DNA from: Lepidurus packardi
Lineage: Eukaryota > Arthropoda > Branchiopoda > Notostraca > Triopsidae
Assembly: GCA_023053545.1 (NCBI GenBank)
Contig: JAKZAN010000006.1
Coordinates: 9,332,351 to 9,396,350 of the forward strand
Direction: 5' to 3'
DNA length: 64,000 nt
The notes beneath the pieces are model-generated. The model saw nothing but the letters and a program-made list of their open reading frames with translations, searched no databases and was not told the DNA's origin. The translations under genes and the position numbers were made by a program. The stretch's first letter is position 1. Each line of letters begins with the position of its first letter. Positions 1 through 64,000 of the stretch are shown here, piece by piece.

Positions 1-251
1 AAGGACAAGCCAATTATTTCAGTGGATACTTCCTGAGAAGAACATGCATTGGGATTCGATAACGATACACATGCTTCATTTCTAATATCTTGAAAACTAG
101 TGCCCAGGGTTTGCTCTGTCGTCAAAGCTAACTCACTGACGTTTTCAAGACATTGTACCTTGAGAAGTTTGTTAGGGACTCCATCAGTGACATTCCCAGA
201 CTCGGATTTCCTTTTTCTTCTGGGACGAACTCTATTTCTTTTACTTCCCAT
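1..251 (-). CDS. Partial open reading frame of unknown function, cut by the window edge
   Basis: On the minus strand an ATG at 251-249 opens a frame that stays open for 83 codons to the edge of the window. The N-terminus is very basic, starting MGSKRNRVRPRRKRKSES, followed by a Ser/Thr/Asn-rich stretch. Such a basic start is common in nuclear proteins and in DNA-binding proteins encoded by transposons, but I recognise no family. No splice donor is obvious in it. It could be the first exon of a gene or of a mobile element, or a chance open frame in a fairly balanced sequence. Confidence 0.35.
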   Translation of the reverse strand, partial: MGSKRNRVRPRRKRKSESGNVTDGVPNKLLKVQCLENVSELALTTEQTLGTSFQDIRNEACVSLSNPNACSSQEVSTEIIGLS

Positions 252-1062
252 TAGAACAAAGTCACGCTAAAATACGATATAAGAATACTCTTTCCGTGAA
301 CAAAAGTAACGTTGCGAGTACTTTGCTGTCCAACTTGGAAATAAAGATACAAAGCTGGATTCGAACATGAAATGTGTTTTGTCCTCTGTGACGGATTCTC
401 TGCTCAGTTTGTAAAATGTGAGGTCGTATGTTGTGAAACTGCAACATTTTTCCGTTGAAAAACGATTGCGGAAAAGCAAGTGTACTGAACTGTTGGGGAA
501 AATGTGGCAAGAAACTTGTAGTTTGAAGTAATTTTAATTTTCGGTACAAACTCTGTTCATTTGCGATAACAAACCTGAGGAATTCTCAATGTGTCAAACC
601 TCAACATCAGTTATATGTCTATTAGCTAGTAAAAAGAACTATGTATAACTTATATGCTGCTTTAGGTTGTCAGTTATATGACACCTTTGATTGTTTCAGC
701 AAGACCAATCGTCTTTTTGTATTGTTCTGCTTACTTTTTGCTATATATGACTTACTTTGATAAAGTAAATTAGAGCTATGGAGTTATAGCTTTATTTATT
801 TAGTAAGCTGAAACGTGGCAATTGAAATAATGAGGTAGTGTAAGTTTTATTTGGTCTGTCTCATTGTGTTACACAGCCCATATATAGGCAAAAGCAGCTT
901 TCAAAGGTTGGCGCCGTTTGGCCGTGCAGAAGCAAATCGCCGTTCAAAAGTTGCGCTGTTGTGCTATTGCACTGTCATATGCAAGGCTTTCCAAAAAAAC
1001 AATCCGACGCCAACGCCATCCAGTGAGAGTTTAGTATCAATAAGCTAAGGTATACGGGAGCC
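252..1062. other. No recognisable gene; AT-rich spacer ending in a MITE terminus
   Basis: No exon-like frame or RNA gene is visible. The last 22 bases (1041-1062) match the right end of the TTAA-flanked MITE family seen complete at 4674-5085 and 40012-40418, so part of this stretch is probably an old copy whose left end I cannot find. Confidence 0.4.
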
Positions 1063-1066
1063 TTAA

Positions 1067-1776
1067 AGGGGGAGTACGATTTCAAAAGGAAAAAAATATA
1101 TGTTATAAAAGAGACCATGTTACATGTTCTGGCTGACGAGTCCCCCCGTCAATTATGCATATTTAACAAGTCTGTAGATTTTTTGGTTAATTTACAAACT
1201 CAGTCACATAAAAATTACTGTTTCTTCGCACCGTGACTTGCGGGTTCCGCTGAACGCCATGTAGGCGTTACCCGCGTAGTCGGAACCGCTGCTTTCGGTC
1301 CTATTGCCAGGGGAAGGGATCTCGACTGCGAAGCCGTCCCGAAACTTCCCCCAGGCTTTCAGGCGCGGGTCTCGGCCCGGCAGGACGGCAAGCTACGGCG
1401 ATTGAGCGATGTCGCGAAGAAAACGTCGTTTTTTTTATTGAGCTTGTAAATTAACCAAAGCACCTACAGATTTATTTGATCATTCAAAATAAAGAAAATG
1501 ATGCCATCCCTAAGAGACCAAGGATCGATTTTCAATGCGCTCGTAGGTAAAGGCGCTAGGCCTCCGCCACCTACTGCCCCCCAATGCTATAAGCATAGGG
1601 AAATTTGAATTTTGGAGTAAAGTTGCGGAGCTTAAGTCGCTAAATAATTAATTACTTGGTAATTAATATGCATATTTAATTAGTATGCATAATTGACATA
1701 GGGATTCTTCAGCCAGAAAATGTAACTTGGTCTCTTCTATAACACATTTTTTTCATTTTGAAACCCTACTCCCCCT
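1067..1776. mobile_element. MITE with about 120-bp terminal inverted repeats, TTAA target site
   Basis: The sequence begins AGGGGGAGTA and ends TACTCCCCCT, and TTAA lies directly outside both ends (1063-1066 and 1777-1780). The two ends remain complementary for about 120 bp with scattered mismatches. A second inner inverted repeat (about 1171-1230 against 1414-1470) makes the element a long foldback. There is no coding frame. The centre (about 1230-1410) is GC-rich, unlike both arms. TTAA duplication is typical of piggyBac-class elements, so this is probably a non-autonomous piggyBac-type MITE. Confidence 0.8.
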
Positions 1777-2151
1777 TTAAAGGACTTAATGTAAGCAACT
1801 ATTGTCCTCTATTGAAGTTTTTAAGCCAATGTTTCTAAAACGTAAATCGCATTTTCCAAAGGTTGCCTGCATAGCAGGGGTAATAGATTCACCTGCAAAA
1901 AAGTTGAAATGACAAGCTCTTGTAAGGAACGTTGGAGGTCGGGTGGGTTGGGGTGGGGCGAGAGGAGCACGTCCTACCCAAAAGGCTGGTCTTTCCATAT
2001 GTAAAATAGTTGTGCTCTTATTTGGGTTCGTTGCTCACATGGGATCTAAAAACAGGGATACTTTTAGGTATTCTTCGTGTGTACATCGAAGTGAGAGGTT
2101 CTATCACACAAATTTGCGAAACGAACGTTGTAGTTTTGGAACTCGAACAGC

Positions 2152-6536
<4,385 letters not shown>

Positions 6537-6980
6537 ATTCGAGTGGTAACAGTAGTTTATCTTGAGGACCCATTCGAAGATGTGTAATTTTAAAGTAGTT
6601 GAATAACTTAACGGAATATTGGTAAGGCATTACTAATTATATTGCATAATACAGAATATTCATTACTACATGTTATTCATAGAATATTTGTAGAAAATAT
6701 TCAATATTTCATTTGAGTTAGATTTTATTATTGTATTGTCTAATTGGCCAAATGTTTACGTTCGATCAAGTTACTATGGTAGCAGAAGATTAAATAATAC
6801 TAACAGTAGAGACAATCACCGTAATATGCCATCTTTTTGAAAATGGCCGTAAGGACACTTGGTCAATTATTACGGAATTCGTAAGGTGGGTCTGGCATTT
6901 ATAATATTGTGTTTTGTTTTCTGAATACAATATTTTTGCAAATGTATGTTCTTATTTGCAATACGATCTGAAGACCTTAT

Positions 6981-7386
6981 GGCACCCATATAGCTTAGCT
7001 TGTTACACCCCAGCTATCGTGAATTGGCACTTCTTTATACGAGTGTGTAGGAACGCGTACATGAAATGGCAAGCAGGACAACGTTTAGCCACATACTCAA
7101 TTTGCACTAATCTTTTTCTTAGATATTACACTAACTAATTTCTAGAGCAGGCAGTTTTCGTCATACTGGCAATTTTGCTCTTTTCTCGAGTAGGTGAAAA
7201 ACTAGTTTGCATTTTTCAAAGTGCTAAAGGCGAAAAAAAAAGTAAAACTGTCACACTCTGCGCACTACTACATTATCTACATTACTATCAAAAGTTTTCT
7301 AAAAATCGTGTATTTTTTACGTAACGACTGCTTCTGCCTTCCCCATGCTACCGTGCCATACCAATTGCTGTACATATCGGAATTGT
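6981..7386. mobile_element. TTAA-type MITE, decayed copy downstream of KMO
   Basis: The left end reads GGCACCCATATAGCTTAGCT, close to the other family members, followed by the shared subterminal GTTACACC block and the internal motif ending in GGCAAGCAGGA. The right end near 7386 is degenerate. The flanking TTAA on the left has become TTAT. It occupies most of the 1-kb space between KMO and the convergent RABAC1 gene, where nothing else is visible. Confidence 0.55.
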
Positions 7387-7574
7387 AAGCTTCGAAGTAG
7401 TAATAGTAGATAAATTTGAATGTATTTTTGAGACTTTATGTGCATTATAGAGGTGAGAACACAGCGAAATGTTTAGAAGGCACTTAGCATTTCAGAGGTG
7501 GTGTTTCATACTTATTATGATTTTTTTAAGGGGGGAGGGGAGAGGGAGGGACAAAATAAATTTGCTCGGCATAT

Positions 7575-8096
7575 TTAGACTTGTTGTACAGGCATTTCGA
7601 AGCTTTCTTCAGGTCCCAGTAAGCCTTCGATATTGTAAAACGTGGCATGGAGCAGAATTAGAAACATTGATGCACCTAATACCCAGAATACTACTGATCC
7701 CGCCCCTACAAGGTAAAATACTGGCAAAGAGCAAGCGGCTATGAGTCCGTATTGTTGTGCAATCGACAATTCATGGCCTAAAACCGTAAGTTTCTTCTCA
7801 GCTTGGCGTTTGGATAGTATATGACAGGCTCCTAGTGATGCAGCAACAGCGAGTAACAAGAATGGGGACGTGATTAGGCAGTAAACTATCAGACCAATGA
7901 AGACAAAGAAGTAGTTGCTCTGAAAATAATCGATGTTCTGAACTACACGCGCTGTTAATCTTGGGAGAGACGCAGGGTTCTGAAATCTTGATGTCTGCAG
8001 AAATTGGAACCACGGACGGATGTTATTCTTCCTTGTTAACAGCCAATCTTGAGCCATTGGAGACGACAAAGAAACCCCCATAGGCAGTTGCAACAT
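7575..8096 (-). CDS. RABAC1: Prenylated Rab acceptor 1 (PRA1 family)
   Basis: A single coding exon of 173 residues. It contains RPWFQF, the core RVVQNIDYFQSNYFFVFIGL, and SVVFWVLGASMF near the C-terminus, matching the RABAC1 branch of the PRA1 family rather than the ARL6IP5 branch. Two pairs of hydrophobic segments (about residues 57-90 and 115-150) fit the family's hairpin membrane topology. The family sits in Golgi and late endosome membranes, binds prenylated Rab GTPases and helps move them between GDI and membrane. A splice acceptor (TTTCTAG) lies one base before the chosen ATG, so a non-coding 5' exon probably lies upstream. Family length is about 185, so the frame looks complete. KMO converges on it from the other side. 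Confidence 0.92.
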   Translation of the reverse strand: MLQLPMGVSLSSPMAQDWLLTRKNNIRPWFQFLQTSRFQNPASLPRLTARVVQNIDYFQSNYFFVFIGLIVYCLITSPFLLLAVAASLGACHILSKRQAEKKLTVLGHELSIAQQYGLIAACSLPVFYLVGAGSVVFWVLGASMFLILLHATFYNIEGLLGPEESFEMPVQQV

Positions 8097-8102
8097 TCTA
8101 GA

Positions 8103-9563
8103 AACAGAAGAAAGAAAAAAAGATTGATACAGTTCACGTCTGATAATATGACATCTGAATCGTACTGCTACACCATTGCAAAATCGTTGAAAAATGCATC
8201 TAATCAGATGCAAATTATTTGCAAACTAAAGCTCAATTTAGATCCTTACTTTCTTTACTTATCCGAATTTGTGAACAAATACCTAATACTGCTACTAGTG
8301 AATGCTACAAAAGTAATTTCAATAAAAAATCTGATAGCCTAGGTATAGGTGCATTGAGGCGAATTCATAAGGATTTTCCCACACTTCGCAGTAAAGTGTG
8401 TCATTAGCGCACAAGCTACATGTTGCAGTAACAAGCCAAGACACGGATAACGCAACGCTTACGCCAAACTCCGGTACCATAATCTCCAATTAATGTAATG
8501 TAATCTCCAACTTGTTCCTTGATTGGCTGGAGTCGACAGTGGTACCTTCGGCATGTGCAAACTTCTACTTCGACGCTACAATTACACTTAACTTTAAATT
8601 AAAAGCTTAATAAACCGAGCTTCCACTTAAAGATCACAAGCTACTATTCAAAACTAATGCTAAAAAAGCTGGTTCATTGACAAACACATGATCGGACACT
8701 GATAAGTTAAATGAGCTATATTTTTTATCTCAGTAATTTTAATGCTCATGAAATGTGCTTGCCATTTTCTTTTCAGTAGACATGTCCCTTAAAATATTGA
8801 TATATATTTTAATAAATACTATAGCTTTATATTAGACAAATTTGGTAATGTTCCGAGTAGTTAGGTGTGGTATATTTGGTAAGAAAATAACCTTCGGCTT
8901 ATATTACAGTAAACTAATATCATTTTAAAATATCTATGGTAATCATATACATCCATATACATATTAGAAAAAAAAAATCAATTATTACATAGTTAAAGTC
9001 ACCTATACATAGATATTTAAAAAAGTATAACTAATAATGAACGAAATGACAATTATGAGTCACGATAAATATAAACTACCCAAAGGCAAAACAATAAAGA
9101 CAATATCTGAGCTATGGAAAAAACCTGACAAGTCTATGCCATTTAAGTTAAATGATTACTTTTGGTATCTGAGGTGGTCTTACTTTGCTTTATTTAAAAT
9201 ATTTGGTTCTTGAGATTCTGCAATACTCCCGCTTAAAATCGGGCCGATTTCCACGTCACCTGAGGCCATTGCAACTTAAAAAGATGGATTTTGTCAAGTC
9301 GAATCAGAGCCATTGTTTTCATAATTTAACTCTTCAATTCGCTAATATGTTAGTTTAAAATTTTTAAAAATATTTTATAAGCTAGAAAACGTAGGTTAAA
9401 CATCATAAAAATAAATCAACAAAACCTAGAAGCTTGAATTTGACTTCGTCTGTTTATTATCCCGTGACTTTTGTCAGATGACCCAACGAAGTGGATCCTA
9501 GTAGACTTGTGAAGGGACCTCTAAAGATTTACCGGCTTTAAAAATCTATAAAACGGCACAAAA
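8103..9563. other. Spacer between divergent RABAC1 and V-ATPase A genes
   Basis: About 1.4 kb, AT-rich, with no exon-like frame. It must hold the RABAC1 5' exon and promoter on the minus strand and the V-ATPase A promoter and leader on the plus strand. I cannot place either start site with confidence. Confidence 0.4.
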
Positions 9564-12824
<3,261 letters not shown>

Positions 12825-13127
12825 TTTTAGATCGATTGTCTGTAACGAATTCTTAGCAACCTTCTGGTTGATAGACTGTATGTTTAGTTGACCGAGTGCC
12901 AAGCTATATAGTGCGGAACCTTAAAGATCTACGTCAGCTAAGTTCTTGTACGCTCTTCTAATCTACGTTTTTAATTTACACTTTTACGTGTTTAAATATA
13001 CCAAAAAAAGACTCCATTGGTGAAGTTAGGATTGCGAAAAACGATTCCCCGGGCGCTTGAGCAAACCATTCCTTTTTCGTTCTGGACACCAGAATTCCAT
13101 TGTACAGTGTTCGTATATGGGTTGTCA

Positions 13128-13133
13128 AATAAA
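13128..13133 (+). terminator. Candidate polyadenylation signal of the V-ATPase A gene
   Basis: AATAAA about 300 bp beyond the stop codon, followed by a T-rich stretch. It is the first canonical hexamer downstream. The intervening 3' region also contains a right-end fragment of the TTAA MITE family (about 12901-12920). Confidence 0.4.
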
Positions 13134-14683
13134 ATTGTTATTGTTCGTCCTGAATTCTTTGATAATAATCTTCGGGCCAACTTTTTCTCGAAGTATTTTT
13201 CTTTTCCGTTTCTTCCATGAGGTCACATGCGCGTCTATGTTAGTGGCAATATATGTTTTAAAATATTGCGAATGACCAGGAATGGTGCTCACGGCGTTAC
13301 TCCTCTTTTCTCTTACCTCGTTCCAAAACTTTTTCAATGGTTGGGTAGAGTACAAATTGCGTATAAGACGGAATAATTATAGTGACATTTGATTTATCAA
13401 AAGCACAGTTTTTACAGTTTCATGTTCAGAAGTTATCTATCATGACCCGTGGTCTTTTTTCGAACCAGCAAGTTATGTATATCATGAAAGTTAATACGTG
13501 ACTAGTCATAAAGTTATCTGAAGGAATTGAAAACAACCCCAGATACAAGAGGTTAGAACGAGGGTCAGCTTTCCTCTTAGCATTACTAAGGTGGTCAGGG
13601 TCTCTTATGGAGGACTCCCGTATGGCTTAATTTTTTTTTTTTTTTTTTTTTTTATACGAACTATCGTAAAATAATGTCCGGGGCATGACAGTTTCTAAGT
13701 TTTCTTTTATCTCCATGGTGAAAAATATTCTGGTGAAAAAATATTTGTAATTTTTCAAATAAGTGGAGGCAAAAGTAGGTCAAGCAAAACTATTTTGTTC
13801 TACTTTTTAGTATTACCTACATTACTGGCAAGGATTTTTGCACAGTATAAAGGTTTTAACCTATATAGTGAAACCTATATACTGTGGGTTTTTGAAAAAA
13901 ACTCGTGTATTTCTCTCATGCTGTCGTGTAAGCCAGGGCAACATGATGAATTTTGTATAATGTTTTGCCAGTAATATTGCTAACTAGCTAACTCTAATAC
14001 GGGAGAATATAACATTGTTACTTTTTTTATTTCTGCCTTCGATAAATTTTAAAAATACAGATAAATTTTCTCCCTACGCTATAAAAATGGAAAGTTGCAA
14101 ATTAGAAACTGTCATACCCCAGAATTTACTCTAGTGCATTTATTGAGAATAAATGTGTTAGGTTATAGGTTGGGTCAAGGGTTAGACTTTCCTGAGTTAC
14201 TTAGGTCACATCTGGCAGAGGGTGTTGGGTAATGAAACAAGGGAAAGAAGAGTTACGTGTAAGTGTGGTACAGGAGAGTTACGTAGCAGAGTTGGAGACA
14301 GAAGGTTTCTATTCCAGAGCACAAGTAGTAAAGTTGAATTTCTGTGTACTTTGATCCATATTGTTCTAACCAAGTGTACGAGTGTTTATGCTTAGTATAC
14401 AAAACAAAGATATATTAATTTCCCTAACAAATGCATGCAAATTGAATACGTGGCTGCAATGGGACCTAGACACAAAAACGACTCGACAAAAGGACTAGAG
14501 TGTACCCGGCACAAGGACGACAGCTCCATAATCTTTTAATGGCCCAGTAGCATTTCGAGTTCAAAAGTCTTTGTTCATTAGTTAAGCGCCGACGAGATTA
14601 AAAGATGCTTAAGCCCTATTAAAAACTACGTCACTAGGACGAAGGACCCCGGTAGATGGACAACAATAATCGCTAGCACCACA
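13134..14683. other. Repeat-derived spacer, no gene
   Basis: Includes a poly-T run at about 13627-13653 beside a sequence resembling a TTAA-MITE left end (CTCCCGTATGGCTTAA, about 13616), and a block around 13685-13900 similar to the interior of the copies at 36995-37080 and 40165-40270. No open frame looks like an exon. Confidence 0.3.
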
Positions 14684-14965
14684 GTATAGAGGTTTACACA
14701 GTATGGTAACAGGGGTATCCTTCCAATGTTAAGGTTTTCTCACAAATCTCTCGGTCCCAAGAGGATGTGGGGGTAACAAGGAACATAGGAGGGATGGATT
14801 CACAGAGTTTCCCATCCTACCCCAGAAGTAGGCATTCCAAATCTACTAGAAAAAGGGTTCGAGAAAAGAAGAAAACATTCAGAAAACGGGGGACTGGTGA
14901 CCTTTCTCTCGGGCACTCTAGGGAGTTTTGGGCGGACGTAGGGTCCTACCGGCAACGCGCGCATT
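14684..14965. repeat. Dispersed LTR-like repeat, copy 1
   Basis: About 280 bp here are closely matched at 31556-31830 (for example GTAGGCATTCC and AGAAAAAGGGTTCGAGAA in the same order), and the first 90 bp again at 50844-50935, directly beside the BEL/Pao fossil. That third location suggests these are solo long terminal repeats of a BEL/Pao family. The assignment is inferred from position only. Confidence 0.5.
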
Positions 14966-15100
14966 TGAAAGTGTTAAGAAAAATACTAAACTTGCAAAAG
15001 TTAGTAACATTTAGGAACAGTTGCAAAGTACCAATGTAATGGATAACTCGTATATAGACATAAATATTCATAACAACACATATAGACATTAATATACATG

Positions 15101-15146
15101 GGTATTTTATAGTATATGGAGTTAAACCTGTATACTATAAAACACC
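15101..15146. repeat. Inverted repeat, 16-bp arms
   Basis: GGTATTTTATAGTATA and TATACTATAAAACACC pair with one mismatch around a 14-base loop. It is immediately upstream of the GACGTC-rich block and may belong to the same element. Confidence 0.6.
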
Positions 15147-15189
15147 TATGTCCCAAGTAGCACATGTTGGTCGAAAAATGGTTGAAGTG

Positions 15190-15720
15190 ACGTCGCCGAC
15201 GTCAAATTCTGACGTCACTTGAGTTACGTCAAATCGCCTAAAAATTTGACGTCTTATCGACAACTCCCGAACGTCGAAATTTGACGTCTAAACTCTCGTC
15301 GCTGGCAGGTAGAAGTGACGTTGAAAGTAGTCGTCACTCTGCGACGTCAAATACCCTAGAAATTCGACGTCACGTACACTTCTTTTGGACGTCGAATTTG
15401 ATGTCGAAATTGACGTCGCTGGGAGGTTGAGGTGACGTTGCACAGAGCCAGCATTCATGAGCTGGTTCTGGCTATATAGCTTGCAGGTTGAGGCGACGTC
15501 GCAAAGAGCCTATTTCTGCGCCCCGGTTAGGTAAAATGCCTGGTCCTGGGAGAATTTCTATTTGGTGACTCTAGACCTAGAGTCACCAAATAGAAATTCT
15601 AGATCTAGAGTCACCAAATAGAAATTCTCCCAGGACCAGATATTTTATCCGGGTTTCAGAAACAGGCTCTTTTTCGACGTCGCCTCGACCTGCAAGCGAC
15701 GTCAATATAGGCGATCAAAT
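15190..15720. repeat. GACGTC-rich block containing a long imperfect hairpin
   Basis: About a dozen copies of the palindrome GACGTC fall in 530 bp, several inside TGACGTCA/TGACGTCG contexts, against roughly 0.1 expected by chance. From about 15478 to 15700 the sequence folds back on itself. The unit AGAATTTCTATTTGGTGACT occurs once on the plus strand and twice inverted near the centre, and the arms extend about 100 bp outward through GCGACGTCGC and AGAGCCT motifs. CACTA elements carry clustered short motifs near their ends that bind an element-encoded protein. This block lies 0.7 kb before the CACTA-type transposase, so it may be that element's 5' subterminal region. No matching block was found on the 3' side. 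Confidence 0.6.
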
Positions 15721-16457
15721 TCGACTTAAAGTATGAGTCGACTCATACTTAAAGCCGACGCTTTCTGAAATGGGCATTCTTTAATAAAAATAAATGTTGA
15801 ACTGCTGTTTAAATTTAAGAGGGATAATTTAGAAGAATTCTCATGGTCGCCCTTACGTATCATTTTATTTCGGTGGAGTCATACGTAAAAATTGACCATT
15901 AAATCTTGTACAAGTTTTTATTAATATATGACATAAAACTAAGTTGTCTGTTCCGTTTATTTTTATTGCATATATATAATAACCAGACGACAGGTGAGCT
16001 GTCAACTAGGCTTTGGAAGTATCCGTATGAAACGTCTGATATTTTTGTCTACGTGAGTTGTTACCAGGATGTATAGTACACGGTAGATGGATGCAAGGTA
16101 GACGGATGTACACGGTAGATGGCAATGACGTTAGTTCAAATTGGTATGAAGCGGGAATAGAAGAACAAACAGGAGCAGGGGCTTGTGACGCAAGGTAAGG
16201 GAAGTAGTTACCGTAAAACTTTAACTGCCATATCGCAATACGTGCTCCTTGTGGAAACTCTTGTGCTCTGTCTCGTACTTAACTCCCAAAATTCGTTGCA
16301 GTGTAGTGAATAGCAAATTCGTTGCAGTGAATTGCAAACATACAATTCAGGGAGGTACAGTATTTTTTTATTTCTTAAGAAAAATACAGCAAAGCGTTAA
16401 GTTTTACGCAACTTAACACAATTTATTCACAGTTTTTCTTATTATTAATTAGGAAAC
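15721..16457. other. Upstream region of the transposase gene
   Basis: AT-rich. It contains short direct repeats (two copies of AAATTCGTTGCAGTG near 16291-16334 and two of GGTAGA(C/T)GGATG near 16083-16109) and ends with a TTATTAATTAG-like acceptor just before the transposase ATG, so a 5' non-coding exon is possible. No coding frame was seen. Confidence 0.35.
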
Positions 16458-18716
16458 ATGGCGAAACGCACACTGAAGGAAGATGTTGGCCGACGGCAAC
16501 TCTTAAGGAGAATGGCAGCGGAAGTGGACACCGAATTTTCCGAAACGACGGGCAGTTGCGAAATGCAACCGTCAAGTCATGAACTTAAGCCTTATTTTGA
16601 ACAGTTACTGCATCAAGGCGAAAGGCACCCGTCACATGGACCATCGACAGTGCCTTGTTTACAAACCGTGACAAGTCTTAAGCTTGCTTGCGAGCAGGGC
16701 TGTGCCACCTTGTCTGATAGCTACTTCCCACATACCGAGGATACCAACGCGGAGGTATTTGTTGAGCTCGAATCCGAACATAGTGAAGTAGATGACGATG
16801 ATTCGGACGAGTGTGACGAGTATAGTGAACTTTGCTTTCGAGAAGTTTTTGGACAAACTCCTGTTGGAGAATGTGAAATTGAAGATGAAAGTGACAGTGA
16901 AAAACCATCTGAAGAACAGTTGGTGACCTTAAAACTTGCCAACTGGGCAAGAGAATGTGGTGTACCTCGTACACATGTAAGCAAATTACTTAAGACACTG
17001 CGAGAAGTTCCAAGCTTGACATTTTTGCCTGCCGATTATAGATCTTTATTGAAAACAATCCGCCGAGTTGAGATTGCAGAGCTCGCGCCAGGGAAGTATT
17101 ACGATTTTAAGCTGATACCTGGATTGACTCGCGCTATGAAGATGCTTCCGTCTTCTGATATTCCAGCGACGCTTCTCCTTCATGTCAACGTGGATGGTCT
17201 ACCGATGGCGAAAAGCTCAAGTGACTGTTTTTGGCCCATTTTAGTGAAGGTTTTCAATGTACCTATCTTAAAACCTTTCGTATGTGGCTTGTACTCAGGA
17301 CAAGGAAAGCCCAGTAATTTTAATGATTTTCTTACACCTTTCGTCGAGGAAGCATGCCTTTTGGAAAGGGAGGGGTTTTGCTTTGAGGGTTTAAAAATAA
17401 GGGTTAAAGTCCACGCTTTTATTTGTGACGCTCCCGCGTCTGCCTTGGTTAAAGGTGTCACGTCACATGGAGGTTATTCCTCATGTCAAAAATGTATCAC
17501 AACAGGGGTGTACATAAAAGAGAAGCCAGTTAATGGGAGGGTTATACTTGAAGATCTTAACGCGCAAAAAAGGACAGATGCCTTGTTCCGTGCGCGTTTA
17601 GAGGCAGATCCAAGTAAACCACATCACAATCGCGACATTAATGTAGTGGAGGACTTAAGCACGGACATGATTTTAGGTTTCCCACGTGAATCCCTTCACT
17701 TGCTTGACTTAGGGATTACGAAAAGGTTACTTTGTTTTTTAACACGAAGCGTTAGTAGTCCAGCTAACCTTCCCAAGAAATCCATCAATGAACTTACGGC
17801 TCGCCTAAAGTCTATACAACCTCATGTTCCAGTAGAATTTTCGAGAAAACCCAGAGGACTAGATGAGTTGAAGCGCTGGAAAGCGACAGAGTTTAGAATG
17901 TTTAGAGATTACAAAGCTGTGGCTGTCTTTAAAGATGTTATCCCCGAAAATCTCTACCGCCATTTTTTGTCATTCTCGGTCGGTGTTAGATTACTTTCGC
18001 GTCACGAGACCAGCCGTATGCCAGGAACTTTCGCTTTTTGTCGAGATTTGTTTAAAAAATTCATAGAAGAATCTTCAGTGCTTTACGGCAGGCATGTTTT
18101 GTCTTACAACAGTCACGGCCTGATTCATCTTGTAGATGACGTGGAAAATTTTGGCCCCATTCCCCTTTGGAGTGGATACTGGGCCGAGAATTATCTACAA
18201 GTGATAAAAAATTTAGTAAAGACCAAAATGTCTATGCTTGAGCAAGTTGTTAAACGACTGCATGAGCTTGAAAGTCACGGTGTCAAGAAAATAGTGCCAG
18301 TTAAAAGTCCAGTCCTTCTACAAATGCATTCCAGTGGGCCTGTATGGCCACCGGGTAACCAAGGACAACAGTTCGGGAAGGTTGTATGCGATCGTTTTGA
18401 GTTGCACCGAAAAGAACCGAATAATGTCGTATTCTTGAAAGACACATCAGTTTTCTGCGTAGAAAATATTATAAAAAGACCCGACGAAAGAATTTTTATT
18501 GTTGGAAGGAATTTTACTTCGTGTAGTGATTGCTTTGAATTTCCTGTTCCCTCTCAAAGCATCGATACCTTGTTGGTCAGTCATTTATCTAATCAATTGA
18601 AATGCTACCCACTCGAAGCTGTTAAATGGAAAGGATTCAAACTTCCTTTTTTCGGACGAGACGGTTCGTGGATTGTTTCTCCACTTTCATATGAGTTTAG
18701 GTGTTTTTTTTTATAA
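16458..18716 (+). CDS. CACTA (EnSpm-type) transposase, intact 752-residue frame
   Basis: A single uninterrupted exon. An acidic N-terminal region (about residues 97-155, rich in D/E/S) is followed by a helical segment at 160-200 and then the tnp2-like catalytic region: NVDGLPMAKSSSDCFWPI (about 243-260), AFICDAPASALVKG (about 319-332), GYSSCQKC, and HLVDDVENFGPIPLWSGYWA with a following E near residue 576. In CACTA transposases the D of the DG(L/M)P block, the D of the DAPA block and a late E form the RNase-H-like catalytic triad, and all three candidates are present. The protein would cut and move the element. Animal EnSpm proteins are often near this length. Intactness implies fairly recent activity. 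An independent hAT or PIF assignment is less likely because of the two D motifs. Confidence 0.85.
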   Translation: MAKRTLKEDVGRRQLLRRMAAEVDTEFSETTGSCEMQPSSHELKPYFEQLLHQGERHPSHGPSTVPCLQTVTSLKLACEQGCATLSDSYFPHTEDTNAEVFVELESEHSEVDDDDSDECDEYSELCFREVFGQTPVGECEIEDESDSEKPSEEQLVTLKLANWARECGVPRTHVSKLLKTLREVPSLTFLPADYRSLLKTIRRVEIAELAPGKYYDFKLIPGLTRAMKMLPSSDIPATLLLHVNVDGLPMAKSSSDCFWPILVKVFNVPILKPFVCGLYSGQGKPSNFNDFLTPFVEEACLLEREGFCFEGLKIRVKVHAFICDAPASALVKGVTSHGGYSSCQKCITTGVYIKEKPVNGRVILEDLNAQKRTDALFRARLEADPSKPHHNRDINVVEDLSTDMILGFPRESLHLLDLGITKRLLCFLTRSVSSPANLPKKSINELTARLKSIQPHVPVEFSRKPRGLDELKRWKATEFRMFRDYKAVAVFKDVIPENLYRHFLSFSVGVRLLSRHETSRMPGTFAFCRDLFKKFIEESSVLYGRHVLSYNSHGLIHLVDDVENFGPIPLWSGYWAENYLQVIKNLVKTKMSMLEQVVKRLHELESHGVKKIVPVKSPVLLQMHSSGPVWPPGNQGQQFGKVVCDRFELHRKEPNNVVFLKDTSVFCVENIIKRPDERIFIVGRNFTSCSDCFEFPVPSQSIDTLLVSHLSNQLKCYPLEAVKWKGFKLPFFGRDGSWIVSPLSYEFRCFFL

Positions 18717-19267
18717 TGTATGTTGTGCATGTATGTAATGTAATGTATGTAATTGTGCATGTTGTGCATGTATGTAATTTTTCCGATAATCTTTTACTCC
18801 CTGTATAAAAAGTCCGGCATTCTAGAATTATGTGCTCAACTTTTTGCTCTTTCTGTGTTAGGATTTGCTCTTTATTTTCCTGGGTTCCGTGAATTGCTCT
18901 TTCTGGGTTACATGAATTTTGGCTTCCCCTCTAATGTATGTTGGGTTCTCGAGTTCTGTCCTCGGTGGTGCTTCCAAACGCATAAGGTCTGGAGCCGTGG
19001 GAACACGTCGTGGAAAGAACGACTCCTTATTGCGAGTTGACTCGTCGAGTCGGTAAAGCTTTAACCGGTGAAACACTGCACTATATACGATACAGCGCAT
19101 GAAAAAAAAATTCAACTGGGAAGTTCAACCTTCACTTTGTCGTCACTTTCATGGTTTCATTTTAAGTCGAACTGTGCATCGTTGTGGTCCTCAAAATTCC
19201 CTTCGAAGTAAGAAATATTTTGCACGGTATATATTATTATTATTATTCATTAATTTGTTTCTAGATT

Positions 19268-19814
19268 ATGGCTTTTAAAGTGATTAAATTGATTATGGGT
19301 GGCACAATGAGTGGACCCCTAGTGGTCCCAAAAAATTGGGTTTATGATACGAGATGCTATTATCCCAAGTTGCAAGACAAAAGACTTGAAATTGCCGTTA
19401 CCACGGGAGAAAGTCCACAGTTCAATTGGCCGAATTATGAGTTTAACCTTGTTTCCACCCACGGTAAGCCTTTCGAAGCCTTCTGTGTAAGTTACTAAGT
19501 TTTATTTGTTTTAATTTAGACACCTATCCAGTTGCTGCAGCGAAAGTGCAGACTGGAAAAGGTAAGAGAATCAAATTTAACAAACGGGCCTATACGCCTA
19601 GCAAGGCCGAAGATTTGGCGAGTATTCCACTGCATTCAGGTAGATACTCAGTTTTGAAATATCAATAACATTTCTTATCTTTGCAGAACAATGTTCAGCA
19701 AATGATGCTGATGGTCCATCGACAAGCAGCATTATAGCAGCTAGTAACGTTTCTGATCTAGCTGATTACACTACACTGGAAAGCACTCAAAATGACATAA
19801 TGACATTATTGTAA
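19268..19814 (+). CDS. Small spliced companion gene of the CACTA element
   Basis: Exons 19268-19463, 19520-19639 and 19687-19814 join in phase to 147 residues. An acceptor (TTTCTAG) sits just before the ATG, implying an upstream leader exon, possibly shared with the transposase transcript. The N-terminal half has VVPKNWVYDTRCYYPKL, a spaced P..W motif, then DTYPVAAAKVQTGKG. This pattern (W, C-x-W/Y-P, then DTY near the end) recalls the N-terminal module found with DUF4806 proteins in arthropods. The C-terminal half is a basic patch (GKGKRIKFNKRAY) and a Ser/Thr tail. Short introns and clean phases argue for a real gene. A DNA-binding helper role for transposition is inference. Confidence 0.55.
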
Positions 19815-20300
19815 CAATATAACCAATTGTCGAGGGAGAATAAGGTATGTGGATGTTTGTTGGAGAATGTTGGTTAACTTGAGAGAATGTCAAAGGTATA
19901 GTTTCTCCAACATGAAAGGTCTCGATTGGGGGTATACAAGGAAGGCAACTCTACGAGAAGGCAGTCCGGCTTTGGACAAAACAGAAATAAAGCCTTGGGA
20001 AAAGGCCATCCGTGACACTATCATAAACAGAGACTAGCAGACAAATTTACAAAATATTGGCCTTCTGTCGGTATAGGTATTAAACACTTAGATTTGCGAT
20101 TAATTTAAGAAATTGTGCGATACCAATAACTGACGTAGGGCTAGCGATTATTGTCGCTGTTTTGTTCTTTTCGTCGTCAGACTATAAGGTAACGCAAGAA
20201 GCTAACTTGGGCCAGTTCGGAAATGTTACAATGGGAAATTTGAATTGGAGGAAAAGGACGGCGCCTGTTCTGTTAAGTAATGATAATTACTTAGGTAATG
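19815..20300. other. Tail of the CACTA region, no further gene recognised
   Basis: A 62-codon open frame at 19849-20037 follows the companion gene but matches nothing I know. No terminal inverted repeat that would close the CACTA element could be identified by eye, so its 3' border stays open. Confidence 0.3.
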
Positions 20301-20765
20301 CAGTGAAACCTTGGTTTGCGAGTAACTTGGTATACGAGTGTTCCGCAAAATGAGCGAACATTTTTAACAAATTTTGACTCGATATGTGAGTGAAGTCTTG
20401 ATATACGAGCAGTACACGCTGTATAGTACGCTGTATTACTCATATAGTGCACCACCCGAATAAGGCAGTATAGCAGTACGCGCGATGAAACTGTTTAAAG
20501 CCAATGTCACATTTCCGCGAGATCATCAAAAGAGGGCAAAAGCAAGTGCCATTAGATAGGTTCCTTGTAAAAGTCGCACAATAATTAAAAAATGCGATTA
20601 CTTTCTGCAAGTATTCATCATTTATATGTTGACATTTTTGGGCTTTGGAACGAAATATCTGAACTTGCATTGTTTCCTATGGGGAAATTCGATTTGATAT
20701 ACGAGTGCTTTGGCTTACGAGCAGGTTTGCGGAACGAAGAAAACTCGCGAACCGAGGTTTCACTG
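20301..20765. mobile_element. Pogo/Tigger-type MITE, 465 bp
   Basis: Ends CAGTGAAACCTTGGTTTGCG and the complement of CAGTGAAACCTCGGTTCGCG. The subterminal TATACGAG motif recurs in both halves. The CAGTGAAACC-type end is characteristic of pogo-group Tc1/mariner elements. Non-coding. A TA follows the right end, but the left flank no longer shows a clear TA. Confidence 0.75.
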
Positions 20766-20812
20766 TACGTAATTGACATTACGTTCTTCAGCCAGTACAA
20801 GTAACTTAGTCT

Positions 20813-21005
20813 GTTCTGTAAAAAAAAAAAAAAAAAACCTCACTCCCGCTTTAGGAAATTTAGCATGTCGCATGCAATTAATGTTGTTCCTATAAATTGT
20901 ATCATGCACGCCATTTTATGCGCAGAAGCAAGCACGTTCATATACACCCCATACAAAACACGTGCGCCTCCTTGCGGTGGGCGTAACAAGTTGGTCCCAT
21001 TTTTA
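20813..21005. mobile_element. Fragment of the TTAA MITE family
   Basis: A poly-A stretch is followed by a segment (about 20905-21000) sharing the CATATACACCCCATACAAAACACG and GTAACAAG blocks, in inverted sense, with the ends of the complete copies. The terminal bases and TTAA are lost. It lies beyond the 3' end of lachesin. Confidence 0.4.
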
Positions 21006-21582
21006 TGATTTAAAGGATGAAATTTTTTTTACTTAACTCCATTTTCCTTTGTTTTCTATTTGTTTATTGATACAAAAGTAATACAAATTGCCCTACCATG
21101 GTACAAACTACATATATACCATGTTTCATTAAAATACATGGGAGATTCTAAAACTTTGCACTATTTCTTTTTTTTAAAAAAAATGCAACAAACGCCGGTT
21201 TGCTTAACAGATTAAGTTCACAAAGTTTTGGGAAAAAACTACAAAAAATATTGTAAAAATTTACTAAGTCACAAGGTATGCAAAAGCATGGACGGAATTA
21301 ATAGTCATGACGTGAGGGCATATCTTGTCATACTTACAAAAACTAAAAATAAACTCACGGACGGCAATTCAGAGCTATTCAACAATAGCGCTCCTGGATA
21401 GTTTATATTCGGAATGGCAATCTCTGGATAAAAAATTGCATCATAATGATTAAGAAACTGCCAACATTTCAATTAACTAGACAGAAAAAAGCATAAAAAA
21501 ATAAGACCAACAGGTGCAACAACCTGAGAATAAAAAATATTATATTTTGCTCATTACTTTTTTCCAAGCTCTGCACAACTTT
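21006..21582. other. Lachesin 3' flank
   Basis: AT-rich, no coding frame. TTTATT at 21063-21068 is an AATAAA on the minus strand, about 515 bp after the lachesin stop, and is a candidate polyadenylation signal for that gene. Confidence 0.35.
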
Positions 21583-23225
21583 CTACCAGGCAAATCGCTG
21601 TCCACGCCAGGCGGCTACTAACAAGGCAGGCAACAAGAAATCTGCAACTGTGACGCCTGAACTGCCATTATCCCCAGCATGCGTGTTTTGACCGCAAGCG
21701 GGTGGGCAAATAGGAATCACAGTTTCTAAATAATAACAATACAAAAATGGAATCAATGCCACTCTACTTTAAAAAAAAATAAGAATCTAACTAAAAATAA
21801 AGAAAAACTCACACTAGAAGCAAAAAACAGCGACCAAAACAAGATGTAACATGGAATCTCACAACTTACCGAACAGTTCCATCTCAGCTTCAGATTGTCC
21901 AAGCTTATTTGAAGCTCTGCAGACGTATTTGCCATATTGCCGTTTCTCGATTGTTAAAATCCTAAGAGTTGTGTCTGTAAACTCGTCCGCAGTAGCAAAA
22001 TGGGAAATACTAAAACCAAAACGAAGTTACAAATTTTTAACAAGACCAAGGTAAAAACTAGGCAAGATGAGGAAGAATCAGCAAACCTGTAATGTTGGTT
22101 ATTGGACAATTGTTCTTCTTGGATCACTGAGAGCTCTCGCTTGTGCCAGGTAATTGCAGGAGGAGGATAAGCGATTACGTGGCATTCCAAATCCATATCG
22201 TAGTTATGTGCTTGACCTAAACGAGGTCGTGGCACTGTAATGACCGGGGAAAACTCAACTTCTACAGCGATATTACGTCGCTTGCCTTTGCCAACCTATA
22301 AGAGTAAAGATTAGCATGACTAATACAAATAACTTCCTTTTTTAATCTTGTTTCTTTCGTAATTACTCCGTTTTCAGCGACGCAGTAGTAAGTACCACGA
22401 TGTTCTTTGAGGACATTAGGGATAAGAAGAACATTCCCTCTGTAAAGAGAGCCTCCAGTCGGCAAAACGGCATAGTTTTCTCTTCTCCAAGAAACTTTCG
22501 GTGCTGGGAAGCCACCAGCATAGCATTCTAGCTTAATCGGAGCGTTTTCGGGGACGATAACTGATCTCGTCGAGTTGTCGAAGATAATGGGTGGAATGCG
22601 TACAGAAACACTGACTTCTGCGCTGATTCGCTCAACGAACGTTAGCTGAACTTGGCACTGATATTTGCCAGCATCGTTTTCTTGAATGTCTTTGATCTAG
22701 AATACGAAAATAGTAGTTTTGTAGTTGTAGTGTAAAAGGGTTCTTTCGATGAAAATACTTGAAGGGTGTAAGTAGAACTAGCTTGGTCGTAACGCAAAGA
22801 AAACCTGCTGTCTTTGAGGATTAGGTTTGAGCCCGTAGATATTGCAACAGAGCGAGAGCCGTCAATATTGTCAAGTTTCATCCATAAGATGCTGTAATCT
22901 CTGGCGTACTGCACAGAACACTCAAGTTCTACTGAACCACCAATGTCCATAATCTTTTCTTGGGAAATGTAGGAAATTGTGGGGAACCGCTGTCCGAGAA
23001 CTATAATAAAAGCGTCATTACAATGGCAGACAGAACGATGCGACACAATAGAAATTTTTTTAAATCAAACATAAACACAATTCATTCGCGATCCGGTTAC
23101 TATTTTCATATTACAGATACAGAAAACATTAGACTCTGCTTATTATCTATACAGAAAAGCAGAAATGGTGAAAGACTCTTACCAACTGGTAATAAACAGC
23201 TTATCAACCAGATCAAGTTCCACAT
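21583..23225 (-). CDS. Lac: Lachesin, GPI-anchored three-Ig adhesion protein
   Basis: Six exons on the minus strand: 23183-23225, 22759-23000, 22367-22696, 22295-22087, 22009-21870 and 21725-21583, joining in phase to 368 residues (fly Lac has 359). The start encodes a short signal peptide (WNLIWLISCLLPV). Ig1 begins with QRFPTISYISQEKI and carries RFSLRYDQASSTYTLQ. Ig2 has the W and YYC of a C2 domain. Ig3 begins VPRPRLGQAHNYDMDLECH and ends YGKYVCRASNKLGQSEAEM. The linker IPICPPACGQ precedes a hydrophobic C-terminus (DFLLPALLVAAW), fitting GPI attachment. In flies Lac is a homophilic adhesion protein of septate junctions needed for tracheal tube size. The gene is head to head with the fasciclin-3 homologue. 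Confidence 0.95.
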
Positions 23226-23551
23226 GGTTAAGGCAAATTAAAAAATTTCGGTAAATTTTGAGGAAAACAAATTACAGCCACCTTTCTGCCCCACCTTGCT
23301 TTTCTACCCACCACAGCAGAAAGACAACGCGCGATACAGAACGGACACACCCGTGAGCTTTCATGTACTGAAACGTCAACAGAGGGCTAAACTGTATTTC
23401 TTAAGGCTACGGTGCACCTGAGCTGTAGACCGAGATGGTTCAATGCGGTAGCAATATGTAGGAAGGGAATTTCGCAAAACTATGTAGGCGATTACTACTA
23501 AAAATTAATGACCAGATTTCAATTATATTAGGTCTAAAAATTCAGTGGAAA

Positions 23552-23595
23552 AATAATCTACTGCCCCTATATAATAATCTACTGCCCCTATATAA
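23552..23595. repeat. 22-bp unit in two tandem copies
   Basis: AATAATCTACTGCCCCTATAT occurs twice back to back, ending at the palindrome that starts at 23597. Exact copies suggest a recent duplication. Confidence 0.7.
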
Positions 23596-23596
23596 T

Positions 23597-23640
23597 CGTT
23601 AACAATTCTCATCAACGAAAGTTGATGAGAATTGTTAACG
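23597..23640. repeat. Perfect 20-bp-stem palindrome with GAAA loop
   Basis: CGTTAACAATTCTCATCAAC, then GAAA, then the exact complement. If transcribed it would be a stable hairpin closed by a GNRA-type tetraloop. It sits between the tandem duplication and the telomere-like tract. Confidence 0.8.
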
Positions 23641-23752
23641 ATCAACGTTAACGTTAGGTTAACGTTAACCTAACCTATTCTAACCTAGTCTAAGCTAATC
23701 TATAACCTAATCTAAGCTAACCTAAAACCTAACTTAGACTAACCTAACCTCA
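23641..23752. repeat. Degenerate telomere-like AACCT/TAACC tract
   Basis: Repeated CTAACCTAACCT, CTAAGCTAATCT and TAACGTTAACG units spread over about 110 bp. The arthropod telomere repeat is TTAGG (AACCT on this strand). The tract resembles a mutated interstitial version, or a simple repeat that grew by slippage. Confidence 0.55.
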
Positions 23753-25096
23753 TGCATTTCCAATCCAACTACCGAATTTTAACCCGAGACACCCGTTTGT
23801 CATTGGTTTTCAGAGAACATTTTGCAACGATAATACACATTAGTGTCACTTTATCTCCGAGTTCCGAAACTGGAGAGCCTGTAGAATTTTGCCGAAAAAT
23901 CGTCCGTTCCCTGCTACTTTCAGTGCAACCGCTCCGTTCCTGTTCCCCAAAAAGAGCGGAGCGGACCGGAACGGAGGGTTTCCTGTGAGTTCAGAAAACA
24001 AGTGCTTGAAAGTTACAGAAGTTCTCGAAAGCCAAAAGTTGATACTACACAGTTCTTGCACTAGATGGCGAATATAGTAAAGAATTTTGGCAATATCATT
24101 GATGTTTAGAATCTTATGAACGTCAGCGCATTTGCAGAATACTATGGTGTGTAAACTCACATGGGATTATTTATGCAGTAATTAACACTAATAGTAATTA
24201 TTAATACATATATTACTATAATAATAATGATAATTTTCATCTTATCAATAAATAAGGTTAAAAATTTATAGTTTAAACATGTAATGCTATATGGGAAGAC
24301 ATAGCTTTATTCAGTTGTTTCATGTTTGTGTTTTTGACGTTGACAGAATTTGCTTTCCTTCCTTGTGTAACCGTCTAATCTAATATCTGGTCAAATACCT
24401 TACTAATATTAAAGAGCTTTTTTTTAGCTACTTTCAGAAAGCTCGCTTGTTCAAGTTTGCCAGTCAATCAATACGGTATCTGACTTATCTAATCTATCTT
24501 ACTTATCTATAACTCACCCTTCACACTTATCGTACTTACTCTTTCATTTTCAAGTTTTCATAATCTTGCTTCAATCTTACCGGCAAAAATCGTGTTCCGT
24601 TTACCTGTTCTTTTCAAACGTTTCAAATGTTTTTCAAAAGTCTGAGATAGTTAATTATTAACTACCTGGAAAGTAATGTAATATTTAATTTAAAATTCCC
24701 CAAAACTAATATATATTTTCAAGCACAGTTATAAGTGCCGGCATAAAAACTAAAACCAAATCTTACTGGACTTAAAAAACAACCTAAAACCCGCTTTTCC
24801 TTTTAAAAAGCGCGCCTGTTCAACCGCCAGCCAACCAGGAGTTTTCTACTACTAGCCCGTAAAGCTTACCAATAGTAGGGCGTGTTAGAAACCTTCGGCT
24901 TCGCTCATAGCGTCTGTTGAGTTCAGCAACCCCCAGCGCTACAGCAGTTGAGTGTCAGTGGTTGGGGTAGGAAGTTACGAGCGTTAGGATCGCAAAGGAA
25001 AAGTTTTCAGTGACGCTTCCGGAATAGCAGAACCTCTTTAGAAGCAGGCGTTCTACTCTTAACTTTGTGACTTTCAGTTCATAAAACCACCTGAAA

Positions 25097-28000
25097 ATGG
25101 ATTCTTCTTGGAGAGGATTAATTCTTGCTTTCGTTTTTCTTGCCGGTAAGTGCTGTCATATCCTTGTTTGTAGTTTCTTGCGAACAAAATGCGCTACGAA
25201 GGTAGAATGTGGAAACATCAAGAATGGTGTAGCATTGGGCGAGGCCCGCGAGTCTCCTGCGCATATGGCTGGTGGCTAAAAAGTTTTAGGTCTCAGTTTT
25301 CTTACGCTCAAGTGTTACCTTTCACCGGTTTCTCTCCACTGTCTTAGCTTCTTCAAAACGTTTGGGGAAAACGCCATTAAAAGCGTTTTTTTAAACCTCT
25401 GTCAATACTAGGCCTCAGCAGCTCATTTTGGTGGAAGAAAACTCGCGGCAATCGGAAGTTTTTCCTCCGCCTAGTTTTATCTTCCATTGACCATAAAGCT
25501 ACTAGCACAACTTTTACCTGTATTACTCGACTTTCTTATGTTCGCCTTTCTTCAGTTCGTAATTTACTGTGAAAAAAAAAACGCAATTGAAGACGCCGTC
25601 TTTTTATAGTTGACCAATGTTAGGCATCAACAACTCGGTAGTGGGAAGAAGACTCGTGGCAATCGAAGATTTTACCTGCCCAGTATTATTTTTCGTTGAT
25701 GTAAATCAATTCAGCACAACTTTTTACTCGAAAAACTAACTAAAAATTTTTAATTAAATTAGAAATAAAAGCCAAGAATGCAAGAAACGCTTTGCCGCCT
25801 ATGTTTGGTAAACTATCCATTCCCGCTTCAGCATTCCAGTGCTTCTGATGAGATTTCCGTCCACAGAATTAGCAATATTCCATACACATTTTCTCCAAAT
25901 CTCAAATCCGTTTAGCAATATACAAAGGGAAATCCTCGGTCGTTTCTTGTAAATCCTAGAAGGTTATTCTTTAATGTAAAAACTAATGTATACTTTTGTT
26001 GAATTTGGGTCCCTTTGGAATGAATTTGTACCTGAAGCTTGTCGTTCCAAGTAATATATCACATTATTATTTGGTAATTAAGCTTAATAATAATAATAAT
26101 AAGGATAACGTGTTGTCATGGTTTTGGAGCCTCTTGGGACATGGCAGGTGGTTGGAAATGTTTGTTTCTTTATCGAAAGTGTCAAAATTCTTTTCACTTT
26201 TGAAGACTAGAAGGGTTAAAAGGGATTTGTTATCTTTAGCAAGGCTAAGGAATTTGGACACTTAAAACTCCCAAATGTATGAAGGCTGAAAGGTTTGGAA
26301 AGGTCAACTGTTTTAGTTGGTTGAAGGCACAAGATTGGCGTTTACTTTTTCACGTTCAAGTGGTTATGGTGAAATTTCGGCACTCGGCTAGAAGTGCACG
26401 ACTGAAGAAGGCAACGTACATATTTCATTTTTTTGGGCCTGGTAGTTTTTATTGCAGGGATTCATTTTCTTTTGCAACTTTTTTTAAATCTTGAAAGTCA
26501 AGTTTGTGGGCTTTTTTTCTCACATTGGAAGAGTCGGTGACCGTAAACAAGAACTACAAGCCAAAAGATTCCCGTTACCCTTGGAAAACCGGCAAAGTCG
26601 TTTACCTTCAAGGTACTTGTAACGTAGTCACGTGACTATTGCAATATAATTGAATTAGTTTGGCAATTAAGCAGTCTGGTACATTTTACGGTAATTATAG
26701 TTATCATGTGTCGTTAAAAATTAATAATTACTTTTTGAATCCCTGCAATAAAAGCTAGCAGGCCCAAAAAATGAAATATATAGGTTGCCTTCTTGTATTT
26801 CTAGTATTTCTATCTAAATTGATTGGAAATTGTTTGCTTGATTACCTTGTGTTCATGCGAGCAGGTCATGTTGGGGTACTTACGCATGTAGGAGCCTAAT
26901 GCTGACTTTTCGAGGGAAAGTACGAGGACTGGTTGAATGTACCGCTGTCCGGCATTGAATGATGATTGATTTCTGGCTACAAGTGCACGTGTTCCTACTT
27001 GAGCTTGCTTCGGCCATAAGACAGATACTTCTCGCGCATTACACTGACTATTATTAGCAACCTTAGTATTAGATAATTTAGATAACGTTCAAAGACAAGC
27101 AAAGCTTTTCAGAAGTGTTTCTTTTCAAAATTAAAATAATCTAAATACTTTTTACTTTCGAATTTTATGTTTTAATACATATTGTCATTGTGAACTGTTC
27201 CCTGTGCCTTTTTTTTGGACACCGTTTTTCAAATTTAGATCAAAATGTTCTCTAATTTATTTTGTTATGTAAATCAGTCTCTCCAAACAAAGATTTTTGT
27301 TTATAATGTAATTTGGTAAATTAAGAATTTTAAATAGTATAGATGCATTTTGTAAATGTACAGTAAATGTTTTCTCTGGTATGGGTGAATGTTGAATTGA
27401 ATTTTATATATTGAAGTGAATATTTGTTAAAGATTTTTCGAGCTTTTTAAAAGATTTTTCCAGAAAATCCGTAGGTGAGGTGCGTGGAGAGGATGACGTC
27501 ATGGTGTATCCATGTTTTTTTTTAAGCCGTAGTATTTTTTCCAAAAACCCGATGCATTGTTTTATGTTCTTCATTAAAGTCATTGGATTTCCCGGGGAAC
27601 TAAATTGCTACACTGTACTATACCTCCTGTAGCCAGACGGGAATACTAAACTATAACCACACAAGCGAGCGGGGGTTTTGGAGGAGAACCTATTGATTTT
27701 CTTTGTTAAGAGAAGGGGGCGTGCTATAATTTCACGTCACTGACTGCTGTGGAGTGAAGAGGGGATCCTTAACTGACGACGAGACATATACGAGGACTCT
27801 TTTTCGAATATGCAAAGGGTTCGCCACTCGCTTGTATCTTCAAATACCGGGTTCAGTGGGTTGAAAAGTTTATGCTTATAACCTTACGCAGAACTTCGTA
27901 AGAGAACACCTTAACCATATAGCTTTGTACATATAGCTTGTACACCTAGGAAGACAACTGTGAATCATAGCGTATACGCTATTCTGTTCTAGTCTTCTCT

Positions 28001-31000
28001 TTTTCTAGTTTTCCCTTTTTTTTGGGTAAAACCAGATTGAGAGAGAGAGAGAGCATTAGTTACCATAGTTACCCTGAATGCTGAAATTCGATTACGTCAG
28101 TTCAAAAGCTTGTTGACAGCTGTGCACTATTTTCCAAAAATTGCCTGCCGTCCTAAAGCAAATTTGCTTTTAAGTTAGGTGTTATGCGAGGGAAGTAGTA
28201 GCTGTTGATGGGTGGGAGTGCTTTCAATTTATTGTTTACTCCTTGCTACTTATAGTTAAAAATATTTAATTAAATAGTGTAGTTAAAAAATCGAATAGCG
28301 GGCGTAGGCTTCAAGACATGTTACCAACTTTTTTTTTTGTCCATTATGTTGTAAGAAAAAGGTTTCTAAGAAGAGTATGTTCCAATTTAGTTAGTTTAAA
28401 TTGTTATATAGTCATGGTTATAAATAGACGGTCCTAAGAATTGATCATGTTTTCATTCCCTTGTTACGAAGAAATAAACGAAAAAAACGTCAAAACTAAA
28501 CGACGTTAACTAAAAAAAAAAGTTCAGTTTAATTTAAATTACAGTGGACTTTAATTATTTGAATAAGAGTTATTTGAGTATTCCACCCGTTTGAATGAAA
28601 AGTGCACGGTCCCGATTTAGTCCCATTTAATTCAATGTAAACCGAAAGTAACTTCGTATTTTTGAATATTCCGCATATTTGAATGCTGTCCGTCCGGTCC
28701 CTAGCCTATTCAAATAAGCGGATTGCGCTATATATCAGTGTTGGTTCGTTTACATTATATGTTAAAAATTATGGCAAATTTGTACAGTTTCAGTGTTTTT
28801 CAATTAATTCTTAGTTTAATTAGTTTAATTTCAATTAATTCTTAGTTTTGCTATGGTTATTAGTTCTAGCGTTAATTTTCTTATCAGCTCCTGTTTTTGT
28901 TATCTTTTTTCATTTTAATTGGGGAGTTGTGGAGGGATTTATTTGAGGTTATTGGCCTGAAGTACTCAGCTGGTAATGTAAAGCAGTGCTCCTTAGAGGA
29001 GCTAACGGTACGCTTTTGTCTTAAAAGTGTAGAAAAAATGCATAAAAATGGTCGTTGGAGCAATTATACTTATTCTTCATCTACTTTTTTGAATAACCGT
29101 TAACTCAATCCTCAATATTAATAGTTACCCGAATTACGACTAGTGAAAATTTGCTAGTAGCTCAGCTTTTGTCCGTCCAGCTGATACGTAAAAAGGGGAG
29201 AAGGGGAGAAATAACAACTATTACGAACGGTATTTCGTCCCGCTTGATTGCATCCTAATGAGACAAGCTGCGTGCCCAAGCCCATGGCTGCGTAACAGTA
29301 AGCTCGACGTGTAACAGGAGGAAAAAGAAGCCCTTGTTCACTATGGAACTACGTCGAGCAAAGGAGAAGAGAAAGATTGGGGGTGTAAAAGGTCCTGTTA
29401 TTTGTGACAACCCAAATGACAGTCCTGAACTGAGGGTGAGAAATGGATACTATGGGCAATGAATGACAAGCTCCGCGCCTGTGCTCTTGCATATATGTTC
29501 ATGCAAGTTGTAGCTCGCAGCTGCCAGGCTATTTTAGAAAAATAGCTTATATAGTTTTCCTTCCTTCATCACTTCCTAAGGAACGAAATGTCAGTTGTTT
29601 TACGCAATTGTCTTGATTATTTCGCAATTTGTTCTGATTTTTTTTATTTGTCAATTAAGCTGTTCTTGGATGTCCATTGAAATGCTCATTCACACTCGCA
29701 GCTAGATATGTTAAACTCTGAAATGTTTACTCTTGTTTATTATTTAGTTTTAGTTACTTTGGAATGCATTTTTATTATTCCTTTTTGGCAGATTTCAACC
29801 AATTTGCAATCATTATTTCTTTATGTAAAGTATACAATAAATTATGCAATATTTCAGTTCTTTCTAAATATATTCGATTTTCATTTATTGCAGATTTTAA
29901 GAGATTTCGTAGATTTTATTTACATGGTAGAAACTATTTATTTTATGCATTTTAATTTCATTTTGTAAATTGGGGAGTGTTTCCAGGCAGTTGGTTAGTT
30001 TATTAGGCGTTTTAAAAAGTTACGCAAGGATTAGTATATTTGTTGCGGGGGTTTTAGAACCTGTTGCCTTGAAGCTTTTGACAGGGTTCATGTGCACGCG
30101 GAGGCTGGAAAATGAAACCTATGAAGGTTGTGAGGGGTGCTTTGAAAACGAAATTGGATCCTTTTCTGGAGTGTTTTTAAGACCAACTTTTTTTTATCCC
30201 AAAAGTCACTGTGGAAACAAAAATTACGAGACGTTTGAATAGCACTGTAGAGCTTTAAAATCAGGCTACAAGCGATGAGTTTCCCCATAAGTCGAAAGGG
30301 GAAGGCGGATCAATTGGGTGTTTGGCAGTACATGGCAGTCGAGCTTTCCAAACTCCCACGCGGTCATGTGGGGACGGGTGGAGGGAGGGGGACGTAATCG
30401 CTTTGGACCTGAAAGCTCAAGTGCGTAAAGCAGAGATTTATTTGAAGGGACTAGGGCCAATAAACTTGTTCGAATGCATGGTGTCTTCACGAGAACGATA
30501 TTACTTGAGTTGGATTTCTCTACTTGTACAAAAAGGAAAGATTTTTTTTTTACTATTTTTTTATATCTAAAAAATGTACTTAAAAACGTATAAGGAAGAA
30601 TTACAATCCTTGCTGCTACAATTCAATCAGTACAAGTAAATGAAACGTATGGAACCTATTTAGAAATTTAAATTTAACGTTAAGAAAAAATTCTTCTGGA
30701 ATTGTTCAAAATATCAAATTTATTTATTTTAATATAATACTGGTATTGTAATAATATTATAATAACATTAATATTATAAATAAATAACATAATATTATAA
30801 TAGAAAAATTTAAAATGGAGATTTAATCAAGATTGTTTGGCACGTGAATTTGGAATTTTTAAAAAGTAACGTAAAAAAATCGAAAAGGTTGAATAAATCA
30901 ACACGTTTCACCTGAGCAGTAGAACGAGAACGAATGAGACGGGGCGAAACAATAGGCAACTTCCGGTCTCACGCCTTAGAAAAGTCTCCCCCCCCCCCCC

Positions 31001-34000
31001 CCCTTTTTTTTGGACTCATTAAAGTTACATTAAAACTATATTGCGGCACGACAGACAGGAAGCGTGGTGGAAAAGTAACTTGTTGCGTCAAAAAGGGATG
31101 CAGTCTAGCTGTGCGTAACTTATATAAGGGAAGGGAAGCCATAGCCCCCTTAATCAACAACCTGTTGTCGAACCTCTGCTGTCATTGTCATTGGATGTTT
31201 AAAGATGAAGTCTAAAGACGTTTGATGTTTAAAGACGAATTTCGACTGAAAAATTCAAACGAATTCAATCATTCCAAATTTGAATGACAAGAACCAGAAT
31301 TGTTTACTTAATTTATTGTATATTTACACTGAAAAGCATAAAGTCAATTTCAGATTATTTTTAGAAAGATAAAACAAAATATTCGCTCTATAAAAAAAAT
31401 CTGTCTCCCGTATAGCGTAGCATGTTACAACCAACAAGGGGTTAGCAACTCGCTTCAAACTTCTTACACTCTTGACAAGTCCGTTAAGCAGTTTAGGTTG
31501 TAACCTCGTGTTGCAACATACACCAAAGAACCTAGTTACGAACCCTTGACCACAGTACGTAGGTTTGCACAGTAGGATAACAAGGGTATCTTCCAATGTA
31601 AAGGTTTGGGGACCGGCTTACTCGGTCTCAAGAGGTTTTGCGGGGGGCGAATGAACATACGAGAGGGTCTGGATTCACAGACTTACCTATGCCCCGTAAG
31701 GTAGGCATTCCTAATCTACAAGAAAAAGGGTTCGAGAAGAGAACACAACATTCACAAAACGGGAGACTGGAGGCCTTTCTCTCGGGTATTCTAGCAAGTT
31801 TTGGATTGACCTAAGATCCGACCAGCATTGCTCTTTGTAAAACTTTCGTTACCTTTTTTGAACCACACTGGAAGGTTTGAATATGATATTCTGGCTCGTT
31901 ACCTACATCTTGGGACTGAGAAAGTCAGTTCATTACATTTACATTGGAAGATGTAAAGAAACCCTTTTTATCCTACTGTGTAAATCTATGTACCGTGCCC
32001 TTGGCACCCAAGCTACCGGGAGGAGGCGTGTAGTGCGTTGCATGGGTTTATATGATCGCGCATGGCATCCGCGCGTGAAACGGCAAGCAGGCAACTGTAT
32101 TGTCCACACTATTTGCATATGATTTTCTTTTTAAACAAAATCTAAGGTAACATCTGTGGTATGACAGCTTCTAAATTCTCAACTTTTCTTTCTAAAAATG
32201 AAACATTTCAAGGCGGTTTTACTGCGGTCGGTTTATATGCAAAGTTCCACTACGTAGAACTATGTGAAAAATGTAGATAGTTTGTGTGTGTGAGTGTGGA
32301 AAGTTAGGACAAGTCGAAATTGTTTTTAGACATTTTTCTTCATTTAAGTCGAGTTTTTCCAGGTTAAGAGATTTTGTAGAAGCAGGTTAGTGCGGAAGGA
32401 ACAGAAACCGTACAGGATGGAGACTCAAAAATACGTTGAGCAAACGTTCCCAGTTAAAGGGGCTCATTTATAAAGGAGGGTTTCGGAGTGGGTTTTGAGT
32501 TAACCGGTGGTTTCTGGTTACCTGAGGATCGCCTGAACTACAATAATGGTCGTCCAAGAAGAAAAGAAGCAGGGAGAGGAGAGGAGGACAGCAGCAGGTT
32601 GGTAGCGAGGGTGAAAAAGGTTGCTCGTGAAGAGCAGAGACTCGAGAAAGGAAGTCTGAGAAAGGATATCATACCGCGAAAGACAAAAAGAGAAGAATGC
32701 ATTCACCAAAAAGGTCCGTAGTCCCCGGAAACCGTTGCTACCGCCCTGGGCCATGGTGGAAGGGGCCCTTTGCACCTGGGAAGAAAACTTGGGGACGAAG
32801 ATTTAAACCAAGGCAAGTTTTAGCAAAAAAGATTCGATCTTTACGACTTGCACTACAACAAGTATCTTTACCGCACACCAGCTACGCTGTTACCATGTTA
32901 CCAATATTATGGATGGGAATTTTCTTTTCCCAATACCGAGAATAACTTAAAAGTCCAGTGAAAGCAGGGTATTTTTGTTCGTTTGGGCATAATATAGCAG
33001 TAAAACTTTTTTTTTAAGTCCTAGGTCGACTTGCTTTGTTCCGTCTTTTCCTTAATTTCCCCTTGACTTGATTCTGTTGAAAAAGGGTATTCGTGGTCTA
33101 TTAACCATGTAGAAAGGGAAGTATGTCTGGGGTTTTAAGGGAGATGACGTTGTAAGCTAGTTTTGCCATAGTTACTGAGAAATTTAGAACAAGCCAGGTA
33201 AAATAGTTTGGATTTCACAAGTATACGTTGTGGTTTTCGGGTTGTCCTTAATGTAAGAAGTAAGTGGAACGGGATTCAAGCTTAAGAAAGAGAAAATAAG
33301 AATTATTGCGGAATGTTTAGTGCTGACATGTTTTCAAAACTATGATGTGGAAAAGGAAAACCACAACCTCGAATTACTGAAGGAAGAATTTGGTGAATCG
33401 GCTGTAGAATATATTATTTATAAGCTCTATATGAGCTAACAAGGAGGTAAAACAGGGGAAAGCACGTGACTTGACTTTTTCCGGTTTGTAATATTTTGAT
33501 GTGATGTAATGTCGTGAGTTATGCGCTGAAGGGACTGTATACAGGAGAGGTGGATCAAGAAGGGAAAATTTGTCTCGTTGGATGGATTAAAAGGGGCACA
33601 AAATACCCTCTAGGTGGCGAAACTTTTCAGTTGTGATACGGTTAGTTTGCCAATAATTGACAAGGATTATTTTGTTATGAAGCATTTGCACACACATTGT
33701 TGTGCGCATGACTACTCGTCGAGTGAATTTCTTTTTGTAAAGATGGTAACGGAACAAGTAGGGCATAAACCAAACTTGTGTTAATCACATTAGCAACATT
33801 GCAGTACAAATTATATACAAAATTAGTTAAGCAATATAATATGTTTTGGTTTCTTTTTGTATTCGTTAGTTTGTTACAAATTCTTCAAGGCAAAAATTGA
33901 AAATCTAGGAAACAACTTACATTGTAATGCACTAGCTGCATTACTATCAGCGAGTTTTGAAGGATTTTATGACAGTTTATGCGTAAGATGGGGCACACTT

Positions 34001-37000
34001 TGTTCTCGGAAAGCCACGTGGCCTTGAAATAGCATCAAACCGTTGCAACTATGAACCGATTCTGTGTATGTATGTTTAAATGGACTCTTGGTTTGTTTTG
34101 CAGGATTGGCATCCAGCGAGGTTATTATTACTTCAGTGAAACCACTTCGGTTGGGAGATATTTTCCGTGTAGCTTGCAGAGTTCCCGGTAAAATTACGCA
34201 ATGCTTATGGGAAGTAAACGGGAAGTTGATAATACCAAGTGATACGGCTCCTTTAAGACTAGCCCCAAGCAGCTCTGAAAAGGAATGCGGCGTTGAGGTC
34301 AAATTGACAATAAGAAATACTTTCTCCCTTTTATACTAATCGTGTATTGTCTTTTTCGCAATAGGCCGAAGCTACTGAAGATCTGAACGGTTCTTTGATC
34401 TGTAAAGTCTTCACTGAATCTATCAGCGGAATTGCCGAATCGGCCAATACGACGGTTTCCGTCATAAGTAATATATATTTCCCTCTTTTTTTGTCTTGGA
34501 TGCAACTTATAATTGCGTCGTAACTTGTAGGTGTACCTGAAGTAAGTCTACGCCCTGCGTCGGAAAGTTTTTCAGTTACTGCTGGCGAAGATAAGCAAGT
34601 CGTCTGCGTAGTGAACAATGCGCGGCCCGTTCCATCTATTTTGTGGATGATCGGTAAGTGCATAGTCTTTCTGTAATTGTAGATTCCTGAAAGATAGCAT
34701 TTGGAATCTTTTTGCAGGGGATCGTGTAATTGAAAACAAGGATTATACCACCACGTCACAAGTGGGCGCCAATGGAAAGGTGAACCTTAACAGCATTCTG
34801 AAACGAGAGTTTGTAGCCCTGGAGCACAACAAGGAGTTGCAGTGTATGGTTAAAGCCGACTGGCTCCGTCCGGAAGACAATACTGTGGCCCAAACTAAGC
34901 TTGATGTCCAATGTAAATCAGAGATTTTTTCATAGATTTGTTTCCCCTTTTTTTTAAAGGATAAATACTTCATAACGTTGGAACTTAACATGCTGACTTT
35001 CTTTATTTGCAGTCCCGCCGATGCCGCAAAACACCATCACCATCTACGGCCTGGAGGAGAACAAGCAAGGTGAAGTGCGAGTAACAGTTCAGGCTAACCC
35101 CCGTCCCAACCGTGCTGTCTGGATCTTACCTTCCAATCAGCAGTTAGTAGTGGAACCGGAGCTCGGTGAAACAGTTGATAACAATTACCGCGGCCATTCT
35201 GGTGAAGACAACGGCAATGGAACGTACACCTACCGTTTAACCATTGATTCGGTGGCAAAGCAGGATTCCAATCCCGGCATCAAATTCGAAGTGCATAATC
35301 GTGTGGGTGGCCAGGAGCCTCAGCAGTATTTCGTACAGGCTGTCACAAGTCCGCAACCAGAACAAGGTACGACACCGGTTTTAGACTTTGATGTAACCAC
35401 CACAGGCACTACTACAACGCCAACGAAGATTAATTCGGTTGATGACAGTGATGACATTCAACCGTCACAAGGGCCCGGCAGTCCCTCACAATGGCTCTGG
35501 ATATTGGCAGCGGTTATCCCAGCTTGTTTGCTTGTTTGTTTGCTTACCTTAAGAAAACAAGGCATTTTCAAACAATTTGCGTAGTTTTTTGGGATCTGTT
35601 TTGGACCTAATCTGTTTGTTAAACGCCTCAACATGTTCCTTTTTTAAAAAAAGAATCCCATCTCTTGATCTGACAATACTCGACAGCAACACATCCTAAG
35701 TTTGTAGCATCACAAAGATTCAGACCAATGAGTTCCTGTTTTGTTCAGGAAAAATTCAACTCGGCTCTCTTGAAAAGTTTGAAAAGTACAATAAAAGTTG
35801 GCATGTCTTTTTTAAATGTTTTTTGATAAACGATTTCACTTTCGGTTAGCTAGTGTTGTTTCTTTGTTCGTATGCCTTCCAAGCCTGTGATTTTTTTCTC
35901 CCTAAAAATGAAATGATTGCATACAACTGGACTAGTTTGAAAAAAATAGACATTTTAGAAAAGTGCGACAGGACTTCAAAATCGAGAAAATTATACAGGG
36001 ACATCATTTGGAAAGCAACCTTTTCGTTTGCGCGTTTCATAATCTACACTACTCTCATCTTTGAGTTGATTTAGTCACTTATGGGAAGTTTAATAAATTT
36101 TCTCTTGTTTTTTTCCACGTGCTCCCTGGTTCAACCTTACAGAAGGCGGTAAATTGTTCTATTTGATCCTTCTTTAAAACCTTGTTGTGCGAGGCACGTT
36201 TTTTGTGTGTATTATTTCTTCTTAGCGTTTTTTTTTTTTTTTTAATTTTAAAAGGTTAATACGTTGTTTTGTTTATCTTTCAGCTGGACTTAGTGGTGGA
36301 GGCATTACAGGCATTATCATTGCACTCATTGCCCTTGTGGTGGTCGTAGCTGTTGTGCTGTACTCGCGTAATGCAGGGAAACTATGTTTCGCTGGTAAGT
36401 AAACAAATTAAAAGACTTGGAACCCCATTCCTTCGTCTTATTTCTTCATCATACGGATACCAAAAGGTTGAATGTTGCGCGACTTGCTTGTGAAACTGTC
36501 TTAAACGGAGGTGTTGTCACGGAATGTTGACGGGCTTTCTACCCTTTTACATAATCTGTCTTGGCATTACTCATTATTCTGTATTGACAATCCGCTCCTC
36601 TTCGTCAATACTGAAGGGAAAAGGCTTTAATTATTGGGGTGGCGTCTTTGACCTTCGTGCTTGTTTAGAGCCACAAATACTTGAATTGTGTAATCCCAAA
36701 CGTTTATTATTTTGGAGGCGTGGATGTTAAAAGACTTATTTCCTTTTATGGATGTGATGTTACTCTCCCGTCGTCTTATCTATACATTTATATATATCTT
36801 TACATTCATCCAACTTAAAGGTTTATACATTTCTTGCCTAAACTTGTATTAACCTCCAAAGGCTCCTGTAATAGTATTAGCTTTCCATTCAGTAGCTTGG
36901 AGGAGGTAGAAGCAGCTTTACGTAAAAAGCATACAGGTTGTTGCAAAACTTCTTAAACAGTAATGTGGTTAGTAGTACACAAAGGTCATGACAGTTTTTT

Positions 37001-40000
37001 TTTATTTTTGCCTTCACTAACTTCAAATATGAAAAGTAGTTTTTCACCCTGTGTATTTGGAAACTGTCATGTCCTAGACGTTATTTTTGAGTAGTCTGTA
37101 GAAAAGTGTCATTCAAATTAAGTTCATGATTATAAAAGCTATTCTGCTTGCTCTTTCGTGTGCAAAAGCAATGCGTGTTCATACTCATGCAATGCACTCC
37201 GCGCCTCCATGCTTTGGTGTAACAAGCTAAGCTATACGGGAACCTTAAAACATGCTCCATCTCATCGAATTCATCGTTCGTAAATGAACAACAATTGTAA
37301 TACTTGTGACTATTATTTTTGAACCGTTTGCCAGGAAGGCAAGGCCCCTTTCCACTGTCTCTTTCATCTTACAGTCATTGGTTCCATCTCTAATACCTGA
37401 TATGCAAAAGTTTTTTAATTTAATTTCTTGCATTTTGCTTCCGTAGAAACAGTAGTGGCGAGCATGAGATTTACATTGTTGCATTTTGCGCCTTTTTCCG
37501 AATATTTCATTGTTGTCTTGTCAACTGTAACGGTTGACGGTGTCGACTGTTATCAACTATCGAAGGTTAAATTCAGAAACAGTTTTGGCAAACATGTCTG
37601 AACAAGTCTAAGAAATGTTAACATTTTTTAAAAGGTTAAGGGTAAATCTTGACTTGCCTTCCTGTTGCTGTAAGATAGCAAAGACGGTTCTAACCTATTA
37701 TTTCTTTTTGGCTTTTTGTTTGTTGTCATTTCCTTGCCCCCACCTCTCCCATGTCCCGTCATGCGCCTTTCTGGGACGAAAACGTTTGAAAAACAAAAAC
37801 AAGGACGCCGACGGGAACCCATTGTGGGGGCAGATTCCCAAGCTGCCATTGACGTAGAAGCTCCAACTCACAACGGAGATGGAGGAGCCGAAAATTTTGC
37901 GAAAATCTCGTCATCAAACGAACACCTTAACCTCAACTTATCTACTCCTATCAACGGCAACACAGACTTGAAGACGCCAAACATTATGGATGCAGAGAAA
38001 TTATCCGAAAAAGAAAATGGCGTATCAAAAGACAACAAAGATACACCTGTCTAGTGATAATAACGTAGATTTCTTACTTTAGAATGAAAACGCTTTTTTA
38101 AATACGGTCCATACTTTTTCCACAAGTTTTACTTTTATTTTTTCCCAGTCCAAGTATGAAATTCTCCAAGCTTTAGACTGAGGTACAAGTATTCTACAAG
38201 ATTTAGTTGTGATATACGTGTATTCTCAAACTATGGATAGAGGTATACATGTATTGACAAAACTATGGGTAGAGGTTATACATGTAATTGACTCTACATG
38301 AACTATGGATTGAAAGTACATGTATTGTCAATACTGCTGTTGGAGAGTACTTGTATTCTTCAAGGTACGATTAAGTTACACGTATTGAGGGAAGGCTGGC
38401 AACTGGTAGTCGGAACTTAGCCGTTCTTGATGGTAGCTGTGAAGTGTAAGCTTTTATGGACCATTCTTGTAGCGTGATAGGCAATTCGATCAAGAGAAAG
38501 TGTTAAAGGAGTATATCTTTCTGTATTTTATATTTGTCCCTTAAGCCGAACTTGTTTACCGTATACCGTGTGTCCTTAAATGTTGACAAAAGAAAATGTT
38601 GAGACGATTTTTAACACTGGATATTGTCATCGCCCTCTCCCGTTTTTGCAGTTTAGACTACACGAATCTCGTAAATTGTAGAGATTTTGAACTGAATTTT
38701 TGATTGGTTCTTCATTAGGTCAGGCTGAGACAGACATGTGAAAACGATTGACTTGGGTTTTATTCGTAAAGATAACTAAGCTCCTATGGAGTAAGTGTGT
38801 TCCGAAGATCAGTTGTAAACATTAATCTTTTTAATTGGAACAGTTAAATTTCACTCGGTCGTTCTCATTTTTTTGCAGCACATATTCTCTTCATGCTATT
38901 TTTTTATTAGTATCATGGGTATACATATTTGTAGCCGGTTCTATTACAAGTTTGCATGCCTCGTCAACATTCCATTGTCCCCAAGCCTGTTTTTTATTAT
39001 CATTATTATTATTTAAACTTGCAATTTTGGTCAATTTGACTTCCAACTATATCTGCCCGTCATTGGATCTGAATGAACAAAAGTATTTTACCTAAGTGTT
39101 GTAACCATGTTTATTAACGCATGGAGATTCTTTCTTCTTCGTAAGTTCAGTCAAAGCCTTGTGTGTGCGATTTGCAATAAATCAAACACGGATGTTGTAA
39201 AACTGACATTTACTTAGCCCTTTTTTTTTGCTTGTTCGCAAAGCTGGGTTTTGAGTATTAAAATTATCTTATTTTTATTTACGTTTTTACTCTAGGTGCT
39301 GTCAAGCCCGCGGTCACCAGGTAGGCTATGTTATAGCAATTCGCTTATTTTCAAAGGGTAATAGCCACTTGTAAATTCTGTTTTAAAATAGGACGAAATG
39401 GTGGTACGTTTATAGTGGTTTGTTACTTTCAACCGTAGACTCAAGTCATAATTCAGCTAGTACAGCGGGTAACGGGGGTTTGCGATATGTTGTTTACTAT
39501 ATCCGTGTACTTCAGCTTCAGTTTGTTTACGTGATTAAGCATACAAGTATGCGATAACCATGGTAGACAACGTAAGCCATACTTATGCCCCTTTCATTAC
39601 GTCACACACTTCAAAGGTTAATAAGTTCCGTACGACTTTTGAAAAGATTTAATTAATTCGTCGTTCTTATAATAAAAAATCAGTATCAATCAAAACCTAC
39701 CAAATGTATTTCGGTGGCTATTGCACTTCTTGCCTGTGTTTTTGCATTCTTTATGTTGTGTACGCCTTTTTGAGTCAATTGTTTATATTGTTTATGTTTA
39801 TAATTGTCTTTCTAGTGAGGATCCAGAGAAAGGTGAACCTGAACCAGTAGTTGTTAGGGAAACGTCCCAGAAACAAGGCTTTAGTGATCGATTGAGTCAT
39901 ATCTACGAAAACATCGTCCATCGTACGCAGAAGAAGAAAGGCGAGAGGTTAACAGCAACCGAGAGTGAGCTCCAAAGGGTAAGTTTGGATTAAGTAACAT

Positions 40001-40830
40001 TAGACTCTTAAGGCTACCGTACAGCTCAGCTTTATGTGGTACGATAGAGGGATAGTATGGGAAACGCAGAAGCAGTAACAAATCTTTCGCAAGGATGTTT
40101 CCGATTCCCAATGCCAGTATCTATTCGCCACTAAGTGGGCCGTTTAGCTGTCACGCTCTCTCGTATGGAGAGCATGACAGTTTTACTTCTGTTTTTCCCT
40201 TCATTAACTTGAAAAATGCAATTTAAAAAAATCCCTTGTGAAAAATTGCGAACTTGGAAACTACTGTGTATTAGAAGTGTTTCATTGCACTTTTTAAGAA
40301 AAATTCAGTGCAAATCAACGGCTTGATTATAAAGCCTTGCGAGTTCATATACATCCATGCAAAGCAGTACGCTTCCTCGCTGTAGCTTTGGGATAACAAG
40401 CGAAGTTATACGCAAGCCTTAAGGTTAAACTCTTAGACTAAAGACTTGAAGAAAAATCTGGATAATAATTACTGGTGGTTGCTTTTACTAACCCTTGAAC
40501 TTTTCATGCTTCTTCTTCTTCTTGGCAACGCTGTCGCTTGTCTAGCTGGATCCTGAGCCAGCGGAACGGAAGGAAGAGGTCTCTTTTTAACACATAGCAT
40601 TGCTTGAAAGATTTGCGAGCAACTGTCCTAATCTGAATTTTCTTTCTTCTCTGGATCTAACACAGGCGGATGGGGTGGTTTACGCAGAGTTGAATCTCAA
40701 AGAAGCCACAAAACCAGGAATCACACGCATCGAAGAGCCAACCGAGTACGCAGAAATTGTGGGGATAGTGAAGATGAAAGAAAACGATGAGAAAGAGCCA
40801 GAGGACAAGGAATCTTCCAAACCCATATAA
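25097..40830 (+). CDS. Fas3: Fasciclin-3-like adhesion receptor, long form with tyrosine-motif tail
   Basis: Exons: 25097-25145, 34104-34297, 34365-34467, 34531-34653, 34718-34912, 35013-35366, 36284-36394, 39296-39320, 39816-39978, 40666-40830, giving 493 residues with phases agreeing at every joint. The signal peptide is exon 1. Three Ig-like domains follow. The third starts near ITIYGLEENKQGEVRVTVQA, aligning with fly Fas3 AAVYGLYLEHTA..., and the membrane segment IIIALIALVVVVAVVLYSRN is followed by AGKLCFAG (fly TGRWCFGG). Fas3 is a homophilic adhesion molecule of septate junctions and axons. The tail holds YENI (Y415), VVYAEL (Y445) and TEYAEI (Y467). The exon-2 donor (GAGGTCAAA) is weak and is the least certain joint. 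Intron 1 is 9 kb. Two other ends are listed separately. Confidence 0.85.
26404..26797. mobile_element. Short element with about 60-bp terminal inverted repeats
   Basis: The left end AAGAAGGCAACGTACATATT and the right end (complement AAGAAGGCAACCTATATATT) pair for about 62 bp with a few mismatches, through the shared CCCTGCAATAAAA motif. The interior is about 270 bp and non-coding. No target duplication is clear, so the superfamily is unknown. Confidence 0.65.
28542..28730. mobile_element. Pogo-type MITE, about 190 bp
   Basis: Starts CAGTGGACTTTAATTATTTG after a TA, and the right end is its approximate complement (CAAATAAGCGGATTGCGC). The centre contains CGGTCCC like the other pogo-type elements in this window. 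Non-coding. Confidence 0.55.
31403..31440. mobile_element. Left-end fragment of the TTAA MITE family
   Basis: CTCCCGTATAGCGTAGCATG followed by TTACA matches the left terminus of the complete copies with two changes. The rest of the element is missing or replaced by the LTR-like repeat that follows. Confidence 0.4.
31556..31830. repeat. Dispersed LTR-like repeat, copy 2
   Basis: Collinear with 14684-14965 over its whole length, at roughly 75-80 percent identity by eye. See copy 1 for the reasoning that ties the family to the BEL/Pao fossil at 51-52 kb. The divergence suggests an old insertion. Confidence 0.5.
31983..32250. mobile_element. Internal fragment of the TTAA MITE family
   Basis: Shares GCGTTGCATGGGTTTATATGA, the CGGCAAGCAGG block and the ATGACAGCTTCTAA block, in the same order, with copies at 4674, 6981 and 36970. 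Both termini are degenerate (GCTACCGGGAGGAGGCG at left). Confidence 0.4.
35367..35584 (+). CDS. Alternative terminal exon of Fas3: second membrane anchor, almost no tail
   Basis: If the donor at 35367 (AAGGTACGA) is not used, exon 6 reads on in frame for 72 codons: a Thr-rich stalk (TTTGTTTTPTK), an acidic stretch, then WLWILAAVIPACLLVCLLTL followed by RKQGIFKQFA and stop. This is a second transmembrane segment with a tail of about ten residues, giving a 411-residue protein. AATAAA at 35790 gives it its own polyadenylation signal. The coding character (balanced codons, stop after basic residues) makes it unlikely to be intron. Loss of the signalling tail would make an adhesion-only or decoy form. 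Confidence 0.7.
35790..35795 (+). terminator. Polyadenylation signal for the short Fas3 form
   Basis: AATAAA 206 bp after the alternative stop codon at 35584, inside what is intron for the longer forms. It supports a real early 3' end. Confidence 0.6.
36970..37244. mobile_element. TTAA MITE family copy lacking its left end
   Basis: The right end GTAACAAGCTAAGCTATACGGGAACC is followed by TTAA (37245-37248). The interior shares the GCCTTCACTAACTT and CATGACAG blocks with the copy at 40012. The left terminus is not found, so the copy is truncated or rearranged. It lies in the Fas3 intron after the membrane exon. Confidence 0.55.
37804..38054 (+). CDS. Alternative terminal exon of Fas3: Ser/Asn-rich cytoplasmic tail
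   Basis: An acceptor (AAACAAG) at 37803 joins the membrane exon ending at 36394 in phase, so that LCFAG is followed by RRREPIVGADSQAAIDVEA and a hydrophilic tail rich in N, S, E and K ending KDNKDTPV, for a 459-residue protein. It contains no tyrosine motif. The acceptor is weak because the pyrimidine tract is some 40 bases back, so this joint needs transcript support. The basic start right after the membrane segment fits a cytoplasmic tail. AATAAA at 39176 could end this transcript. Confidence 0.6.
39176..39181 (+). terminator. Candidate polyadenylation signal for the Ser/Asn-tail Fas3 form
   Basis: AATAAA about 1.1 kb after the stop at 38054 and just before the next Fas3 exon (39296). It is in the right place to end the middle isoform. 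Confidence 0.35.
40012..40418. mobile_element. TTAA-flanked MITE, complete copy in a Fas3 intron
   Basis: Begins GGCTACCGTACAGCTCAGCT and ends AAGCGAAGTTATACGCAAGCC, with TTAA directly outside both ends (40008-40011, 40419-40422). It is 407 bp and non-coding, almost the same length as the copy in KMO intron 5. Confidence 0.75.
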
Positions 40831-41545
40831 GGGTTTATATCCTATTAGCGATATTTTTGGATTGGTCTTCCCATGTATTTAAGTATTTGCGCTTTCTGGG
40901 GATGGGAAAAGCAAATGTGGCGTCGTGTTTGGATGATTGATCTCAACTGTTTTGTGGGAATCAACCTTAGGAGCAAAGAAGGAAAAACAAGAAAAATAAC
41001 ATGCTGTCGCACCTATATCCCAGTTTTCCACACCTGTTCTTCATACTCGTAAAGTAAAACCTCTAAAGTTAAGTAATTTAAAGGCAGCTTAGTAATGTGA
41101 CGAAATTTCACTTCCTTGCTGAACAAAGATCATCAAATACGACAGCTAATGTTAACAGAAAATTCAGAAACTTTTTATGCTCTTAATGTATAATTGCTTG
41201 CATGTTTTCAGCACCGTTTTTTTAGGGATCAACAGACTAAGGAAAAAATCTAATAATAATTACAGCAAAATCATGTCAGCGAAAACTTGGCACTGGAAGA
41301 AAAAGCTAAAAAGAGTATTGGCTTTTCCTGTTGACTTCATATGACGTGATGTTTCCTATAACCAAGTCTTCTGCTCGTGATTGTTTGCTTCCGCTCTTAA
41401 AAACAACGCTTATTCAATAGAATAAGTAAAAACTCACTGACCAATTTTTGGGTAGGCCGAGGAGGAAGTAATGTGTTTCCAGTGTTCTTATACGTGTATA
41501 TGTGTCCTTTTTATGCTATAGACATGTATCGTGCTTTTAAGCCTC

Positions 41546-41551
41546 AATAAA
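41546..41551 (+). terminator. Polyadenylation signal for the long Fas3 form
   Basis: AATAAA 716 bp after the stop codon at 40830, followed by a GT-rich stretch (AAAGGTTGTGC). It is the first canonical hexamer after this stop. Confidence 0.5.
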
Positions 41552-41611
41552 TGGGAATTTTGTAAAAGGTTGTGCATATTTAAGCTGTATGTATTTGCTA
41601 GAAAAATTATA

Positions 41612-41760
41612 CAGTCGAACCCATTTAATTACAACTCGGATAACGACAAGACCCGACTAACTACAAGGTAGTCTCAAGTCCCGTTTCATTCCCATTTAAC
41701 ACAATACGACTAACCTCGGATTACTCCAATTCGGTAAATGACACAGCTCGGACACAGCAA
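41612..41760. mobile_element. Pogo-type MITE remnant
   Basis: CAGTCGAACCCATTTAATTA follows a TA. Internal AACTCGGATAACGAC and CTAACCTCGGATTACTCC are near-complementary halves around an AAGTCCCGTTT centre, the usual plan of these short elements. The right terminus is decayed. Confidence 0.45.
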
Positions 41761-44700
41761 CACGTAATTTTCATTCCCTATTGGATATCTTACAATGATA
41801 TGTGGGTCAGGCTAATTATATCCAACTAATAGCGCGTTCCATTTCGTGCACTGAGTTTTGGTTAATGTAACCTGGGTTTCTGCCCTGGAAACTGGCCGGA
41901 CGTCAGACCCTACCCTAGTGCGTCTCCATGTGGAACTCAGTGCAACTGTTGTTTATACCGTTTCAAGCATGGCCGTGTCTAACATTTGTTTTCAAGATCT
42001 TGTTAGAACGGAAAACGGGCAAATTGCCATGAGCGATGCATTATTTTATGCACAGTATTTTCTTATGGTAAGTGTTGTACTTAAGCTAGAAGTTATTGAA
42101 TTATCTTCGACATTACGACATAACTTACGAGGGAACGACTCGTAAGTCTCGGTTTAATTGAAGCAGATGAAGATAGTACTTCTCTTTCTACCAACGGAAA
42201 AGGGGAATGGGGCGATTCCGAAACTAGGTTGATAGTGATAAAGTAATGTTTATTTAACAACATAACCTCATCGTCTGAACACAAGTGTACCACAGGTACA
42301 AAATTCCTTACTTTGGGAACCGGGTTATTGCTTGAAACAAGTATAAGAATATATTGCTCCTCAAATTCGTCGTCGCTGCTCGAGCGGAACGATTCGTTAT
42401 TTAATAAAACCACAGGAAGAAGCTTCTGTTTGTCCGTTGCATTCATATTCGCGCCACTGGTGCATTGTTTTGCACTTTCCAGTGCGCATCCTGTCAGTGG
42501 AAGACGCTCCTTGCAGTTGCACGTGAACTAAACATCCCAGTGGGACACGATACTATACACTAAGGGCAAAAAATATTGCACCAATGCATCAAGTAGAACG
42601 CGCTATAAGGACACACGTCAATAGGCCTTTCACCTTTCGCAGTTCTCGAATTCCTGTTCTATATTTCGTGATCTAATCAGTATGAAGTAGCGGCGGCAAT
42701 GTAGGCGGTGAATACCCTTCGTGGATTTGTGGAAGCAACCGGCTTTACCTCGTATGAACGCATTTATGACTTGAGAGCAGATCTGGAAACCTATAGGCAA
42801 AAGAATGTTAGACAACGTTCAATCACTGACTATTTCTCGAAGAAGTAGAAAAATATGTTTTTACTTTGATTTATTTGCATGGCGTACGTGACAAGTTTTC
42901 TACAAGTTGCCCTTTCAATTTTTGCCTTCATGCAGCATGCAACTTATTTTCTTACCTACGCAAACGAGGCAAAATTGCGACTTTGCAAACTGGACTTTTA
43001 GATAAAAATTGAAACGGTCATGGATGGACTTTGTTTTCAAAGATTTCTTTCTGTTCTTGTCCAAAGCCGGACTGCCCTACCGTACAGTTTCCTCCCTTTA
43101 TACCACCATAATAGTACAAGGCCTTGACAATCTTCACCCTGACAAACTATCCCTGACAAATTAACCCTGACCAACATCCGCATGACTCTCCGTTGGCAAT
43201 TTGCCTACATCGTTACACTCGGCCCTTCCTGACTTTCCACTCGTCCCCGAGTAGACATTTTATAAAAACAATTTTAGGGTGCCCAACAAAATGATTCTCC
43301 ACGACTCCGGGAAACTGGGCCATACGCGTACAACTCCATGACTGACGACTCCTGACCTCTTCCCATGCATTATCCCTCTAGTCTCTTCCTCGGGTCACGA
43401 CTTATCCAATGGACGGCGTTCAAATATCGCGTCGGTGGTCGTCTCCCCTTCGGAAAATGATGACAAGGAAAGTTTCCGGGCTCGGTAAGGCAGGACTGCT
43501 GATTGGGTTCCGTGAATGGTGTTCTCCGCGAGAGAATTCGGACATGCCCTCTCACTGTTCGTAGGATCCGTCTTGATCATGGACTCCTTCGAACTTCTGG
43601 TTTTGCTGTTTCGACTTTTTTTTAACAGCGTGCCCTGTACATGATTTATTGTATTCCAAAGAAAAATTTCATGCAAATTGAGCATATTATGAAGTATTGT
43701 TGATCATATATTACAAAGTTATCCTGCTTGTCGTTTTATACGCTGAAGGTATGCACGAACCGCCCGCCCTGGAAGTGAGTCCCCTGTTATGTAAGGTTTC
43801 TACCTGCCCAATACTTGTGGCGTTTTCCAGTGGAAGCACTGGAGCACTCGCAAACCTTTCTTGGCTTCGCGGATTGTGTTCCACTGGTCAAGTTTGGAGA
43901 CCAGAGCGACCGAGAGCGTTTGTTCCAGTGAAAAGGCGCTCGGCAAGCTAGCTAGTAGCAATTCGCGCGCGCTTTTAGCTGTCCGCCCTACAACCAGTGT
44001 TTCGTATCTCTTTTTTAGCCGGATCACAGATCCTTTCCGATGATTTGAGATCTCTGCAGAGCCTATCCGATCAAATCCTGCAAATCGGAAAAATAGATAT
44101 GATCTAGAAAGATCTCAATCCGATCCTTTTCTAAAAAGAAATTACCCAACTAAAAAATTCCTTAGAATACGCTTATAATAATACAACTGTATATAAAATA
44201 ACTGAAATCCTGTAGTATAACTTACACAAAGAGCAAGGTAGCTCGAAGCCCTGTAAAAAGTAATCAGGTCGTTTTTTCTAAATTTCTTTGATCATTTATT
44301 TTTCTTTGACTGGGTTCAAGCAAACAACATTCACAAACAAGTGATCATTAAGTACTGCAACTCTGGTTTCAACATTGGGAAGTTTTTCATAAACCTACAC
44401 TGTTGCAATTGGTTAAGCCAAACGACATTCACAACCAAGTGATCATTCATTATTAAGATAATCACAGCTCTTGAACAGGATTGAGTGATATCATGAGATT
44501 TTACGAAATCAGGTCCAAAACTTTTTTAAGCCTTAACTTTTTAAGGTGATTCGTTAGATCCTGAGTGCGGGGATTCTTAGAGGAAAATCAAAATCACTTC
44601 AGGGTCACCAACTGGCCTGAATCGATCGATAAATTTCCCGAAAAAAGTCGATCGATCCCTGCATATTTCTACACGCCGCCGATCCGATCGACCGGTATGT

Positions 44701-47063
44701 GTTTCAAAAAGATCCAAAGCACTGCTACAACGACCAGCAACAGAGCCAGAGCAAATATTTTGGCGAGCGAAATACAAACGAAGGAAGCAGTCATGGTTCT
44801 TTCTGAACCGCACATTTTGTTTTTAATGGAATCTTCTTCATCAAGTGACGATGAAACTTCGGAATTGGGGCATGGTGCAAATTCCGGCAAATTCGAATTT
44901 GGGGAATTGTGTAAATTTTTTCAAAAGTAATTATTGATATTGTAGCATGGGGTGATTGTTTTCGGCCTGTATTCTTCTAGTGTTCGAGCTACTGTATCAT
45001 CCATTTTCACTGTTTATGCCCTACAGTTTAAGTCTTGACCGGTCAACGTTGACAGAACTTAACGTGATCCGACACACCATTCATATTTATAATCATATCA
45101 ATCTTGGCACGCAACAATATTTTTAATACGTAAAACTAGTAAACTGATATCCAAGCTCGTAACTTGGCACCTTGGTGTACTGTCGCAAGTCTAAATCCTG
45201 TATTTCCTTAACTGTCCAAAACTGGACTGCCTTTTCTTTACATTTGCTTGTCTTTTTATACCACTTGGCGACCTTTAAACCACTCTAACTGCCCCTTCCC
45301 TTTTGTCTTTGCCTAACTAACTACTGAATTGCCTCTCCCCTTGACCTTTTATCCCCCTTGACTAGCTCGGCCTGTCGCCCTCTCCGCTATCAGCTTGCCA
45401 TACCACGACGAGTCCCCAAAGACGACGCTTCGAGAAAGCAGCCAAGGAGCCGGGGGAGCAACAAGGTTGAAAACGGATACGGAATGAAGTAGTACGTAAC
45501 ACAGTACGTAGTTACACGTTTAGCTGTTCAGTTAGAAAGTTATACATAAGGCTATACACAAAAATTTTAGCCGACTTATAATCAGGGGTGTACAAAGTTA
45601 TGTGCGTTGCGAACTTTGATAATATCATGATATAGCTTATAGCAAATATAGAAATCTTATTCAAATGTACGCCATGTTTATCAATACTTTCATATTAGCT
45701 CACTTAATTTGTTTATCAGATCTATTAAAATCAGGAACAAATTAAAACTTAAGAACAACATCATCTGAATATCAAAACAATCTGAAATAAGTTATAGCTC
45801 AAATGAGGTTACAATTTACAGTTACAGTTCAATTGACGATTTAAATACTTTAGCGTTTTAGATTAGTATTGTCAATTGTATATTGTTTTCATATCAATTT
45901 GTTTAGTAACTAAAATTTTCTTGTCCTATTTAATATGCAATTAGCTAAATCCTTAGATATACTCATATCATAACATCATTTGAAAGCCGACTTGAGCTAC
46001 ACGTAAGTAACCAAGTACATTTCTTTAAAATGTTTAGCAAACTTATTCTTAATAAGCCTAATTGATAACTAGCCCTTATAACTGGTCCTTATAACTTATA
46101 TAATTAATTAGCAAACGTATACCCATCCTAGCTTTGTTTCCGTTTTGTTCGAATTTTTTCGATTTAATTCGTTCTCAAAATCTATTTTACCTTAATCAAG
46201 TTATCCCATTATTGTGACAAGTTAATTACAGAATCGAGTTAAGTACAATACTATGTAAAGGATTCCTTGAAGACATTATATAGTTCTAGTATTTACATTC
46301 TCGAATTACTTAAACACAACTAAATAGTTATAAAAAACTGCCTTAATGTCTGGTTTAGAATTTATAAAGCTGGCTTCTTTCGCAAAGAATACCGCTGAAC
46401 TACTATCCATGAGGTTTAATAGTTTGAAACGACATTAGCAAAACGCACTATGAAACCGTTCAAATACTATCACAATGCGTTAGTAGGCCACAATATGGTA
46501 CGTAACAATACGTGATCGCAAAAATGAGGGTAAAATGTAACCCCGATTGGGTAGGGTCGATGAACCTTCGCAGCTGTTGTTGACGTTTTCAAGTGATACG
46601 ACCCTTCCGAGTTTTCACCCTGCTCTCCACCCTCCACGTACCGAGTTACCCCATATTCCTATTTCCCTTTCTCCCTTGTATAGTTGAGCAGTTTAGCTTG
46701 AACGGATGTTGAGGAGACAAAATAATCTTAGCCGTCAACCAACCTTGGACAACTTCAAAGGTTCTCGCAAACACTGTCGTAAACGGTACACATTTATTGC
46801 CAAGCATGGCGAACAATGAATACAGAAATACAAATACTATGCAAACTTCCTTTCCTATTCCATGGTAAAATGGAGCATATATACCCCAAGTTAATCGGAA
46901 TATATCATATGAATATCTGTGATCACAACCATGGTCTCCCCCGTTTATATAAAATATTCACTCCCATGGGGAGCATGGATATAAATCACAAATAACTACT
47001 AACTGCGAGGCATATATACCCAACGTGTTAAAAATGCTTTTTTTTCTCAAACGAATCATTTAC
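41761..47063. other. Repeat-rich spacer without a convincing gene
   Basis: A 5.3-kb stretch. Weak signals: a minus-strand frame at 42093-42446 with an acidic SSSDDEFEE start and KVRNFVPVV, which may be the N-terminus of a PIF/Harbinger-type transposase; a plus-strand frame at 44565-44930 with a similar SSSSSDDE run; a GTCCAAA(G/A)C(C/T)GGACTGCC motif at 43060 and 45219 that also occurs, more diverged, at 2421; and a direct repeat of ACATTCACAA(A/C)CAAGTGATCATT (44327 and 44427). 45500-46500 is AT-rich with no structure I can name. Confidence 0.35.
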
Positions 47064-47069
47064 TTTATT
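47064..47069 (-). terminator. Polyadenylation signal overlapping the second stop of the Ser-rich gene
   Basis: AATAAA on the minus strand shares bases with the TAA at 47065-47067. The 3' end therefore falls just past the extended frame, leaving almost no untranslated sequence if the extension is used. Confidence 0.5.
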
Positions 47070-47911
47070 CAGAAGATGAGCTGTAAAAAGTATCAGATCC
47101 CTTTAAATCTTCATCGACTTGCCATTGTAAATCCGTGGCCGGCAGCGTAAAACTTACCGATCGAAACCTTCTGGAACGCGTTTGCTGTGATTGAGTGTCA
47201 AGTCCTGTGCTTGGACTAGAATTATACCTAGCACTTTTAACTCTGCCAAGCACATTCTGCTTTGCTTCTCCACCACAGCTTCTTGACGCTGACCGGCCCA
47301 CCGTATCTCATGGACCGAGACATGGTTCGCAAGCGTCGGACTGCGTCACCACAGGCGGATTTGGCGCATCGTCACTGGGGTCCAGCTTTAGCTTACGACG
47401 CAAGCGGTTAATGAGGCGGGTATGGAACTTCACCAAGGAATTCTGCGTTCCAGTAGCTTTAGGCGGCGATGTCCCTTCAGAAGGGGGCAAGGACAATGAT
47501 GCATTTCTGCTGGGCGACGAAGGTAAAGAAACTCTTGATAAACGAGCAGAATTCGACGATGCCATACGAAGCTGGTGATTACGATGCGTAGCTGACCATT
47601 GCAAACCTCCTGATCCATAACGACGCGGACTGGTTGTACTTCGAGGTCCAAGATTCAGGGTAAGGTCGCTTTGTGGAGAACTAGATAAACTCGCACCATC
47701 AGATTTGCTCTCAGATACCTAGAAAACGCAGTCAGAATCTTCATTAGCCAGGAAATAAAACGGCAATTGTGGCACTGTTCTAACTACTGGATAAACTAAC
47801 TTATGTTTGCCTTACTGGACGTGTGCGACGACACTGCGAACTTTTACTAGAAGAGTGAGGACCACGATGGATTTCCCAATTATTCCGAACAACAGGCATC
47901 ATGAACGCCAT
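47065..47911 (-). CDS. Ser/Arg-rich protein of unknown family with an in-frame UGA
   Basis: Exon 1 is 47816-47911 (MAFMMPVVRNNWEIHRGPHS...), joined in phase to 47718 and running to a TGA at 47308-47310, giving 168 residues. The same frame stays open for 80 more codons after the TGA and ends TFYSSSSE at a TAA (47065-47067) that overlaps AATAAA on the minus strand. The protein is low-complexity, rich in S, R and P, with one helical basic patch (FHTRLINRLRRKLKL). No domain is recognised. A leader exon upstream is likely because an acceptor-like TTTTAG lies at about 48002. Either the coding region ends at the first stop, or the stop is read through to give about 249 residues. It is tail to head with C1D, about 0.6 kb apart. 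Confidence 0.6.
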
Positions 47912-48539
47912 GATTCGCAGGGATTAGTAGGAAAACTTTATTCTAGTTGAAACTGCTGTTTCCCTTAGATTGAGCTTGTTGCTTGCTGGGTTTTCTTCTC
48001 TAAAATAGAGAAATGAAAAAGACAAAGGTTGCTTAGAGAAAGCTTTTTGCGGAACAACAAACAACACAAATTATAATAGCGTTGCACTATTCCAGCACTT
48101 AAATTTTCTTTTCAGGAATTATATACATCCGCGGAGCGCGAGAGCAATAAATACTACCTACCTTCTAGAAGCCCAAGAAACATCTATTGATCCACTCGAG
48201 TACAGTAAGTCTACTGCCACGGTCTCACCGTCAGAATAGGGTGTCTAGCAAGTTCACAAGAGTGCGCCGGATTGGTGCAAATAGAAGTCGGCGTATGTGC
48301 TACAGGACATGAAGAGTACAATTCTTAGGTGCTTGAAGCTATATCTACTTGAGCGGGAAACTACACAGGGTCTTTTTCCTTTTGCATTCATTAATATGCG
48401 TCACTTTCCAAGAAATCGACAATAATTCGTAACACAACAACACGAAAAGGGAGAGCTTGTATTTCAAACGCCATTAACTCAGTGCTGGACGTCATCATTC
48501 AGGAAGCACATTGTGAAACCACTTCCGAATTGCGCAATC
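47912..48539. other. Spacer between C1D and the Ser-rich gene
   Basis: Should contain the C1D 3' untranslated region and the promoter and leader of the Ser-rich gene. No other frame or RNA gene was seen. Confidence 0.35.
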
Positions 48540-49357
48540 TTAGGTTTTCACGTCCCCCCGATGTTTTTTCAAAAGTGGTTCGCGAACCACTACGTCGCTG
48601 TCTACGTCATCATCATCCGACGACTTAATGTCTATAACGGTACTTGTTTCTCGACTGGTTTCAGCGTTGGTGACTAGCTCTGGCTTAGATTTCTGTTCTT
48701 TGCCGTTTTTTTCTTCGCTGGCGTCATTTACATTAGGCAATTTTTCTTGATTCCCAGGCGGCTTTGATTGTACTTTGGAATTGTCTAATTCAAAGAGACC
48801 ACTCCGAATAAAGCGTCCTGCAGTGGATATGTTTAGTCGCGGGGCTTTAGCTCGATCTTCTAGTTCTTTCACTTTGGCCATTCCTTGTTTGATAAGGTCC
48901 AACTGTTGCTTTATGCCATGGTTTTTGGCGCTGACACCTTTTGTGCGTAGATAGACTAAACAAATAGAGATTGATTTTACTAGGATTAGAAACTGGATTC
49001 CAATTTAAAGATGTGATTAATGTAACATACACAAAGCTTTTGAAAATGCTTACCCCAATATAAAGAACTGACGGAGTATAGACAGGTGAGATGATACTTC
49101 GCTTCCTCCAAGCCATTCATCTAAAATTAAATAATAATACATATTAAAGAGTTATTAATAAATGGCTGCTTTTACTTAGTATTAAATCGGAAAGATATAT
49201 TTACCGTGCTGACAGTATCATTGCAAGGTTTTGCAAGGATTTTGTCAATATGTTTAGTAACATTTTCTATTGAGCAATGGAGGTTTTTCACTGTTTCTGT
49301 AAATTGCAGGGGGAATTTTGCGGGGTCAGCCAAATGTGCGTGATCCAATTCTGCCAT
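48540..49357 (-). CDS. C1D: Nuclear exosome cofactor C1D (Rrp47/Lrp1)
   Basis: Three exons, 49205-49357, 49054-49120 and 48540-48955, join in phase to 211 residues. The Sas10/Utp3/C1D domain covers about residues 10-110: an N-terminal helix (FTETVKNLHCSIENVTKHID), then EEAKYHLTCLYSVSSLYWVY, and LRTKGVSAKNHGIKQQLDLI, matching human C1D [30 protein letters not shown] matches RFVKNALWE. C1D binds the exosome nuclease Rrp6 and Mtr4 in 3' processing of rRNA and snoRNA, and binds nucleic acid through basic C-terminal residues. The C-terminal 80 residues are acidic/Ser-rich (SSDDDDVDSDVVV), longer than in mammals (141 residues in all), with a basic end LLKKHRGDVKT. Confidence 0.93.
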
Positions 49358-50843
49358 TTTTATATTTTTATGTGATTCACAACATGGAAACAGCTATTCA
49401 AGGTGAGAGCTATGCAGAGCTTTCAATGCAAAAAAATACATCCATAGGTGGCGTTTATGTTGATTTGGTTTTCGAGCAATCGGGTGGGAAAATCGGGCCC
49501 CAAGAAATAAGCGGAACAAGTTTAACCACCAATATATATTAATTCATTCACAATTTATGAATGGGAATAATGCATATTTGTGTAGCATTTGTAGCAAGAT
49601 TTAAACATACAAATCTAACCTAATTTTAGGAAAATTCAAGAAAACAACTAACATCAAGAGAAAGATATACAAAAGTTAGCAAGCGACAACAGCGATTAGG
49701 ATTACATGTATACGATAATTAAATCGTCATACGACAGGCAAATATTTGTATTCGCAATATGGGCAACCCGCGAAATTTCCCCCACACCTCGCGATCTCAT
49801 TATAATAAATGTAAAGTTAAAGCAAAACTACAGTATAAAAGAAAAACTGTATCGCCCAGGATTTACTAGTAATTTTACAATGAAATATTGTGTTACCGTT
49901 CTGCCAATAAGTAATTGCAAATTAAATTTTTTTACAGTGCATGATATATATCGTGTATGTTTTTCAGCTTATAACAAAATCTTACAACACGAACTTCATT
50001 TGATTAACTGTGTAATTAGAATTACAAATAGCTACAGTTAATCTGGATTGGTGGGTTACATTTCCTGTTTACGGTTTCGCAATGTACATGGGGTGAATGA
50101 CACCTTTAGTACCCAAGAGTCCTACAGCTATGCCTATATCTTTTTACTCCAAATCCTAAGTATGTCATCCCCGACTATACGAACCCCTCGTAATTTACAT
50201 GGGAGTTGAACCGGCCGCGAAGTAGAATAAACCGAGATCTCACCCCTTCGGAACATTCTTGTATGCAACGAAACAAAGTAGTACCAAAATTTTCTTTTAA
50301 AAGAATTAAAGAAGTAGTAATTCATTCAAAATGTAGGATGCTAGACTAAACTCAATCTGCTAGAATGGTAAGGTAAACTTCATTCAAAAGAGTCTGTGAA
50401 ACTCTTCCATGAAGCTGCCTTATTTAATTTTTTTTTCGTTTAAACATGCAAATAAATAGTAAAATTATTAGCTAATTAGAACATAAAAAGTATTTAAAAA
50501 ATATTAATATTTAAAAAATATATTAAACATAAAAAGTATTAAAAATCCTTACTCGGCCCATTTTCTGCCATAATGTTTAAAACCCCCCTAATTTCAACAA
50601 GGTTGGACGACTGGTTAGAATGACCGGAGGACGTTTGAAAGTTATGGAGAAAGTCTCTTCATCCGGCCACTATGAATGAGTACTTCGTTGACTCTTGCTT
50701 CTTATACCTAATAATATCTTTAATTAACTGAACACTCAGAAGTACATTTTTTAGATTCTTACTTACTTGATTTCGCTTCGTGCTTAACAAAAAAGCAACT
50801 TTACACTTTATTGATCATGGTTTATAATATTTGACATAATATC
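49358..50843. other. AT-rich spacer, no gene recognised
   Basis: Lies upstream of C1D. A 111-codon frame at 49706-50041 has a composition typical of random AT-rich sequence (many K, N, I, Y) and no motif. No RNA gene was seen. Confidence 0.35.
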
Positions 50844-50935
50844 TAGGTTTATACAATAGGATAACATGGGTACCTTCCAACGTAAAGGTTTTGGACTGAC
50901 TTTCTTGGTCCCCAAGTGGGGGGAGAGTGGGGCTT
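50844..50935. repeat. Dispersed LTR-like repeat, partial copy 3
   Basis: Matches the first 90 bp of the repeats at 14684 and 31556, including GGATAACATGGGTACCTTCC. It lies just downstream of the BEL/Pao fossil in that element's own sense, where a terminal repeat is expected. Confidence 0.45.
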
Positions 50936-51038
50936 GTTCGGCCATGGTACCCCCGGACAGTCGAGTTATCCAGCGACACACAGTAGGAATTTTCGTAACA
51001 AAAATCCTAGAACAACTTGTCATATCAGCGTTCAGAAG

Positions 51039-51162
51039 TTCCAGTTATTCACAGGTTCATGGTGGTTCCAGTTATTCACAGCATTCGTCCGTCAGTAACG
51101 TCCGTAACGGCCATGGTGGTTCCAGTTATTCACAGCATTCATCATAGAATGCTGTGAATAAC
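51039..51162. repeat. Short direct and inverted minisatellite
   Basis: GGTTCCAGTTATTCACAG occurs as two full direct copies after a partial one, and then once inverted (GCTGTGAATAACTGGAAC at 51141-51158), so the last pair can form a hairpin of over 20 bp. It is adjacent to the retroelement fossil. Confidence 0.65.
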
Positions 51163-51186
51163 TGGAACGTCCGTAACTTCCAGACG

Positions 51187-52312
51187 TTACAATCGCTGGA
51201 TCGGCCTTGTCAATTCACTCGCGGCGGTCTTCACAGTAGCAGCTCGAATTCTTCCATCGCATCCCGGTCGAGTCCTGACGAAGCGTCCAAGCTTCCATCG
51301 TAAACGGGGTGTGTTGTCCTCGCTGATCAGGACCACTTCGCCTTCTTTCAGAGGAGTTGAGGTACTCCCCGCATGGCGGTACTGTTGAAGCTCCGTTAAG
51401 TACTCTTTGTTCCATCGCATCCAAAAGTGTTATAGAATAGTAGCGTAGTACGTCCTTCTGCGGTTTAACTCATCTTGCGTTCCTTGAAATGGACCTTTGT
51501 TGTTAGATTTTGGTGTAGGAAGAGCTGTTATTCTTTGACCCATCAAGAAATGACTTGTAGTCAATGGAAGCGGCTCTGCTGGGCCGTCTAAGAAGTACGT
51601 CAGAAGTACATAAGAAGTACGTCAGGCTTCTGGAATTGACGACATATCCAACTTCGCAAAGAATGGTCTCGATCTCATCGTAGCTAAGGCATGCAAGTCC
51701 GAGGGTGTTCCGTAAAGAGATTTTGATGCTTCGGACTAACCGTTGCTAGAATCCGCCCCACCAGGGGGACCGTTCTGCAAGCAATTTCCAAGTAATCTTA
51801 CGAATTGCGAATCAATCTTGGACTTCCTTCGATGAAAGATGATACATGAGTTGTTATAATTCCTTGTTCGCCTTCTTAAACGTGGTCGCGTTGTCGGGAG
51901 TAAATTATTTGAGAAATTCCTCGTCGGGCTATGAATCGCCGGAATGCTAGGAGAAACTTGGACATTGACAAATCTGTGGTAAGTTCCAGATGGATGGCTC
52001 TTGTGGTGACGCAGGTGAATAGCAGAACGTAGAGTTTGGAGCTGGTCTGAGGACTTTTCAAATACACCGATCCGAAATAGTCAACACCGCATGTCTGAAA
52101 CGGAGGGGTCTCCACGATTCTATCCCCTTGGCAAGGGAGCTACCTCTTCATGGACTGGTCGTGCATGGTACCTTCGGCAAACAACACACGATCGCATGAC
52201 CTTCTTAACCGTCTGCCGTCCCTTTGGGATCCAAAAACATTCGCAGAATTCAGCCAACGTGTCTTGAACGCCAGCATGCAGTAGTCTTCGGTGTGTCTCT
52301 TCGATGAGGAGG
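51187..52312 (-). mobile_element. BEL/Pao LTR retrotransposon fossil, integrase part only
   Basis: Read on the minus strand, the order is: an integrase zinc-binding region (RRLLHAGVQDTLAEF, about 52230-52310), the integrase core (DYFGSVYLK and TTRAIHLELTTDLS, about 51890-52100), and the C-terminal integrase region typical of BEL/Pao (LKEGEVVLI and PRLRWKLGRF, about 51270-51340). No gag, protease or reverse transcriptase part is present. It is broken in several places and is clearly a fossil. One end abuts a truncated P-element transposase through a 22-bp inverted repeat. The other leads into LTR-like sequence. Confidence 0.85.
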
Positions 52313-52362
52313 TTTTGTCCTTTGATGAGATGTCTTTAATGACATCTCATCAAAGGACAAAA
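52313..52362. repeat. Perfect 22-bp inverted repeat at the BEL/Pao and P-element junction
   Basis: TTTTGTCCTTTGATGAGATG plus TC, a six-base loop, then the exact complement. One arm is the conserved FDEM-coding part of the P-element transposase. The other arm fuses to the BEL/Pao integrase region. This looks like a small inverted duplication made when the two were joined. Confidence 0.8.
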
Positions 52363-53329
52363 AAATACATGCGTTCAAAAAGGGAAAAGAGTTAATTTTC
52401 ACCTTTAAAAGCTTAAAGACAATTTCGCTAAAACCTGGCCTTATATTAACGCGGAACATATACTTTCTTAATAGTGAAGTGGAGGGCAAAACAAACATGT
52501 TCCTCCACTGGTTATAAGCTCTTCGACTAAATAAATAATAGCCAATTGCGTTTGATATCTCGGTTACTAAATATCGGCGCCTCCTAGAAACGTTTAACGC
52601 GTTACGAACAGTACACGCAACGAGATTAAAAGCTGGTGGAGTTAAATAAGTTGACAAAAAAGCATTGATTGATTTCATTGACAAAAGATTGCAACAATGG
52701 ATAAAGGGACGGAGATCTTCTGTTCTATGTTTTTCTTCACTTAGTTTTCTCATTTGGTTTTAAGAGAACTTACTTGCTTTTGCGCGTTTTGTAACTTGCT
52801 GTAAACTAATTTTGAAGCTGAACGGTTTTTCTTTAGCTGTACTCTTAATGTTGATACTAACTTTTCGGCATTCTTAAGTTTTTTGGAAACAGCAGCGCAA
52901 TCGGTACGCAAACAAGATGCCTGATCGTGAGTTAAGGTAGGGATGAAAACCGTCAAAATCGACAGTCTCGGGGTGAATGTCCGAAATATTATGAATTTCT
53001 GGGGAAGCTGGGGTAAGAGACGCTTCTATAGAAGTCTGTTTTTGAACGTAGTTGTACTCAGGAGAAATTGATGTCGAAGCTAACTGGGCTGTAAAGCGAC
53101 CTTCGGGTGGTTCGCAAACAGGAATAAATGGATTTCGATAGCAAGCAGATGGCTTAAAACTTCGAAAATGCTCTGAGAATATGCGTACACCGTGTTTTGG
53201 TAAAACTAGTCTCTCTTTATTAATAACCTTTAACCATAACTCTGAACAATTGACATTAGGAATATGAAAAAACTTTGTTCCTGCTGGTTTTCTATAGGAA
53301 GCCTTCTTACAAAAAGGAACACAACACAA
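52340..53329 (-). pseudogene. Truncated THAP/P-element (THAP9-like) transposase
   Basis: The N-terminus is a THAP zinc finger: CCVPFCKKASYRKPAGTKFF, a central W in ELWLKV, and FSEHF, fitting the C2CH pattern. A Lys-rich coiled coil follows (VSKKLKNAEKLVSTLRVQL, about 52760-52930), then the P-element transposase start: FHPYLNS..., YLTPPAFNLVACTVRNAL, SRRAYNQWRNMFVLPSTSLL and SFDEMSLK, the first part of the RNase-H-like fold. The three parts lie in different frames near 52950 and 52750, which needs either short introns or frameshifts; a GTAAGT at about 52775 could be a donor. Everything after FDEM is lost where the BEL/Pao fossil begins, so no catalytic core remains. P-superfamily DNA transposon, dead. 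Confidence 0.75.
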
Positions 53330-53340
53330 TACTATTAAAA

Positions 53341-55910
53341 TAATTGGTAATCAAAGTACTGTTAAAATAATTGTAAACGCGAGAAGCCTCCATACTTTGT
53401 AAAACTAGGGTGTTGACTGTGGGTTTACAAATAGAACCTCATCTATAGGAGACATACCTGGGAAAGCTGCAGGATGTCAGAGAAAATTGTGTTGTCTGTT
53501 TTAATCCTTATTGCTAGCTTTTCATATTGCCCTTTCATAAAGGAGAAATGCGTATAAAGTTAGTTTTCCAATACAAGATTTCCAAGAAAGGGCTTTCAAA
53601 TCCGGGTCGAAGCCTTCATCTCTCTACATAATACCTTTCCAATTCACCGCTGAACGGTTACCTTCAACTTCAAATCGTACCAGAAAGAGCTTGTCAGAAA
53701 CTTCCAAGCCTTAAGTTCATGTAAAAATGGTCCTACTCCGGACTTAAATCCAATTCAAGTTCAAATCGGCACAAGCCTGATGTCTCAACGTGCACTGATT
53801 CTGCACGATTCTGCTACAGTATCTCGTCATGAGTCGTTCCATATTTTCTTTTGGGGACATTGGATCGGTGGTAGGTAAAAGGCGAACGGCTAACAGCGAA
53901 CTGGTAAAAGGGGCAAATATAAATGTAAGGAAGCGCGATAATGCTGCTCCCTAGGGGTAACTCATAACAAAACACAAGTAAAGATACAGTAAAAGGGTCA
54001 GACTTGCAAGCTAACTTTTGAGATACCTAAGAAGATATCAGACGATGATGCGATAACCCCTCTGTCGTCTAAAGTCCGAAAGAAGAAGACGTGATGCGCG
54101 TCTTTCGTTTCGGTAGTGGGTGTGAATAGAAACGTAATTCTTGCCCAATTTTGCCATTGCAACCTTAGTAAAGCACTTTGATACCTATAATAACTTAGTG
54201 ATTTCTTTGTGACCTCGTAGGTGTTATTTGCAATAGCTAACCAACTCACCAATTTTCAAACCTTTTTTATTTGTTCTTTTAGGCTAACCACACAGCACAC
54301 GTAGTACGTCACACGTTTCGTTTCGATGCTTAGGTCTTGGGAGTACTGCCATTCTAAAATATAAATTCGAGAGATAAGTAGGTATTAGATGAATTATCTT
54401 AAATGCGCTATTTAACGTCTTTCTCGTTAGCATTCATCCCGTTAAGCCTGCTTCTACTTATCTTTTGACTTGGGACAACCATTACACTCTTTCTTCGTTG
54501 TTTGTTGAGACTATTTGCAAATATCGACTTATTAAACGTTGCATGACTGGTTTGGGAACCAAAATGGCTGTATTTTCTTGGCTCAAACGCAGCCGAAAGC
54601 ACTCTTGGTTTTCTTTCTTCTTGGTAAGCGGCATCTTAGCCTTTCTTCTGCTCTCTGTTATGGCTTTTAGCAACCTGGGCACAGAAGGTGTCAGACAGTG
54701 TTTCCATAAATGGTGGGAAGTCTCAACTGTCGGGCGCGGAACGAACCAAACCGTCTAAAATCATTCTCTTTTCTTTGCGAAATAGTCATAAATCGAACAG
54801 GGGGACCCATAATCTTGTATTACTATTTTTTACGTCCTGCGCGGTGGTTTCAAGCTTTTATATATGTATGTAAAAAATGAAACCAAATGTCTAGTCCAAT
54901 TTGTGTACTGACGGAACAAGAAATCGTATTTTGAAATCTCACGCCGAAAAATGATGTACCTAATTCATATGTTCTGTTTGTTTTGCTGTCAAATATAAAC
55001 ATTCTTGCTGTGTTTATTTTATTTTAACCGAGTTAAAAATGTTTTCCTTGTAATTTGTCGTTGGTACTTTGCGTACATTTACGAAAGTTATCAAGTATCA
55101 GATAATACATGCAACATAGCGTAAACCCTTTCCATAATACCAGAAACCACGCCTTTCTGCACTAAAGAGTTCCTCAAGTTTTCGTCATATTTTGGCAAGT
55201 GTGGTCAAAGTGAGGCTAGGAAATGTTTTTTTTCTAATAGAAAGGCAAATAATTTTGATTGGAGAAGGTACGGGCCTGACATTTGAGAATTTTAGGGTCT
55301 TGTGGGCAGGAAGCCGCGAAATTGTGTACTGCTCCGCCGCATGTCGGATACCCATGGCGGAACCGGCTGTATCTTTTTCTACGGTTGTGCCCTTTTCGAG
55401 TTTTTAGGGTGCAAATTCCCCCTAATAGATACCATAGTATTTGCATTTACTGTTAATTGCTACGCTAGAACCAAGCGAAGTTAAAGTCAGCTAAAAGCGT
55501 GTATGTAAGGAGCAAAAAGTGCGTGAATCAAAGAGGATTATCTTTTGGTCTTCTTGTCCTTTTCACTTCATCCATTTTCACAGTTGATTTGATTTTGCAA
55601 GACTACGGCGTTATATCTTTCAGCAGTTCCTGGCATATATATTTTGGGTAAATATAGTAAAGATTGTTTGTTTGTTTTTTATCAAAAAGTTGCTTACAAT
55701 CACAAAAAGTCTTCTGAAAACCTACATAGATCCAGGCATCTGAACTCCAACTCTAGCAAGCTATTTGCTAACGTGATTTCTCCTTTGCATTTGCTGTTTT
55801 CAAGTGGGAATCATTCCTTGGATTCATTTTCTGCATGCACTGGTAGTATAGTCCTAGTCCAAGGAAGCAAAACTTAACCTGCGAGAGAAGTACATCGCCC
55901 CTTTTGCAAG
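53341..55910. other. Spacer and ataxin-2 upstream region
   Basis: No gene recognised. A frame at 54465-54758 contains a plausible membrane helix (FSFFLVSGILAFLLLSVMAF), but the opposite strand is equally open and I see no splice context. The last kilobase should hold the ataxin-2 promoter and leader. The remains of the 5' end of the P element may lie in 53330-53450. Confidence 0.35.
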
Positions 55911-58900
55911 ATGAATAGCAAAAAAAAGTCAAGGCCCAGCACAGCAAATACGAAGTAAGCTCCCTGTGAATACGGTTTGCAGAACCTTGCTCATGCTTTG
56001 TGTATATTTGTAAATTTTTATTAGGCCGGGGAAAAAAGAGGAAGAAAAGGCTGTGGTTCCAGATGGTGTCTATCTAAACTCTAGGTTTATGCATACGATT
56101 ACATCATTAATAGGAAACACTGTCCAGGTAAACATTCTAATTACGTTTCCTTTTTGTGGCTAGTGGGAAGTTTTAAACTGTTTATCCGTTTTATTTAGCT
56201 TCATTTATCGAATGGGAAAGTTGTAGAAGGTGTTTTCACCACATTTTCTCCTCAATTTGCCATTGTTTTGGAAATGGCTCACCATGTGGATCCGAACCAA
56301 CCTGGCAAGATTCGGTTAGAAACCCTGGAAGAAAGGCTGGTCTGTCCTTCTCAAAACGTTGTAACTATGACGTCGCAGGACGTGGAGTTGGATTACGCCT
56401 CCAGAGGTAATTTTGTCCTTCCTTTTCCAACTTTTATTTTTGGAATCATTTGAATTGTATTTAAACTCATCCTGCTGTGCGGAATAGATTCGTTTGTAGT
56501 TGATACTGTCATCAGTAGCCGCTACAATGGACAAAAGTCAGGAGAAAAAGAGCTGGAGCCTTGGGAAGCTGATTCCAATGACGGAGTTGATATTAACTTG
56601 GACAATGAAGCCGTACGTATTTGACAAACAGTCAAAATAAATTAAACTTGGTTTAAAACAGTTACACTTAAATAATTAGTCAATAACGTAGTTTTCTCAA
56701 AAATCCATGCAAAATTAGTTTGAAAATTTTACAAACTTTCTAAGCTCTGGACGCTGACAATTTGAAGTGATTTTTAGTATATTTTTTACCAAATTCCAAT
56801 GTCTCGTTTGATGCCTGAACTATTTTGTAGGGTTTTTATCGTTTTTGTAAGAAATCCGATTTTTAAAAATTATTTCTTGTCATCGCCGTTAATAAGTTCG
56901 TGTTTTTCTTGTGCAGAATGGGTGGGATGCCGACGACATGTTCGAACGAAACGAACGAATCTATGGAGTGACGACGACGTTTGATTGTAGTTTGTCGCAG
57001 TACACGACCAAGCTGGAGCACAAGGATACGCAAGACTATAAAGAAATGGAAGCCAAAGCTGCCAAAATCGCCAACATTATTGATAACAACGTCACGTCTC
57101 GGATGCAAGCGGAGCTGGAAAACTCCGAAGACGAAGAGGACAAATTTTCAGCTGTAACACGCACTCCGTCATCATCCCACGCCAATCAGCCACATTTACA
57201 CCCCAAACAAGACATCTCGCCTCATTACTCCTCCCCTTCGCTTAACCCTCCACCCTTGCAGACAGGGCCTGGCAAGTACGTGCCTCCTCCCAAGCGCAAA
57301 AACCCGCAAGTGGGCAAATTGACGCGCGGAAACACGTCGTCATCGCGTCAGGGCGCGTATTATGACGATAATTCAGGCGGGAAACACGGGACCGGAGGAA
57401 GCTTACCTTACTCCCAGAGTCAAGGACCCAATCCAGGTTACTATCAAGGCCCCAACAGGTCCAATGCGTCTCCCACAGGCTATGGACACCCACACGCTCA
57501 TGGTCCGCCCCAACCTCACAACCATGGCATGTCGCATGGGCCCAAAATGCTTTCGCAAGATGCTCGCCTCAATGGAGATGAGAGAAGAAGCGACCTCAAA
57601 GGCAACGAACCTCCCAGGGGAAGAGGTAATGTGTGTAAGGCTTTCTCTTTTACTTTTTGAACAGATTTAAACGAACGAGTTTGGACTAAATGTTATTACA
57701 TTTTTTTCTCAAGACTCGCACTTTGATAGACACGGGCCGGATAGTAGAGGGCTAGCGAAACAAGACATCAACAGTTCCCATGCGGAGCTCAGTCATCCTG
57801 GTCCTTCTAGAAACGTGGATAATAGAAAACCCGGACTTGCTCACAAAAGTGCGTTACTCGTCTTTAAACTTTCGGGATTTTTAATCTATATTCGGAACAG
57901 TCTTTAAGTTTTCTGTAATCGAAGCCTCTACAATGCAAACTTTTTTAAAGAATTTGTAAAAAGTCGTTAAAAAAAACTTTAACGTTCTTTACAACATTCT
58001 TGAAATTTCTTCAGTATTCTCTGGAAAACTGTTTTATGCCCAAAACGTCCTTTAGCTAGTGGAAAAGTAACTAGAAAACATTCCAAATTCCCAAAGTGCA
58101 GGAAATTCCTTGAATGATAAACGGAAAATCGTTTGAGATAAAAGTAGAAAAATTTGTATGAATTCTTGACTTGCCTTGAAAAATCGTCAGAAACTATTAT
58201 AAAGGAGAGAATCGGTAAGATTTCTTGAAATTAGTCAACTTGACATACAACTTTTTATTTTAACAAAACGGAAAGAAACAAACTTTTAAAATGCATTCTC
58301 CGAAATTCCTGAAAACCATTCAAATCTTGGAAATTCCTTGGAAAAGCACTTAAATTGGACGGCAAACCATTCAAACATTTGTAACAAATTAATTTATTAA
58401 AAATTTTACGGAAATATCATTGAAGAATTTTTAAGAATATTTTAAAAATTGTAAAAATAATATGAAAGTTGTTTTGACCCTTAGATATTTTATCCATTTT
58501 TCGTCAGATTCACTTCATGTCAACACACTTTCTGCATTTTGAATAGGTCGAGATGATCAGGCGGTGGATTTAAAAAAATTTGGACACGATTTTCGCTTGG
58601 GCGAGGCTCACCAACCTCCAGCTGGCCATCAGCAACAGCTTCCAGGGCTGCCTCCGGTCCAGAACAGCGCCCAACAGCAGGAAGAAAAACATCGTCCCTC
58701 ACCAGCTCTTGCTCCTTTAGTGGCCACAGGTGCCCTCCCTGTTCTTCCTCCCACGAAAACGGGAAGTAATCATGGAGCACCGCCCGTATCCGCTTCTGTT
58801 GCAGCTGCTCAACCACCAGCTATTACACCGGAGGTCAAAACGACCCCAGCAACTACGCCTACCTCCAATCAAACGATGCCCACACCCACTTCTGCGGCCT

Positions 58901-61900
58901 CTACCCCTTCGCAAGAAAAACTTGATGATGAAACAGACAAGCTATCTTCCGCTCTGAAGAAATCCATGCTAAACCCGAACGCCAAGGAATTTGTCCTTAA
59001 CCCGAATGCGAAAGCGTTTACTCCCGTAAGTGTGAATCCAGAATAACGTAACACTTAATTAATTAGTACAGTGAAAACCGGTTTAACACGAAAAGCCTGT
59101 TAACACAAAGTGGAATTCCGGTCCGGACAAACGCTATGTAACTCCGTCTGTATCTGTTAGCACGAAATCCTTTTAACACGAAAAAATATTCCGGTCCCTT
59201 CGGTTTCGTGTAAAACGGTTTTCATTGTAATATTTTTATCTGGTGAGTTTTTTCCCTCGAGTTAAATGTCATCGTAGGCCTCGCGTATCTTGCGAGCTAG
59301 TGTTTCCTTAATTAACGCTTTTTGTCAGTTTTCCTAATTATCTTCGTTTTAATTCTTAATGAGTATTTTCTTAGTAATGTTAATTTTTTCATTAGTGTTA
59401 CTTAACTTTTTCTGATGCAGTTATTTTCGTAACCAATAGTTGGTTTGCGCTTGATTAGTCCTTCCTAATCAATCTTTTACTAAGATTGGCATGGGCATAA
59501 GTTGCTAATACCATTTTCAACATTGGTTAATTAATGATTTTCTGAAAATATTAGTAAAGAATATTTAGTGCTTTAATGATTAGAATCGGTTATTTGCTAC
59601 GTATTTTTGTTCATTAGAATTTTCTAATTTGTATTTCTTTTCTTTTTTGCAGCGTTCTCCAAGCACTCCAACACCGCCTCGTTCTCACACTCCTCAAACC
59701 GGGCCAGTCCCCATGGGTCCAGGTAGTATTCCCGGGCCTGGCGTGGGTCCAGTACCTCAGTCTTTGCCCATGATGCCTCTCATGGTTCCGTCGTACGTTG
59801 CGGCAGCAGCAGCAGCCGCTGCAGCGGCTCAAGGTCAAGGAGCTCCTCAGGGTGCCATGAACCCAGGTCAGCCTGGGGGCGGCCACATGTCAGGCGCCGC
59901 CCCTTCGCCTGGCCAGCCTCCGTATGGACCTTCTCCCAATCAGAATCCCCGATTCCGGAAGGGTAAGTCAAGTCCTGAATTGCGTTGAGCTTGGCATTTG
60001 GCTTTCACTTGTGTTTCTTTAATGCATTTTACATCTTGTTATTTCAATTTACTTTATTGTTATTTTTATTTATTTATTTTTTACTTTCTGTTTCGAAATG
60101 ATCCCACATTGGGTTGTATGGCTTCTTTGCATGGTGTGTTATACATTTGCTTCCTGCTTCTTACCCTTGTTTATGGCATCACAAGTTCTTTTTATTTCTT
60201 AAAACAAAAATTCTTCGAGGCTGCCTGCGACAATTTTTCGATGTCTGTTTATTCGTTGCTTGATTGTGTGCCTTTAGCCATGCCTCTTAACGTGTCCAAC
60301 TCGCATCGGCCTGAGCTTACGTCTCCCATGCACGTAGCAGCTGCCACCGGTCAGCCGTTGCTGGCTCCAGCGCCAATGCAAGGACCAGGATTTACCGTTT
60401 ACACCCCACAAGGACATCTCATGTCGAGCGGCCCGCAACCTTACACTCAGGTAAAAGATCATTTCCAGTTATTCTTATTATCACGTCTTTTTTTAGATAA
60501 ACCTAATTTTTAGCCAATTTCTAATCATTCGGATTTTAATAGATGTATATGCCAATGCGGGTAGTGACGCCTCAAGGAAACATGCTTGTACCTACGTCTA
60601 TGGCATATAGTGATTCGCCCGGCTCGGGTCATGGCGGCCCTATCTATATGTCTCAGCAAGGGCCGAATCCTGGGCAAGCTGGCCACCAGAATCCTTTGCA
60701 GCCGCCTCCTCAGCAGCATCATCACCATCATCACCATCATCCCAATCCAGCCCCTTCTCCAGGTCATCCTCAAGCTGCGACGCCGACTCCTAATCACAAC
60801 CAGCAGCAGATTATGTACCAGACGCAACATGGATCTCATGGACACAACGCGCATGTCCATGGGCAAATGCATGCCCAACATCTCCACTCCCAAAACCACG
60901 CCCCGCCGCCCCATCCCCATCCGCATAGCTTCCCGACTATGATGTTCTTACCGCCTGGTCATACAGGACAAATGCCGCCTGGCGCGGGAGGCATGGCCGG
61001 CGTTCATGGAGGTCCGCAAATGGCACAGTTGCTCTCGCTAGGAGGATCGCCCGGGGTTTTCCCAATGCCTCATACTATCCAATTCATCTCACAAGCGCCA
61101 GGTAAGTTGAACGGTCGGCCACAGGTTGCATTCGTACAATTCACGGGCGGGAAACAAAACAAGTGACAAAATATGACTTGAACATTATTCATGAAAATTA
61201 AAAATTTGGAATTTCCGACTTAAGCGACACTACATCGTAAATAAACATAAAAAAGTTCTATGAGAAAACCTCAGAAATCACTCAAACTTTACAGTTGTCT
61301 TTTATTATCATAAATTGCAGTACTGAAGTTTCAAGTTATGTTTTGTTATGTTTTCCACCACTTCAGGACAAATAGTAAGGGCATCATGAATTAGCTAATT
61401 TGTTTAAAAAAGGAATATCTATGGACAAAAAAGGCGCTCATTTTCTCGCCTCGGAGTTGGGCAACTCGTTCTCGAGATAAGTTTGTATGCTGTTGGTTAG
61501 GGCGCCGTCATGACCAATGATAGGACGTCATAGGTGGATGATGGCATCGGTAGCCAATAGCATACATTCTTTGTAGCGCTAGACCGCGGTTTTGCGCATG
61601 GCACGGCCAGACTCGACTTGCCCATGTTTACACGAGACGTTAGGCAAGAAGCGGATCGCTGAAATGCGTAGTCGGCACCATTCGTGCATCAAGACCGGCA
61701 ATGTCATGTATGAGCCGGCATTCGGTTTTCCGCCTTTTTTTATTGGTTAATTTCTAACAGGAAAATTCAGAGAAAAAATTTAGATAATTAATAGACGTGC
61801 TTTTTTTATTTTTCGTGCACAATGTAAATGGTTCTGTTGTCATACTCCCATTTAAGGATTGGGCTTACGGAGGTAAATTAAACAATTTTCTTTTTCGTTC

Positions 61901-61956
61901 TAGGCCCTGGTGGTCAGCCTTCCCATATGCAATCCCTTGTACCCCATAACCAGTGA
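55911..61956 (+). CDS. ATXN2: Ataxin-2, eleven exons
   Basis: Exons: 55911-55954, 56025-56127, 56199-56406, 56488-56612, 56917-57625, 57714-57848, 58547-59025, 59653-59962, 60278-60450, 60543-61101, 61904-61956, giving 965 residues. The Lsm domain (FMHTITSLIGNTVQLHLSNG to about residue 110) is followed by LsmAD (WDADDMFERNERIYGV, from about residue 163) and a long Pro/His/Gln-rich disordered region. Two PAM2-like cores, LNPNAKEF and LNPNAKAF, lie together at about residues 583-599 and would bind the MLLE domain of poly(A)-binding protein. A run of ten alanines and a nine-histidine run occur in the C-terminal half. There is no long polyglutamine. Ataxin-2 acts in RNA granules and translational control (PERIOD translation in flies). 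Retention of the last intron would give the alternative end GKLNGRPQVAF. Confidence 0.95.
59069..59227. mobile_element. Pogo-type MITE in ataxin-2 intron 7, 159 bp
   Basis: CAGTGAAAACCGGTTTAACA at the left and its near complement at the right, flanked by TA on both sides (59067-59068, 59228-59229). The centre carries CCGGTCCGGAC and CCGGTCCCTTCGG. It is short, well preserved and non-coding. Confidence 0.8.
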
Positions 61957-63376
61957 ATTCGAAAAGGCTTCGTCGTTCTTTACAACAAAAAAAAAAACTA
62001 AAAGGTGAGGCAGGAGCCTTGTTCATTGGAGTTGTCAGCGTAAAAAAAAAGTATGGAGAAGCAAAACACTGTAGAGGGGAAAGCTCGGTTACGAACGAAG
62101 AAAAGTTGTGGAGTTTCAGACAGTTAATTTACTGCTGAGATTTTTTTTCTCCTTTTTTATGTTTCGTTTCGCTCCGGATTGGCTTAACAGTAATTCAAGG
62201 AAGCAAATCAAACAAAACAAACGCATGGGTGAGATTGAGTGAAAAAAAAGTTTTACAGGCGTTCTTTTTGCGTACAGGTTTCCTGGATGCATGTTGAGCG
62301 TGCCGCCGTTATTACACCTTTTTCGTTTGTTTTTGAAAAAGAAAAAAAAAAGGAAATTAATGAAAAAAAGTTACAGACAGAGGTGTCGAAACCAGAAACA
62401 GTTATAGCTGCCTTTTTACAAAGGAAAACAAAAATATCATATTTTCCTACCAGCCCCGGTCTCATCTCCCCTTACATCTAAGAATGACAAAAAGAAACTT
62501 GAATATCCAAGCAATAGACACAGTGGTTAAAAAAGAAGCAAAGGAAAAATTAGTTTAAAAATTGGGTTACCCTATGTTTCGCGGTGGCTCCCAGAGTAGT
62601 TTCCATCATTCCTAAGTTTTTATTTTCTGGTCAAGGCCTCGCTCATTGGCCATTTTGTTGCTCTCCCTTTCTTTCTTTTCTTTCGTTATTTTTTCTTTGC
62701 CATCTGTTTCCCTTCATTAGGCCTGTCCTCTCTTGTAGCCATTTTTTTTAGAAAATTATACCGAAAGTTGAAAATTCATTCAAGCGTTATACTTTATAAT
62801 CGAGTTTATTCGTTGTGTTGATCTGTTTTTCAGAGTTTGAGTTCACGTAAATAATCTTGACAGACTTAGACAAAACGAATGACATTTCAGAAAAAAACCC
62901 CACAAAGAATGAATGTCGTTCCGCCGTGGAATATTGCAAATTGGAATATTGTGGAATATTGTCGTGGAATATTGCAAAGAACATCTCTTCGGTGGAAAAT
63001 ATAGCCGACAACGACTTCGTTTTGGCGGAAAATACAAAAAAGAAACCTTTTTGTACGTAATACACAACGGAAAACCGTGGCTGGGCGGAAAAGAAAACGA
63101 ACGATGTCATTCTGGCATGGAAATACAGCAAACCGGCGTTATTTCGGCGTACAATAAATTAACGTCAATTAACATATCGCAAACGAATAAACTAGAAAAA
63201 ACGATGAAGAACGTCATTGTGGTGTCAAAATAGTTCCAAGAGGAAGGACAGAAAAAGACGATACACCATCGATAAGTAGATGTCATCAGTCTTTAAAACG
63301 AAGTCAAGAGACGAAATGGGAGGTATCATAAATGTACTTTAATTACAGAGTAGAGAAATATTAATAAATTACTGAA
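61957..63376. other. Ataxin-2 3' flank and MZT2 3' flank
   Basis: Convergent 3' ends. The ataxin-2 untranslated region is A-rich. At 62926-62980 the unit GTGGAATATTG is repeated about four times, which opens overlapping frames on both strands that are not genes. AATAAA at 63153 is a distant candidate signal. No RNA gene was seen. Confidence 0.35.
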
Positions 63377-64000
63377 TCAGTTAGTGATGTTAGACGATGA
63401 TGAGGTATTGCGTGATTGTGCATGTCTTTTTTTCAGTTTTTCAGCTTCTCGAACATTTACAAGCTCTTGGAGCATACGGGTAATATTAACTGGTGATATG
63501 TTCAGCTGCAACAGCCCAACCAGCGAACTGAAAAGACAGTTCATAGACGCGTAATATGATCAAAATGATGAATATATACGTAATAAAAACAAAAAGTTCA
63601 TGGTACCTGAAAGCTTTTACGTTCATCTGTATTCCAACATCTCTCGCCAGGTTATACAATTGCAATTCATCTTGAGTTAGTTCTTTTTCCTGAAGACAGA
63701 CAGAATGGAATATAATATGCTTGAAAAACAGACAAGATGAAACAGGCTCTTACTTAAACTTCATTAATATTTCAACTAAACGAAAATTTAGTCACTAACT
63801 CGTTACAAAATTATTAAATTATCAAACCTAAAACTAAACACTAACTATACCAATATGATAAGCGTCGCTTATCATATCGGAATAGTTAGTGTTCAGCGAT
63901 ATTAAAACCAATATTTGGTTCAAATTTGATTCATTTCCAATTCTTTAATTAAAACTGATTATAAATAGAGTTCAAATTAGGTTAAATCACTTACTGGTTC
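63377..64000 (-). CDS. MZT2: Mitotic-spindle organizing protein 2 (MOZART2), 3' part
   Basis: Last exon 63377-63527, previous exon 63607-63689, and the end of a further exon at 63995-64000 (donor GTAAGTG); the 5' part lies outside the window. The spliced frame reads KELTQDELQLYNLARDVGIQ, MNVKAF, then SLVGLLQLNISPVNITRMLQ, matching MZT2 ALYELAQAAGGGIDPDVFKILVDLLKLNVAPLAVFQML in spacing and hydrophobic pattern. The C-terminus is a short basic/Ser tail (LKKRHAQSRNTSSSSNITN). MZT2 is a small helical subunit that binds GCP2 in gamma-tubulin ring complexes and helps recruit them to spindle poles. The intron at 63690-63994 carries a long palindrome. Confidence 0.85.
63837..63893. repeat. 28-bp-arm palindrome in an MZT2 intron
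   Basis: AACACTAACTATACCAATAT plus GATAAGCG, then a single T, then the complement with two mismatches. A nearly loopless cruciform-type sequence in AT-rich intron. It may be the core of a foldback element. Confidence 0.75.

Follow-up and report, generated by a model that had tools for sequence, protein, structure and literature searches.

The question raised by this locus, a gene in 64,000 nucleotides of Lepidurus packardi DNA that we call the window (contig JAKZAN010000006.1, positions 9,332,351 to 9,396,350), is whether a single Fas3 ectodomain can be joined to three alternative C-termini, the short one being produced by a composite terminal exon. We consider this reading probably correct, with a probability of roughly 0.7. 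The gene model predicts three in-frame splice forms of 411 (read-through), 459 (tail B), and 493 (tail C) amino acids. Their coding sequences of 1236, 1380, and 1482 nt are each divisible by three and contain a single, terminal stop, bearing out the proposal of the first-pass annotation that one ectodomain has three in-phase C-termini with totals divisible by three. Its coordinates for exon 6, the read-through stop, the membrane exon, tails B and C, and three AATAAA hexamers were all correct on re-examination. All splice junctions of the model are GT/AG, and the frames would permit a set of isoforms that have the ectodomain in common and differ in their predicted intracellular tails. The features, in window coordinates, are the following.

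25097..25145, + strand: exon 1, inferred start codon and signal peptide, ~9 kb 5' of exon 2
34104-34297, 34365-34467, 34531-34653, 34718-34912, + strand: exons 2-5, first two Ig domains, from GT/AG junctions and paralogues
35013..35366, + strand: exon 6 in its spliced form, encoding the third Ig domain; donor AAG/GTACGA (slash at the junction), nine paralogous exons
35367..35584, + strand: exon 6 read-through, encoding a Thr-rich stalk, a second membrane anchor, and a basic tail of ten residues, then the stop (ends 35584)
35790..35795, + strand: AATAAA, 206 nt past the read-through stop, candidate end signal for that form
36284..36394, + strand: canonical Fas3 membrane exon, in phase 1 at either end, aligning with the fly Fas3 anchor (provisional fly sequence)
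37804..38054, + strand: tail B, 83 codons including a split Gly codon, C-terminus Asp-Thr-Pro-Val, in frame
39176..39181, + strand: AATAAA, 1122 nt past the tail B stop, candidate end signal for this tail
39296..39320, + strand: tail C exon 1, from GT/AG and phase
39816..39978, + strand: tail C exon 2, from GT/AG and phase, codon score in the top 6.6% of null windows
40666..40830, + strand: tail C exon 3, from AG acceptor and phase, codon score in the top 3.2% of null windows
41546..41551, + strand: AATAAA, 716 nt past the tail C stop, candidate end signal for this tail

Exon 1 has the donor GTAAGT, encodes a hydrophobic N-terminus, and is phase-compatible with exon 2. Paralogues match exons 2-5 exon by exon with the places of the junctions kept; all 26 mapped donors are GT, and 31 of 36 mapped acceptors are AG. 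By its sequence, the gene looks like a Fas3-like arthropod relative of fly Fasciclin 3. A single BLASTP comparison of the window protein with a provisional fly Fas3 sequence gave 97 identities in 399 positions with 51 gaps (E 6e-12). The alignment to this provisional sequence is co-linear through the Ig ectodomain, the membrane exon, and a Cys-Phe-x-Gly motif (Cys-Phe-Gly-Gly in the window versus Cys-Phe-Ala-Gly in the fly), and the window splice joint to the tails falls at the Gly of this motif. The earlier Fas3 assignment is thereby supported, and co-linearity through the canonical anchor, again with the provisional fly sequence, places the gene in the family of the Drosophila Fasciclin 3 isoforms (A, B/F, C, D/E, and G). 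A search of solved structures at E up to 1 returned 32 sequences, general Ig proteins, with SYG-2 (4ofy) the best; in viral contigs, 12 pattern matches to relatives yielded no confirmed case.

The short C-terminus has a counterpart elsewhere in the genome. A second gene contains a homologue of the read-through over its whole length (contig C3, positions 11309377-11309973, 51% identity), and the two end in a common tail, Arg-Lys-x-Gly-Ile-x-Lys-x-Phe-Ala-stop. When the genome was searched with the anchor and tail alone, only the window gene and this C3 duplicate were found, and in the duplicate a donor is absent at the place aligned to the exon-6 donor. The first-pass annotation had an alternative anchor replacing the usual one, and conservation of that anchor in a paralogue supports this independently. 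It had also looked to related species for conservation of the frames; the comparison here was with this paralogue of the same genome, in which the read-through frame is kept. The dN/dS between the read-through and the C3 copy, an average over both lineages, was 0.34 (70 codons; bootstrap 0.14-0.65). None of 5000 bootstraps was at or above 1, and 13.7% reached 0.5; for the anchor and tail alone (32 codons) the interval was 0.07-1.00. Because of this interval and of the bootstraps reaching 0.5, constraint on the read-through in the window copy itself is likely, not proven. The same bootstraps, together with the averaging of dN/dS over both lineages, would accommodate a read-through that is a relic of an ancestor using the short form, as the C3 copy still does, in a window gene that now always splices exon 6. 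We regard this as unlikely, given a frame that is intact at a dS of ~1.4 from the C3 copy and neutral simulations without indels in which the frame stayed open in 6-11% of runs (0.4-0.6 substitutions per site), a share that also counts somewhat against proven constraint.

Tails B and C both fit the same phase-1 joint. The 120 nt leading up to the tail B acceptor contain no AG; this AG-free stretch ranks 7 of 3656 gaps and begins close to a TTCTAAC that resembles a branch point. A-rich sequence adjoins the AG of this acceptor. Codon usage was marginal for tail B (4.6% of null windows) and for exons 2 and 3 of tail C (6.6% and 3.2%, respectively), and was not distinctive for the membrane exon (12% of null windows as high); at 25 nt, tail C exon 1 is below the length usable for this test. 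Tail C exon 3 encodes Val-Val-Tyr-Ala-Glu-Leu and Thr-Glu-Tyr-Ala-Glu-Ile. ITIM and ITSM receptor motifs have the forms V/I/L/SxYxxL/V/I and TxYxxV/I, and the patterns in tail C, spotted by eye, may resemble them. Neither the genome-wide search (E up to 1) nor a search of 11 selected regions, which around the C3 copy extended ~7 kb beyond the stop, turned up another copy of the membrane exon or of tails B and C; searches of this kind can miss short exons. The idea that paralogues hold such copies was rejected on these results. The model could be partly right, with the read-through and one tail in use and the other tail a mis-called exon. Splice dinucleotides, phase, and marginal codon scores are the basis of both tails, and the A-rich sequence beside the tail B acceptor would suit such an error. 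The shared phase-1 joint and the rank of the AG-free stretch argue against it, and we judge it quite improbable.

The read-through past the exon-6 donor stays open for 72 codons, as compared with 1, 2, 4, 7, 7, 13, 18, and 44 codons past the eight other donors of the gene. Among 102638 random draws, some of which were dropped because they touched exons of the gene, 4000 (~4%) were stop-free over 71 codons, and 0.5% of these 4000 contained a segment that reached the hydrophobicity of the read-through anchor. By codon usage the read-through does not stand out (20% of null windows have scores as high), and this measure was rejected as proof of it. An accidentally open intron is unlikely because 72 open codons exceed the 1-44 of the other donors and the C3 duplicate has a matching stalk, anchor, and short basic tail. 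Chance as the source of the open frame, although ~4% of random stretches are open and codon usage is not distinctive, is highly improbable, being already contradicted by a second gene whose homologous open frame encodes the same anchor and tail, and by the lack of any dN/dS bootstrap at 1.

The first-pass annotation had also assigned each C-terminus its own 3' end signal. AATAAA does follow each stop, at 35790, 39176, and 41546, but the density of the hexamer is no higher than chance, with 5 observed in 35013-41700 versus ~5.5 expected from 53 in the window. The chance of at least one AATAAA within the observed distance of the stop was 0.16 for the read-through, 0.61 for tail B, and 0.45 for tail C, and the hexamers were rejected as proof of three 3' ends.

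Transcript use, the cleavage site, and the membrane topology of the predicted forms are what we infer from these features. In the preferred reading, with three C-termini on one ectodomain, splicing at the exon-6 donor would compete with cleavage in the following intron. Use of the donor would give the canonical Fas3 anchor followed either by tail B, with 37804-38054 as the last exon, or by tail C, whose three exons end at 40830. If the donor were passed over and the pre-mRNA cleaved in the next intron somewhere after 35790, exon 6 would become a composite terminal exon encoding the Thr-rich stalk, a different transmembrane helix, and the ten-residue basic tail instead of the long tails. Such a short form would most likely still adhere via this ectodomain while lacking the PDZ-like and tyrosine motifs that the long tails contain, and may, though we hold this with less than even confidence, act as a silent or competing adhesion molecule.

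Intronic polyadenylation has been catalogued in human immune cells, where an unrecognised donor leaves the sequence up to the intronic cleavage site as the last exon (PMC5928244). The window gene resembles such composite terminal exons in its in-frame coding extension past the donor, 72 codons beyond 35366 and conserved in a paralogue. In IgM, the textbook membrane-protein case, intronic polyadenylation removes the anchor and the product is secreted, whereas in the window gene another anchor would replace the lost one. For fly Fas3, PMC12173457 describes five proteins with common extracellular and differing intracellular domains. The window gene would share the alternative intracellular tails on one ectodomain. 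Its short form would in addition exchange the anchor, which goes beyond that description, and the short ending is also present in a paralogue. By analogy, Dscam1 and NCAM are precedents for the anchor choice. Drosophila Dscam1, also of the Ig superfamily, swaps its transmembrane segment on a common ectodomain, and according to PMC2566808 the choice of exon 17.1 or 17.2 (TM1/TM2) directs the protein to dendrites or axons. That choice is between two internal exons, whereas the one proposed here pits splicing against read-through as far as a 3' end inside the intron, and the short form would lose its tail together with the anchor. As described in PMC7949136, NCAM1-120 versus NCAM1-140/180 and NCAM2-GPI versus NCAM2-TM likewise pair tail-less with long-tailed transmembrane forms of one ectodomain; the tail-less NCAM forms are GPI-anchored, whereas the short form here is predicted to have a transmembrane-like anchor and a basic ten-residue tail. 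Within the open-licence PMC literature, no title was found to deal with crustacean isoforms of Fas3 or with a second membrane anchor for this protein, which is not proof of absence. If the proposed reading is true, an Ig adhesion molecule exchanges its entire membrane anchor via one unused donor, a duplicate gene with that ending alone provides a traceable isoform-to-gene case, and one may ask whether the anchor sequence steers Fas3 within the cell, as in Dscam1.

The paralogues may also vary in their anchors. L020 and L021 are head-to-head sisters, 94% identical including introns through the third Ig domain, after which they diverge abruptly into a transmembrane end and a GPI-like end, respectively. 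We tentatively suggest, as a doubtful extension, a modular anchor system in which, as this divergence seems to indicate, whole anchors are exchanged and the adhesive face is retained. The main gene would switch by 3'-end choice between the two long tails and the second, nearly tail-less anchor, the tail-less outcome would be frozen into a duplicate, and the tail-less products would be competing non-signalling Fas3 partners. Three of the five paralogues measured among L021-L025 have C-terminal hydrophobic maxima near the stop (L021, 1.58; L023, 1.13; L025, 1.49), and a GPI signal is possible for these three on that account. In the window short form (hydrophobic maximum 2.69) and in L020 (2.56), Lys and Arg abound among the last ten or so residues, which speaks against GPI anchoring of these two predicted proteins.

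The Fas3-like gene of the window (G000:C5:9332351-9396350, in a genome of 108.6 Mb and 344 contigs) comprises the following features, with three possible endings after exon 6.

25097-25145, + strand: signal-peptide exon (exon 1), with a long intron to exon 2
34104-35366, + strand: exons 2-6
stop ending at 35584, + strand: read-through of exon 6, giving a 411-aa protein
36284-36394, + strand: membrane exon, joined by splicing to exon 6 at 35366
37804-38054, + strand: tail B, after the membrane exon, giving a 459-aa protein
39296-39320, 39816-39978 and 40666-40830, + strand: tail C, after the membrane exon, giving a 493-aa protein

All three coding sequences were divisible by three in length and contained one terminal stop each, in agreement with the three in-phase C-termini on one Fas3 ectodomain that the first-pass annotation had proposed. 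Exon 6 joins the membrane exon in phase 1, as the membrane exon joins either tail, and thus tails B and C are interchangeable. When read on past 36394 (36395-36400), the membrane exon reaches a stop after Gly-Lys, which would make a fourth C-terminus, with the usual anchor and no tail. The 459-aa form was aligned with a fly Fas3 sequence (97 identities and 51 gaps over 399 columns, E of 6e-12 for a single comparison); the alignment, which reaches Cys-Phe-Ala-Gly against Cys-Phe-Gly-Gly, spans the canonical anchor and provides a strong lead for the annotated Fas3 identity, from the ectodomain through that anchor. Because the alignment crosses the canonical anchor, the membrane exon is treated here as encoding the conserved anchor of Fas3, and the anchor in the read-through as an additional one. 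Pfam detected Ig domains, and the solved-structure relatives were general Ig proteins only; in the query used for both, a single residue at the junction of exons 2 and 3 was wrong, with no effect on the conclusion.

The frame past the exon-6 donor is open for 72 codons; beyond the gene's eight remaining donors the corresponding figures are 1, 2, 4, 7, 7, 13, 18, and 44 codons. Among random draws from the window, where any that overlapped exons of this gene were discarded, 4000 of 102638 (∼4%) had no stop in 71 codons, and 0.5% of these 4000 contained a 19-residue segment equalling the hydrophobicity of the read-through anchor. Codon usage was unremarkable for the read-through (20% of null windows as high) and the membrane exon (12%), while tail B, C2, and C3 ranked in the top 4.6%, 6.6%, and 3.2%, respectively, relative to null windows that may include other genes and with a training set drawn in part from this gene family and from six frames, assumed to code, of a further locus (L030). 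Searching the genome with the 189-aa read-through gave 11 matches, the window itself among them. One match was full length (C3:11309377-11309973, 51% identity, open frame of 208 aa); this copy, L020, has the stalk rich in Thr and Ser, the anchor, and the basic tail as well (the two tails being Arg-Lys-Arg-Gly-Ile-Leu-Lys-Arg-Phe-Ala and Arg-Lys-Gln-Gly-Ile-Phe-Lys-Gln-Phe-Ala), which supports the annotated alternative anchor with its tail of about ten residues and shows its frame conserved in a same-genome paralogue. The anchor and tail alone matched only the window and this C3 copy. Over 70 aligned codons of the read-through the dN/dS was 0.34 (bootstrap 0.14-0.65; 0 of 5000 replicates at or above 1 and 13.7% at or above 0.5), compared to 0.32 (0.07-1.00) for the 32 codons of anchor plus tail and 0.40 (0.23-0.64) for the Ig part. 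This ratio averages the two lineages and therefore shows constraint in at least one. Neutral simulation (no indels, 0.4-0.6 substitutions per site) kept the read-through frame in 6-11% of cases, and the intact frame in the window argues, short of proof, for constraint in that copy too. The second gene on C3 is the best evidence that the read-through is probably real coding sequence.

The third-Ig exon was found in at least nine places beyond the window gene (L020-L028, on contigs C2, C3, C5, and C16), with a short piece of it on C6 and exons 2-5 plus a fragment of the read-through region on C4 (L029); these counts are lower bounds. The third-Ig copies are a recent expansion in this genome. Several are 98-99% identical to one another yet dispersed, and two have an early stop. 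Junctions agreed in place, with GT at 26 of 26 mapped donors and AG at 31 of 36 mapped acceptors, partial matches being left out. The read-through anchor is present in just one of the nine, L020; L021 through L025 encode a GPI-like C-terminus in the same exon, L027 has such sequence behind an in-frame TAG, the end of L026 is changed, and L028 has an early stop. L029 (G000:C4:11882000-11889000) matches the window gene at 83% over exons 2-5, introns included, retains exon 6 and the read-through as a fragment only, and contains a long TA repeat; sushi-like frames were noted nearby by eye.

L020 and L021 are arranged head to head, with 93.9% identity over 1386 aligned positions, introns included (L020:1323-2704). 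The match ends with the third Ig domain and the C-termini beyond it are unrelated, an abrupt change of anchor. The Ig-exon tree joined both to the window gene with a support of only 0.79. L020 has no GT at the position aligned with the exon-6 donor (a GT occurs ∼20 nt before), and no counterpart of the membrane exon or of tails B and C was detected, either in the sequence retrieved around it or elsewhere in the genome search; the short ending thus appears to be the only one that L020 has. Its AATAAA, 279 nt past the stop, is not unusual at the hexamer density of that locus.

Each C-terminus had been credited with its own 3' end signal. AATAAA does follow each stop, but five copies in 35013-41700 compare with ∼5.5 predicted from the window frequency, and the probability that one or more would fall as close to the stop as seen was 0.16 (read-through), 0.61 (tail B), and 0.45 (tail C); the hexamers allow three 3' ends without being evidence for them. 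At the tail B acceptor, A-rich sequence adjoins the AG, which closes a pyrimidine-rich, AG-free stretch of 120 nt that starts near a branch-point-like TTCTAAC. This stretch is the seventh longest of 3656 AG-free gaps in the window (20-71 nt at the gene's other acceptors), the arrangement expected with a distant branch point.

Tail B ends in Asp-Thr-Pro-Val, which is PDZ-ligand-like. Tail C has three tyrosines, each with Ile or Leu at +3, in contexts (Tyr-Glu-Asn-Ile, Val-Val-Tyr-Ala-Glu-Leu, and Thr-Glu-Tyr-Ala-Glu-Ile; 39816-40830) that by eye resemble SH2-binding and ITIM/ITSM patterns. The most likely mechanism is competition between splicing at the exon-6 donor (AAG|GTACGA) and cleavage in the next intron; if the donor is passed over, exon 6 would serve as a composite terminal exon in the sense of PMC5928244, and the short form would stay in the membrane yet lose tails B and C.

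PMC12173457 describes five fly Fas3 proteins with common extracellular and differing intracellular domains. In Dscam1, exchange of the anchor on a common Ig ectodomain determines whether the protein goes to dendrites or axons (PMC2566808), a precedent for the swap proposed here, and NCAM occurs both with and without a tail (PMC7949136). Such replacement is thus already known, and the Fas3-like case would be a variant, to which the duplicate with an apparently sole short ending is the addition. PMC13015903, on Fas2 transmembrane isoforms, and PMC6881148, where Fas3 serves as a junction marker, contributed nothing decisive. Just upstream of exon 1, on the opposite (-) strand at 21954-23064, frames of another Ig-superfamily gene were noted by eye.
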